Source of the DNA: Actinomycetota bacterium | Lineage (GTDB): Bacteria; Actinomycetota; Actinomycetes; Mycobacteriales; JACQDL01 | Length of the DNA: 42,819 nucleotides | Direction of reading: 5' to 3' | Assembly (NCBI GenBank): GCA_016201065.1 | Contig: JACQDL010000033.1 | Coordinates: 1 to 42,819, forward strand | Shown here: piece by piece, positions 1 to 42,819 of the stretch | Position numbering within the stretch: the first letter of the stretch is position 1 | Layout: each line of letters starts with the position of its first letter | The notes under the pieces: generated by a model | Seen by the model: the letters and a program-made list of their open reading frames with translations, nothing else | Told to the model about the DNA's origin: nothing | Databases searched by the model: none | Translations under genes and position numbers: made by a program

Positions 1-1
1 C

Positions 2-199
2 ACCCTCATGGACCGGGCCGGGCTCACCGCCCGCGCCGCCGCCGACCAACTCGGCCACGCCAAGGTCTCCATGACCCAAGACCACTACTTCGGCCGCCGA
101 ACCGCCCGCACCGGCGCCGCCGACGTCCTGGAATCCGTACAACAGCCTCCCACCGGCACCGACGACGAGCCGGAGGCGGGCACCGAAAACCATGCATAA
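2..199 (+). CDS. Tyrosine recombinase (phage/ICE integrase), C-terminal fragment
   Basis: Only the last 65 or so codons lie in the window; the reading frame is open to the left edge. The motif LGHAKVSMTQDHYFGRR is the end of the catalytic domain of tyrosine recombinases: LGH carries the second conserved histidine region and the Y of DHY is the expected nucleophile that forms the DNA-3'-phosphotyrosine link. A short acidic tail follows. Integrases of actinobacterial integrative elements (AICEs and phages) often end in this way and lie beside a tRNA gene used as attachment site; a tRNA-Thr gene begins 52 bases downstream, with its 3' end facing the integrase. The family call is firm; which element it belongs to cannot be seen. 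Confidence 0.85.
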   Translation, partial: TLMDRAGLTARAAADQLGHAKVSMTQDHYFGRRTARTGAADVLESVQQPPTGTDDEPEAGTENHA

Positions 200-251
200 A
201 CCATGCGCACGATCTTGAAACCGGCGGCCTGCACGCCGTTGACCTGCGATG

Positions 252-327
252 TGGAGCCGACGCCCGGACTCGAACCGGGAACCTGCCGATTACAAGTCGG
301 CTGCGCTGCCAGTTGCGCCACGCCGGC
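252..327 (-). tRNA. tRNA-Thr (anticodon UGU)
   Basis: Read on the minus strand, the 76 bases fold as a cloverleaf. The acceptor arm GCCGGCG pairs with CGTCGGC (one G-U pair), the anticodon stem GCCGA/TCGGC encloses the loop CTTGTAA with anticodon TGT, and the T-arm contains GGTTCGAGTCC. CCA is encoded at the 3' end. The anticodon UGU reads ACA, so this is threonine. The 3' end lies next to the integrase fragment, as expected for a tRNA gene that serves as the attachment site of an integrated element; the gene itself appears intact. Confidence 0.95.
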
Positions 328-391
328 ATGACCGCCCGCATTGGCCGGGGTCCCTCACCGGCCGGGGCCCAGCGTAGCGCCTCGACGCGGC

Positions 392-430
392 GGTGGGCTG
401 GTGACGGGAGTTGCCCGTCACCAGCCCACC
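392..430. terminator. Strong hairpin between VOC gene and tRNA
   Basis: A perfect 17-bp inverted repeat (392-408 and 414-430) with a 5-base loop lies 14 bases beyond the stop codon of the minus-strand VOC gene. There is no T-run, as is common for actinobacterial terminators. It would also insulate the tRNA gene from the VOC gene. Confidence 0.75.
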
Positions 431-444
431 CGGCCGGCCCGGGG

Positions 445-1212
445 TTACCCGGCCTGCGTCACGATCCCGAACGCCGCTCCGGACGGGTCCGCGCAGGTCA
501 CGAACCGCCCGTAGGAGGAGTCGACCGGACCGGCCACCAGCGCACCACCGGTCGCGGTGACCTTGGCAACCGTCGCGTCGACGTCCGCCACCGTGAAGTA
601 GCAAAGCCACCTCGACGGGCCGGCCTGACCCGCCGGAATCTGGTACCGCCCGGCGACGGTCTCGCCACCGACCTTGAGCATGGTGTAGTTGGGGTCCGGA
701 AGGCCGTCCGCCTTCTCGAACTCGTAGCCGAACACGGCGCCGTAGAACTTGTCGGCGGCGTCCGCGTCGCTGGTCGCCAGCTCGCTCCAACGCGGCGCAG
801 CGGGCTCATTGACGAGCTGCGCACCGAGGTGCTGCTTGGCCTCCCAGAACCCGACGTTGGCACCGGTGGGGTCCTGCACGAACCCCCGGCGCCCGAACTC
901 ACCGGACGCCGTGGCCGGCATGGTGACAGTGCCGCCTGCCGCGGCGGCCGCCGCCATGGTCGCGTCCAGATCGGCCGTGGCGAGGTAGGTGGACCACGTC
1001 GGCGCATCACCCGAGCCCGGGACAATCGGCCCGATTCCCGCGACGGGCTTGTCCCGCAGGAAGGCGATGCCGTAGTTGCCGAACTCCTCACCCTGGCTGC
1101 GCACCTCCCAGCCGAACAGGTCGGAGTAGAACTTGGTCGCGGCCTGAATGTCGGTGGTGCCCAGATCGACCCAGTTAGGTTCGCCTGACTGGTAGCTGGT
1201 CCGCTCGGACAT
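445..1212 (-). CDS. Two-domain VOC (glyoxalase/bleomycin resistance-like) protein
   Basis: The 255-residue protein has two vicinal-oxygen-chelate modules in tandem, each starting with the typical pattern (PNWVDLGTTDIQAATKFYSDLFGW near residue 12, and PRWSELATSDADAADKFYGAVFGYEF in the second half). Each module ends with a DPTGA or DPSGA loop followed by a beta strand. This is the organisation of the actinobacterial CFP30B/Rv0577-like family. VOC proteins bind a metal and act on small electrophiles or on dihydroxy compounds, but the substrate of this group is not established. The start codon ATG has AGGGAG upstream. The gene is probably transcribed alone: 113 bases separate it from rlmB and a strong hairpin follows it. 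Confidence 0.85.
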   Translation of the reverse strand: MSERTSYQSGEPNWVDLGTTDIQAATKFYSDLFGWEVRSQGEEFGNYGIAFLRDKPVAGIGPIVPGSGDAPTWSTYLATADLDATMAAAAAAGGTVTMPATASGEFGRRGFVQDPTGANVGFWEAKQHLGAQLVNEPAAPRWSELATSDADAADKFYGAVFGYEFEKADGLPDPNYTMLKVGGETVAGRYQIPAGQAGPSRWLCYFTVADVDATVAKVTATGGALVAGPVDSSYGRFVTCADPSGAAFGIVTQAG

Positions 1213-1325
1213 CGCACTCCCTATGGTCTGGTAGTGATGAGAACGTCCAGTTTGCCACCACCGATGTGACGCTCTTCACGCGGCCGTCGGGATCGCGCAC
1301 CGTGCCTGGAACTCAGCCTCGACGG

Positions 1326-2291
1326 TCAGCCTCGACGGGCCGCCCGCCGCCTGCGGGCCACCTCGGCCAACCCGATCGCGGCGGCCACGCTCGCGTTCAG
1401 CGACTCGGTCGCCGTAGTGATCGGGATCGACACCCTGATATCGCAGGTCTCCCCGACCAACCGGGACAACCCGCGCCCCTCGGAACCGATCACGAGCACG
1501 ACCGGGTCCACCGCGACCCCAAGATCGTCCAGGGACGTGGCCCCGGCCGGGTCAAGGCCAACCACCGTCAGCCCAGCCTTCGCGTACGTCGTCAGGGTGC
1601 GCACCAGGTTGGTCACCCGCGCCACCGGCAGTCTCGCCGCGGCACCGGCCGAGGTACGCCACGCCGCCGCGGTGATCCCGGCCGCCCGGCGCTCCGGAAC
1701 CAGCACGCCGTTCGCCCCGAACGCCGCCGCCGACCGGACGATGGCTCCGAGGTTGCGCGGATCGACGACGCCGTCGAGCGCCACAAAGAGCGCTGGCTCC
1801 GCCAGCTCACTACTGGCCTGGAGCAGGTCGAGTGGATCGGCGTATCGGTACGGCGGCACCTGCAGGGCCACGCCCTGATGCAGCTGGGCGCCGGTCCGCC
1901 GATCGAGCTCGGCCCGGCTCACCTCCAGGATGGAGATACCACGGTCACCGGCCGCCCGAATCGCCCCGGTGACCCGCTCGTCGGAGTCAATGCCGAGCGC
2001 GAGGTAGAGCGCGGTCGCGGGCACCTCCGCGCGCAGTGCCTCCGCGACCGGGTTCCGCCCGACCAACAGCTCCGGACCGTCCGGTGCGGGCCGCCGCTGG
2101 GCCGCGCGGGCAGTGGCGGCCACGGCGCCGGCAGCCCGCTTGACGGCCGGGTGTCCGGTCCGGTGTTCCGCCCGCGGCGTCGGCCCCTTCCCCTCCAGGC
2201 CACGGCGACGCTGGCCGCCCGAGCCGACGACCGCGCCCTTCTTGCTCCCAGGATTGCGCCGTGCGCCCCGACGCTGCGAGTTCCCCGCCAT
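1326..2291 (-). CDS. rlmB: 23S rRNA (guanosine-2'-O)-methyltransferase, SpoU family
   Basis: The 321-residue protein is a SPOUT-class RNA 2'-O-methyltransferase. An Arg/Gly-rich basic tail of about 75 residues is followed by the substrate-binding domain starting at [12 protein letters not shown] and the knotted catalytic domain with the three SpoU motifs: [28 protein letters not shown] and [18 protein letters not shown]. The E. coli homologue methylates G2251 of 23S rRNA in the peptidyl-transferase P-loop. The long basic tail is usual in actinobacteria. The start ATG at 2291 overlaps the TGA of cysS (TGATG), so translation of the two is probably coupled; the cysS-rlmB pair is conserved in actinobacteria. 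Confidence 0.93.
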
Positions 2292-3691
2292 CAGTACTGC
2301 CCCGATCGTCCGCTGTGCGTCCACCGTGATCCCTGCGGGGTGTCCTCGACAACGATCCCCGCCCCGACAAGCTCTGCCCGGATCGCGTCCGCAGCACCGT
2401 AGTCCCTGCGCTCGCGGGCGGCCTGACGCTGCGCCAGGGCCAGCGCCACCAGCCGGTCAATGACGGCCTGGAGCCCACCCCCGCCGGCGACCGCCCAGGG
2501 TGGGGCGAGCGGGTCCAGCCCGAGGACGCCGAGCATGGCGCGCACCGACGCCTGCATGCTCGCGACCGCGCCTCGGTGTCCCGCCGCCAGCGCGATGTTG
2601 CCTTCCCGGACCACCTCGTGGATCGCGGCGAGGGCGGCCGGCGTTCCGAGATCGTCATCCATCGCCTCGGTGAAGTCGGCGCAGAGCAGCCCGGGTGGCT
2701 GGTCGGTACCGACCAGGTCGGCCGCCCGCAGCACGAAGCCCTCCAGCCGCCGGTAGGCGGCGGCAGCCTCGCCGAGCGCATCCTCGGAGAAGTCGATCAT
2801 GGACCGGTAGTGCGGACCGACCAGGTAGTAGCGCAGCTCCACCGGCCGGACCCTGGTCACCAGGTCGGGGATCAGCAGCGAGTTGCCGAGCGACTTGCTC
2901 ATCTTCTCGCCACCCACCGTGAGCAGCCCGTTGTGCAGCCAGCAGCGGGCGAACCCGTAGCCCGCCGCGCGCGACTGGGCGATCTCGTTCTCGTGGTGCG
3001 GGAAGATCAGATCAGTACCGCCACCGTGAATGTCGAACGTGTCACCGAGGTACTTGCCGGCCATGGCCGAGCACTCCAGATGCCAGCCAGGTCGCCCTGG
3101 GCCCCATGGGGTCTCCCACTCCGGCTCGCCTGGCTTCGCGCCCTTCCACAGTGTGAAGTCCAACGGCTCGCGCTTGGCTCCGGACCCGTCCTCGGCGGAA
3201 CGCATCTTGTCGATCCGCTGACCCGACAGCGCACCGTACTCAGCGTAGCCGCGCACATCGAAGTAGACGTCCCCGCCGGCGGCGTAGCCATGTCCCCTGT
3301 CGATCAGCCGACGGATCAGGGCGATCATCTCCGGGATGTGCCCGGTGGCCCGCGGCTCCACCGTCGGTGGCAGGCAGCCCAGCACGTCGTACGCCCAGGT
3401 GAAGGCCCGCTCGTTGCGGGCGGCGACCTGCCACCATGGCAGCCCGTCGGCCGTCGCGACGCGCAGGACCTTGTCATCGATGTCCGTCACGTTGCGGCAG
3501 AACGTCACGTCGAGGCCGGTGCGGGTCAACCACCGGCGGAGTACGTCGAAATTCACGCCGGACCGGATGTGCCCGATGTGGGGCGGTGCCTGGACCGTAG
3601 CCCCGCACAGGTAGATGGAGGCGCGGCCGGTAGCCAACGGCGTGAAGTCGCGGACCGATCGGGTGCTCGTGTCGTACAACCGCAGCGTCAC
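2291..3691 (-). CDS. cysS: Cysteinyl-tRNA synthetase
   Basis: The 466-residue class I synthetase charges tRNA-Cys. The HIGH signature is seen in [16 protein letters not shown] and the KMSKS loop in [12 protein letters not shown]. Candidate zinc ligands are present: Cys in LCGAT, Cys in WHLECSAM, and His/Glu in [11 protein letters not shown]. Its length and KMSKS loop fit CysS rather than the shorter mycothiol ligase MshC. The start is the GTG at 3691, giving [11 protein letters not shown], which matches the usual CysS N-terminus; the frame stays open for 95 codons upstream but that part is not conserved-looking. It follows the FHA gene by 59 bases, so it may be read through from the kinase operon or have its own promoter there. 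Confidence 0.95.
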
Positions 3692-3750
3692 CGGGCAATA
3701 GTACGGCCGGTCGGCCGGCCCGTTTCGATGACGATCATTGAGGCGATCGG

Positions 3751-4539
3751 TCAGCCGAGATAACGCTGCACCACGTCGAGTGTGACGATGCCGTGGCCGA
3801 CGGCGAACTCGACGAGCTGCTCCTTGCGGCCGCCGCGCCGTGGCGCGCCGGATGCCAGCCGGACCACTGCCTGCTCCTGCTGTTCGGCGGAGGCCCGGCG
3901 GGCCCGCTCGGCGGTCCACGCCCGCTCCCCGATCGGCAGCTTGGCACGCACATCGTCCAGCCTCCGGTCGACCCACTCGCCGCGTCGTACCTGGGCCAGC
4001 AGCCCACAGTCATAGAGTCGGTCAGCGACCTGCTGGCTGGTCGGGATCCACGGGCTCTCCGGATATCGCAGCGTCGGCTCGCAGAGCGCGACCAGGCACA
4101 GGTGGTAGGCCGTCCCCTCGGCCAGCGCCCACGCCGGACGGGTCCGGTCCGCACCGGCGGCCGCGCTGGTCTCCGCGGCGGCGTCCTCCGTCGGCACGGC
4201 CTGCCCCCCGTGCACCTCGAACTCGAACGCGTCGCTGGTCGCGGCGAAGCTCACCCGGGCCCGGTTGCCGTTCACCACCAGATGGGTGTTGCCTGGTCGC
4301 AGGGTACGGCGGGCCACCCCGGGCTCGTCCAGCAGCAGCGGGTTCGATCCCGTGTTGGTCACCAGCACGCCGTACGGCGTCGCCTCCACGGTGCCGGCCC
4401 GCCGGCTGACCCGCGGGCTCTCGCTCACGGGCAGATCCACCTGCGGCGCCGAGGTACGACCGAACGCCAGCCGCTCACCGAGCAGCAGCGGAAGCGGCGC
4501 CTGACCCGGGCAGTCGATCCGGGCCACCAGTGGTGGCAC
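3751..4539 (-). CDS. FHA-domain protein with C-terminal winged-helix-like domain
   Basis: The 262-residue protein begins with a forkhead-associated fold. GR at 27-28, the VSRR strand at 44-47 and TGSN at 63-66 fit the phosphothreonine-binding loops, but the usual His of SRRH is Ala here. After a linker, residues of roughly 135-220 ([18 protein letters not shown]..., then [10 protein letters not shown] and [13 protein letters not shown]) look like a winged helix-turn-helix. FHA domains read phosphothreonine, so this is the natural reader for the kinase encoded just upstream: the kinase stop and this GTG start are two bases apart, which indicates translational coupling. By inference it is a phosphorylation-responsive DNA-binding or adaptor protein. 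The FHA call is fairly sure; the winged helix is tentative. Confidence 0.7.
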
Positions 4540-4541
4540 CG

Positions 4542-6416
4542 CTACCGCCTGCCGTGCGTGCGGGTGCCGAGCTGCTGCCAGATCCGGTCGAGCGCGTCCC
4601 CGGGGGTGGTGCCAAACCCGTAGGCCGCCACGACGACGCCGAACAGCAGCGCAGCGACGAGGACCATGACGGCGAGCACGGTCTGCCCGAGCGGGCCGAG
4701 CCGGCGCCCCCGCGCGGGCTGGATCGGGGCGGGTGCCCAGACCTGCGCTGGCGGTACCCGAACCGGAGGAGGCTGCACCGGACGGGACACCGCACCGACC
4801 GACCGGGACCCGGACGGACCCATCGGCACGCCGTGGGCCGGCACGCCGTGGGCCGGCACTGCCGCAGCGCGCCGCTGTGGCACGGTCGCATCGACCCGGG
4901 CCTGCTCCAGCCGCTCCAACCGGCGCGCGAGCTGCTCGTACTGCACCCTCAGCTGATCCCGCTCGTGGGTCACCTCGGCCATGGCCAGGCCGATCTGCCT
5001 GGTGCGCGCAAACTCCGCCTCAAGGACCAGCTGGGTGTCCGGCTCATCCCTGGCGGCGAGCTGCCGCTCGATCTCGCGGACCCGATCCGACTCCGCCGCG
5101 AGCTGGGCTGCCGCCCGCCGCCCGTCCCGCGCCTGCTGCGCCAGCGCCGGCACGACCACGTCGAGCAGATGTCGGTAGGAGTCGATGACGAGCCCGGGGG
5201 ATCCGACGAACGCGCCCTGCAGCCGACCGAGCGGCTTGGTCTGGTACAGCGCGAGAAGCTGGCCGTCCGCCGGCAACAGCGCCGCGATCCGCGGCCGTTC
5301 GTCAGGCCACGGCACCGCCTCGAAGTCCTCCGACAGGACCAGGGCGGCGAGACGGGTGCGGAGCTGCTCCGCCGTCCGCACCGAACGCACTGCCGGGTCG
5401 TGGACCAGGCAGTCCTTGAGCAGCGCCCGCCAACCGGCGGAGAGACGGTCGTCCACCGTGTACCGACCGGCGCACACCAGCTCGTACTGCTGCTCCGGGG
5501 TGTGCGCGGTGGTGATGTGCCGGCCGGTCAGGATCCGATGCATGGTGACCGCCAGCGCCCACACGTCGCCGGCCTGGCTCGCCCGCCACCCCTCGGCCGG
5601 CGGTCGCCGCACCCCATCGGCCCCGAGATCACCCTGGTCGCGGGTCTCGGGCGGCCAGTACGCGATGGTCCGGGCCTGCCCGATGGGCACCGCCCGGGTC
5701 GACTCCAGTGGTGCGGAGATGCCGAAGTCCGCGATGGTGAAGCGGGGGCCGACCCGCAGCAGGTTCGTCGGCTTGATGTCCCCGTGCACGAAACGGCGGG
5801 CGTGGATGTGCTCAAGCCCGGCGGCGACCTCCTCGAAGACCGCCGCCCATGCGCGCTCGGCCGGCGCGCACCGGTCTCCCAGGTCGTAGAGGTCCTCCGC
5901 GGCGAGCTCCAGGACCATCCCGACGCATCGCTGGGTGTGCTGCCCGGGCAGCTCGAACCGGAACGACGTGATCATCGCGAGGACGTTGTCGTGCCCCTCC
6001 ACCGCGACGCACGTCTCGGCTTCGGCGGAGAGCTGGTCGAGCTCCTCGGGGGTCCCCCACACACATTTCAGGGCCCGCTCGTCCGGGCCGAACCCGGATA
6101 CGGTCTCCGGCGTGGCCGGCTCGGTGCGGTACACCGAGGAGAACCCGCCGTCGGCGAGGTAGGCCAGGATCCGCCAGGAGCTGGTCGACCCGGCCCCCAC
6201 GACGGCACCGACGTCCAGGGAGACATTGCGCAGCGCGCCACCTCCCCCGCCGGACGCTCCGGTGTCCGCTCCCTGCGGCTGCGCGGCATCGGGCGCCGCC
6301 GGCCCGTCGATCGTGCCGGCCGGCGGCTCCGCCGCCTCCTCCGCCATCACGGCCGGGCCACGTGCGTCGCCGAGCTCCTCCCCGTCGACAGAACCCGGGT
6401 CAAGCGTGGCCGGCAT
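4542..6416 (-). CDS. Membrane-anchored Ser/Thr protein kinase (non-RD)
   Basis: The 624-residue protein has a low-complexity N-terminus (about 60 residues), a Hanks-type kinase domain, a coiled coil and one C-terminal membrane helix near 575-600 (TVLAVMVLVAALLFGVVVAA). Kinase landmarks are the glycine loop LADGGFSSVY (87-96), Lys117 in ERALKCVW, the catalytic loop HGDIKPTNLL (211-220) and DFG (230-232). The catalytic loop has Gly in place of the Arg before Asp, so it is not regulated by the usual RD mechanism. No PASTA repeats or extracellular sensor follow the membrane helix; only about 25 residues lie outside, so sensing is probably cytoplasmic. I chose ATG at 6416, preceded by GGGAGG; a TTG at 6443 is possible. 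It is transcribed divergently from the sigma-factor gene. Confidence 0.88.
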   Translation of the reverse strand: MPATLDPGSVDGEELGDARGPAVMAEEAAEPPAGTIDGPAAPDAAQPQGADTGASGGGGGALRNVSLDVGAVVGAGSTSSWRILAYLADGGFSSVYRTEPATPETVSGFGPDERALKCVWGTPEELDQLSAEAETCVAVEGHDNVLAMITSFRFELPGQHTQRCVGMVLELAAEDLYDLGDRCAPAERAWAAVFEEVAAGLEHIHARRFVHGDIKPTNLLRVGPRFTIADFGISAPLESTRAVPIGQARTIAYWPPETRDQGDLGADGVRRPPAEGWRASQAGDVWALAVTMHRILTGRHITTAHTPEQQYELVCAGRYTVDDRLSAGWRALLKDCLVHDPAVRSVRTAEQLRTRLAALVLSEDFEAVPWPDERPRIAALLPADGQLLALYQTKPLGRLQGAFVGSPGLVIDSYRHLLDVVVPALAQQARDGRRAAAQLAAESDRVREIERQLAARDEPDTQLVLEAEFARTRQIGLAMAEVTHERDQLRVQYEQLARRLERLEQARVDATVPQRRAAAVPAHGVPAHGVPMGPSGSRSVGAVSRPVQPPPVRVPPAQVWAPAPIQPARGRRLGPLGQTVLAVMVLVAALLFGVVVAAYGFGTTPGDALDRIWQQLGTRTHGRR

Positions 6417-6586
6417 CCCACCAGCACCTCCCGGAAATCCCAATCGACCGCTCTCGCGGTGAGCCTAGCGGGATCGCCCGACACGCGCCGTTGCTCCGCC
6501 GCGGGAGGCCCGGGGGATTCCCCCCTTCCCGGCCACTCCGACCCAGATCACGCTGGGGCCAGCACGATCCGAGGGGGAGATCATCG

Positions 6587-7183
6587 ATGGTTGCCACACA
6601 ACCCGGCACGACGGTGTCGTGGGCCGGCCTGACCGCGGAAGGCCGCAGCGAGCTGGTGCGCTTCGCGCAGGCACGGCTGGGCCGGACCCGCCTGCCCGGT
6701 ATCGACGCCGAGGACGTCGTCCAGGAGGTCCTGCTACGGATGATCGACCGTGGTGCGATCCAGTCGACTCGGACCGGGCCGGCCAGCGCCCGACGGGGGC
6801 CACAGGGGGCCGCGACGCTCATCGAGCATCCAGCGGCGTACCTGCGGCGGGCGGTGGCGAACGAGTGCGTCTCCCGGTGGCGCAGGCTCCACCGGGAGAC
6901 GCTGACCGGTGAGCTGCCGGAGCAGTGGACAGATGATCACGCGGAGCTCAGGGCGAGCTGGCTGGCAGTCTCGGCCGCGCTCGGCCGGCTCACGCCACGA
7001 CAGCAGCAGATCCTGGCCCGGGGCTTCCTGCTCGATCACTCCGACGACCAGATCGCGACCGACCTGCAGATCAGTCCGGTCACGGTGCGCACGATGCGCC
7101 GCCGCGCGCTGGCCCAGCTCCGGGTGCTCATGGAGCTGCCGCCACGCCCACCGCGGCAGGAGGCGCTGCGGGCGACGGCCTGA
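6587..7183 (+). CDS. Sigma-70 family (ECF-like) RNA polymerase sigma factor
   Basis: The 198-residue protein has a sigma region 2 (DAEDVVQEVLLRMIDRG near residues 43-60, then PAAYLRRAVANECVSRWRR) and a region 4 helix-turn-helix (ALGRLTPRQQQILARGFLLDHSDDQIATDLQISPVTVRTMRRRAL). There is no region 1.1 or 3, as in extracytoplasmic-function sigma factors. The spacing between regions 2 and 4 is short and Pro-rich at the C-terminus. The start ATG at 6587 follows GAGGGGGAGA. No anti-sigma factor is encoded next to it; instead a Ser/Thr kinase and an FHA protein are divergent from it, so kinase control of the sigma factor or of the shared 170-bp promoter region is a reasonable inference. Its stop is only 3 bases from the stop of convergent ispF. 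Confidence 0.85.
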   Translation: MVATQPGTTVSWAGLTAEGRSELVRFAQARLGRTRLPGIDAEDVVQEVLLRMIDRGAIQSTRTGPASARRGPQGAATLIEHPAAYLRRAVANECVSRWRRLHRETLTGELPEQWTDDHAELRASWLAVSAALGRLTPRQQQILARGFLLDHSDDQIATDLQISPVTVRTMRRRALAQLRVLMELPPRPPRQEALRATA

Positions 7184-7186
7184 CGG

Positions 7187-7696
7187 TCACGCCTGTGGCG
7201 GCGTCCGCCTGGTCCACACGGCGCCGGTGTCGAACACGGCCATCGCGACCGCGATGGCCGCCAACCCCTCACCGCGCCCGGTCAGGCCGAGGCCGTCGGT
7301 GGTCGTGGCGGACACCGAGACGGGTGCGCCGACCGCGGCCGCCAGAACCCGCTCGGCCTCACCCCGCCGCAAGCCGATCTTGGGTCGGTTCCCGATGATC
7401 TGCACGGACACGTTGCCTACCGAGAACCCCGCGGTACCGAGACGGCGCGCCGTCTCCTCGACGAGGGATACCCCGGAGGCGTTCGCCCACTTCGGCTCGC
7501 CGGTGCCGAACGCCGAGCCCAGGTCACCGAGCCCGGCCGCCGCGAGCATCGCATCGACGATCGCGTGGGCCGCGACATCGCCGTCCGAATGCCCCGCGCA
7601 CCCATCGACGCCATCCCACCTCAGACCAGCAAGCCAGCACGGGCGACCGTGCTCTACCGGGTGGACGTCGGTTCCGATACCAACCCGAGGGATCAT
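7187..7696 (-). CDS. ispF: 2-C-methyl-D-erythritol 2,4-cyclodiphosphate synthase
   Basis: This 169-residue trimeric zinc enzyme performs the fifth step of the MEP isoprenoid pathway, cyclising CDP-ME 2-phosphate with release of CMP. The family signatures are GIGTDVHPV near the N-terminus (Asp and His are metal ligands), [18 protein letters not shown], and [13 protein letters not shown]. The later segment [27 protein letters not shown] is the CDP-binding end. I chose ATG at 7696, which puts the metal motif where it normally lies; GTG at 7702 is the alternative. It lies 67 bases downstream of ispD, the usual pairing, with carD upstream of both. Confidence 0.95.
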
Positions 7697-7763
7697 GCTC
7701 ACCCGACGTATCCAACCATCTGCGTTCCGGTGACGAGGCCGATCGGCGACGTTGTGGTCACCT

Positions 7764-8453
7764 TCACTCGGCCGGCTCAGCCGCGAGGTCGGCGTGGAGC
7801 AACGCCTCCGCGAGCAGCAGGTCGACCGAATAGGTGATCTTGATCGCGGTCGGCGAACCCGGCACCGTCATCACGGGAATCCCCAACGCTTCGACCAAGG
7901 CCGCATCGTCGGTCGCCGGAGCGGCTGGATCGGCCTCGGCGTGCGCCCGGACCAGCACCGAACGACGAAACCCCTGCGGCGTCTGGACCGCGCGGATCGT
8001 GTCCCGAGGAATGGTGCGGACGACCCGCCCCGCCCCGTCAACGGTCTTGAGGGTGTCGACCACGGGCAGCACCGGCACGGCGGCGGAGGCACCGGCCAGC
8101 ACCGCCTCAACGACCGCATCCACCACTCCGGGTGGGACCAGCGGCCGCGCCGCGTCATGGATCAGCACGACGTCAACCGGCGGTGGCAGCACCGCCAGCC
8201 CGGCGGCCACCGACGCATGCCTCGACTCCCCACCGCACACCACCGTGGCCGCCGGACCAAGGAGCGACCCCACCTCGGCCAGCCGGTCCGGCAAGGTGAC
8301 CACGATGACCGACTCCACGTACTGGGACGCCCGCAGCGCGCGCACCGCGTGCACGAACAGTGGGACACCGCCCAGCGGGCGAAACGCCTTGGGTAGGCCA
8401 CCACCGAGCCGCAGCCCACGCCCGGCAGCCGGAATGATGGCTGCGACGGTCAT
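7764..8453 (-). CDS. ispD: 2-C-methyl-D-erythritol 4-phosphate cytidylyltransferase
   Basis: The 229-residue protein makes CDP-ME from MEP and CTP in the third step of the MEP pathway. The N-terminal nucleotide-binding loop [19 protein letters not shown] carries the conserved Arg and Lys. [19 protein letters not shown] and TPQGFRR are the other family signatures (the Asp of HDAARP is a metal ligand). The C-terminal TDDAALVE and [13 protein letters not shown] complete the fold. Length and order are normal, with no fusion to ispF. It follows carD by 49 bases, as in many actinobacteria, and is probably cotranscribed with it. Confidence 0.95.
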
Positions 8454-8502
8454 CGCGCCGCAACCTCCGGCCGGGATGCGAGCCGCAGCCCGGTGATCAG
8501 CG

Positions 8503-8985
8503 TCAGCTCGCCAGGACGTCGTCGAGCAGCGCTTCGGCCTTGTCTTCGTTGGTGTTTTCCGCGAGCGCGAGCTCGCTCACCAGGATCTGCCGTGCCTTGG
8601 CGAGCATCCGCTTCTCGCCAGCTGACAGACCCCGCTCCCGATCGCGTCGCCACAGGTCGCGCACCACCTCGGCCACCTTGTGGACGTCGCCGGAAGCGAG
8701 CTTCTCAAGGTTCGCTTTGTACCGGCGCGACCAGTTGGTCGGCTCTTCGGTGTGCGGAGCACGCAGGACCTCGAAGACGCGCTCCAGTCCCTCCTGACCC
8801 ACGACATCACGAACGCCGACGACCTCCGCGTTGTCCGCAGGAACCCGGACGGTGAGATCGCCTTGCGCGACCTTGAGCACCAGGTAGGTCTTAGCTTCGC
8901 CCTTGATGACGCGACTCTCGATGGCTTCGATCATGGCGGCCCCGTGATGGGGATAGACGACAGTCTCGCCGACCTTGAAAACCAT
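8503..8985 (-). CDS. carD: CarD family transcriptional regulator
   Basis: The 160-residue protein starts with [18 protein letters not shown], the N-terminal Tudor-like RNA-polymerase interaction domain shared with TRCF, which contacts the beta subunit. The C-terminal helical domain includes [21 protein letters not shown]; the Trp in this segment wedges into the minor groove at the upstream edge of the transcription bubble in mycobacterial CarD and stabilises open complexes, mainly at rRNA promoters. In this genome it heads the ispD-ispF gene group, as in Mycobacterium and Streptomyces. The start ATG has AAAGGGG upstream. I could not find a clear -10/-35 pair in the region upstream. Confidence 0.96.
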
Positions 8986-9225
8986 GTGCCTGTGACCCCT
9001 TTCGCTGGATCAAGGCTACCACGCGAGTGGCCGGGACGGCCGGTAACGGAACCGCATATGCGCAGGTCAGGGCCTCAATACGGGGGCAATCCGGGGTTGA
9101 CATAGTGGAAACAATCTGCTTCCGCCGTGCTACCTGCGGTCGAAGAACAGACATCACACGGCCGGGTGACGACCGGGCACGCCCCGGCGCTGGCGCGCGA
9201 CACCGTTCGAGCGCACGCTGGACAG

Positions 9226-9939
9226 ATGGCGGAAGAGGACCCCCCGGGCCGGGAGAGCAGGCCGGTTGACGGCTGGCCGCCGGACTTCGAGCGGCTGGTC
9301 ATCCCCGATGACGCCCGGGAGTTGGACCTCGACGCGCGCGCCCTGGCCCGGGAACGGCGCGCCGCCGCTCGCACCAGGCGAGTACGCCGGCTGCTCGGCC
9401 TCGGACATGGACGGCCCGCCGCGGCGTCCGTCGGGATCCTGATCACCGCCGCGGTCCTGACCGTGACCAGCGTGGTCATGTTGCTCCGCCCGACGGTACG
9501 GCCGATACCGGACAGCGTGCCACTGGCCACCGGCAAGGGGCAGCCGGACGGCACCGTGGGTGGGCTGCTGCCCGACCTGAAGATCAACCGCGAGGGTTTC
9601 GGCCCGGTGCTGGCACGCGGGTTCCGCCCCGCCGTGATCGTGCTGATCCCGGTGGGCGGGCCACCGGCCCCGGTGTTGCACGCGGCCGCGGACACGGCGA
9701 ACAAACACAACCTCTACGTGCTCGCGGTGAGCACCCAGCTGCCGGAGCTGCCGGCCGACCTGAGCCGCAGCAACCTGATCCGGGCCGCCGACCCCGACCG
9801 TGGCCTCCTGTCGGCATACCGGGTCGCCACCACGCCGGTGCTTCTGCTGGTCCGCGCCAATGGCATCGTCGCCCAGATCCTGACCGACAACCCACCCACG
9901 TCTGCTCTGGACGCCGAGGCCAGCCTGCTCGCCGGCTGA
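9226..9939 (+). CDS. Membrane-anchored thioredoxin-fold protein without cysteines
   Basis: The 237-residue protein has a charged cytoplasmic head of about 65 residues, one membrane helix (AASVGILITAAVLTVTSVVMLL) and an extracytoplasmic domain. The domain has the strand-helix pattern of thioredoxin/TlpA-like folds: a strand FRPAVIVLIPVG, a helix with AAADTANKHN, the strand LYVLAVSTQLPEL, then YRVATTPVLLLVRANGIVAQI, in which TTP resembles the cis-proline loop. There is no cysteine in the whole protein, so it cannot be a redox enzyme. I do not know its function. The start is uncertain: ATG at 9226 lacks a clear ribosome site, and GTG at 9127 is in frame. It is divergent from carD. Confidence 0.6.
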   Translation: MAEEDPPGRESRPVDGWPPDFERLVIPDDARELDLDARALARERRAAARTRRVRRLLGLGHGRPAAASVGILITAAVLTVTSVVMLLRPTVRPIPDSVPLATGKGQPDGTVGGLLPDLKINREGFGPVLARGFRPAVIVLIPVGGPPAPVLHAAADTANKHNLYVLAVSTQLPELPADLSRSNLIRAADPDRGLLSAYRVATTPVLLLVRANGIVAQILTDNPPTSALDAEASLLAG

Positions 9940-10043
9940 CCTCCATCGGCAGCTGCCGCAGCGGGGATGCGGCGGAAACCGCCCGGACCGGGCCGGCTAC
10001 GCTGGGCGGGCGACTGTGACCGGGCGAGGGAAGGTTGGTTGCT

Positions 10044-10616
10044 GTGAGCCGCTCGATCCGCACCACCCGGGCAGCAGGACTTGCCGCGCTGGCGCTGGCT
10101 GGCCTGTTCACCACCGCATGCAGCGCTGGGCAGACCGCCCAGACATCGGTCGAGCGGTCGGCCGTGGATGGCGCCTCGGGCACCGCTGGTTCGATCGCGC
10201 TGCGCAATGTGCGGCTCGCCTACCCCGCCTCCGGGCGGTACCAGGCCGGATCGAATGCCGCGCTCGCGTTTGCCGCCGTCAACTCCGGGCTCAAGGACGA
10301 CTCCTTGGTCTCGATCCGGACCGATGCCGCGGCCGGGGTTTCCCTCATGGCAGCTCCGAGCACCACTTCGGGTACCACCACCGGAGCCCGGCCCGCAGCT
10401 CTCGCACCGGTGCTGATCCCGGCAGGACAGCTCGTCACCTTCGGCGCCGACGGTGTCGGCATCCAGCTGGTAGGTCTGACCAGCCAGCTCCGGTCCGCCC
10501 AGAACGTGCCGATCACATTCAGCTTCGCCTCCGGTGGCAGCGTCACCATCAACGTTCCGGTGACGACCCCGGAGACCGAGGTGCCGCGACCGCCGAGCGG
10601 TACGTCGGGCTCCTGA
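10044..10616 (+). CDS. Secreted lipoprotein with PCu(A)C-like fold
   Basis: The 190-residue protein begins with a signal peptide (SIRTTRAAGLAALALAGLFTTAC) whose Cys is a probable lipid-attachment site. The rest resembles the PCu(A)C (DUF461) beta-sandwich: AFAAVNSGLKDDSLVSIRTDAAAGVSLM, then LIPAGQLVTFGADGVGIQLVGL and VPITFSFASGGSVTINVPV. In the copper chaperones the segment before the last strands carries HxM; here it reads VGIQLVGL, so the copper ligands are missing. It probably keeps the fold for another ligand or protein contact. GTG at 10044 is chosen because GGGAAGG lies nine bases upstream. It sits between the thioredoxin-fold gene and radA, all on the plus strand. Confidence 0.62.
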   Translation: MSRSIRTTRAAGLAALALAGLFTTACSAGQTAQTSVERSAVDGASGTAGSIALRNVRLAYPASGRYQAGSNAALAFAAVNSGLKDDSLVSIRTDAAAGVSLMAAPSTTSGTTTGARPAALAPVLIPAGQLVTFGADGVGIQLVGLTSQLRSAQNVPITFSFASGGSVTINVPVTTPETEVPRPPSGTSGS

Positions 10617-10679
10617 CGGCGACCGGCCGTTGGACGGGGTAGGTGTTCGCCGGCCGATGAGGTTGTCGGACGCCCGTCC

Positions 10680-10685
10680 TAGGGT
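10680..10685 (+). promoter_or_regulatory. -10 element of leaderless radA
   Basis: TAGGGT lies exactly six bases before the GTG start of radA. With the usual distance from a -10 hexamer to the start site, transcription would begin at or within one base of the start codon, giving a leaderless mRNA. There is no ribosome binding site between. A clear -35 is not visible. Confidence 0.45.
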
Positions 10686-10691
10686 GATGCC

Positions 10692-12089
10692 GTGACCAAG
10701 ACCGCCACCAAGTCCAGAGAACGGCCGAGCTACCGGTGCGAGGAGTGCGGCTACACGGTCTCCAAGTGGGTGGGCCGGTGTCCTGAGTGTCAGGCGTGGG
10801 GATCGATCACCGAGCCTGGCGCGATCGCTGCCGCGTTGCGCGCGATCTCCGCCGGACCGGTCAGCGCACCAGCCCGCCCGATCGCCGAGGTCGACGTCGA
10901 GGCTGCGCGGTCGCGGCCGACCGGCGTGTCCGAACTGGACCGGGTCCTCGGCGGCGGCTTGGTGCCGGGCGCCGTGCTGCTGCTCGCCGGCGAGCCGGGG
11001 GTGGGCAAGTCGACCCTGCTGCTGGAGGTCGCCCGGCAGTACGCGGCAACGGCGGACGGCGTCCCCGCCCTCTACCTGACCGGGGAGGAGTCCGCCGCGC
11101 AGGTCCGGTTGCGGGCGGAGCGGCTCGATGCCCTGCATCCGGCGCTGTACCTGGCAGCCGAGACCGACCTCAGCGCGGTGCTGGGGCATCTTGACGCGGT
11201 CCGCCCCGGGCTGGTGGTCGTCGACTCGGTGCAGACCGTCAGCTCCGGTGCCGTGGATGGGGCGGCCGGTGGGGTGACCCAGATCCGGGCAGTCACCGCG
11301 GCGCTCATCGCGGTCGCGAAGGAACGCGGCATCGCCACGATCCTGGTCGGGCATGTCACCAAGGACGGCGCCATCGCGGGTCCGCGGGTCCTGGAGCACC
11401 TCGTCGACGTGGTCCTGCACTTCGAGGGAGACCGGCACTCGGCGCTGCGGCTGGTGCGTGGTGTCAAGAACCGGTTCGGGCCGGCCGATGAGGTCGGCTG
11501 TTTCGAGCTGCACGACGCCGGCATCCGCGGAGTTGCCGACCCGTCCGGGCTATTCCTGTCGAGGCGGGCCGAGCCCGTGCCGGGTACCTGCGTGTCGGTC
11601 ACCCTCGAGGGCAATCGACCACTGCTCGCCGAGGTGCAAGCCTTGGTCGCCCGGTCGTCCTACGGCACACCGCGCCGCGCGGTCAGCGGCCTCGACTCGG
11701 CCCGGGTGGCGATGGTGCTCGCCGTGACGGAGCGACGCGGCCGAGTGCAACTCGGCATCTCCGACGTGTACTGCGCAACGGTCGGTGGCATGCGGGTGAC
11801 GGAGCCGGCAGCCGACCTCGCGCTGGCCCTCGCGCTGGCGTCGGCTGCCCACGACACACCGCTGCCGACCGATCTCGTCGCGATCGGCGAGGTCGGCCTC
11901 TCCGGCGATGTCCGCCGGGTCCCCGGTGTCGGCCGGCGCCTCGGTGAGGCCGCCCGGCTCGGCTTCCGCCGCGCCCTGATCCCGACCAACAGCGGACCGT
12001 CCCGCCGCGATTCGGACCCGACGCCCAGCGGGCTCGACGTGATCGAGGTCGCCGATCTGTCCGCTGCGCTGGGCATCCTGCGCCAGTAG
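10692..12089 (+). CDS. radA: DNA repair protein RadA (RecA-like branch-migration ATPase)
   Basis: The 465-residue protein has the full Sms/RadA architecture. An N-terminal four-cysteine zinc finger ([18 protein letters not shown]) is followed by a RecA-like ATPase with Walker [10 protein letters not shown] and Walker [12 protein letters not shown], the RadA-specific KNRFG motif ([15 protein letters not shown]), and a C-terminal Lon-protease-like domain ([23 protein letters not shown] through the end). RadA extends recombination branches and processes joint molecules. It is followed 132 bases later by disA, a conserved pair; RadA is known in Bacillus to restrain DisA activity. The GTG start follows a -10-like TAGGGT by six bases, so the gene is probably translated from a leaderless message. 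Confidence 0.96.
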
Positions 12090-12181
12090 CCCGCACTCGA
12101 AGCCGCGGCGATGGATGGCGGGCATTGCCCGATCGGGTACTCGGGGCGCACGGTCGGGCGTGTCGCGGCACGCGATCCCCG

Positions 12182-12187
12182 TAGACT
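12182..12187 (+). promoter_or_regulatory. Possible -10 element of disA
   Basis: TAGACT lies 34 bases before the disA start and would give a leader of roughly 27 bases that includes the ribosome site AGGAG. No convincing -35 hexamer is seen at the right distance. Confidence 0.35.
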
Positions 12188-12221
12188 TGCCGAGTCATGG
12201 TCCAGAACAGGAGCCCTTACC

Positions 12222-13301
12222 GTGCTTACCGCTGACCGAGATGACAAGCTGCGGTCAACTCTGGGACTGCTCGCGCCCGGTACCGCACTGCGAGACGGCC
12301 TGGAGCGGATCCTCCGGGGGAACACCGGCGCACTGATCGTGATGGGCAACGACAAGGTCGTCGAGTCCATCTGCACCGGCGGCTTTCCACTGGACGTCGA
12401 GTTCTCGGCGACCCGGCTGCGCGAGCTGGCCAAGATGGACGGCGCCGTCGTGCTCGCCTCGGACTCGACAAGAATCGTGCGGGCCGCGGTTCATCTCATG
12501 CCGGACCCCTCGGTGCCCACCGAGGAGTCCGGCACCCGGCACCGGACCGCCGAACGGGTCGCCATCCAGTCCGGCTTCCCGGTAATCTCCGTCAGCCAGT
12601 CAATGCGGATCATCAGCCTCTATGTCGACGGCCGCCGGTACGTGCTGGACAACTCCGCGGCGATCCTGTCCCGGGCGAACCAGGCGCTGGCGACCCTGGA
12701 GCGGTACAAGCTCCGGCTCGACGAGGTCGCCGGCACGCTGTCCGCGTTGGAGATCGAGGACCTGGTGACGGTCCGGGATTCGATGAGTGTCAGCCAGCGG
12801 CTGGAGATGGTGCGCCGGATCGCCGACGAGATCCAGAGGTACGTCGTCGAGCTCGGCACGGACGGTCGGCTGCTCGCCTTGCAGCTCGGGGAGCTGATGG
12901 CCGGCGTCGACGACGAGCGCGAGCTGGTCGCCCGCGACTACATGCCCACCGGCCGCCGGTCCCGCGGCCTCGATCAGGTGCTCACCGACCTGAACGCGCT
13001 GTCGGCCACGGAGCTGCTCGATCTCACGCTGGTCGCCCGGGCCATGGGGTACTCCGCGAGTCCGGAAGCACTGGAGAGCGCGGTGAGCCCGCGCGGCTAC
13101 CGGCTGCTGGCCAAGGTGCCCAGGCTTCCCGGCGCGGTCGTCGACCGGCTCGTCGACCACTTCGGCGGGTTGCAGAAGCTCCTCGCGGCCACCGTCGACG
13201 ACCTGCAGGCCGTGGAGGGGGTCGGCGAGGCCCGGGCACGCAGCGTCCGGGAGGGCCTGTCCAGGCTCGCCGAGTCGAGCATCCTGGAGCGGTACGTCTA
13301 G
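12222..13301 (+). CDS. disA: DNA integrity scanning protein, diadenylate cyclase
   Basis: The 359-residue protein makes c-di-AMP from two ATP and forms an octamer that scans DNA. The DAC catalytic domain occupies the first 145 residues, with DGA at 73-75 and RHR at 106-108, both needed for catalysis. A helical linker spans about 150-285 and the C-terminal part carries helix-hairpin-helix motifs ([41 protein letters not shown]) for branched DNA. The GTG at 12222 is chosen because AGGAG precedes it by about ten bases and because the N-terminus [20 protein letters not shown] matches the family. It lies directly after radA on the same strand. All catalytic residues are present. Confidence 0.96.
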
Positions 13302-13330
13302 GACCCACCCGGGACGGGACCCCAGCCAGC

Positions 13331-14047
13331 TCAGACCAGGACGAGCCGGGCTGCCGGGCTCTTCAAGGCACCGAGCAGGCCGATCAGGCGGTAGGTACCC
13401 GCGCTGACCCTGGTCCGGGTGCCCACACAGCCAGGTTGGGAGTTCCAGCCCGACCAGGTCACTGTCGAGAGGACGGCTTGGCCGGGCGCCAAGAGCTGGA
13501 CGTCCCTGGTGTCGTCGGCGTAGCAGTCGTCACTCGACCACACCCGGACCTCACCCGAGTAGATCTGAATCTGCTCCTGCTGAGCGCCCACGTCGCGACG
13601 ACATGGGACCGAGGACGTGTTCCGAACGGTCAAGATCAGCTCAGGTGTGTCGCCGATCTGGTAGGACTCCTTGGCGGTCGACACGGACACCGCGATCGCG
13701 CTGTCGGGGCACAGACCGGGACCGGCCGTCGTACCAGGTCCGGCCGCCGAGCCCGGCGGAGGCGACCCGACTCCGGTGACCGCGCCAGGTGAGCCCTCGG
13801 CGGTGACCCGGGTCCCGGGTGCCGGACCGCCCACCTCGCTGGAGGGCACGGTCAGTGGGCCGGACGGCAGGCTGGTGGCGGTTGCTGTGGGGGTACCGGT
13901 CGCTGAACCCGCACCGGTGGTGCGCGACCCACCGCCGGTGCACATCGTGAGCGTGAGCAACAACACCACCGTGAGCACCCCGCCGATGAGGACAAGGCGC
14001 CTCCGCCAGTAGACCGCAGGTGGCAACGGACCGACCGGTTGCAGCAT
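13331..14047 (-). CDS. Membrane-anchored secreted protein with Ig-like, four-cysteine domain
   Basis: The 238-residue protein has an N-terminal membrane helix after RRR (LVLIGGVLTVVLLLTLTM), a Gly/Ser/Thr/Pro-rich linker of about 75 residues, and a C-terminal extracytoplasmic domain of about 125 residues. The pattern IAVSVSTAKESYQIGDTPELILTVRNTSSVPC and the ending YRLIGLLGALKSPAARLVLV resembles BsuPI/Ig-like beta sandwiches. Four cysteines in this domain (PGLC, VPC, DDC, PGC) could form two disulfides. Similar proteins are frequent in actinobacteria and lack a known role. It is convergent with disA (29 bases between stops) and divergent from mutY. Confidence 0.65.
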   Translation of the reverse strand: MLQPVGPLPPAVYWRRRLVLIGGVLTVVLLLTLTMCTGGGSRTTGAGSATGTPTATATSLPSGPLTVPSSEVGGPAPGTRVTAEGSPGAVTGVGSPPPGSAAGPGTTAGPGLCPDSAIAVSVSTAKESYQIGDTPELILTVRNTSSVPCRRDVGAQQEQIQIYSGEVRVWSSDDCYADDTRDVQLLAPGQAVLSTVTWSGWNSQPGCVGTRTRVSAGTYRLIGLLGALKSPAARLVLV

Positions 14048-14173
14048 GATCAGGTACCGTACCGCTTCCGATCAGGTTGCCGCACGAGCCGCGCCGGGTC
14101 CCCGCACCATATGACAATCCCACCCATCAAGCCTCGCTCGGTGCCGCGGGATCGGCGTGCGACAATGCCGCCG

Positions 14174-15058
14174 ATGATCCCCGTCGCCCCGCTGTTGGAG
14201 TGGTATCACGCCAATGCCCGGCTGCTCCCCTGGCGGGAGCCGAGCACCACACCATGGGGGGTCCTGGTCAGCGAGCTCATGCTGCAGCAGACGCCGGTCG
14301 CCAGGGTCGTACCCGCCTACCTGGCGTGGCTCGCACGGTGGCCGGCGCCCGCCGGCCTCGCTGCCGCCACGCCGGCCGACGCGGTCCGGATGTGGGGCAA
14401 GCTCGGCTACCCGCGCCGCGCCCTGCGACTGTACGAGTGCGCGCTCATCCTCACCCGGCGGCACGATGGGACCGTCCCCGCCGAACTGGACGCCCTGCTG
14501 GGCCTGCCCGGAGTCGGCGCGTACACGGCCCGGGCGGTGGCGGCCTTCGCGTTCGGCCAGCGTTGTCCGGTGGTCGACACGAACGTGCGCCGGGTGGTCG
14601 CCCGCGCCGTACACCAGACCGCGGACCCAGGACCCCCATCGACGGTCCGGGACCTCGCGGTGGTGGCGGCGCTGCTACCGGACGAGGCGCCGGTCGCGGT
14701 CCGCTGGTCGGCCGCGCTGATGGAGCTTGGCCAAGTCGTCTGCACCGCCCGGCAGCCGCACTGCCCGAGGTGTCCGATCCGGTCCGGCTGCCGCTGGCTC
14801 GCCGCCGGCAGACCTCCCTACACGGGTCCGGCTCGCCGGGCGCAGCGCTTCGCCGGGACCGACCGCCAGGCCCGCGGAATGCTCCTGGACGTGCTGCGCG
14901 CCGCACCGGACGCGGTCACTGCGGAGGCACTGGCTGCCGCCTGGCACGATTCGGACCAACGGGATCGCGCGCTGGACGGACTCGTCGCCGACGGACTGGT
15001 CGATCCCCTGCCCGATGGCCGCTTCACGCTGCCCGGCGCGCAACCAGCCGGACGGTGA
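14174..15058 (+). CDS. mutY: A/G-specific adenine glycosylase
   Basis: The 294-residue HhH-GPD glycosylase removes adenine mispaired with 8-oxoguanine. ELMLQQTPVARVVPAYLAW is the adenine-recognition region, LLGLPGVGAYTARAVAAFAF the helix-hairpin-helix, and the Asp of VVDTNVRRV the catalytic residue. The [4Fe-4S] ligands are CTARQPHCPRCPIRSGC (Cys-x6-Cys-x2-Cys-x5-Cys). The C-terminal NUDIX-like domain that reads 8-oxoG in E. coli MutY is absent or much shortened, which is usual in actinobacteria. ATG at 14174 is preferred because it gives the family N-terminus and follows a -10-like GACAAT by seven bases; ATG at 14165 is also in frame. A strong hairpin begins at its stop codon. Confidence 0.92.
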   Translation: MIPVAPLLEWYHANARLLPWREPSTTPWGVLVSELMLQQTPVARVVPAYLAWLARWPAPAGLAAATPADAVRMWGKLGYPRRALRLYECALILTRRHDGTVPAELDALLGLPGVGAYTARAVAAFAFGQRCPVVDTNVRRVVARAVHQTADPGPPSTVRDLAVVAALLPDEAPVAVRWSAALMELGQVVCTARQPHCPRCPIRSGCRWLAAGRPPYTGPARRAQRFAGTDRQARGMLLDVLRAAPDAVTAEALAAAWHDSDQRDRALDGLVADGLVDPLPDGRFTLPGAQPAGR

Positions 15059-15091
15059 GGGACCCGACCCCTTTCGGAGGTCGGGTCCCTC
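15057..15091. terminator. Bidirectional terminator between mutY and clpC
   Basis: A perfect 13-bp stem (GAGGGACCCGACC at 15057-15069 pairing with 15079-15091) with a nine-base loop starts inside the mutY stop codon. It can end transcription of mutY and, after the tandem repeats, of convergent clpC. Confidence 0.85.
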
Positions 15092-15209
15092 GACGCTGCC
15101 GGTAGCTCGACACTGCCGGTAGCTCGACACTGCCGGTAGCTCGACACTGCCGGTAGCTCGACACTGCCGGTAGCTCGACACTGCCGGTAGCTCGACACTG
15201 CCGGTAGCT
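15091..15209. repeat. Seven tandem copies of a 17-bp unit
   Basis: The unit CGACACTGCCGGTAGCT is repeated seven times without spacers. The first copy (15091-15107) differs by one base (CGACG for CGACA); the other six are identical. The array fills the gap between the mutY terminator and the clpC stop codon; its last base is the first base (on the plus strand) of the clpC TGA. The unit is not a multiple of three and contains a weak internal dyad around CTGCCGGTAG. It looks like a minisatellite (VNTR) grown by slippage or unequal exchange. Confidence 0.95.
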
Positions 15210-17743
15210 CAGTCGGCCCGTGCACCGTCCGCGCCACCCAGGTTCACCGGCACCGCGTCCGGTACCGCGTCCGGCACCGCCACCGGTCGAGGCTCGCCAC
15301 GGAAGGTGAACCCGGTCGAGGCGCCGTTCGTGTCGACCTCGACGTCGATGACGACGATCTGGCCGGGGCCGAGCTCGCCGAAGAGGATCTTCTCGCTGAG
15401 CGGGTCCTCGACCTCGCGCTGGATCGCCCGCCGCAGCGGCCGGGCGCCGAGGACGGGGTCGTAGCCACGGTCGGCGATCAGCCGCTTCGCTGCATCGGTG
15501 ACCTCCATCGACATGTCCTTGTTCTTCAGCTGCGAGTCGATCCTGGCCAGCATCATGTCAACGATCCTGACCACCTCAGGCTTGGTGAGCTGGTGGAACA
15601 CGATGGTGTCGTCGATGCGGTTGAGGAACTCGGGACGGAAGTGCTGCTTCATCTCGTCCTGGACCCGCTGCTTCATCCGGTCGTAGTCACTGGCGGTATC
15701 GCCGACCGACTGGAAGCCCAGGCTCACGGACTTCGCGATGTCCCGGGTACCAAGGTTCGATGTCAGGATGATCACCGTGTTCTTGAAGTCCACGATGCGG
15801 CCCTGGCCGTCGGTGAGCCGGCCGTCCTCCAGCACCTGGAGCAGCGTGTTGAAGACGTCCTGATGGGCCTTCTCCACCTCGTCGAAGAGCACGACAGAGA
15901 ACGGCTTGCGGCGCACCTTCTCCGTCAGCTGACCACCCTCGTCGTAGCCGACGTACCCGGGCGGCGCGCCCACCAGGCGAGAGACTGTGTACCGATCATG
16001 GAATTCGGACATGTCCAGCTGGATCAGCGCATCTTCGTCACCGAACAGGAACTCCGCCAGGGCCTTGGACAGCTCGGTCTTTCCGACCCCGGACGGACCG
16101 GCGAAGATGAACGAGCCGGATGGCCGCTTCGGGTCCTTCAACCCGGCCCGCGTCCGCCGGATCGCCTGCGACACCGCCTTGATCGCCTGCTCCTGACCGA
16201 CGATCCGCTTGTGCAGCTCCTCCTCCATACGGAGCAGCCGCGCGGTCTCCTCCTCGGTGAGCTTGAACACCGGGATACCGGTCCAGGAGGCCAGCACCTC
16301 TGCGATCTGCTCGTCGTCGACCTCGGCCACGACGTCCATGTCGCCGGCCTTCCACTCCTTCTCCCGCTGCGTCTTCTCCGCCAGCAGGGTCTTCTCACGA
16401 TCGCGGAGCGCGGCGGCCTTCTCGAAGTCCTGCGCGTCGATCGCGGACTCCTTCTCCCGCCGGACACCCGCGATCTTCTCGTCGAACTCCCGCAGGTCCG
16501 GCGGCGCGGTCATCCGCTTGATCCGCATCCGCGATCCGGCCTCGTCGATCAGGTCGATCGCCTTGTCCGGCAGGAACCGGTCGGAGATGTACCGGTCGGC
16601 CAGCGTCGCCGCCGCGACCAGCGCCGCGTCCGTGATCGAGACCCGGTGATGCGCCTCATACCGGTCACGCAGTCCCTTGAGGATCTCGATGGTGTGCACC
16701 ACCGACGGCTCACCCACCTGGATCGGCTGGAAGCGGCGCTCGAGCGCCGCGTCCTTCTCCAGGTACTTCCGGTACTCATCCAGCGTCGTGGCACCGATCG
16801 TCTGCAACTCACCCCGGGCCAGCATCGGCTTGAGGATCGAGGCGGCATCGATCGCACCCTCCGCCGCCCCGGCACCGACCAGCGTGTGGATCTCGTCGAT
16901 GAAGAGGATGATGTCGCCGCGGGTCCGGATCTCCTTGAGCACCTTACGGAGCCGCTCCTCGAAGTCACCGCGATACCGGGACCCCGCGACCAGCGCACCC
17001 AGATCCAGGGTGTACAGCTGCTTGTCCTTCAACGTCTCGGGTACCTCGCCCTTGACGATGGCCTGCGACAACCCCTCGACCACGGCGGTCTTGCCGACGC
17101 CCGGCTCACCGATCAGAACCGGGTTGTTCTTCGTCCGGCGGGACAGGACCTGCATGACCCGCTCGATCTCTTTCTCCCGGCCGATGACCGGATCGAGCTT
17201 GCCCTCACGGGCGGCCTGGGTCAGGTTGCGGCCGAACTGGTCGAGCACCAGGGACGATGTCGGTGCGGTCTCCCCGCTCGTGGTGCCGGCCGGCTCCTTC
17301 CCACCCTGGTACCCCGACAGCAGCTGGATCACCTGCTGGCGGACCCGGGTCAGGTCGGCACCGAGCTTGACGAGCACCTGGGCCGCCACGCCCTCACCCT
17401 CACGGATCAGCCCCAGCAGGATGTGCTCGGTGCCGATGTAGTTGTGGCCGAGCTGCAAGGCCTCCCGCAGGGACAGCTCCAGCACCTTCTTGGCGCGCGG
17501 GGTGAACGGGATGTGCCCGCTGGGCGCCTGCTGACCCTGGCCGATGATCTCTTCGACCTGTTGCCGGACACCCTCCAGTGAGATGCCGAGCGACTCCAGG
17601 GCCTTCGCGGCCACGCCCTCGCCCTCGTGGATGAGCCCGAGCAGGATGTGCTCGGTCCCGATGTAGTTGTGGTTGAGCATCCGGGCCTCTTCTTGCGCCA
17701 GGACCACAACTCGCCGGGCTCGGTCGGTGAATCTCTCGAACAT
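15209..17743 (-). CDS. clpC: ATP-dependent Clp protease ATP-binding subunit ClpC
   Basis: The 844-residue Hsp100 unfoldase feeds substrates to ClpP. It has two Clp-N repeats (about 1-75 and 76-145, each with [14 protein letters not shown]), AAA-1 with Walker A GEPGVGKT at 212-219, the coiled-coil M domain with a UVR motif ([19 protein letters not shown]), and AAA-2 with Walker A GPSGVGKT, then the D2-small domain. The M domain distinguishes ClpC from ClpA; it binds adaptors. The last 25 residues are a variable tail that contains the short repeat [13 protein letters not shown] at 17743 has GAGGAG nine bases upstream. A probable ClgR operator lies about 230 bases upstream. The gene stands alone between lsr2 and mutY. 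Confidence 0.96.
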
Positions 17744-18147
17744 GTCAACTCCTCGCGTGCCTCACGACACGGTGCGGGGCCGGCTGGAGCCATCTCGCGT
17801 GCGAGCGACCGCACCCGAGCCGCTCCTCCTCACTCTATCCCCGGCTATCGGCCGGGTACGCCGTCGTTCGAGGGATGCTGACGACCGCGCACGCCGACCG
17901 ACCCCGGTGTCGGTATCCCCAAAGCCTGCCGAACATCAGGTCAAACGCCTACCTGACGACGGTGTTCCGGACTACGCCGTCAGCGAACGGCAACCTCACC
18001 AGGGACGACACCCGCTCTGGTCGCCGCCAGGCGACCAGCCGTCCAGCGCCCGGCGCCGGGCGGCTCGGAGCGGGCACGCCGACCGTGCGTGACCGAGGAC
18101 ACCCCGCGGTGCCCCCGTCCGGCGTGCCGGCAACCTCCGGACACGAA
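17744..18147 (-). other. Long untranslated region upstream of clpC
   Basis: These 404 bases between the clpC start and the lsr2 hairpin hold no gene I can support. Apart from the ClgR-like operator at 17971-17988, a TTGACC hexamer on the minus strand (17939-17944) could be a -35, but the nearest -10-like hexamer, GATACC, is 21 bases away, so the promoter cannot be assigned. Confidence 0.5.
17971..17988 (-). promoter_or_regulatory. Probable ClgR operator upstream of clpC
   Basis: On the minus strand the sequence CGCTGACGGCG, flanked by GTT on the left and TAG on the right, fits the ClgR box known from Corynebacterium (CGCYNANRGCG core with A/T-rich flanks). ClgR activates clpC and clpP genes in several actinobacteria. 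The site is about 230 bases before the clpC start, with a TTGACC hexamer 30 bases after it. The consensus is from memory. Confidence 0.45.
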
Positions 18148-18181
18148 GTCGGCGGCCCCGGCAGGAGCCGTGGCCGCCGAC
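18148..18181. terminator. Hairpin terminator after lsr2
   Basis: A 10-bp perfect stem (18148-18157 with 18172-18181), one mismatch, then four more pairs and an AGGA loop. It lies 17 bases beyond the lsr2 stop and separates lsr2 from clpC. Confidence 0.75.
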
Positions 18182-18198
18182 GGTGGTCGGAGCTGAGG

Positions 18199-18546
18199 TC
18201 AGACCGTCGCGTTGTACTTCTCGACAATAGTGGCCGGAATCCGCCCACGGTCGCTGACCTGCAGGCCTTCTTTCTTCGCCCACGACCGAATCGCCGCTGC
18301 CTGCTCGCGATCCATCGTGGCCCGCCCGGTCCGGCCGGAGCGGGGGCGCCCGACCGGCCGAACCCCGGCGCGGGTAACCTTGCGCCCCGCTCCGACAAAG
18401 CTGGCCAGCGACTCCCGCAGCTTCGCCGCGTTGGAGTCGGACAGGTCGATCTCGAAGGTGTCACCATCGAGACCAAAGGTCACGGTCTCTGTCGCCTGAC
18501 CACCATCGAGGTCGTCGAGCAACAGTACCTGGATCTTCTGTGCCAC
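18199..18546 (-). CDS. lsr2: Lsr2 nucleoid-associated xenogeneic silencer
   Basis: The 115-residue protein bridges DNA and silences AT-rich, often foreign, genes. The N-terminal dimerisation domain starts [21 protein letters not shown] and includes the strand [15 protein letters not shown]. The C-terminal DNA-binding domain has [26 protein letters not shown], with the RGR that inserts into the minor groove like an AT-hook. The GTG at 18546 is chosen as the start from the family N-terminus, with AAAGGA upstream. It is transcribed alone, with its own candidate promoter and a palindrome at the expected start of the mRNA. Confidence 0.96.
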
Positions 18547-18573
18547 GGTACGTCCTTTCCACAAAGAGGTTCG

Positions 18574-18595
18574 GTGTCACCGGGGCGCGTGACAC
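18574..18595. promoter_or_regulatory. Palindrome at the lsr2 transcription start
   Basis: GTGTCAC, eight bases, then GTGACAC: perfect 7-bp arms. The right end (18595) coincides with the start site expected from the candidate -10 (TAGGAT, minus strand 18607-18602), so it lies in the first 22 bases of the lsr2 leader. It could be an operator or an mRNA hairpin. Confidence 0.45.
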
Positions 18596-18601
18596 CAGCC
18601 C

Positions 18602-18631
18602 ATCCTACGACCGCAATCGCAGATTCGTGAA
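18602..18631 (-). promoter_or_regulatory. Candidate lsr2 promoter
   Basis: On the minus strand TTCACG (18631-18626), an 18-base spacer, then TAGGAT (18607-18602). The predicted start site near 18595 gives a leader of about 49 bases. The -10 is good and the -35 weak. Confidence 0.45.
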
Positions 18632-18678
18632 TTCTAGCCAATGGACTCGCCGAGAGTAACCGGCGGTCCCCGGCCGCA

Positions 18679-18704
18679 CCGGAGCTACTCCGGAGCTACT
18701 CCGG
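18679..18704. terminator. Nested hairpin with 11-bp direct repeat at the lysS stop
   Basis: The 11-base unit CGGAGCTACTC occurs twice in a row, followed by CGG, over the lysS stop codon. Each unit with the start of the next forms a CCGGAG-3 base-CTCCGG hairpin (read on either strand), so two mutually exclusive stems are possible. It may end lysS transcription. Confidence 0.4.
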
Positions 18705-20198
18705 GCGGACCAGCGGGAAGAGGACCGTCTCCCGGATCCCGAGGCCGGTCAGCGCCATCAGCAGCCGGTCGATTCCCATTCCCATTCCACCGGACGGCGG
18801 CATCCCGTACTCCATGGCCCGCAGGAAGTCCTCGTCGAGCTGCATCGCCTCGGCGTCACCCTTCGCGGCGAGTAGCGACTGAGCCACGAGGCGTTGCCGT
18901 TGAATCACGGGATCGACCAGCTCGGAGTAGCCGGTCGCCAGCTCGAACCCATCGACGTAGAGGTCCCACTTCTCGGCCAGGCCCGGTGCGCTCCGGTGGG
19001 GCCTGGTCAGCGGAGCCGTTTCCGCTGGGAAGTCCCAGACGAAGGTCGGACGGCGCAGTCCGGGCACGACCAGCTCCTCGAAAATTTCCTCGACGACCTT
19101 GCCGGTCACCCAGCCCGGATCGACGGCGATACCAAGCTTCTCCGCCAACGTAACCAGATGATCGCGCGAAGTATCCGGGTCGATGAGCTCGCCGAGCACG
19201 TCCGAGACGGCGCCGTAGAGCCCTGTCCGGTCCCAGGTGCCACCCAGGTCCCGCTCGGTCCCGTCGGCGTGCCGCACCACCGTGGAGCCGGCGACCGCGC
19301 GGGCCGCATCCTGGACGATCTCACGCGTCAGTGTGGCGATGCTCTCGTAGTCCGCGTAACTTTGGTAGGCCTCCAGCATCGCGAACTCCGGGGCGTGCGA
19401 CGAATCAGCGCCTTCGTTGCGAAAGTTCCGGTTGATTTCGAAGACCCGCTCCAGGCCGCCCACAACGCACCGCTTCAGGTACAACTCCGGCGCGATCCGC
19501 AAGTAGAGATCCATGTCATATGCATTGATATGGGTCCGGAACGGTCGAGCCGCGGCACCGCCGTACACGGCCTGCAGCATCGGCGTCTCGACCTCCAGGA
19601 AACCGCGCCGATGCAACGAGTCCCGCAGCGTCCGTACCGTAGCCGCCCGGACCTCGACCGTGCGGCGGGCCTCGGGACGCATGATGAGGTCGACATAGCG
19701 CTGCCTGACCCGTGTCTCCTCACCCATCGGCTTGTGCGCTACCGGGAGCGGACGCAACGCCTTGGCCGCAAGCAGCCACCGGTCGGCAAGCACCGAGAGC
19801 TCGCCACGCCGGGACGAGACAACCTCGCCGTGCACGAACACGTGGTCGCCGAGATCGACGTCGGCCTTCCAGGCCGCGAGCGACTCGGCGCCGACGCCCG
19901 CAACACTGAGCATGACCTGCAGCTCGACGCCGGCCTCGCGGATTACGGTGAAGCACAGCTTTCCGGTGTTCCGGACGAATATCACCCGGCCGGTGACGCC
20001 GACCCGCTCGCCCGTTCCGACATCCGGTGGCAGGTCGGGGAACCGCTGCCGCACCTCCGCCAGCGAGTGGGACCGCGGCACACCGACCGGATAGGGATTC
20101 GCACCGGACGCGAGCAGCCGGTCGTACTTGTCCCGGCGGACCCGCATCTGCTCGGGCAGGTCGTCGGCCACAGGGTCGGTGTTGGGCGGGTCGGTCAC
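18696..20198 (-). CDS. lysS: Lysyl-tRNA synthetase (class II)
   Basis: The 500-residue enzyme has an N-terminal OB-fold anticodon domain ([24 protein letters not shown] onward) and a class II catalytic core. Motif 2 is [11 protein letters not shown] with the adenine-contacting segment [13 protein letters not shown], and motif 3 is [15 protein letters not shown]. Family LysS marks are [18 protein letters not shown] and [13 protein letters not shown]. The start is set at the GTG at 20198 ([18 protein letters not shown]) because the frame further up is not conserved-looking; the ribosome site is poor, so an internal start such as GTG at 20168 is possible. It is divergent from a small gene of unknown function at 20308. 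Confidence 0.93.
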
Positions 20199-20307
20199 GC
20201 TCCGCACGGTACCTGAACGGCTGATCGACAGCGCACGGCCCGTCCGCTCCGGTGTCCGTCCGCGCCGAGGTCTGGCGGTCCGGTCGGTACTGATCCACAC
20301 TCGGCAC

Positions 20308-20745
20308 ATGCGCACCGAGGTGTTTGTCGCCGCCTCCGATGATGAGGCCAAGGGTTGCCTGTACTCCGGGGCGGCGGCCGCTGGCGTGCCGGCCGTGCAC
20401 GCCAGCGACGTGACCGCGCTCGAACTTGACCTGCTCCAGTCCGTACTCACCGGGGAGCCGTTGAAGCGGGTGCTCCGCGAGCCAGGTGGAGGAATTCTTG
20501 CCTACGGCGGCACCGAGGGGCCGTGGGTGGAGGGTGTCCGCCCAACGCTCGCCGAGGCACTTGCCGCGCTGGCGCCAGATCGAGTCCCCCTGGTAGCCGG
20601 CGCCTGGCACGCCCAACGCGAACTCACCGGGATCGACCTACCGATCGTCGAGCGGCTGCTGACCGAGCTGGTATCCCTGGCCGTCGCGGCCCGGGACAGC
20701 GGCGGCCAGCTCTACCTCCGGAACGCGCTGGACGCCACCGGCTGA
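20308..20745 (+). CDS. Conserved-looking hypothetical protein, 145 residues
   Basis: I do not recognise the family. The protein starts [21 protein letters not shown] and looks compact and soluble, with alternating strands and helices and no membrane segment or signal peptide. It contains [18 protein letters not shown] in the middle and helix-rich ends. Coding character is supported by sensible composition and by the absence of a good gene on the other strand. The ATG follows CACACT by six bases, a weak -10 with the same spacing as the leaderless genes in this window. It lies between divergent lysS and convergent DUF445 (35 bases between stops). Confidence 0.6.
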
Positions 20746-20780
20746 TCCGGCTGCCACCGTCGCGCCGGGTCGGCCATGGG

Positions 20781-22052
20781 TCAGCGGGTGATGAGCTGGG
20801 CCACCGCGTAGATGACCAACCCGGCCAACCCGCCGACAACTGTTCCGTTGACCCGGATCCACTGCAGATCACGCCCCACCTGCAGCTCGATCTTGCGGCT
20901 GGTGTGCTCGGCGTCCCAGGACCGCACGGTGCCAGCGACGAGGTCGGCAAGCTCGGCCCGGTAGGAATCGACCAGGTACCCGACGATCCGTTCGAACCAC
21001 CCATCCACCTTGGCCTGCAGGCTCGCCTCGACCCGGAGCCGCCCGCCCAGCGACACGACGCCGAGCTCAAACCGCCGCCGCAGCTCCGAATCCGCATCCG
21101 CGGCTGCCGCTGTCACCGAGCGCTTGATCTCGGCACCCAGGGACGCCGTCCAGCCGCGCACCGCGGGGTGGGCAAGCAGCTCCTCCTTTGCCGCCTCGGC
21201 CCGCGCCGCCATCTCCGGGTCGGTGCGCAGTCGGCGGGCGAGCTCGCGTAGCCGAGTGTCGTAGCGACCACGCAGTTCGTGCGCGGGATCGGCGACCATC
21301 TCGGCAAGGAAGTCGTGCAGCAGGTGCAGCCCCTTGTCGAACACGACGTCGTCGAGCGACTCCGGAACCCACCAGGGTGACTGCCGGCCGAGCTGCGCCC
21401 GGAGCGCGTCACGGTTGTCCTCCAGGAACGACGACAGTCCACGCATCGCCATGTCGAGCAGGACCTGATGATGTCCACCGTCGAGCGCGATCTCCACGAG
21501 CCGGGCCACGATCGGCGCGGCCGGAACCGCCCTGACCCTGTGGACCAGGATCTGCTCGACGGCCGCGTGGAGGTCCTCATCCCGCAGGACCTCGTCGAGA
21601 CCGCCGACCGCGACTCCCGCACTCTCGCCCAGCCGTCGGGCATTGACCGGGCTGGCCAGCCATTCGCCGAGCCGGCCGGCCAGCCCCAGCGACCGCAGCT
21701 TGCCCAGCACCACGGCACGCGCGAGGAAGTTCTGCTGGACGAAGGCGCCGAGGCTGTCCCCCAAGGCGTCCTTGCGCTGCGGGATGATCGCCGTGTGCGG
21801 GATGGGCAAACCCAACGGATGACGGAACAGCGCCGTCACGGCGAACCAGTCCGCCAACGCTCCGATCATCGACGCCTCCGCGCCGGCCCGCAGGAAGCCG
21901 ACCCACGGTGCGGGCTGCGGCACCCGAAGCGTGAGGATGAAGATCAGCGCGGCCACCACGAGCAGGCCTCCCGCCAGGGCCTTGGCGCGCCGCAGGCGCC
22001 GGAGCCGGTCCCGGTCGTCGACCGAGTGGTCGGCGGCGGGCGGCACCGTCAC
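20781..22052 (-). CDS. DUF445 family membrane protein
   Basis: The 423-residue protein has an N-terminal membrane helix (AKALAGGLLVVAALIFILTL), then GAEASMIGALADWFAVTALFRHPLGLPIPHTAIIP, which is the hallmark of DUF445/YjiN-type proteins, a long helical cytoplasmic or periplasmic middle, and a C-terminal helix (VNGTVVGGLAGLVIYAVAQLI). The family is widespread and without a proven function. The ATG overlaps the coaX stop by four bases (ATGA), so it is the last gene of the pantothenate-NAD operon, but no functional link is known. Confidence 0.85.
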   Translation of the reverse strand: MTVPPAADHSVDDRDRLRRLRRAKALAGGLLVVAALIFILTLRVPQPAPWVGFLRAGAEASMIGALADWFAVTALFRHPLGLPIPHTAIIPQRKDALGDSLGAFVQQNFLARAVVLGKLRSLGLAGRLGEWLASPVNARRLGESAGVAVGGLDEVLRDEDLHAAVEQILVHRVRAVPAAPIVARLVEIALDGGHHQVLLDMAMRGLSSFLEDNRDALRAQLGRQSPWWVPESLDDVVFDKGLHLLHDFLAEMVADPAHELRGRYDTRLRELARRLRTDPEMAARAEAAKEELLAHPAVRGWTASLGAEIKRSVTAAAADADSELRRRFELGVVSLGGRLRVEASLQAKVDGWFERIVGYLVDSYRAELADLVAGTVRSWDAEHTSRKIELQVGRDLQWIRVNGTVVGGLAGLVIYAVAQLITR

Positions 22053-22888
22053 GAAGCGGTCCGGTGGCCGTCACTGTCCTGCGCGGTTCGTGGCTCGCCG
22101 GCCCCACCCGGGGTGGTTGGAGCGGCCGGCGGGTGGGTCTGGTTCCGTTCGAAAACCATCCGAAGACCGAGCAGGGTCAGGTCTGGCTCGTGGTGTTGGA
22201 TCGTCTCGCACTCGGCCATCACGAGCGGCGCGAGCCCGCCGGTGGCCACCACGACCGGTGGTGCGTCGAGTTCGGCGGCGATCCGCCGGACCAAGCCGTC
22301 AACCTGCCCGGCAAAGCCGAACAGCACTCCTGACTGCAGCGCCTCGACGGTCGACTTGCCGATCGCCGATCTCGGCCGGGCCGGTTCGATCTTGAAGAGG
22401 CGGGCGCCACGGGCGGCAAGCGCGTCAATCGAGATCTCGATGCCGGGCGCCAGTGCGCCACCAAGGAACTCACCGCGGGAGCTGACCACGTCGAAGTTCG
22501 TAGACGTGCCGAAGTCGACCACGATTGCCGGGCCACCGTAGCGGGTGAAGGCCGCCAGGGTGTTCACGATCCGGTCCGGACCGATCTCCTTGGGGTTGTC
22601 GTAGAGCAGCGGTACGCCGGTGCGGATACCCGGCTCGACGATGATCGTCGCGCGGTCCGGGTAGTAGCGCTCCAGCATCTCCCGCAGCTCGCGCAGCACA
22701 GCGGGCACGGTCGAGCAGGCGCAGATGCCGGTCACCGGAACGCCGTGCAGCAGACCGCCGAACGTGAGCGCCAGCTCGTCCGCGGTGGACCGGGCATCAG
22801 TTTTGATCCGCCACGAACCGTGCAGCCGCTCCCCGTCGAAGACCCCGAGCACCGTGTTGGTGTTCCCGACGTCAATGGTCAGCAGCAC
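22049..22888 (-). CDS. coaX: Type III pantothenate kinase
   Basis: The 279-residue ASKHA-fold kinase phosphorylates pantothenate in the first step of CoA synthesis and is not feedback-inhibited by CoA. The phosphate-1 motif is LLTIDVGNTNTVLGVF, the pantothenate/phosphate region IGPDRIVNTLAAF, phosphate-2 is AIVVDFGTSTNFDVVS, and LAPGIEISIDALAARGARLF follows. The C-terminal tail of about 25 residues is Pro/Gly-rich. GTG at 22888 is preceded by GGGGGGAG at good spacing. It overlaps the end of nadC by 17 bases and the start of the DUF445 gene by four. With panC and panD in the same operon, three CoA-pathway genes are together here. Confidence 0.94.
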   Translation of the reverse strand: MLLTIDVGNTNTVLGVFDGERLHGSWRIKTDARSTADELALTFGGLLHGVPVTGICACSTVPAVLRELREMLERYYPDRATIIVEPGIRTGVPLLYDNPKEIGPDRIVNTLAAFTRYGGPAIVVDFGTSTNFDVVSSRGEFLGGALAPGIEISIDALAARGARLFKIEPARPRSAIGKSTVEALQSGVLFGFAGQVDGLVRRIAAELDAPPVVVATGGLAPLVMAECETIQHHEPDLTLLGLRMVFERNQTHPPAAPTTPGGAGEPRTAQDSDGHRTAS

Positions 22889-23777
22889 CTGGCTCCCCCC
22901 GCAGATCCATCGCGATGTCGAGCACCTGAGCCGAGTGGGTGAGCGCGCCGACAGACACGAAGTCCACGCCGGTGACCGCCACCGCCCGCGCCCGATCCAG
23001 GGTGAGCCCACCGCTGGCCTCCAGCCGGACCGGCCGGCCGGCCTCCCGAGCCACCCGCACCGCCTCGACCATCTGGTCGGTGGACATGTTGTCCAGCAGC
23101 AGCTGATCGGCCCCGGCCCCGACCACCTGACGGACCTGCTCCACGGTCGTGCACTCCACCTCGACCGGTAGTCGCGGGAACAGCCGCCGGACCGCCACGA
23201 ACGCCTCGGTCACCCCGCCGGCCGCAACGACGTGGTTGTCCTTGACCAAAGCCTGGTCCGACAGGGACATCCGGTGGTTCGTGCCGCCGCCGCAACGCAC
23301 GGCGTACTTCTCCAGGGCCCGCAGGCCGGGGATCGTCTTCCGGGTGTCCCGCACCACAGCTCCGGTGCCGGCCAACGCGTCGACCCACGCCCTGGTGGCG
23401 GTGGCGACACCGGAGAGGTGGCAGAGCAGGTTCAATGCGGTGCGCTCTGCGGTGAGCAGCCGGCGGGTCGGCCCGATGATCGTGGCCAGGCGGTCGCCCC
23501 GGTGCACGGTGTCGCCATCCGCACGGTGCAGATCGACCCGCAGCGTGCCCTCCCCGACGGTGTCGAACACCGCCGTCGCGATCGGCAACCCGGCCAGCAC
23601 CCCGTCGGCTCGCGCGATGAGGTCAGCGGTGTCCGACCGATCGGCCGGGATCGTCGCCACGCTGGTCACGTCGACGCCATCGGTGAGGTCCTCGGCCAGC
23701 GCCATCCGGATCAGGCCGGACACGTAGTCCGGATCAAGACCGAGCGCGGTGAGGTCGTCGCGGGTGGAGGTGTTCAT
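22872..23777 (-). CDS. nadC: Nicotinate-nucleotide diphosphorylase (carboxylating)
   Basis: The 301-residue type II phosphoribosyltransferase converts quinolinate and PRPP to nicotinate mononucleotide with loss of CO2. Family signatures are LLCHLSGVATATRAWVDA, RDTRKTIPGLRALEKYAVRCGG, NHRMSLSDQALVKDNH (quinolinate and PRPP contacts) and LLLDNMSTDQMVEAV. The C-terminal LEASGGLTLDRARAVAVTGVDFVSVGALTHS closes the barrel. The ATG overlaps the nadB stop by four bases (ATGA), which implies coupled translation. Confidence 0.96.
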   Translation of the reverse strand: MNTSTRDDLTALGLDPDYVSGLIRMALAEDLTDGVDVTSVATIPADRSDTADLIARADGVLAGLPIATAVFDTVGEGTLRVDLHRADGDTVHRGDRLATIIGPTRRLLTAERTALNLLCHLSGVATATRAWVDALAGTGAVVRDTRKTIPGLRALEKYAVRCGGGTNHRMSLSDQALVKDNHVVAAGGVTEAFVAVRRLFPRLPVEVECTTVEQVRQVVGAGADQLLLDNMSTDQMVEAVRVAREAGRPVRLEASGGLTLDRARAVAVTGVDFVSVGALTHSAQVLDIAMDLRGEPGAADH

Positions 23778-25432
23778 TGCCTCGCCTCAAAGGTGTCGGT
23801 GAGCGTGCCGTCGGCGCCGAGGGCCAGCCGAAGCTGGCCGCGCCACCGCTCATCGTCGCGGTCGGGGAAGTCCTCCCGCCAATGACTGCCCCTGCTCTCG
23901 GTCCGCCTCGTGGCGGCGACCACCAGCGCCGAGGCCACCGTATGCAGGTCGGTGACCTCCCACGCGTCCGGTTCCGCCTTGCCGCGCCCGGAGCGGCCCA
24001 GGGCGTCGAGCTCGGCCCGCGCGGCCGCCAGACCTTCGGCGGTGCGGCTCACGCCGGCTCCGCGCAGCATGGCGTCCTGCAGGGGCTCGCGGATGTCGGG
24101 GTCGAGCAAGCCAGCCGTCCCGTCCCCGACCGAGACCGGGTCGGCCTGGGGTGGCAGCCCGGCGCGGGCCAGCTCGGCGCCGATCCGGCCGGCGAACACC
24201 AGCCCCTCGAGCAGCGAGTTGGACGCCAGGCGGTTGGCGCCATGCACACCTGTGCACGCCGTCTCGCCACAGGCGTAGAGACCCGGCACCCCGGTGCGGC
24301 CGGACAGGTCGGTGCGCACGCCTCCGCTGGCATAGTGCGCCGCCGGCGCCACCGGGATCTGCTCGGTCACCGGATCGACGCCGGCGGCGCGGCAGCTGGC
24401 CACGATCGAGGGAAACCGGTCACGCAGCATCTCCTCGCCGAGCCCACGGGCGTCGAGCCACACGTGCGGCACCCGCTGTTCCCGCATCACCCGGGTGATC
24501 GCCTTGGCGACCACGTCGCGGGGCGCCAGCTCGGCGAGCTCGTGCACCGCGGGCATGAACCGCCGCCCCGCCGCGTCCCGCAGCAACGCGCCCTCACCGC
24601 GCAGGGCCTCGGTGATGAGCGGCAGCTGACCGCGGCCCGCACCGGGCCGGTAGAGCACCGTCGGATGGAACTGGACGAACTCCAGATCCGCCAGCTCGGC
24701 GCCGGCGCGCAGGGCGAGCGCGACCCCGTCGCCGGTGGACACGGCCGGGTTCGTGGTCACCGAGTAGATCTGGCCCATGCCGCCGGTGGCGAGCACGACG
24801 GCCCGCGCCAGCACGGCGCCCACGCCATCCGGCGTCCCTTCGCCGAGCACGTGCAACGTCACCCCGGCAGCCTGGCCGTCCGTACCCCGGAGAAGATCCA
24901 GTACCGAGGCGTGCTCGATCACCGTGATCGCCGGCCCACCGCCGACCGGGTCGCCGAAACGCCGGACCGCGGCCTCCAGCGCCCGCTGGATCTCCGCACC
25001 GGTCGCGTCGCCGCCGGCGTGCGCGATGCGCCTGCGGTGGTGCCCGCCCTCGCGGGTCAACGCGAGGGCTCCGTGGCCGTCCCGGTCGAACCGGGCGCCC
25101 AGGCCGATCAGCTCGCGCAGCCGCTGCGGCCCCTCGGTGACGAGCACCCGGACCGCGTCCTCGTCGCACATGCCGGCCCCGGCCGCCAAGGTGTCGGCCA
25201 GGTGCTCGGCCGGCGAGTCGGCGGGACCGAGGGCCGCGGCGATGCCGCCCTGCGCCCACCGGGTCGAACCATCCTCGATGGTGACCTTGGTCACCACGGT
25301 GACCTGGTACCCCGCATCGCGTGCGTTCAGGGCCGTCGACAGTCCCGCGATCCCCGAACCCACGACCACCACGTCGGCGTGCCGGACCCAGCCCGGGCTC
25401 GGCGCGTCCAGCCGCGTGGGAAGACGCATCAC
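23774..25432 (-). CDS. nadB: L-aspartate oxidase
   Basis: The 552-residue flavoenzyme oxidises L-aspartate to iminoaspartate, the first step of de novo NAD synthesis. The FAD dinucleotide fold is [20 protein letters not shown] near residue 20. [12 protein letters not shown]-like [29 protein letters not shown] and [30 protein letters not shown] are the succinate-dehydrogenase/aspartate-oxidase family signatures, and the C-terminal helical domain is present. No quinolinate synthase (nadA) gene lies in the window, although NadB needs it to make quinolinate; it must be elsewhere. It overlaps panD and nadC by four bases on each side. Confidence 0.95.
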
Positions 25433-25848
25433 CGGTCACCGATCCGATCGCTCCGCCGGGTGTCGCTGCCCGGTACCGGCGCGGCCGGGTCGTCACCCAG
25501 CGCGATGATCTTGTTGGCCGGGTCGACGTGCACGACCCGGGGCCGGTACGACCGCACCTCACCCTCGTCGAGAAGCCCGTAGGCGAGCACGATCACCAGG
25601 TCGCCCGGATGCACGAGGTGGGCGGCGGCGCCGTTGATGCCGATCGTGCCGCTGCCCCGCTCGCCCGGTATCACGTAGGTCTCCAGCCGGGCACCGTTGG
25701 TGATGTCGACGATCGCGACCTGCTCGCCTGCCACCAGCTGCGCGGCCTCCAGCAGCTCCTCGTCGACCGTCACCGACCCCACATAATGCAGGTCGGCATG
25801 GGTCACGGTGGCCCGATGGATCTTCGACTTCATCATGACGCGGTGCAT
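25429..25848 (-). CDS. panD: Aspartate 1-decarboxylase
   Basis: The 139-residue proenzyme makes beta-alanine for pantothenate. [20 protein letters not shown] places the self-cleavage site exactly at Gly24-Ser25; Ser25 becomes the pyruvoyl cofactor. Later motifs are [17 protein letters not shown] and [27 protein letters not shown]. The ATG at 25848 is fixed by the Gly-Ser position and overlaps the panC stop (TGATG), and the 3' end overlaps nadB by four bases. The C-terminal tail after about residue 115 is longer than in E. coli, as often in actinobacteria. Confidence 0.96.
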
Positions 25849-26678
25849 CACGCCTCCCCGAGCAACACTGGGATGTTGTCGATCAACCGGGTGGTGCCGA
25901 CCCGCGCAGCCACCAGCAGCCTTGCCGGTCCGCGCTCCGGAGCCGGTCCGAGGTCGGGGGCACGCAGCGTCAGGTAGTCGACCTCCAGGTCGGTGAGGCA
26001 TCCGCGGGCAGCGTTCAGCACGGCCTCGGCACCGCCCGGTCCCGCGGCCACCCCGGCCCGCAGTGCCCGGATCAACGACCCTGCCCGTTCCCGTTCCGGA
26101 GCCGACAGGTAACGGTTGCGGCTGGACAGGGCCAGCCCGCCGGGTTCACGGACGGTCGGACACCCGATGATCCGGACGCCCATGTCCAGTTCGTCCACCA
26201 TCTGCCGGATCAGTACGAGCTGCTGGTAGTCCTTCTCGCCGAAGTACGCCGCGTCGGGGCGGGCCAGCTGCAGCAGCCTGGCCACGATGGTCAGCACGCC
26301 GCGAAAGTGCTCGGGTCTGACCTGTCCCTCAAGCTCGGCGCCCAGCGGTCCCGGGTCCACCGCGGTCCGCGGTGGACCCGTGGGGTACATCTCAGCGACG
26401 GACGGTGCGAACACCACCGTGCTGCCGGCCGCCCGGCAGGCCGCGAGGTCCTCGTCGAGGGCGCGCGGGTACCGGTCGATGTCCTCATTCGGGCCGAACT
26501 GCAGCGGGTTGACGAAGATGCTGACCAGCACCGCGTCGCAGTCGGCGCTGGCGCTCTCCAGCAACGCGCGGTGTCCGGCGTGCAACGCACCCATGGTCGG
26601 CACGAAACCCACCGGACCAGCCACTGGCAGCCCGGCGCGCGCCTGGATCAGCTCCTGGCGGGTTCGTACGACCCTCAC
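25848..26678 (-). CDS. panC: Pantothenate synthetase
   Basis: The 276-residue enzyme joins pantoate and beta-alanine with [24 protein letters not shown] is the N-terminal ATP-binding motif with the HxGH-like [24 protein letters not shown] the pantoate contact, [16 protein letters not shown] and [15 protein letters not shown] (KMSKS-like loop) the rest of the active site. It overlaps the upstream DUF2520 gene by four bases and panD by one codon overlap (TGATG). PanB, which makes ketopantoate, is not in the window. Confidence 0.96.
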
Positions 26679-27628
26679 GGCCGGCCGCCCTCGGCGGCCA
26701 GCACGTCGAGCAACGGCTCGGCCTGGCTCGGCGAGAGCCGCCCCGCGGCCAGTGCCCGGTCGGCGGTCCGGCGGGCCAACGCCACGTAGGCCGCGACCGA
26801 GTCCGGTGCCTCCCGCTGGAGCACCCGCAGGTGGGTGGCGACGGTGCCCGCGTCGCCACGGGACACCGGACCGGTGAGCCCGCTGTCACCCAGCCGCAGG
26901 GCGTTGTCCAGCGCGGCGTCCAGCAACGGTCCGAGCAACCGGCTCGGGCATTCCACGCCGGCCCGCCGGAGCAGGTCGGCGGCCTCATTCACCAGCGTGA
27001 CGAGGTGGTTGGCGCCCGTCACCAGCGCCACGTGGTACAGCGCACGGGCGCCGTCGGGCACCCACACCGCCTCGCCGCCCATCTCCAGCACCAGCGCCTC
27101 GGCCACTGGCCGGAGGTCGGGCTGGCCCGAACCGTCGGCGCCGGTTGGCGCGGTGACCCCGAAGGCCACACCCGACAGCCGGTCCAGGTCCTCGGGCCGG
27201 CCGGTGAAGGTCATCACCGGATGAAGCGCCATCGGCAACGCTCCGGACCGCGCCGCCGGCTGGAGCACGGACAGGCCATGCGCGCCGGAGGTGTGCACCA
27301 CTATCTGGCCAGGCCGCCACGCGCCGGTCCCGGTCAGCCCGTCGACCAGACCGGCGAGGGTGTCATCCGGGACCGCCAGCAGCACCAGGCCGGCGAGACC
27401 GACCACATCGGACGACGGCAACAACGGCACGCCCGGCAGCAAGCGCCCCGCTCTGGCCACCGACTGGCTAGACACGCCGGTGGCAGCGACCACGACGTGC
27501 CCGGCCCGGGCAAGAGCCGCGCCCAGCACGGACCCAACCCGGCCGGCGCCGATCACCCCTACGTCAAGCCTCGGGTCCCGGCCGCTTCCGGTCCCGAGCG
27601 GGCCGGGGTCGCGCCACGGTGCGGTCAT
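26675..27628 (-). CDS. DUF2520 / Rossmann-like dehydrogenase-type protein
   Basis: The 317-residue protein has a Rossmann NAD(P)-binding start ([27 protein letters not shown]) and the DUF2520 C-terminal helical half ([30 protein letters not shown]). The overall plan resembles ProC and 6-phosphogluconate dehydrogenase-like reductases. It is the first gene of the operon and overlaps panC, so it is likely to act in pantothenate/CoA metabolism; the reductase step from ketopantoate to pantoate has no other candidate here, which makes this an attractive but unproven assignment. I chose ATG at 27628 over the preceding GTG. It is divergent from the MidA-type methyltransferase gene. Confidence 0.82.
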
Positions 27629-27769
27629 CACAGGTTCCAGTCCTCGTCGCGGTACCGGACGAGGCTAGGGTAGCTGCGAACCTGCCGCCCTGCCGGCGCC
27701 CCCAACCGTCGGACGAGCCGGCAACCAGTGGATTCCGCCCGCCGAGAGTGTGCCGACCGCCGCGCCGGC

Positions 27770-27775
27770 TACGGT
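27770..27775 (+). promoter_or_regulatory. -10 element of a leaderless methyltransferase gene
   Basis: TACGGT is followed by six bases and then the GTG start at 27782. No ribosome site lies between. The arrangement is the same as at radA and at the MazG-like gene. Confidence 0.45.
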
Positions 27776-27781
27776 GTCCGG

Positions 27782-28807
27782 GTGGCGCGGAGCTGGCGCG
27801 AAGCGATGACCGAGGCGCTGTACGGTCCGGATGGCTTCTACCGGCGCGAGAACCCCGCCGCGCACTTCCGGACCTCGGTCCACTCCTCGCCGTTGTTCGC
27901 CGTCGCGCTTGCCACGCTCGCCGAAGGGGTCGACGCGGCGCTGGGCCACCCTGACCGGTTCGACCTCGTCGACGTGGGTGCCGGACGCGGGGAGCTGCTC
28001 AGTGCGGTGACGGAGGCGGTCCCGGACGGGTTGCGGCGCCGCCTGCATGCGGTGGCGGTGGAGGTCGCGGCACGCCCACCGGGACTGGACCCGGCGGTCG
28101 ACTGGACGGACCAGGTCCCACCGGTCACCGGGCTGCTGCTGGCCAACGAGTGGTTGGACAACGTGCCGGTCGACGTGGTCGAGCTGACCGCCGACGGACC
28201 CCGCGTGCTGCTCGTCGAGCCGACCGGGGAGGAGTCATTCGGACCGTCAGCCAGCGCAGCCGACCGCGCCTGGCTGGATCGCTGGTGGCCGCTGACGGAG
28301 ATCGGCAGCAGGGCCGAGGTCGGCCGGTCCCGGGATGATGCCTGGGCCGGGAGCCTCGGTCGACTCCGTCGCGGCGCGGCACTGGCCATCGACTACATGC
28401 ACGACCGGCCGCGGCGTGCCAGCGGGGGCTACCCCGTTGGCACGCTGACCGGATTCCGGGCGGGCCGGCAGGTGCCGCCGGTACCGGACGGGCTCTGCGA
28501 CCTCACGGCGCACGTGGCGTTGGACTCGTGCGCCCACGCCGGGCGGTCGGCGGGCGCGCTCGACACCCTCCTGACCACCCAGCGGGCCGCGTTGCGGGCA
28601 CTCGGCGTACGGGGTCAGCGCCCGCCACATTCGCTGGCCAGCGCGGCTCCGGCGGAGTACGTCGCGGCCCTGAGCCGCGCCGGGCACGCCGCCGAGCTGA
28701 CCAACCCCACCGGGATGGGGGGCTTCGGGTGGTTGCTCCAGACGATGGGAATCTCCACCCGGACGGCGCTTCCTGGCGTGCCCGAGCTTGGCTGCCGCGC
28801 GACATGA
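27782..28807 (+). CDS. MidA/NDUFAF7-type SAM-dependent methyltransferase
   Basis: The 341-residue protein belongs to the DUF185/MidA family. WREAMTEALYGPDGFYRR and the HFRTSVHSSPLFA segment form the N-terminus; LVDVGAGRGELL (62-72) is the SAM-binding glycine loop, and ANEWLDNVPVDVVE (121-134) is the family-specific NExxDxxP motif. The human homologue NDUFAF7 dimethylates an arginine of NDUFS2, the 49-kDa subunit of respiratory complex I. Here a nuoD-type gene, the bacterial counterpart of NDUFS2, lies two genes downstream on the same strand and keeps that arginine. I therefore infer that this enzyme modifies the neighbouring NuoD2. GTG at 27782 is favoured by the -10 spacing and by homology; the frame is open from 27728. 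Confidence 0.85.
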   Translation: MARSWREAMTEALYGPDGFYRRENPAAHFRTSVHSSPLFAVALATLAEGVDAALGHPDRFDLVDVGAGRGELLSAVTEAVPDGLRRRLHAVAVEVAARPPGLDPAVDWTDQVPPVTGLLLANEWLDNVPVDVVELTADGPRVLLVEPTGEESFGPSASAADRAWLDRWWPLTEIGSRAEVGRSRDDAWAGSLGRLRRGAALAIDYMHDRPRRASGGYPVGTLTGFRAGRQVPPVPDGLCDLTAHVALDSCAHAGRSAGALDTLLTTQRAALRALGVRGQRPPHSLASAAPAEYVAALSRAGHAAELTNPTGMGGFGWLLQTMGISTRTALPGVPELGCRAT

Positions 28808-28809
28808 CA

Positions 28810-28815
28810 TAGGTT
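28810..28815 (+). promoter_or_regulatory. -10 element of leaderless MazG-like gene
   Basis: TAGGTT, three bases after the preceding stop codon, is followed by six bases and the ATG at 28822. The spacing equals that at radA and the MidA-type gene. Confidence 0.45.
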
Positions 28816-28821
28816 TGACCG

Positions 28822-29133
28822 ATGCGCGAACTGCAAACGGTGGTCGCGCGGACCGCCGACCAGCTCGGACTCCACGCCACGGCGCCAACTCTGCTGCTGG
28901 GCCTGCTGACTGACGTCGGCCGGCTGGCCGACGAGGCCCTCTCCGGAACGGCGTTCGGCCGGCGGCCCTTTCGCCCCACCGATGACTGGGCTCCCCGGCT
29001 GGCCGACATCGCCTTCACACTGATCAACCTCGCCGACCAGACCGGGGTCGATCTCGGCAACGCCCTGCGTGCGGCACTGGGTCGGTACCAGGCCGTACCC
29101 GCCGCGCCGGTGGTTGACGACCTTCCGTTCTAG
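28822..29133 (+). CDS. Small MazG-like protein with degenerate metal site
   Basis: The 103-residue all-helical protein resembles the MazG-like nucleotide pyrophosphohydrolase fold: a helix [17 protein letters not shown] where the family has EExGEL, and [31 protein letters not shown] where the family has ELADVxxYLxxLAxxxGIDLxxA. The last helix matches well, but the first metal-binding Glu pair is replaced (TDVGRL), so hydrolase activity is doubtful. The gene is between the MidA-type methyltransferase and nuoD on the same strand, 14 bases after the former and 62 before the latter. The fold assignment is from pattern only. Confidence 0.6.
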
Positions 29134-29195
29134 CGATACCCCGGCGTCGACGGGCCGCCCAGCGCCGTTCGCCCGACCGTGGCAGACTGCCAGCC

Positions 29196-30353
29196 GTGGC
29201 TGAGCGGGAGGTGACCGTCGGCATCGGTGCGGACGCGGGCGAGGCCGTTGCGCTGCCCACCGCCGACATGGTGCTGAACATCGGTCCACAGCACCCGTCC
29301 ACCCACGGGGTGCTGCGGCTTCGGTTGACCCTGGACGGTGAGCGGATCATCACGGCCGATCCGGTGGTCGGGTACATGCACCGCGGTGCGGAGAAGCTGT
29401 TCGAGGTCCGCGACTACCGGCAGATCACCGTGCTGGCGAACCGGCATGACTGGCTCTCGGCGTTCTCCTCGGAGCTTGGGGTCGTGCTCGCCGTCGAGCT
29501 CCTGCTCGGCATGGAGGTGCCCGACCGGGCGATCTGGTTACGCACGCTGATGGCCGAGCTCAACCGCGTGCTCAACCACCTGACCTTCCTCGGCAGCTAC
29601 CCGCTGGAGATCGGCGCGATCACGCCGGTGTTCTACGCGTTCACCGAGCGCGAGGTGATCCAGGCCGTCATGGAGGAGGCGGCGGGTGGCCGGATGCACT
29701 TCATGTTCAACCGGGTCGGTGGGGTCAAGGAGGAGGTGCCGGCCGGCTGGACCGGGCGGGTCCGGGCGGCTACCGATGGCGTACGCCGCCAGCTCCCCGC
29801 GATGGATCGGCTCCTGCGCGGCAACGACATCTTCCGTGCCCGAACCCAGGGTGTCGGGGTGCTCACCCCGAGGGACGTCGCCGGGTACGGCGTGTCCGGT
29901 CCGATCGCCCGGGCCAGCGGAGTCGACTTCGATCTCCGCCGGGACGAGCCGTACCTCGCCTACGGCGAGCTGTCCGACGTCCTGCGGGTGGTGACCCGGG
30001 AGACCGGAGACTGCCTGGCCCGCTTCGAGGTGCTGCTGGACCAGGTGTACGCCTCGCTGGAGCTGATCGATGCCTGCCTGGACCGGTTGCCCGGTGGTCC
30101 GGTGAACCAGAAGCTGCCCAAGACGGTGAAGGCCCCCGAGGGCGCCGCCTACGTCTGGACCGAGAACCCGCTGGGTCTCAACGGCTACTACCTCGTCTCC
30201 CGCGGGGAGAAGACCCCGTGGCGGCTGAAGTTGCGGTCCGCGTCGTTCAACAACATCCAGGCCCTGGCGGTGTTGCTGCCGGGCGTGCTGCTGCCGGATC
30301 TCGTCGCGATCCTGGGCTCGCTGTTCTTCGTCGTCGGCGACATCGACAGGTGA
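29196..30353 (+). CDS. nuoD: NADH-quinone oxidoreductase subunit D-like protein (orphan NuoD2)
   Basis: The 385-residue protein is a complete NuoD/49-kDa homologue ([61 protein letters not shown]). No other nuo gene is in the window, so it is an orphan copy. His37 of STHG, one quinone-headgroup contact in Thermus complex I, is kept; the partner Tyr (LDY in the family) is Trp86 (HDW). Arg63 in HRGAEKL is the position dimethylated by NDUFAF7 in mitochondria. There is no CxxC pair, so it is not a hydrogenase large subunit. The GTG start is at 29196. A hairpin follows the stop. Confidence 0.9.
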
Positions 30354-30402
30354 CCTGACGACTACCGTCACGCAACCGCCCGCCCGGCTGCCCCATGGCA
30401 CC

Positions 30403-30438
30403 CGGCCCCGGTCAGCGTTCGCGCACGGACCGGGGCCG
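30403..30438. terminator. Hairpin after nuoD
   Basis: An 11-bp perfect stem (CGGCCCCGGTC at 30403-30413 with 30428-30438) and a 14-base loop lie 50 bases past the nuoD stop, overlapping the end of the convergent gene's coding sequence. Confidence 0.5.
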
Positions 30439-31617
30439 CTCGTCGTCCTCGCCGTCATCCCGATACCGTCGCCGGCGCGGCTGCTGCGGCGCCGTGTCGT
30501 ACGGGTCGGGTGCGGGTGGTTGCGAGTGCCGGCCACCGCGCGGCTCCCCGGGCCGGCCCTGATCCCTCTCGTCGTGCCGGGCCACGTGCCGGCCGCTGCG
30601 CTCGGACCGATCCGCCCGCTCTGATCTGCCCGGCATGTCCCGGTAGCTCGGCTCATCGGGATGCCTCGGCGGGGCGGGTCGGGCCGGCGCGGCACCCTCA
30701 GGTTGGACGGCGAACTCGCCCGTGTCGGAGCCGAACCGGGTCCGGTCGAACGGCACGCCCGACGACACCGAACCTGGAGGCAGCGGGTCGGAGAGTGGGT
30801 CCGGATGGCGCGGCGGCTCAGCCCGGTACGGCGGCTCAGCCCGGTGCGGCGGCGGTGGAGCCGGTGGGGCGGCCTGCCGGCCGGAGGATGCCGGCGGGGG
30901 CGGCCCCCGCCGGGCACGAGCCGGCTCATGTTCGGCCGGCGCCGACCCCGCCCAGGGGCCACTCGGACCAGCGACCGGGTGCGGCAGGCGCGGCGCGGCA
31001 TAGTCGTCCATGGTGGGCCGCGGCGAGGACTCCCAGCGCTCCGCGGGCGGGGAGAGTTCCGCGCGCGGCGAGGCCGGCTCGCCGATGACCGATGGCACGC
31101 CCGCGGCGTGCGGTCGGTCATCGGCGCGGAATCCGCGCAGACCCGGCGGGGTGCCGGTGAGCCGGGTCGACTCGGCGTGCCAGGCGATCCGTTCCAGACG
31201 GAGCTCACCGTCAAGCCGGTCGACGATGTCCTTACGGAGTCCCTGCACCTCATGCCGGAGCTCCTCGACCTGGCGGTGCAGGCCGTCCTGCGCTTCCCGG
31301 CGCAGGTCTGCCTCGATCCGCGACTCATGCTCACGGCGGGCGGCAACCTCCCGGTCCAGCTCCACCTGGTATTCGCGGCGCAGCTCGAGCTCACGGCTCG
31401 GTGCCGGCTCGTCGGCGGCCGGGTTTCGGCGGATGCTGGCCATGGTCGCGACCACGAAGGCCCAGAGCGCGACCACGACCGCGAGCCGCAACACCCGAAG
31501 GTTGTCGGTGAGGATCAGCGCACCGGTAGCGGCAATGGCCAGCAGCGCGCCCACCCCGAGCGTGACAAGCCGACCGCGGCTCTGCGACGCTCGTCGGGGG
31601 TCGGAACGGCCAACCAT
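30412..31617 (-). CDS. Two-helix membrane protein with coiled coil and disordered tail
   Basis: The 401-residue protein starts with two membrane helices (LVTLGVGALLAIAATGALILT and LRLAVVVALWAFVVATMA), then a charged coiled coil of about 80 residues (ELELRREYQVELDREVAARREHE...), and a Pro/Arg/Glu-rich disordered tail of more than 200 residues. The layout matches a group of uncharacterised actinobacterial proteins (I recall DUF6779) found near pantothenate genes. It may tether a cytoplasmic complex to the membrane. No enzymatic domain is visible. It is convergent with nuoD and lies downstream of the transporter genes on the minus strand (49 bases after the binding-protein stop). Confidence 0.7.
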   Translation of the reverse strand: MVGRSDPRRASQSRGRLVTLGVGALLAIAATGALILTDNLRVLRLAVVVALWAFVVATMASIRRNPAADEPAPSRELELRREYQVELDREVAARREHESRIEADLRREAQDGLHRQVEELRHEVQGLRKDIVDRLDGELRLERIAWHAESTRLTGTPPGLRGFRADDRPHAAGVPSVIGEPASPRAELSPPAERWESSPRPTMDDYAAPRLPHPVAGPSGPWAGSAPAEHEPARARRGPPPPASSGRQAAPPAPPPPHRAEPPYRAEPPRHPDPLSDPLPPGSVSSGVPFDRTRFGSDTGEFAVQPEGAAPARPAPPRHPDEPSYRDMPGRSERADRSERSGRHVARHDERDQGRPGEPRGGRHSQPPAPDPYDTAPQQPRRRRYRDDGEDDERPRSVRER

Positions 31618-31666
31618 GTGATCGAGAGTACGGCGCCGGGTTATCGCGCTGTTGCCCGGCGCGCCG

Positions 31667-32641
31667 TCACCCGAGGCTCCCGTCGGAGGAGAAGACCAGA
31701 CCGATCTGGATCTTTCCCTGCCTCAGGGCGGTCTTGGTGAGCGGGCCGCCGGTGTCCAGCACCACGAAGTTCGTGAAGGTGATCCCGTAGACCTCGGTCA
31801 GGCCGGACCTGCAGAAGGGTCGTTGTTGACACTCGGTCGGCCCACCCAGGACGAGGCTCCCTCCGGCGCACCTCGTCGCCACGTCCGACAGCGTCCTCAC
31901 CCCATTTGTCTCCGCGAACGCCCTGGTCACGGCGAACGCGTTCTGGTCAGCCGCCCGCGCCGGCAGACCGAAGACGAGGTTGGCGCCGCGGCCGAGCTCC
32001 GTCAGCGCTCCCATCGTGGCGTTGAGATCGCCACTGGCTCTGGTTGCGGCCTGCGAGCCGTTCTGCTGCTGGTTGAGGAACTCGGTCAGAGTGCCGACGT
32101 ACTCCGGCATCACGTCGATCTCGCCCGAGGACAGCGACCTCAGGTACAGCTCACGGTTTCCCACCTCCCGAACCGTGGCGTCGAACCCGGCTGCGGAGAG
32201 CGCCCTGGCATAGATGGTGGCCAGGATCTTGCTCTCGCCGAAGTTCGCCGCGCCGACCCGGATCGGACCGGAGCCGCCGGAGAGGCCCTCGGCCACTCCG
32301 CTGTCCCTGACATAGCCGTCCGCGACGCTGCTGGCGGTCTTGCGGTCGATGTCGACCTGCCGATTGAGGGCGACCAGACGGTCGGTCGTCAACGAGGCGC
32401 TGACCTTGTCCACCGCCTTGACCAGCGCCGGTGTGGCCCGCGGTCGGTGGATCGCCGGGACGACGTTGTCCACGGTCTGCAGGTGCTTGTCGTCGACGAG
32501 GACGACAAGATCGTTTCCGGATACGGGCCGGCACCCGGCCGCCCGATCCGCCGCCGGCCCGGACGGGCCAGACCCACCGCACCCGGCAACGGACACACCG
32601 GCCAGGATCAGGATGCTTGTGCCGAGCGCGAGCGACCGCAT
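31667..32641 (-). CDS. Glycine betaine/choline/carnitine-type ABC transporter substrate-binding lipoprotein
   Basis: The 324-residue protein has a signal peptide ending in the lipobox VSVAGC and an OpuAC/QAT-type type II binding fold: IRVGAANFGESKILATIYARALSAAGF starts the domain, ELYLRSLSSGEIDVMPEYVGTLTEFL is the typical hinge segment of this family, and FVVLDTGGPL follows near the end. It presents quaternary-ammonium osmoprotectants to the two permeases encoded upstream. It is the last gene of the three-gene minus-strand set (permease, permease, binding protein), 15 bases after the second permease. Confidence 0.88.
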   Translation of the reverse strand: MRSLALGTSILILAGVSVAGCGGSGPSGPAADRAAGCRPVSGNDLVVLVDDKHLQTVDNVVPAIHRPRATPALVKAVDKVSASLTTDRLVALNRQVDIDRKTASSVADGYVRDSGVAEGLSGGSGPIRVGAANFGESKILATIYARALSAAGFDATVREVGNRELYLRSLSSGEIDVMPEYVGTLTEFLNQQQNGSQAATRASGDLNATMGALTELGRGANLVFGLPARAADQNAFAVTRAFAETNGVRTLSDVATRCAGGSLVLGGPTECQQRPFCRSGLTEVYGITFTNFVVLDTGGPLTKTALRQGKIQIGLVFSSDGSLG

Positions 32642-32656
32642 GCGGCGAAGCCAACC

Positions 32657-33358
32657 CTAGGAAGGCCTCTTTCGCAACACTGTGCGGCCAATCATCCCCG
32701 CCGCCCGACCTGGCGCCAGCGCTCGCTGGAGGGTGGCCAACCCGACCTCGATCACGAGCGCGAGCAGAGCGATGAGGAACGCGCCTGCCATCACCTCGCC
32801 CGGCCGCTGCAGCCCGAAGCCATCGTTGACGATCGTCCCCAGGCCGCCGCCACCGACCAGAGCGGCCAGCGACGCGGTCGCCACGACCTGGACCGCTGCC
32901 GTCCGGAACCCGGTGGCGATCAACGGCAGGGCGAGCGGGATCTCCACCCGCCAGAGCACCTGGGCCGCCGACATCCCCATCCCTCTGGCTGCCTCCACGA
33001 CATCCCGATCAACCTCGCGCACGCCGACATGGGCGTAGCTGACCAACGGTGGCACCGCAAAGACCGCGAGCGCGACCACGGTCGCCCGGTCGCCGAACCC
33101 GATCGGCGTCGCCGCGAACAGCGTCAGCAGGGCGAGCGTCGGCACGGCCCGGGACACCGTGGACAGCACGGCGACCAGCCCGCCACCGCGCCCCAGGTGA
33201 CCTAGCCAGACCGCGGTCGGCCAGGCCAGCCCACAGGCCAGCCCGACCGCGATCCCGCTGATCGCCAGGTGCTCGGCGGTCAGGGCGGGCACACCCCGGT
33301 GACCGTGCCAGTTCAGCGGGTCGGTCAGCCAGCCGACCGCATCGCCGAACGGGTTCAT
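32657..33358 (-). CDS. ABC transporter permease, osmoprotectant type (OpuCB/OpuCD-like)
   Basis: The 233-residue integral membrane protein has about five or six helices (LAISGIAVGLACGLAWPTAVWL, GGLVAVLSTVSRAVPTLALLTLF, TVVALAVFAVPPLVSYAHVGV and others). The EAA loop that docks on the ATPase is VVEAARGMGMSAAQVLWRVEIPLALPLIATG. GGGGLGTIVNDGF is typical for this permease group. ATG at 33358 overlaps the stop of the partner permease by four bases (ATGA), so the two are translated together and form a heterodimer. Confidence 0.9.
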   Translation of the reverse strand: MNPFGDAVGWLTDPLNWHGHRGVPALTAEHLAISGIAVGLACGLAWPTAVWLGHLGRGGGLVAVLSTVSRAVPTLALLTLFAATPIGFGDRATVVALAVFAVPPLVSYAHVGVREVDRDVVEAARGMGMSAAQVLWRVEIPLALPLIATGFRTAAVQVVATASLAALVGGGGLGTIVNDGFGLQRPGEVMAGAFLIALLALVIEVGLATLQRALAPGRAAGMIGRTVLRKRPS

Positions 33359-34056
33359 GCGGTCGACCCGGTGGGGGTCGGTCTGCTCCACGGCGCGAGC
33401 AGCCTGGCCAGACCGGCCAGTGCGGCGTCGGCCGCAAGGGCGAGCAGCACGCACAGCACCGATCCGGTGACGATCTCGGCGCGATAGAAGTTGTTGTTGA
33501 AACCCTCGAAGATGATCTGCCCGAGCCCGCCGTTGCCGACCACCACACCGACCGTGGTCAACGCCACCGTCGACACGGTCGCCACCCTGATCCCGGCCAT
33601 CAGCACCGGCAGCGCGATCGGGACCTCCACCCGCCACAGCATGCGCGCGTTGCCATATCCCATGCCACGGGCCGCCTCGCGCACGTCGGCCGGCACGGAC
33701 CGCAGGCCGACCAGGAAGTTCTGCACCAGGACCACCAGTGCGTAGACGACCAGGCCGACGAGCACCGTGTACTGGTTCAACCCGACGAACGGTTCGAGGA
33801 AGGCGAACATCGCCAGCGACGGGATGGCGTACAGCGCCCCGGACAGCCCGAGGATCGGCCCGGCGAGCACCCCGAACCTGCGGGCGAGCAGGGCCAGCGG
33901 GAACGCGATGACGACCGCGATCAGCACGGCCTGCGCCGTGAGGGTGACGTGCTGGCGGATGGCGGCGAGGATGGTGTCGGAGTTGTCCCGGACGTAGTCG
34001 ACGGAGAACCACGGGTTGGGCGCCTCGGCGGCCGCGATCGAGAAGGGGAGGGCCAC
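33355..34056 (-). CDS. ABC transporter permease, osmoprotectant type, partner subunit
   Basis: The 233-residue permease has the same plan as its neighbour: helices such as AQAVLIAVVIAFPLALLA and PILGLSGALYAIPSLAMFAFL, then the coupling loop VREAARGMGYGNARMLWRVEVPIALPVLMAG and VGNGGLGQIIFEGF. The start is GTG at 34056, only two bases from the start codon of the divergent ATPase gene, so its promoter and ribosome site must lie inside that gene. It is the first gene of the set permease-permease-binding protein. Confidence 0.9.
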   Translation of the reverse strand: MALPFSIAAAEAPNPWFSVDYVRDNSDTILAAIRQHVTLTAQAVLIAVVIAFPLALLARRFGVLAGPILGLSGALYAIPSLAMFAFLEPFVGLNQYTVLVGLVVYALVVLVQNFLVGLRSVPADVREAARGMGYGNARMLWRVEVPIALPVLMAGIRVATVSTVALTTVGVVVGNGGLGQIIFEGFNNNFYRAEIVTGSVLCVLLALAADAALAGLARLLAPWSRPTPTGSTA

Positions 34057-34058
34057 GG

Positions 34059-35213
34059 GTGGACGCTACCGCGCAACCCGCCATCCAGCTGGCCGGCGTG
34101 AGCAAGCGCTATCCGACCGGCACGATCGCTGTGCACGAGCTGGATCTGACCTTCGACGCGGGCCAGACGCTGGTGCTTCTCGGCCCCTCGGGCTGCGGCA
34201 AGAGCACCATCCTGCGGATGATCAACCGGCTGGTCGAGCCGTCCGCCGGGCGAATCCTGCTGGCCGGCGAGGATGTGGCCTCGATGGACCCGGTCGCGTT
34301 GCGACGCCGCATCGGCTACGTGATCCAGCACGTCGGCCTCTTCCCGCACCGGACCGTCGGGGAGAACGTCGGCACGGTGCCCCGCCTGCTCGGCTGGCCA
34401 CGGTCACGGGTCCGGGCGCGCACCGCCGAGCTGCTGGAGCTGGTCCAGCTCGACCCGGCGCGATACGCGCAGCGCTACCCGCACCAGCTCTCCGGCGGGC
34501 AGCGGCAACGGGTCGGGGTGGCCCGGGCGCTGGCCGCCGACCCGGCCGTGCTCCTCATGGACGAACCCTTCTCCGCCGTCGACCCGATCACGCGCGACCG
34601 GCTGCAGACGGAGTTCCGGCGGCTACAGGCTGAGGTCCGGAAGACCGTCGTGTTCGTCACGCACGACATCGAGGAGGCGATCCGGCTCGGTGACCAGATC
34701 GCGGTGCTCTCCGACGGCGGGGTGCTGGAGCAGCGTGGCTCGCCGGGGGAACTCCTGGGCCAACCGGCGTCGGAGTTCGTGGCCGACTTCGTCGGTGCCG
34801 ATCGTGGCCTGAAGCGACTGGCCATCACCCCGATCTCGGACCGCGACCTGGAGCACCCACCGATCGTGCGGCCGACCGACCCGCTTCCGGCCGCCCGCGC
34901 GGCGCTGGCCCGCGACGGCGCCCGATGGGCCGTCGTGCTCGACCCCAACGGCGAGCTGCGCGGCTGGTTGTCGGTCGAGCACGCGGCCGACGGCCACGGC
35001 ACGGTTGCCGGCCGGGTCCGCCGGATGACCGCCTGGGTTCCGCTGGACGCGACCCTCAAGCAGGCCTTCGCGGCAATGCTGCAACACGACGCCGGGTGGG
35101 TCGCTGTGCTTGACGGGGCACACTTCCTCGGCGTGCTCACCCCCGAGTCGCTGCACGCGGCGATGCGACGATCGGTGGAGTCCGCCGAGCCGGAGACTGC
35201 GGGCGCGGTCTGA
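34059..35213 (+). CDS. ABC transporter ATP-binding protein with CBS-like C-terminus (osmoprotectant uptake)
   Basis: The 384-residue ATPase has Walker A LLGPSGCGKSTILRM, the Q-loop YVIQHVGLF, signature LSGGQRQRVGVARAL, Walker B VLLMDEP and switch His in VTHD. After residue 240 comes a domain with the spacing of paired CBS motifs (PLPAARAALARDGARWAVVLDPNGELRGWLSVEHA and PLDATLKQAFAAMLQHDAGWVAVLDGAHFLGVLTPESL). In OpuA-type importers this domain senses ionic strength or c-di-AMP; the disA gene elsewhere in the window gives the cell that messenger. GTG at 34059 has GGGGAGGG six bases upstream. It is split from its permeases by divergent transcription. Confidence 0.92.
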   Translation: MDATAQPAIQLAGVSKRYPTGTIAVHELDLTFDAGQTLVLLGPSGCGKSTILRMINRLVEPSAGRILLAGEDVASMDPVALRRRIGYVIQHVGLFPHRTVGENVGTVPRLLGWPRSRVRARTAELLELVQLDPARYAQRYPHQLSGGQRQRVGVARALAADPAVLLMDEPFSAVDPITRDRLQTEFRRLQAEVRKTVVFVTHDIEEAIRLGDQIAVLSDGGVLEQRGSPGELLGQPASEFVADFVGADRGLKRLAITPISDRDLEHPPIVRPTDPLPAARAALARDGARWAVVLDPNGELRGWLSVEHAADGHGTVAGRVRRMTAWVPLDATLKQAFAAMLQHDAGWVAVLDGAHFLGVLTPESLHAAMRRSVESAEPETAGAV

Positions 35214-36325
35214 TGTCCGCCGCCGAAGCCGTACATCGGCAGGATGGCGCCGGGGGGATGCGAGTGCGCCCCCTCATGTGGGCCTTGGATCACGTCGAGT
35301 GGGACCCCAGGGGTGTGGGAGACATCGCGATGGCCGTCCGGACCGGGCATCCGGTGTGGTTGCGGGTGGCCAACTTCTTCGACCGGACCCTTGAGCTGCT
35401 GCGGGAGTTGGAGCCTCCGCAGCTGGTGCTGTGGAAGCTGGAGTTCTGGGGCACCGACACGCCGTTCGACAAGGTCCCCGCATCGGCGGGCGTCGATCCG
35501 GCGGCCCATGCCGAGGAGTTGAGGTCGTTGGGGCATCACGTCGTGCCGTACACCTTCAGCGACTGGTCCCGTGACCGGCTGTCCGCCTTCGTGCCGCCGC
35601 TGAAAGGATGGCCGGTCGCCGTGCTCCCGATCGCCAACAAGCGTCCGGTCGCGGGTCAGAGTCGAGAGATCGTGCGAGCTCGGTTCGGCGTCGGACACGA
35701 CGACGTGCTCGTCGGCGCGGGCGGTCTGTTGCACCCGGCGAAGGGAGTCGAGGAGGTCGTCGAGGGCTTTCTGCGCACATGGCCGGACCCCGGGGCGCAC
35801 ATGTTGTGCAGCCTGGTACCGGACGGTAAGGAGGACACCGAGGATGCCGTTCGGGACAGGTGGTGGGCGAGCTTCGGTGACGGCTGTGAGCGGGTACATC
35901 TGCGGGTGAGCCGGTATGGCGACTGGACGTGGATGTCCGCCTTCTACCGGGCGATCGACCTGATGTTGGTGAACTCGGTCAGCGACTCGTGGGGCCGCAT
36001 GGCGTCCGAACCGCTCGCCTTGGGGGTTCCGACGCTCGTGCGGCGGTCGGACTGCGGCACGAACCACATCGCGCCTGACGTGCTCTTGGTCGACGGGTTC
36101 ACCGACATGAGCACGCCGGTCTTCCATGCCGCCGTACGAAAGGCCCAGGTATGTGCCGGCGGGCTTGCGCGCTACCTGGAGGAGAAGTACGCACCGGCTG
36201 TGGTCGCCGAGCGGTTGCTGGGTCTGCTGCGCTCGCGGACGCCGGACGCCGTGCGTGCCGCCTTCGAGGAGGCTGCCGCCCGCGCCGAGTCGAGGGCCGC
36301 ATTGGAGGATCTGGCCGCGTTCTGA
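35213..36325 (+). CDS. Glycosyltransferase, GT-B fold (GT4-like)
   Basis: The 370-residue protein has the C-terminal half of GT4 enzymes: DDVLVGAGGLLHPAKGVEEVVEGFLRTW is the first strand and helix of the nucleotide-sugar domain, WMSAFYRAIDLMLVNSVSDSWGRMASEPLALGVPTLVRR carries the acidic donor-binding motif, and DLMLVNSVSDSWG corresponds to the E(x7)E region. The first half (MWALDHVEWDPRGVGDIAMAVRTGHPVWLR) is not familiar. The ATG overlaps the ATPase stop (TGATG); a later ATG at 35258 is also plausible, so coupling to the transporter gene may be accidental. It is convergent with the minus-strand cluster to its right (six bases between stops). Confidence 0.75.
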   Translation: MSAAEAVHRQDGAGGMRVRPLMWALDHVEWDPRGVGDIAMAVRTGHPVWLRVANFFDRTLELLRELEPPQLVLWKLEFWGTDTPFDKVPASAGVDPAAHAEELRSLGHHVVPYTFSDWSRDRLSAFVPPLKGWPVAVLPIANKRPVAGQSREIVRARFGVGHDDVLVGAGGLLHPAKGVEEVVEGFLRTWPDPGAHMLCSLVPDGKEDTEDAVRDRWWASFGDGCERVHLRVSRYGDWTWMSAFYRAIDLMLVNSVSDSWGRMASEPLALGVPTLVRRSDCGTNHIAPDVLLVDGFTDMSTPVFHAAVRKAQVCAGGLARYLEEKYAPAVVAERLLGLLRSRTPDAVRAAFEEAAARAESRAALEDLAAF

Positions 36326-36331
36326 GCGCAC

Positions 36332-37249
36332 TCACCCGAACATGAGGTCGTCCAGGGCGAGCCGGTCGGCCGGGCCGACGATCTCGTCCTTGTAGGGGAA
36401 CTGGCCGTAGCAGAGCGAGAACCGCATTCTCCGGTGGAGCGCGTCGGTGAGGTTGTGGACGGCGGAAAAGATCCCCGGACGCAGTGCCGCGTGGCGTGGG
36501 TGCCAGGTGGCCATGAGATCGAAGGACACGCGGCGGCGCTCGTGGAGGCAGACGACGGACCGGGCGATCACCTCGCCACTGCGGGTGAACTCACGGACCA
36601 CGCATCCACTCATGGCCATGAGTTCCCGGAGGGCGTCGCGCTCGTGGTCGGGCAGCGACCGGCCGTACCGCCATGTCGTGAAGGTCGACCAGTGGTGCAG
36701 GAAGTCGCCATGGTCGGCATGCTCCCGCACTTCGGTCTCGCCGTGCTTGCGGAGTAGTCGCCGGTGGCGGCGGTCGGTGTCTGGGTTCGGGACGACGGCG
36801 ACGAGATCCGTTGCGGGCACTGCGACGAGTTGGCGACCGCGGACGAGCAGATCTGCTCGCTCGGCTGCCCACGCCCGCCAGCGCGGGTCGAGTGCGACCG
36901 GCAGCGCGTAGGCGAGTGTGAGGTGGTACTGCCGGTAGTATCGGACGTCGTCCGTCTGAGACAGGTAGGGCCACCGGTCGGCGAGCGCAAGAAGAAGCAG
37001 CGCGTCGCCGCGGCTGTGTGGGCACGGCCGTTCGGGCACGACTGGGATCAGCGGCGTTCCCGGCGGGGCGAGTTCCCGCAACGCGTCAACGAGCGTGTGC
37101 AATGTCCGTGCTCGTATCGGCGTGCTCCAGCCCGGTCCGGACACGGTGACAGCCTGGGCCGAGGAGGAGAGGGTGACCGCCGGGTGACCGTCACCGCCGA
37201 ACAGGGTGGCCTTCATGGCCCACCCGCCGGATGCCACGCACCGCACCAT
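36332..37249 (-). CDS. Probable GNAT-fold (BioF2-like) acyltransferase
   Basis: The 305-residue protein has no clear hallmark motif, but the second half (RRLLRKHGETEVREHAD, then LRELMAMSGCVVREFTRSGEVIARSVVCLHERRRVSFDLM and AVHNLTDALHRRMRFSLCYGQFPYKDEIVG) shows the strand-helix pattern of the GNAT/Acetyltransf_6 (BioF2, FemAB-related) superfamily. Such proteins move acyl or aminoacyl groups. I chose ATG at 37249, which follows GGAAAGG; ATG at 37216 is the alternative. It is the last gene of the minus-strand run and follows the THUMP methyltransferase by 25 bases. Confidence 0.5.
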   Translation of the reverse strand: MVRCVASGGWAMKATLFGGDGHPAVTLSSSAQAVTVSGPGWSTPIRARTLHTLVDALRELAPPGTPLIPVVPERPCPHSRGDALLLLALADRWPYLSQTDDVRYYRQYHLTLAYALPVALDPRWRAWAAERADLLVRGRQLVAVPATDLVAVVPNPDTDRRHRRLLRKHGETEVREHADHGDFLHHWSTFTTWRYGRSLPDHERDALRELMAMSGCVVREFTRSGEVIARSVVCLHERRRVSFDLMATWHPRHAALRPGIFSAVHNLTDALHRRMRFSLCYGQFPYKDEIVGPADRLALDDLMFG

Positions 37250-37274
37250 TGACCTTTCCGCCGGCAGGGTCGGC

Positions 37275-38519
37275 TCAGGTTCGGTCGTACACCCAGATCG
37301 TGGTCTTGGTGCCGAGCAGCCGGATCTGGTAGCGGTCGCGCGCCCGCAGCTCGGCGGGAACAGCACTGCGCGGAATCTGCGGGGCGAGGAGGACGACACG
37401 CCCACCGGGGCGGGTCACCCGGGCCATCTCGGCGAGCACGATGGACAGCCACTCGGCCATGTCGCCCTGCACGTCGTACTGCTGGCCGAAGGGGACGTTC
37501 GACACGGACGCCGCGACCGAGGCGTCGGCGCGATCGAGGCTGCCGGCGTCGCCCGCCTTGACCGAGGCGTCGGGTACGTTCCGCCGGGCGATGGCCACCG
37601 CGTCCGGGTCGATGTCCACACCGTCGGCGGTCCAGCCGCGCGCCTGGGCCTCGGCGAGGATCGTTCCGGAGCCGCAGCACGGGTCGAAGAGAACGCCGGA
37701 GGGTTCGCCGGCCAGGGTCACCATGGCGGCGGCCACGGTCGGCCGCAGCGCCCCCTGGCGCTCGACTTCGCGACCGTCGTGTTGGCGCATCCGCACGTCT
37801 GTGAGCCGCAACCCGGCGACGAGGCACCCGGACCGATACTCGCTGATCCATGCCTCGATCTGTGCGGGGTCGGCGAAGCGCCATCTCGACTTGTTGGTGC
37901 TGATGACCTGGATGAGCTGGCTGCGCAGTTCGGTGCGTAGGAACGACTGTTCCTGCAGCACGCGCGTGATCACACGGAATGTCATCGACGAGGCCAGGGG
38001 ACGTACCTCTTCCGCCCACACCGACAGTGCGGGCTGGACCCGCTCGGGTCGCCAGATCCGGCTGGCGATCCAACGAGGGTTGTCGCCTTCGGACCGCAGG
38101 GTGCGGCCGACCTCCACGAAGACATCCTCGGTGGTCCGCAGCGACAGCGGGGCGTCCCGCCGGCCTCGGTCCGCCTCGAACAGGACGAAGTCGGCGCGGC
38201 CATCGAAACCGGTGTCGGTCACGGTTATGCCCGGGATCTCTCCCAGTTCCCGGCGCACCAAGGGGGCCAGCCCCGGGACGCAGGTGGCGAAGATCCTGGT
38301 GGCACCGGGGTGGTTGGTCTGCGCTGCGGACCGCGCCTGATCGGGTCCGGGCAACGTGCGGTGGGTTGCGGCCGGTGACCGGCCGGCCCGGTGTGGTGAG
38401 CCTTCCTGCGGGCGAGCACGGCGAGCGGCTCGCTTGGTTGGCTGGGAGCGGGAGGTGCGCACCCAGCCAGGGTAGACAGCCGCATGATCTGGGGGGTGAG
38501 GCGAGCCGGTGGCCGGCAT
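37275..38519 (-). CDS. THUMP-domain RNA (guanine-N2) methyltransferase-like protein
   Basis: After a basic, Pro-rich stretch of about 70 residues (start uncertain; GTG at 38462 is also possible), the protein has RIFATCVPGLAPLVRRELGEIPG, the ferredoxin-like plus THUMP start, SSMTFRVITRVLQEQSFLRTELRSQL, and a Rossmann methyltransferase with GVLFDPCCGSGTILAEA (SAM site) and SNVPFG (catalytic, of the NPPY/DLPFG kind). THUMP-plus-methyltransferase proteins of the Trm14/THUMPD3/RlmKL groups make m2G in tRNA or rRNA. Its place in a glycosyltransferase cluster is unusual; a resistance methylation is one idea, but ordinary tRNA modification is as likely. Confidence 0.8.
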   Translation of the reverse strand: MPATGSPHPPDHAAVYPGWVRTSRSQPTKRAARRARPQEGSPHRAGRSPAATHRTLPGPDQARSAAQTNHPGATRIFATCVPGLAPLVRRELGEIPGITVTDTGFDGRADFVLFEADRGRRDAPLSLRTTEDVFVEVGRTLRSEGDNPRWIASRIWRPERVQPALSVWAEEVRPLASSMTFRVITRVLQEQSFLRTELRSQLIQVISTNKSRWRFADPAQIEAWISEYRSGCLVAGLRLTDVRMRQHDGREVERQGALRPTVAAAMVTLAGEPSGVLFDPCCGSGTILAEAQARGWTADGVDIDPDAVAIARRNVPDASVKAGDAGSLDRADASVAASVSNVPFGQQYDVQGDMAEWLSIVLAEMARVTRPGGRVVLLAPQIPRSAVPAELRARDRYQIRLLGTKTTIWVYDRT

Positions 38520-38555
38520 GGGTGCCTGGGGAGGGTACCGGTCGGGCGAGGACCG

Positions 38556-39651
38556 TCACCGCGTCACCAGCGTGGCGACGACCTGGCGGAACTGGTACGC
38601 CATGCGGTCCAGGCTGTATCGGCGCGCGAGGTAGGGGCGTCCCCGGTGCCGGCACCGTCGCCCGCCCATCCGCAGCGCGTCGGTGAGGACTGGGAGCAGG
38701 TCGGCAGGTTCACGCTCGGGTGACACAAGATGGATGCCATGACCGGGCGGAAGCATGCGGGCGAGGAATCCGACCGGGTGCGCCAGTACGGGGTACCGCA
38801 GGCCACCGACTCGGCGGCGACGAGCCCGAAGCCTTCCGCGGCGTTGCCGAGGCACAGGGTCATGTCCGCCTGGCGGTATACGCCGGCATGTGCGGATGCG
38901 GCTGCCACGGCAGGATCTCCAGATCGACTCCGACCGCCTGTGCGCGAAGGCGGCTGCTGAAGTCGACTGGGCCAAAGCCGCCGGGTTGGTCGACGCAGGT
39001 CAGTCGCGCGGCGGTCCCTGACTGCTGGAGGGCTCGGGCGACGCCGACAGCGCGTTCCGCCCCCTTGTCCCAGCTCGGCCGGCCGGCCACCAGAAGGCGC
39101 ACCGGACGGCCTGCTCGCCGGGGACGTGGGGATGGCGTGAACACCGACATGTCGATGCCGTTCTCCACGACGGTGACCCCGTGCGCGTCCGGCGCTCGTT
39201 CGGCGACCTGGGCGGCCACGTACTCGGAGGGGACGACGAGCCGGTCCCAGGCCCGGTGGCGAAGCACGTCGAGGGTGTGCGGGTAGCCGACGCCTCCGAG
39301 ACAGCTGACACGCCGCCCGGTCACGGGAATGTTCAGGGTTCTTTCCACGGTCACGACGACGTCCGCGGCGGTGAGCGCGGCGTGGGCTGGTTGGGTCAGC
39401 CGGGGCCGGATGTGGCCCTCGTCGCGTACGTGGTCGTCGAAGGGAAAACCCGCGAGCACCCGGGCGGGGAACTGCGGGTGGCACCGTATGCGGTTGGCGG
39501 CCTCTGCCGGCTGGCCGTGCACCACGGTCACCTCCATCCGTTCGGCCAGGGCGCGAACGAGGTGGACGGCGACTACCTCGGCGCCGCCGAGCAGGCGATC
39601 GGGCTCGAACGGCGGGACCTGCAGTACGCAGACGCGACTTCGGCCGCTCAC
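38556..39651 (-). pseudogene. GT4-family glycosyltransferase broken by two frameshifts
   Basis: The N-terminal half (residues 1 to about 250) is a typical GT-B protein: PPFEPDRLLGGAEVVAVHLVRALAERMEVTVVHG, then LVVPSEYVAAQVAERAPD and a donor-domain start RLLVAGRPSWDKGAERAVGVARAL. The frame runs into a stop at 38860. The expected continuation is found in a second frame (YRQADMTLCLGNAAEGFGLVAAESVACGTP) and then a third (PVLAHPVGFLARMLPPGHGIHLVSPEREPADLLPVLTDAL... to VVATLVTR at 38556). Each join needs one inserted base, near 38880 and near 38790, so two single-base deletions explain it. Restored, the protein would be about 365 residues, a normal GT4 length. Real decay or base-calling errors are both possible. 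Confidence 0.85.
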
Positions 39652-40433
39652 GGTGTGGGTTCCGGGTCGTCGGCGAAGTTGCCGGCCACCTCATGCCGGT
39701 AGCGGGCGGCGAACAGGTCGGCATAGTACCCGCGTCGGTAGCGCCGCGTGCACAGGTCGCCGCCGGGGAACTCCTGCTTGGAAAAACTGTGCGCGGTGTC
39801 GCGGTACGCATACAGCGGCTCGGGGAGCTTCCGGAAGCGGCCGGCGAGGAGCTGGTGGAGCATGAAGTCGATGTCCTCGCCGTTCGTGTCCTCGACAAAC
39901 GGGTAGGCCGCCCACAGGTCTCGGCGGATCGCAAGAAGCTGGTTGAAGAAGGTCGGGTGGCCGACCGTGTCGGGATCGGTGGCGTAGATCCACCGCGGCG
40001 GACGGTAGGTGAGGGACGGCGCCAGCGGCAGTGAACGGCCGTCCGCAAGGATGCGGCTCATCCCGGTCGAGACGATGTCCGCGTCGCCGGTCTCGATCAC
40101 CTGTACGAGCCTGTCGATGGCGTCTGGTCGCAGCAGGTCGTCCCCGTCGAGGTAGGCGATCCATGGCGTGCGGGCCGCCGCGAAGCCGGCGTTGCGGACT
40201 CTGCCCGCGCTCCCGCCCGCCACGGCGAGAACCCGCGTATGGCGGGACGGCAGGTACGGCAGGAAACGCCGCAGCTCGTTGGCGACGCCGGGTCCGCCCA
40301 TGCTGTCGGCGCAGCACACCAGGTCGAAGGCGCGGCTGGTCTGCGCGGCAACGGAGGTCATGGCCTCGGTGAGGAACCGTGTGTGGTGGGCGGTGACCAC
40401 AAGCGTCAGCGACGGTTCGCCGTCCGTACTCAT
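39648..40433 (-). CDS. Glycosyltransferase family 2 (GT-A fold)
   Basis: The 261-residue protein begins SLTLVVTAHHTRFLTEAMTSVAAQT, the GT2 nucleotide-binding start, followed by RVRNAGFAAARTPWIAYLDGDDLLRP with the metal-binding DGDD at 96-99. FNQLLAIRRDLWAAYPFVEDTNGEDIDFMLHQLLAG contains the ED motif of the acceptor side, and LYAYRDTAHSFSK follows. No membrane helix is present, so it is a cytosolic transferase. It overlaps the genes on both sides by four bases (ATGA at 40430-40433 and 39648-39651), which indicates a real operon including the broken GT4 gene. Confidence 0.92.
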   Translation of the reverse strand: MSTDGEPSLTLVVTAHHTRFLTEAMTSVAAQTSRAFDLVCCADSMGGPGVANELRRFLPYLPSRHTRVLAVAGGSAGRVRNAGFAAARTPWIAYLDGDDLLRPDAIDRLVQVIETGDADIVSTGMSRILADGRSLPLAPSLTYRPPRWIYATDPDTVGHPTFFNQLLAIRRDLWAAYPFVEDTNGEDIDFMLHQLLAGRFRKLPEPLYAYRDTAHSFSKQEFPGGDLCTRRYRRGYYADLFAARYRHEVAGNFADDPEPTP

Positions 40434-41536
40434 GTGAGCCTGGCCAGATGGGTGGCGAGCAGATCGGCACCGTCGGGGAGAGCCGCGGGAACGGGCACGC
40501 TCAGACCATGCGCATCGTCGCCACGCTCCAGGTAGTGCATGAGGGCACTGGCGACGGTTTCGCCGCCGGGGTCAGCGTGGTGGATGGTCGCGGTGACGTG
40601 CTCGGCGACGTGACACACCCCGTCGTCCTCTGCCATCGCCGCCACCGCTTGGGTGGCTTCGGTGAGCCACGGCCACGTGCTCACGTGCGGGTAACCGGTC
40701 GCCGCGAGGTCGCGGGCCTGCAGGACCATGCTCATGTTGAAGCCGGGCTGCAGCAGCGGGGTAAGGCCGGCGGCTGCGCATTCGTAGATCGTGGCCAACC
40801 CGGGGCTGACGATCAGGTGCGCGGCCCGCTGCACGAGTCCGGCGTAGGTGGCCCGGTCCACGCCGATGCCGACCCGCAGTGCTGGATGCCGGCTCCAGGC
40901 GGGCGGTACGAGGTCGGCAAGATCTGAACGGCCGCCGACGATGCGTACGCGCTCGACTCCGGCGTGCTCGACGAGGACCGGCAGCGCGGCGGACAGGAGC
41001 CAGCGTACGTATCCGGCGACGAGATCGTCCCGGCCGGGCAGGCGCATGCCACCGAAACTGACCAGCGCCGTGCCCGGCTGCTGCCCGCCACCGACCGGGC
41101 GCCACAGGGCAGGGTCGGCGACCGGGCGAATGGTCTCGCGCCGGTCCCCGTTCGGTGTGACCTGGCCGCCGAAGTACGCCTGCACCAGGTGGAAGTCGGC
41201 CACGTTCAGCCCGGCCGGCCGCTTCGCCCACATCCAGTCGAGGGTATCGACGATGCCGACCCGGTAGCCCCGGTCGATGGCCCAGGCCGCGAACTCGGGG
41301 TTGGTGCAGGAGACGACCACGGAACCTGGCGGGGCGATACCACAGAAGCCAGGCCACGACGACGGCACGAAGGTGTCGAGCTCGTGGCAGACCGCGCCTG
41401 GGAGCTGTCGGCCTACGAACTCGGCGGCGGCGCCGGCGGAGACCACCTGCCAGGCATGACGCTCGGCGATCCTGCTCACAAGCGCCAGCATCGTCGAGGC
41501 GGGTCCGTATCCGAAGTCCGGGAACTCCAGGAACAC
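40430..41536 (-). CDS. GT-B glycosyltransferase, distantly like cytosylglucuronate synthases
   Basis: The 368-residue protein (start GTG at 41536; TTG at 41566 with GGGGGAAG upstream is an alternative) begins VFLEFPDFGYGPASTMLALVSRIAERH. The middle has VVSCTNPEFAAWAIDRGYRVGIVDTLDWMW and the second domain TALVSFGGMRLPGRDD, LIVSPGLATIYECAAAGLTPLLQPGFNMSMV, as in GT28/MurG-type transferases. From memory, cytosylglucuronate synthases have a comparable FGWGxxxKL start and an xVDSLxxLW segment, so a relationship is possible but not shown. The donor and acceptor cannot be named. It follows the methyltransferase stop by ten bases and overlaps the GT2 gene by four. Confidence 0.7.
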   Translation of the reverse strand: MFLEFPDFGYGPASTMLALVSRIAERHAWQVVSAGAAAEFVGRQLPGAVCHELDTFVPSSWPGFCGIAPPGSVVVSCTNPEFAAWAIDRGYRVGIVDTLDWMWAKRPAGLNVADFHLVQAYFGGQVTPNGDRRETIRPVADPALWRPVGGGQQPGTALVSFGGMRLPGRDDLVAGYVRWLLSAALPVLVEHAGVERVRIVGGRSDLADLVPPAWSRHPALRVGIGVDRATYAGLVQRAAHLIVSPGLATIYECAAAGLTPLLQPGFNMSMVLQARDLAATGYPHVSTWPWLTEATQAVAAMAEDDGVCHVAEHVTATIHHADPGGETVASALMHYLERGDDAHGLSVPVPAALPDGADLLATHLARLT

Positions 41537-41546
41537 CGGCGTCCGG

Positions 41547-42104
41547 TCAGACCGTGTAGACGTCAAAGCACTTCCCCCTGTGGTCGAAGCCGAATCCGGC
41601 GTGAGTGAGCCGTCCCCGCCACCAGTCACCGGGGCGGGTGATGCGGCGGAGAGGGTCGGGGACGTCCTGGGGGTCTCCCTCGTAGTAGCTGGAGAAGAGC
41701 AGGAACCGTCCGGTGGCTCGGCGCAGGTTGGTCAACACGTCAGCCAGCTCGTGCTCGTCGAGGTAGAGCAGGACGCCGAGCGCGAAGACGGCCTCCGCAG
41801 CCCTAGGAACGCCGTCACGGACGTCGGCGCGAGAGCAGGGCAGCCCGCGGGTGAAGCTCAACGCGTACGCGCTCACGTCGTAGCCGACCGCGTCCACCCC
41901 GGAGGTGAGGAGTTCGGCGACGAGGAAGCCCTTCGCGCAGCCCACGTCGACCGCGGACGTCACCCCGCGGCTGCGACAGAACTCCACGGCAGCCTGCCAC
42001 GGCAGGTAGTCCCCGTCGCCGTTACCGTCCTGGTGGTACCCGCGGTAGCCGTCGGGGTCGTCGAAGTACTCGTACCCGAACTCCCCACGCGCTCTCCAGG
42101 CCAT
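41547..42104 (-). CDS. SAM-dependent class I methyltransferase
   Basis: The 185-residue protein has a short aromatic head (EFGYEYFDDPDGYRGYHQDGNG), then the SAM-binding motif AVDVGCAKGFLVAELL and the acidic loop VDAVGYDVSAYALSF, followed by strand 4 VFALGVLLYLDEHEL and a short C-terminal half (LLFSSYYEGDPQDVPDPLRRITRPGDWW). The plan is that of small-molecule methyltransferases, often O- or C-methylation of sugars or secondary metabolites. ATG at 42104 (or 42113) starts it. It is between another methyltransferase and a glycosyltransferase in the same minus-strand run. Confidence 0.85.
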   Translation of the reverse strand: MAWRARGEFGYEYFDDPDGYRGYHQDGNGDGDYLPWQAAVEFCRSRGVTSAVDVGCAKGFLVAELLTSGVDAVGYDVSAYALSFTRGLPCSRADVRDGVPRAAEAVFALGVLLYLDEHELADVLTNLRRATGRFLLFSSYYEGDPQDVPDPLRRITRPGDWWRGRLTHAGFGFDHRGKCFDVYTV

Positions 42105-42143
42105 ACCCCCCACCTCGCTCCGTCGGCTTTCCCCGCACCGGGC

Positions 42144-42710
42144 TCACCTGCCGCGGCGACGCCACACCGTCACGACGGTGGCGCCGCTGACCCCGACCTG
42201 GACCAGGTCGCCGTGCCGGCCGAAAGCGGGCAGCAGTGACCAGTGGTTCAACGGGTAGTGCATGTCGCGGCCGTCCCACGGGCCGCTGTCGTGTTCGAAG
42301 AGATTCACGCAGACGTACTCGGCGGCGCTGAACAGCAACTCAGCGAGCACGGCCGGCTCGGGCGCGTGCTCGAGCACGTCGACCGCATAGGCCAGGTCGT
42401 GCTGCTCGGTCCCCAGGAGGTCGAGCGAGCGTGTGACACCGTGAGCGCCGTGGTCCCGGTCCAGCCTCCAGGCGGCGTAGCGCAGGCCCGGCGAGTCCAT
42501 GTCGTAGAGCGTCACGTCGTGGCCGGCCGCCAGAAGCGCTTGAGCGTCAAGACCCGCTCCGCATCCGACATCGGCGAGCGAACGCAGCCCGTTCGCGATG
42601 ACGAACTCCCGCACCAGCGCGAAGAACGGATCCTTGTGCGGTGTGTAGTGGAAGTGCGTCAACTCGTACAGGTAGCCCTCACTGAGGCATTCCGCGTAAC
42701 TGGTGCTCAC
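42144..42710 (-). CDS. SAM-dependent class I methyltransferase
   Basis: The 188-residue protein starts VSTSYAECLSEGYLYELTHFHYTPHKDPFFALVREF and has SLADVGCGAGLDAQALLAAGHDVTLYDMDSPGLRYAAWRL (SAM loop and ribose-binding Asp), then DLAYAVDVLEHAPEPAVLAELL, typical of methyltransferase 11/23-like enzymes. The substrate cannot be deduced. GTG at 42710 is chosen because the residues upstream look like noise. It is 40 bases upstream of the second methyltransferase gene (42104 start), whose substrate may be chemically related, and 22 bases downstream of another gene that leaves the window. Confidence 0.82.
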   Translation of the reverse strand: MSTSYAECLSEGYLYELTHFHYTPHKDPFFALVREFVIANGLRSLADVGCGAGLDAQALLAAGHDVTLYDMDSPGLRYAAWRLDRDHGAHGVTRSLDLLGTEQHDLAYAVDVLEHAPEPAVLAELLFSAAEYVCVNLFEHDSGPWDGRDMHYPLNHWSLLPAFGRHGDLVQVGVSGATVVTVWRRRGR

Positions 42711-42732
42711 GGTGTGTGATTGCCGGTGTGGG

Positions 42733-42819
42733 TCAGGTGGTGCGGTGGTGCTCGTGGTGAAGCAGGACCAGGGCTGCGGCGACGATATCGCCGATGCGTT
42801 GCGGGCAGCCACGCCAGCG
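42733..42819 (-). CDS. C-terminal end of an unidentified gene, cut by the window edge
   Basis: The frame on the minus strand is open from the right edge to a TGA at 42735-42733, giving 28 residues that end ...VLLHHEHHRTT. It is in the same direction as the following methyltransferase and 22 bases upstream of it, so it is probably the end of the next gene of the cluster. Too little is visible to name it. Confidence 0.35.
   Translation of the reverse strand, partial: RWRGCPQRIGDIVAAALVLLHHEHHRTT

Follow-up and report, generated by a model that had tools for sequence, protein, structure and literature searches.

Genes at the ispF-cysS junction

The window, by which we mean the whole stretch of 42,819 nucleotides that was analyzed, is one contig from a 3.65-Mb assembly. 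It carries carD-ispD-ispF and cysS-rlmB, which were named from their own sequences and from matches in relatives. The ispF-cysS junction holds three genes, coding for a kinase, an FHA domain-containing protein and a sigma factor (Table 1). The original prediction, a membrane-anchored kinase and a coupled FHA gene transcribed away from a sigma factor gene, proved correct in its coordinates and in the 170-bp gap, and the kinase has a single membrane helix. The stop codon of the kinase gene and the start codon of the FHA gene are separated by only 2 bp, and in the two other genomes in which the trio was found (G021 and G066, see below) the two genes are likewise 2 bp apart or overlap. The sigma factor gene is alone on its strand and ends 3 bp from the stop codon of the convergent ispF gene. 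It had also been predicted to lack an anti-sigma neighbour, and this was borne out: no anti-sigma gene is found near the trio in the window, the flanking genes being cysS and ispF.

Elsewhere in the order, ispF and cysS lie side by side, with approximately 24-120 bp between the matches in eight of the loci that were read. Since the two genes adjoin in these genomes, the position of the trio is most simply explained by an insertion at their junction.

Table 1. Features of the ispF-cysS junction in the window, listed by position.
Feature	Position	Strand	Details	Basis
cysS	start at 3691	-	GTG start	
FHA-(w)HTH protein gene	3751..4539	-	262 aa, GTG start	ORF list
Putative HTH of FHA protein	3937..4044	-	residues about 166-201	inference from alignments; HTH_36 in one relative; helices in low-confidence model
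FHA domain	4189..4494	-	residues about 16-117	alignment
Hanks-type Ser/Thr kinase gene	4542..6416	-	624 aa, ATG at 6416, stop codon to 4542	Pfam, orthologues
Single transmembrane helix of kinase	4623..4679	-	residues 580-598	hydropathy; layout common to three orthologues
Candidate FHA docking sites, kinase linker	5001..5036	-	Thr461 and Thr472	three-orthologue alignment
Divergent intergenic region	6417..6586		170 bp	coordinates
Conserved 13-bp element	6512..6524	+	GGGGGATTCCCCC	alignment, whole-genome scan, shuffle test
ECF-type sigma factor gene	6587..7183	+	198 aa, ATG start at 6587	Pfam, NCBIfam, tree
Acidic motif of sigma region 2.2	6704..6715	+	Asp-Ala-Glu-Asp, residues 40-43, intact	sequence, alignments
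ispF	7187-7702	-		

The kinase and its FHA partner

The window kinase matches the Pkinase family of Pfam with an E-value of 3e-20, and K117, D213, K215, N218 and the DFG motif at residues 230-232 are invariant in an alignment of the three orthologues. With the lysine, the catalytic Asp and Asn and the DFG motif all in place, the catalytic core is intact and of the Hanks type. The catalytic loop reads HGD instead of HRD, which makes the protein a non-RD kinase. The core is followed by a charged, coil-like linker and then by the membrane helix, a layout shared by the three orthologues. The linker contains two invariant threonines, Thr461 and Thr472, which are candidate docking sites for the FHA domain. 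Beyond the C-terminal membrane helix there is a tail of 26 residues in the window and of 26-27 residues over the orthologues. Because so little follows the single helix, the kinase has no large sensor domain on the outside. The best named matches of the kinase are the MAD6 and PD-T4-6 models of MADS and phage defence. However, MAD6 scores 58.5 bits against an NCBIfam cut-off of 460 bits and the likeness is confined to the kinase domain, and an identity as a phage-defence protein was therefore dropped.

The FHA protein of the window on its own has no match in Pfam, and its assignment comes from its family. Its orthologues are 64% and 58% identical to it. Among 16 relatives, Pfam detects Yop-YscD_cpl, a family with the FHA fold, in 10 and FHA itself in three. 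When the family profile was compared to the PDB, all six matches were FHA-type chains, the best being 1uht (E-value 0.003), whereas Ki-67, aprataxin and TB39.8 were matched only at E-values of 0.1-0.3. G27, R28, R46 and N62 are invariant across the FHA domains in an alignment of the 16 relatives, and in the window protein the usual histidine is Ala48. The N-terminal region thus combines the FHA fold with the conserved Gly-Arg pair and the Asn of FHA domains. The C-terminal half has a putative HTH, an assignment for which the signals are faint: HTH_36 is weakly matched by one of the 16 relatives (E-value 0.005), the remainder being a reading of the sequence pattern, and a C-terminal profile of the family retrieved no HTH match from the PDB. 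A single-sequence fold model of the protein, which shows low-confidence helices in this region, has a pLDDT of 42.5 and is unusable. No relatives of the FHA protein were recovered from the viral contigs that were searched.

The sigma factor

Pfam detects region 4 in the sigma factor above its cut-off and region 2 just below it (21.6 vs 24 bits), and the NCBIfam sigma70-ECF model is matched with 46.3 bits, above its cut-off of 42.9. The protein is short and has regions 2 and 4 only, as is characteristic of the ECF (group 4) sigma factors. Its best NCBIfam match is the SigE family (TIGR02983), but it scores only 76 bits where the cut-off is 141.55, and it falls outside this family. Relative to the 24 nearest sampled sigma factors, the three trio sigmas form a clade of their own with a support of 100/99 in a tree without distant outgroups; when these are included, the branches are long and the support for the trio is weak (64/39). 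The acidic motif of region 2.2 is DAED in the window and in G021 and EAED in G066. An alignment of the three trio sigmas contains no conserved Ser or Thr in the linker between regions 2 and 4. The window sigma also has approximately 13 extra residues in region 2 (residues 57-69, AIQSTRTGPASAR; window positions 6755-6793), which are missing from both orthologues. No kinase or FHA gene is present in 20 fetched neighbourhoods of the nearest sampled sigma relatives, and the sigma relatives found by a pattern search have no FHA or kinase relative nearby either.

Distribution of the pair and the trio

We surveyed the genes around the relatives of the FHA protein. A kinase gene lies within 3 kb of 40 of the 44 sampled FHA domains outside the window, and of the four without a kinase at least two (L109 and L135) sit at contig ends. 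The FHA-kinase pair is thus common among the Actinobacteria sampled. In 33 of the 40 cases the FHA gene comes first, in five the genes are on opposite strands, and in these sampled pairs, which consist of homologous proteins encoded by adjacent genes, there is no such sigma factor. The kinase precedes the FHA gene, in the reverse of the usual order, only in the remaining two, G021 and G066, and these are, together with the window, the three genomes in which the sigma factor gene is attached to the pair. In some (large, Streptomyces-like) genomes of family f33, two tandem FHA-kinase pairs occur in one conserved neighbourhood (L100:7519-15233, L103:6858-11561).

The module of G021 occupies the same position between cysS and ispF as that of the window. 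In G066, which belongs to another order, it lies between unrelated genes, and its proteins are 40-58% identical to those of the window. In G007, a congener of G021, the FHA gene adjoins cysS at the edge of a contig. Samples of 395 genomes of the class, 348 of the order and 396 of the phylum yielded no further close FHA orthologues, and the best new match at the level of the phylum was again an FHA-kinase pair. As these surveys are samples, they indicate that the trio is rare, without proof that it is limited to the window, G021 and G066. Because it recurs in two other genomes, it is a real conserved module, beyond chance. The expectation that the three genes stay together therefore holds for three genomes, one of them with the module elsewhere, but not for the FHA relatives in general, most of which are paired with a kinase without the sigma factor.

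The module of G021 includes a PP2C phosphatase gene (L093:9992-10762), located between the kinase gene, whose start it overlaps, and the divergent sigma factor gene. It has no counterpart in the modules of the window or G066. In the same genome, an insertion of three genes (L093:4683-7344), two of which look like an ABC-transporter pair, separates cysS from the FHA gene, and the stretch from ispF to carD holds two ispD-like matches in opposite orientations (L093:13699-14864).

A conserved element upstream of the sigma factor gene

In the window, G021 and G066 the divergent region contains GGGGGRTTCCCCC upstream of the sigma factor gene and on its strand, while the rest of the region is poorly conserved. 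In the window it lies 62 bp ahead of the start codon of the sigma gene. Twelve of its 13 columns are invariant, a number never reached when the three regions were dinucleotide-shuffled 500 times; the best value, 11, was obtained once. In scans of whole genomes a single match was found in G000, the genome of the window, and another single one in G021, in each case at the module, whereas G066 carries four, of which two lie 40 bp from each other at the module and two at other places. Of all four G066 matches, one is inside a cse1-like gene; another, GGGGGATTCCCCC at L179:1501-1513, directly precedes a gene (712-1500, minus strand) whose product is a membrane or secreted protein and which is a possible second target. 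Control scans of the whole genomes with the reversed pattern gave no matches.

We considered the element as the signature of a regulon, but there are no extra copies in G000 or G021, and those in G066 include one in a coding gene. Nor is there support for an operator role at FHA-kinase pairs in general: a loose form of it occurs in two of 33 regions upstream of other FHA-kinase operons, where 3.2 would be expected, and thus shows no excess.

Possible control of the sigma factor

The trio, which recurs with a shared DNA element in a few lineages far apart, hints at a signalling unit in which the sigma factor is governed with no inhibitor protein of the usual kind. Our preferred reading, held tentatively and short of conviction, is that a kinase-FHA pair took on an ECF sigma factor of its own as output, and that the FHA-HTH protein switches transcription of the sigma gene via GGGGGRTTCCCCC. 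The membrane-tethered Ser/Thr kinase and its FHA-HTH partner would constitute a signalling pair that, in a small lineage, acquired an orphan ECF sigma factor. In response to a presumed signal, the FHA domain would dock on phospho-threonines of the kinase, either in the linker or in the activation segment, docking would alter DNA binding by the putative HTH, and the altered binding at the element would switch transcription of the divergent sigma gene in a presumed direction. The sigma factor, serving a presumed regulon, would be active in itself, with its amount as the limiting factor, and would therefore require no anti-sigma factor. Since the acidic motif is present and no linker Ser or Thr is conserved, the trio sigmas would be expected to bind core polymerase with no need of a switch; the intact DAED motif argues for control of the amount of sigma and not for a phospho-switch. 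In G021 the PP2C phosphatase supplies the counterpart of the kinase that would be expected in such a circuit. A fuller version, in which the kinase and the FHA-HTH reader, joined in one lineage by the PP2C eraser, run an intrinsically active sigma factor through a dedicated operator as a writer-reader-eraser circuit, seems to us possible but somewhat doubtful.

As the element was not found at other FHA-kinase operons, it may belong to the sigma factor rather than to the FHA protein. It could be part of a promoter that the sigma factor itself recognizes, for autoregulation, with the kinase pair acting on sigma by some other route or at an earlier step, which we consider unlikely. The element does lie on the sigma strand and, among FHA-kinase loci, is present only where the sigma factor is, and control of their own genes is frequent among ECF sigma factors. 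However, a single promoter match per genome gives no regulon at that stringency, and the element is a near-palindrome, which is more operator-like, with no shared -10 element recognized.

Equally improbable in our view is that the FHA protein is a phospho-dependent anti-sigma factor or adaptor, which binds the sigma factor and, upon activity of the kinase, sets it free or hands it over to the kinase. This would account for a module that lacks an anti-sigma gene and in which the FHA, kinase and sigma genes are conserved together, and phospho-adaptor FHA proteins are known from EmbR-PknH (PMC9239209). Sigma binding would, however, be a new function, since the relatives of the FHA protein mostly have no such sigma factor nearby, and no sequence feature of an anti-sigma factor was found. 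In Mycobacterium tuberculosis, PknH-EmbR resembles the window in that a kinase gene is paired with that of an FHA transcription regulator. EmbR begins with an OmpR-like DNA-binding domain at its N-terminus, contains a BTAD and ends with the FHA domain at its C-terminus (PMC9239209). The window protein has its FHA domain at the N-terminus and the putative HTH at the C-terminus, and its module includes a sigma factor gene as well.

Direct phosphorylation, by which the kinase would activate the sigma factor as PknT does EcfP, appears more improbable still. In all three genomes the kinase gene adjoins a sigma gene without an anti-sigma gene, and such pairs are known in ECF43, EcfP-PknT of Vibrio parahaemolyticus and EcfK-PknS of Xanthomonas citri (PMC8999054; PMC13147305). 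But in kinase-switched ECF sigmas uncharged residues replace the DAED motif, and phosphorylation of one of them restores the charge (PMC8103513; PMC8999054); EcfK uses threonines of the linker in addition (PMC13147305). In the trio sigmas the acidic motif is not replaced by uncharged, phosphorylatable residues but intact in all three (see PMC8103513; PMC13147305), which disfavours an EcfP-type switch, and there is no conserved counterpart of the linker residue T106 of EcfK. Direct phosphorylation also leaves the FHA protein unexplained. Further differences from ECF43 are this FHA protein, the PP2C phosphatase of G021 and the kinase tail of just 26 residues (PMC8999054; PMC13147305). The only actinobacterial entry in the list of phosphorylation-regulated ECF groups in PMC8999054 is the ECF283 representative from Nocardioides sp. 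Root190, like the window sigma an actinobacterial ECF factor.

Finally, that the sigma factor and the kinase-FHA pair are mere neighbours, held together by descent or joint transfer without a functional link, is very improbable: the trio was found in only three genomes and two of these share the cysS-ispF location, but in G066 the genes are together elsewhere, at 40-58% protein identity and with the conserved intergenic element. Of the predicted phosphorylation circuit acting on the sigma factor, what stands is a real module with a conserved divergent element, while direct action in its known form is unsupported. Control of sigma by the kinase is plausible chiefly along an indirect path, for example via the FHA protein.

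How ECF sigma factors without a nearby anti-sigma gene are controlled has been stated to be an open question (PMC8103513). In the known kinase-linked cases the phospho-switch lies within the sigma factor itself. The module described here keeps the acidic motif and adds a phospho-reader and an operator-like element, which points to a different route. Such a route would link the kinase-FHA pairs that are common in the sampled actinobacterial genomes to transcription and, if true, would be a further way to run an ECF sigma factor without an anti-sigma factor.
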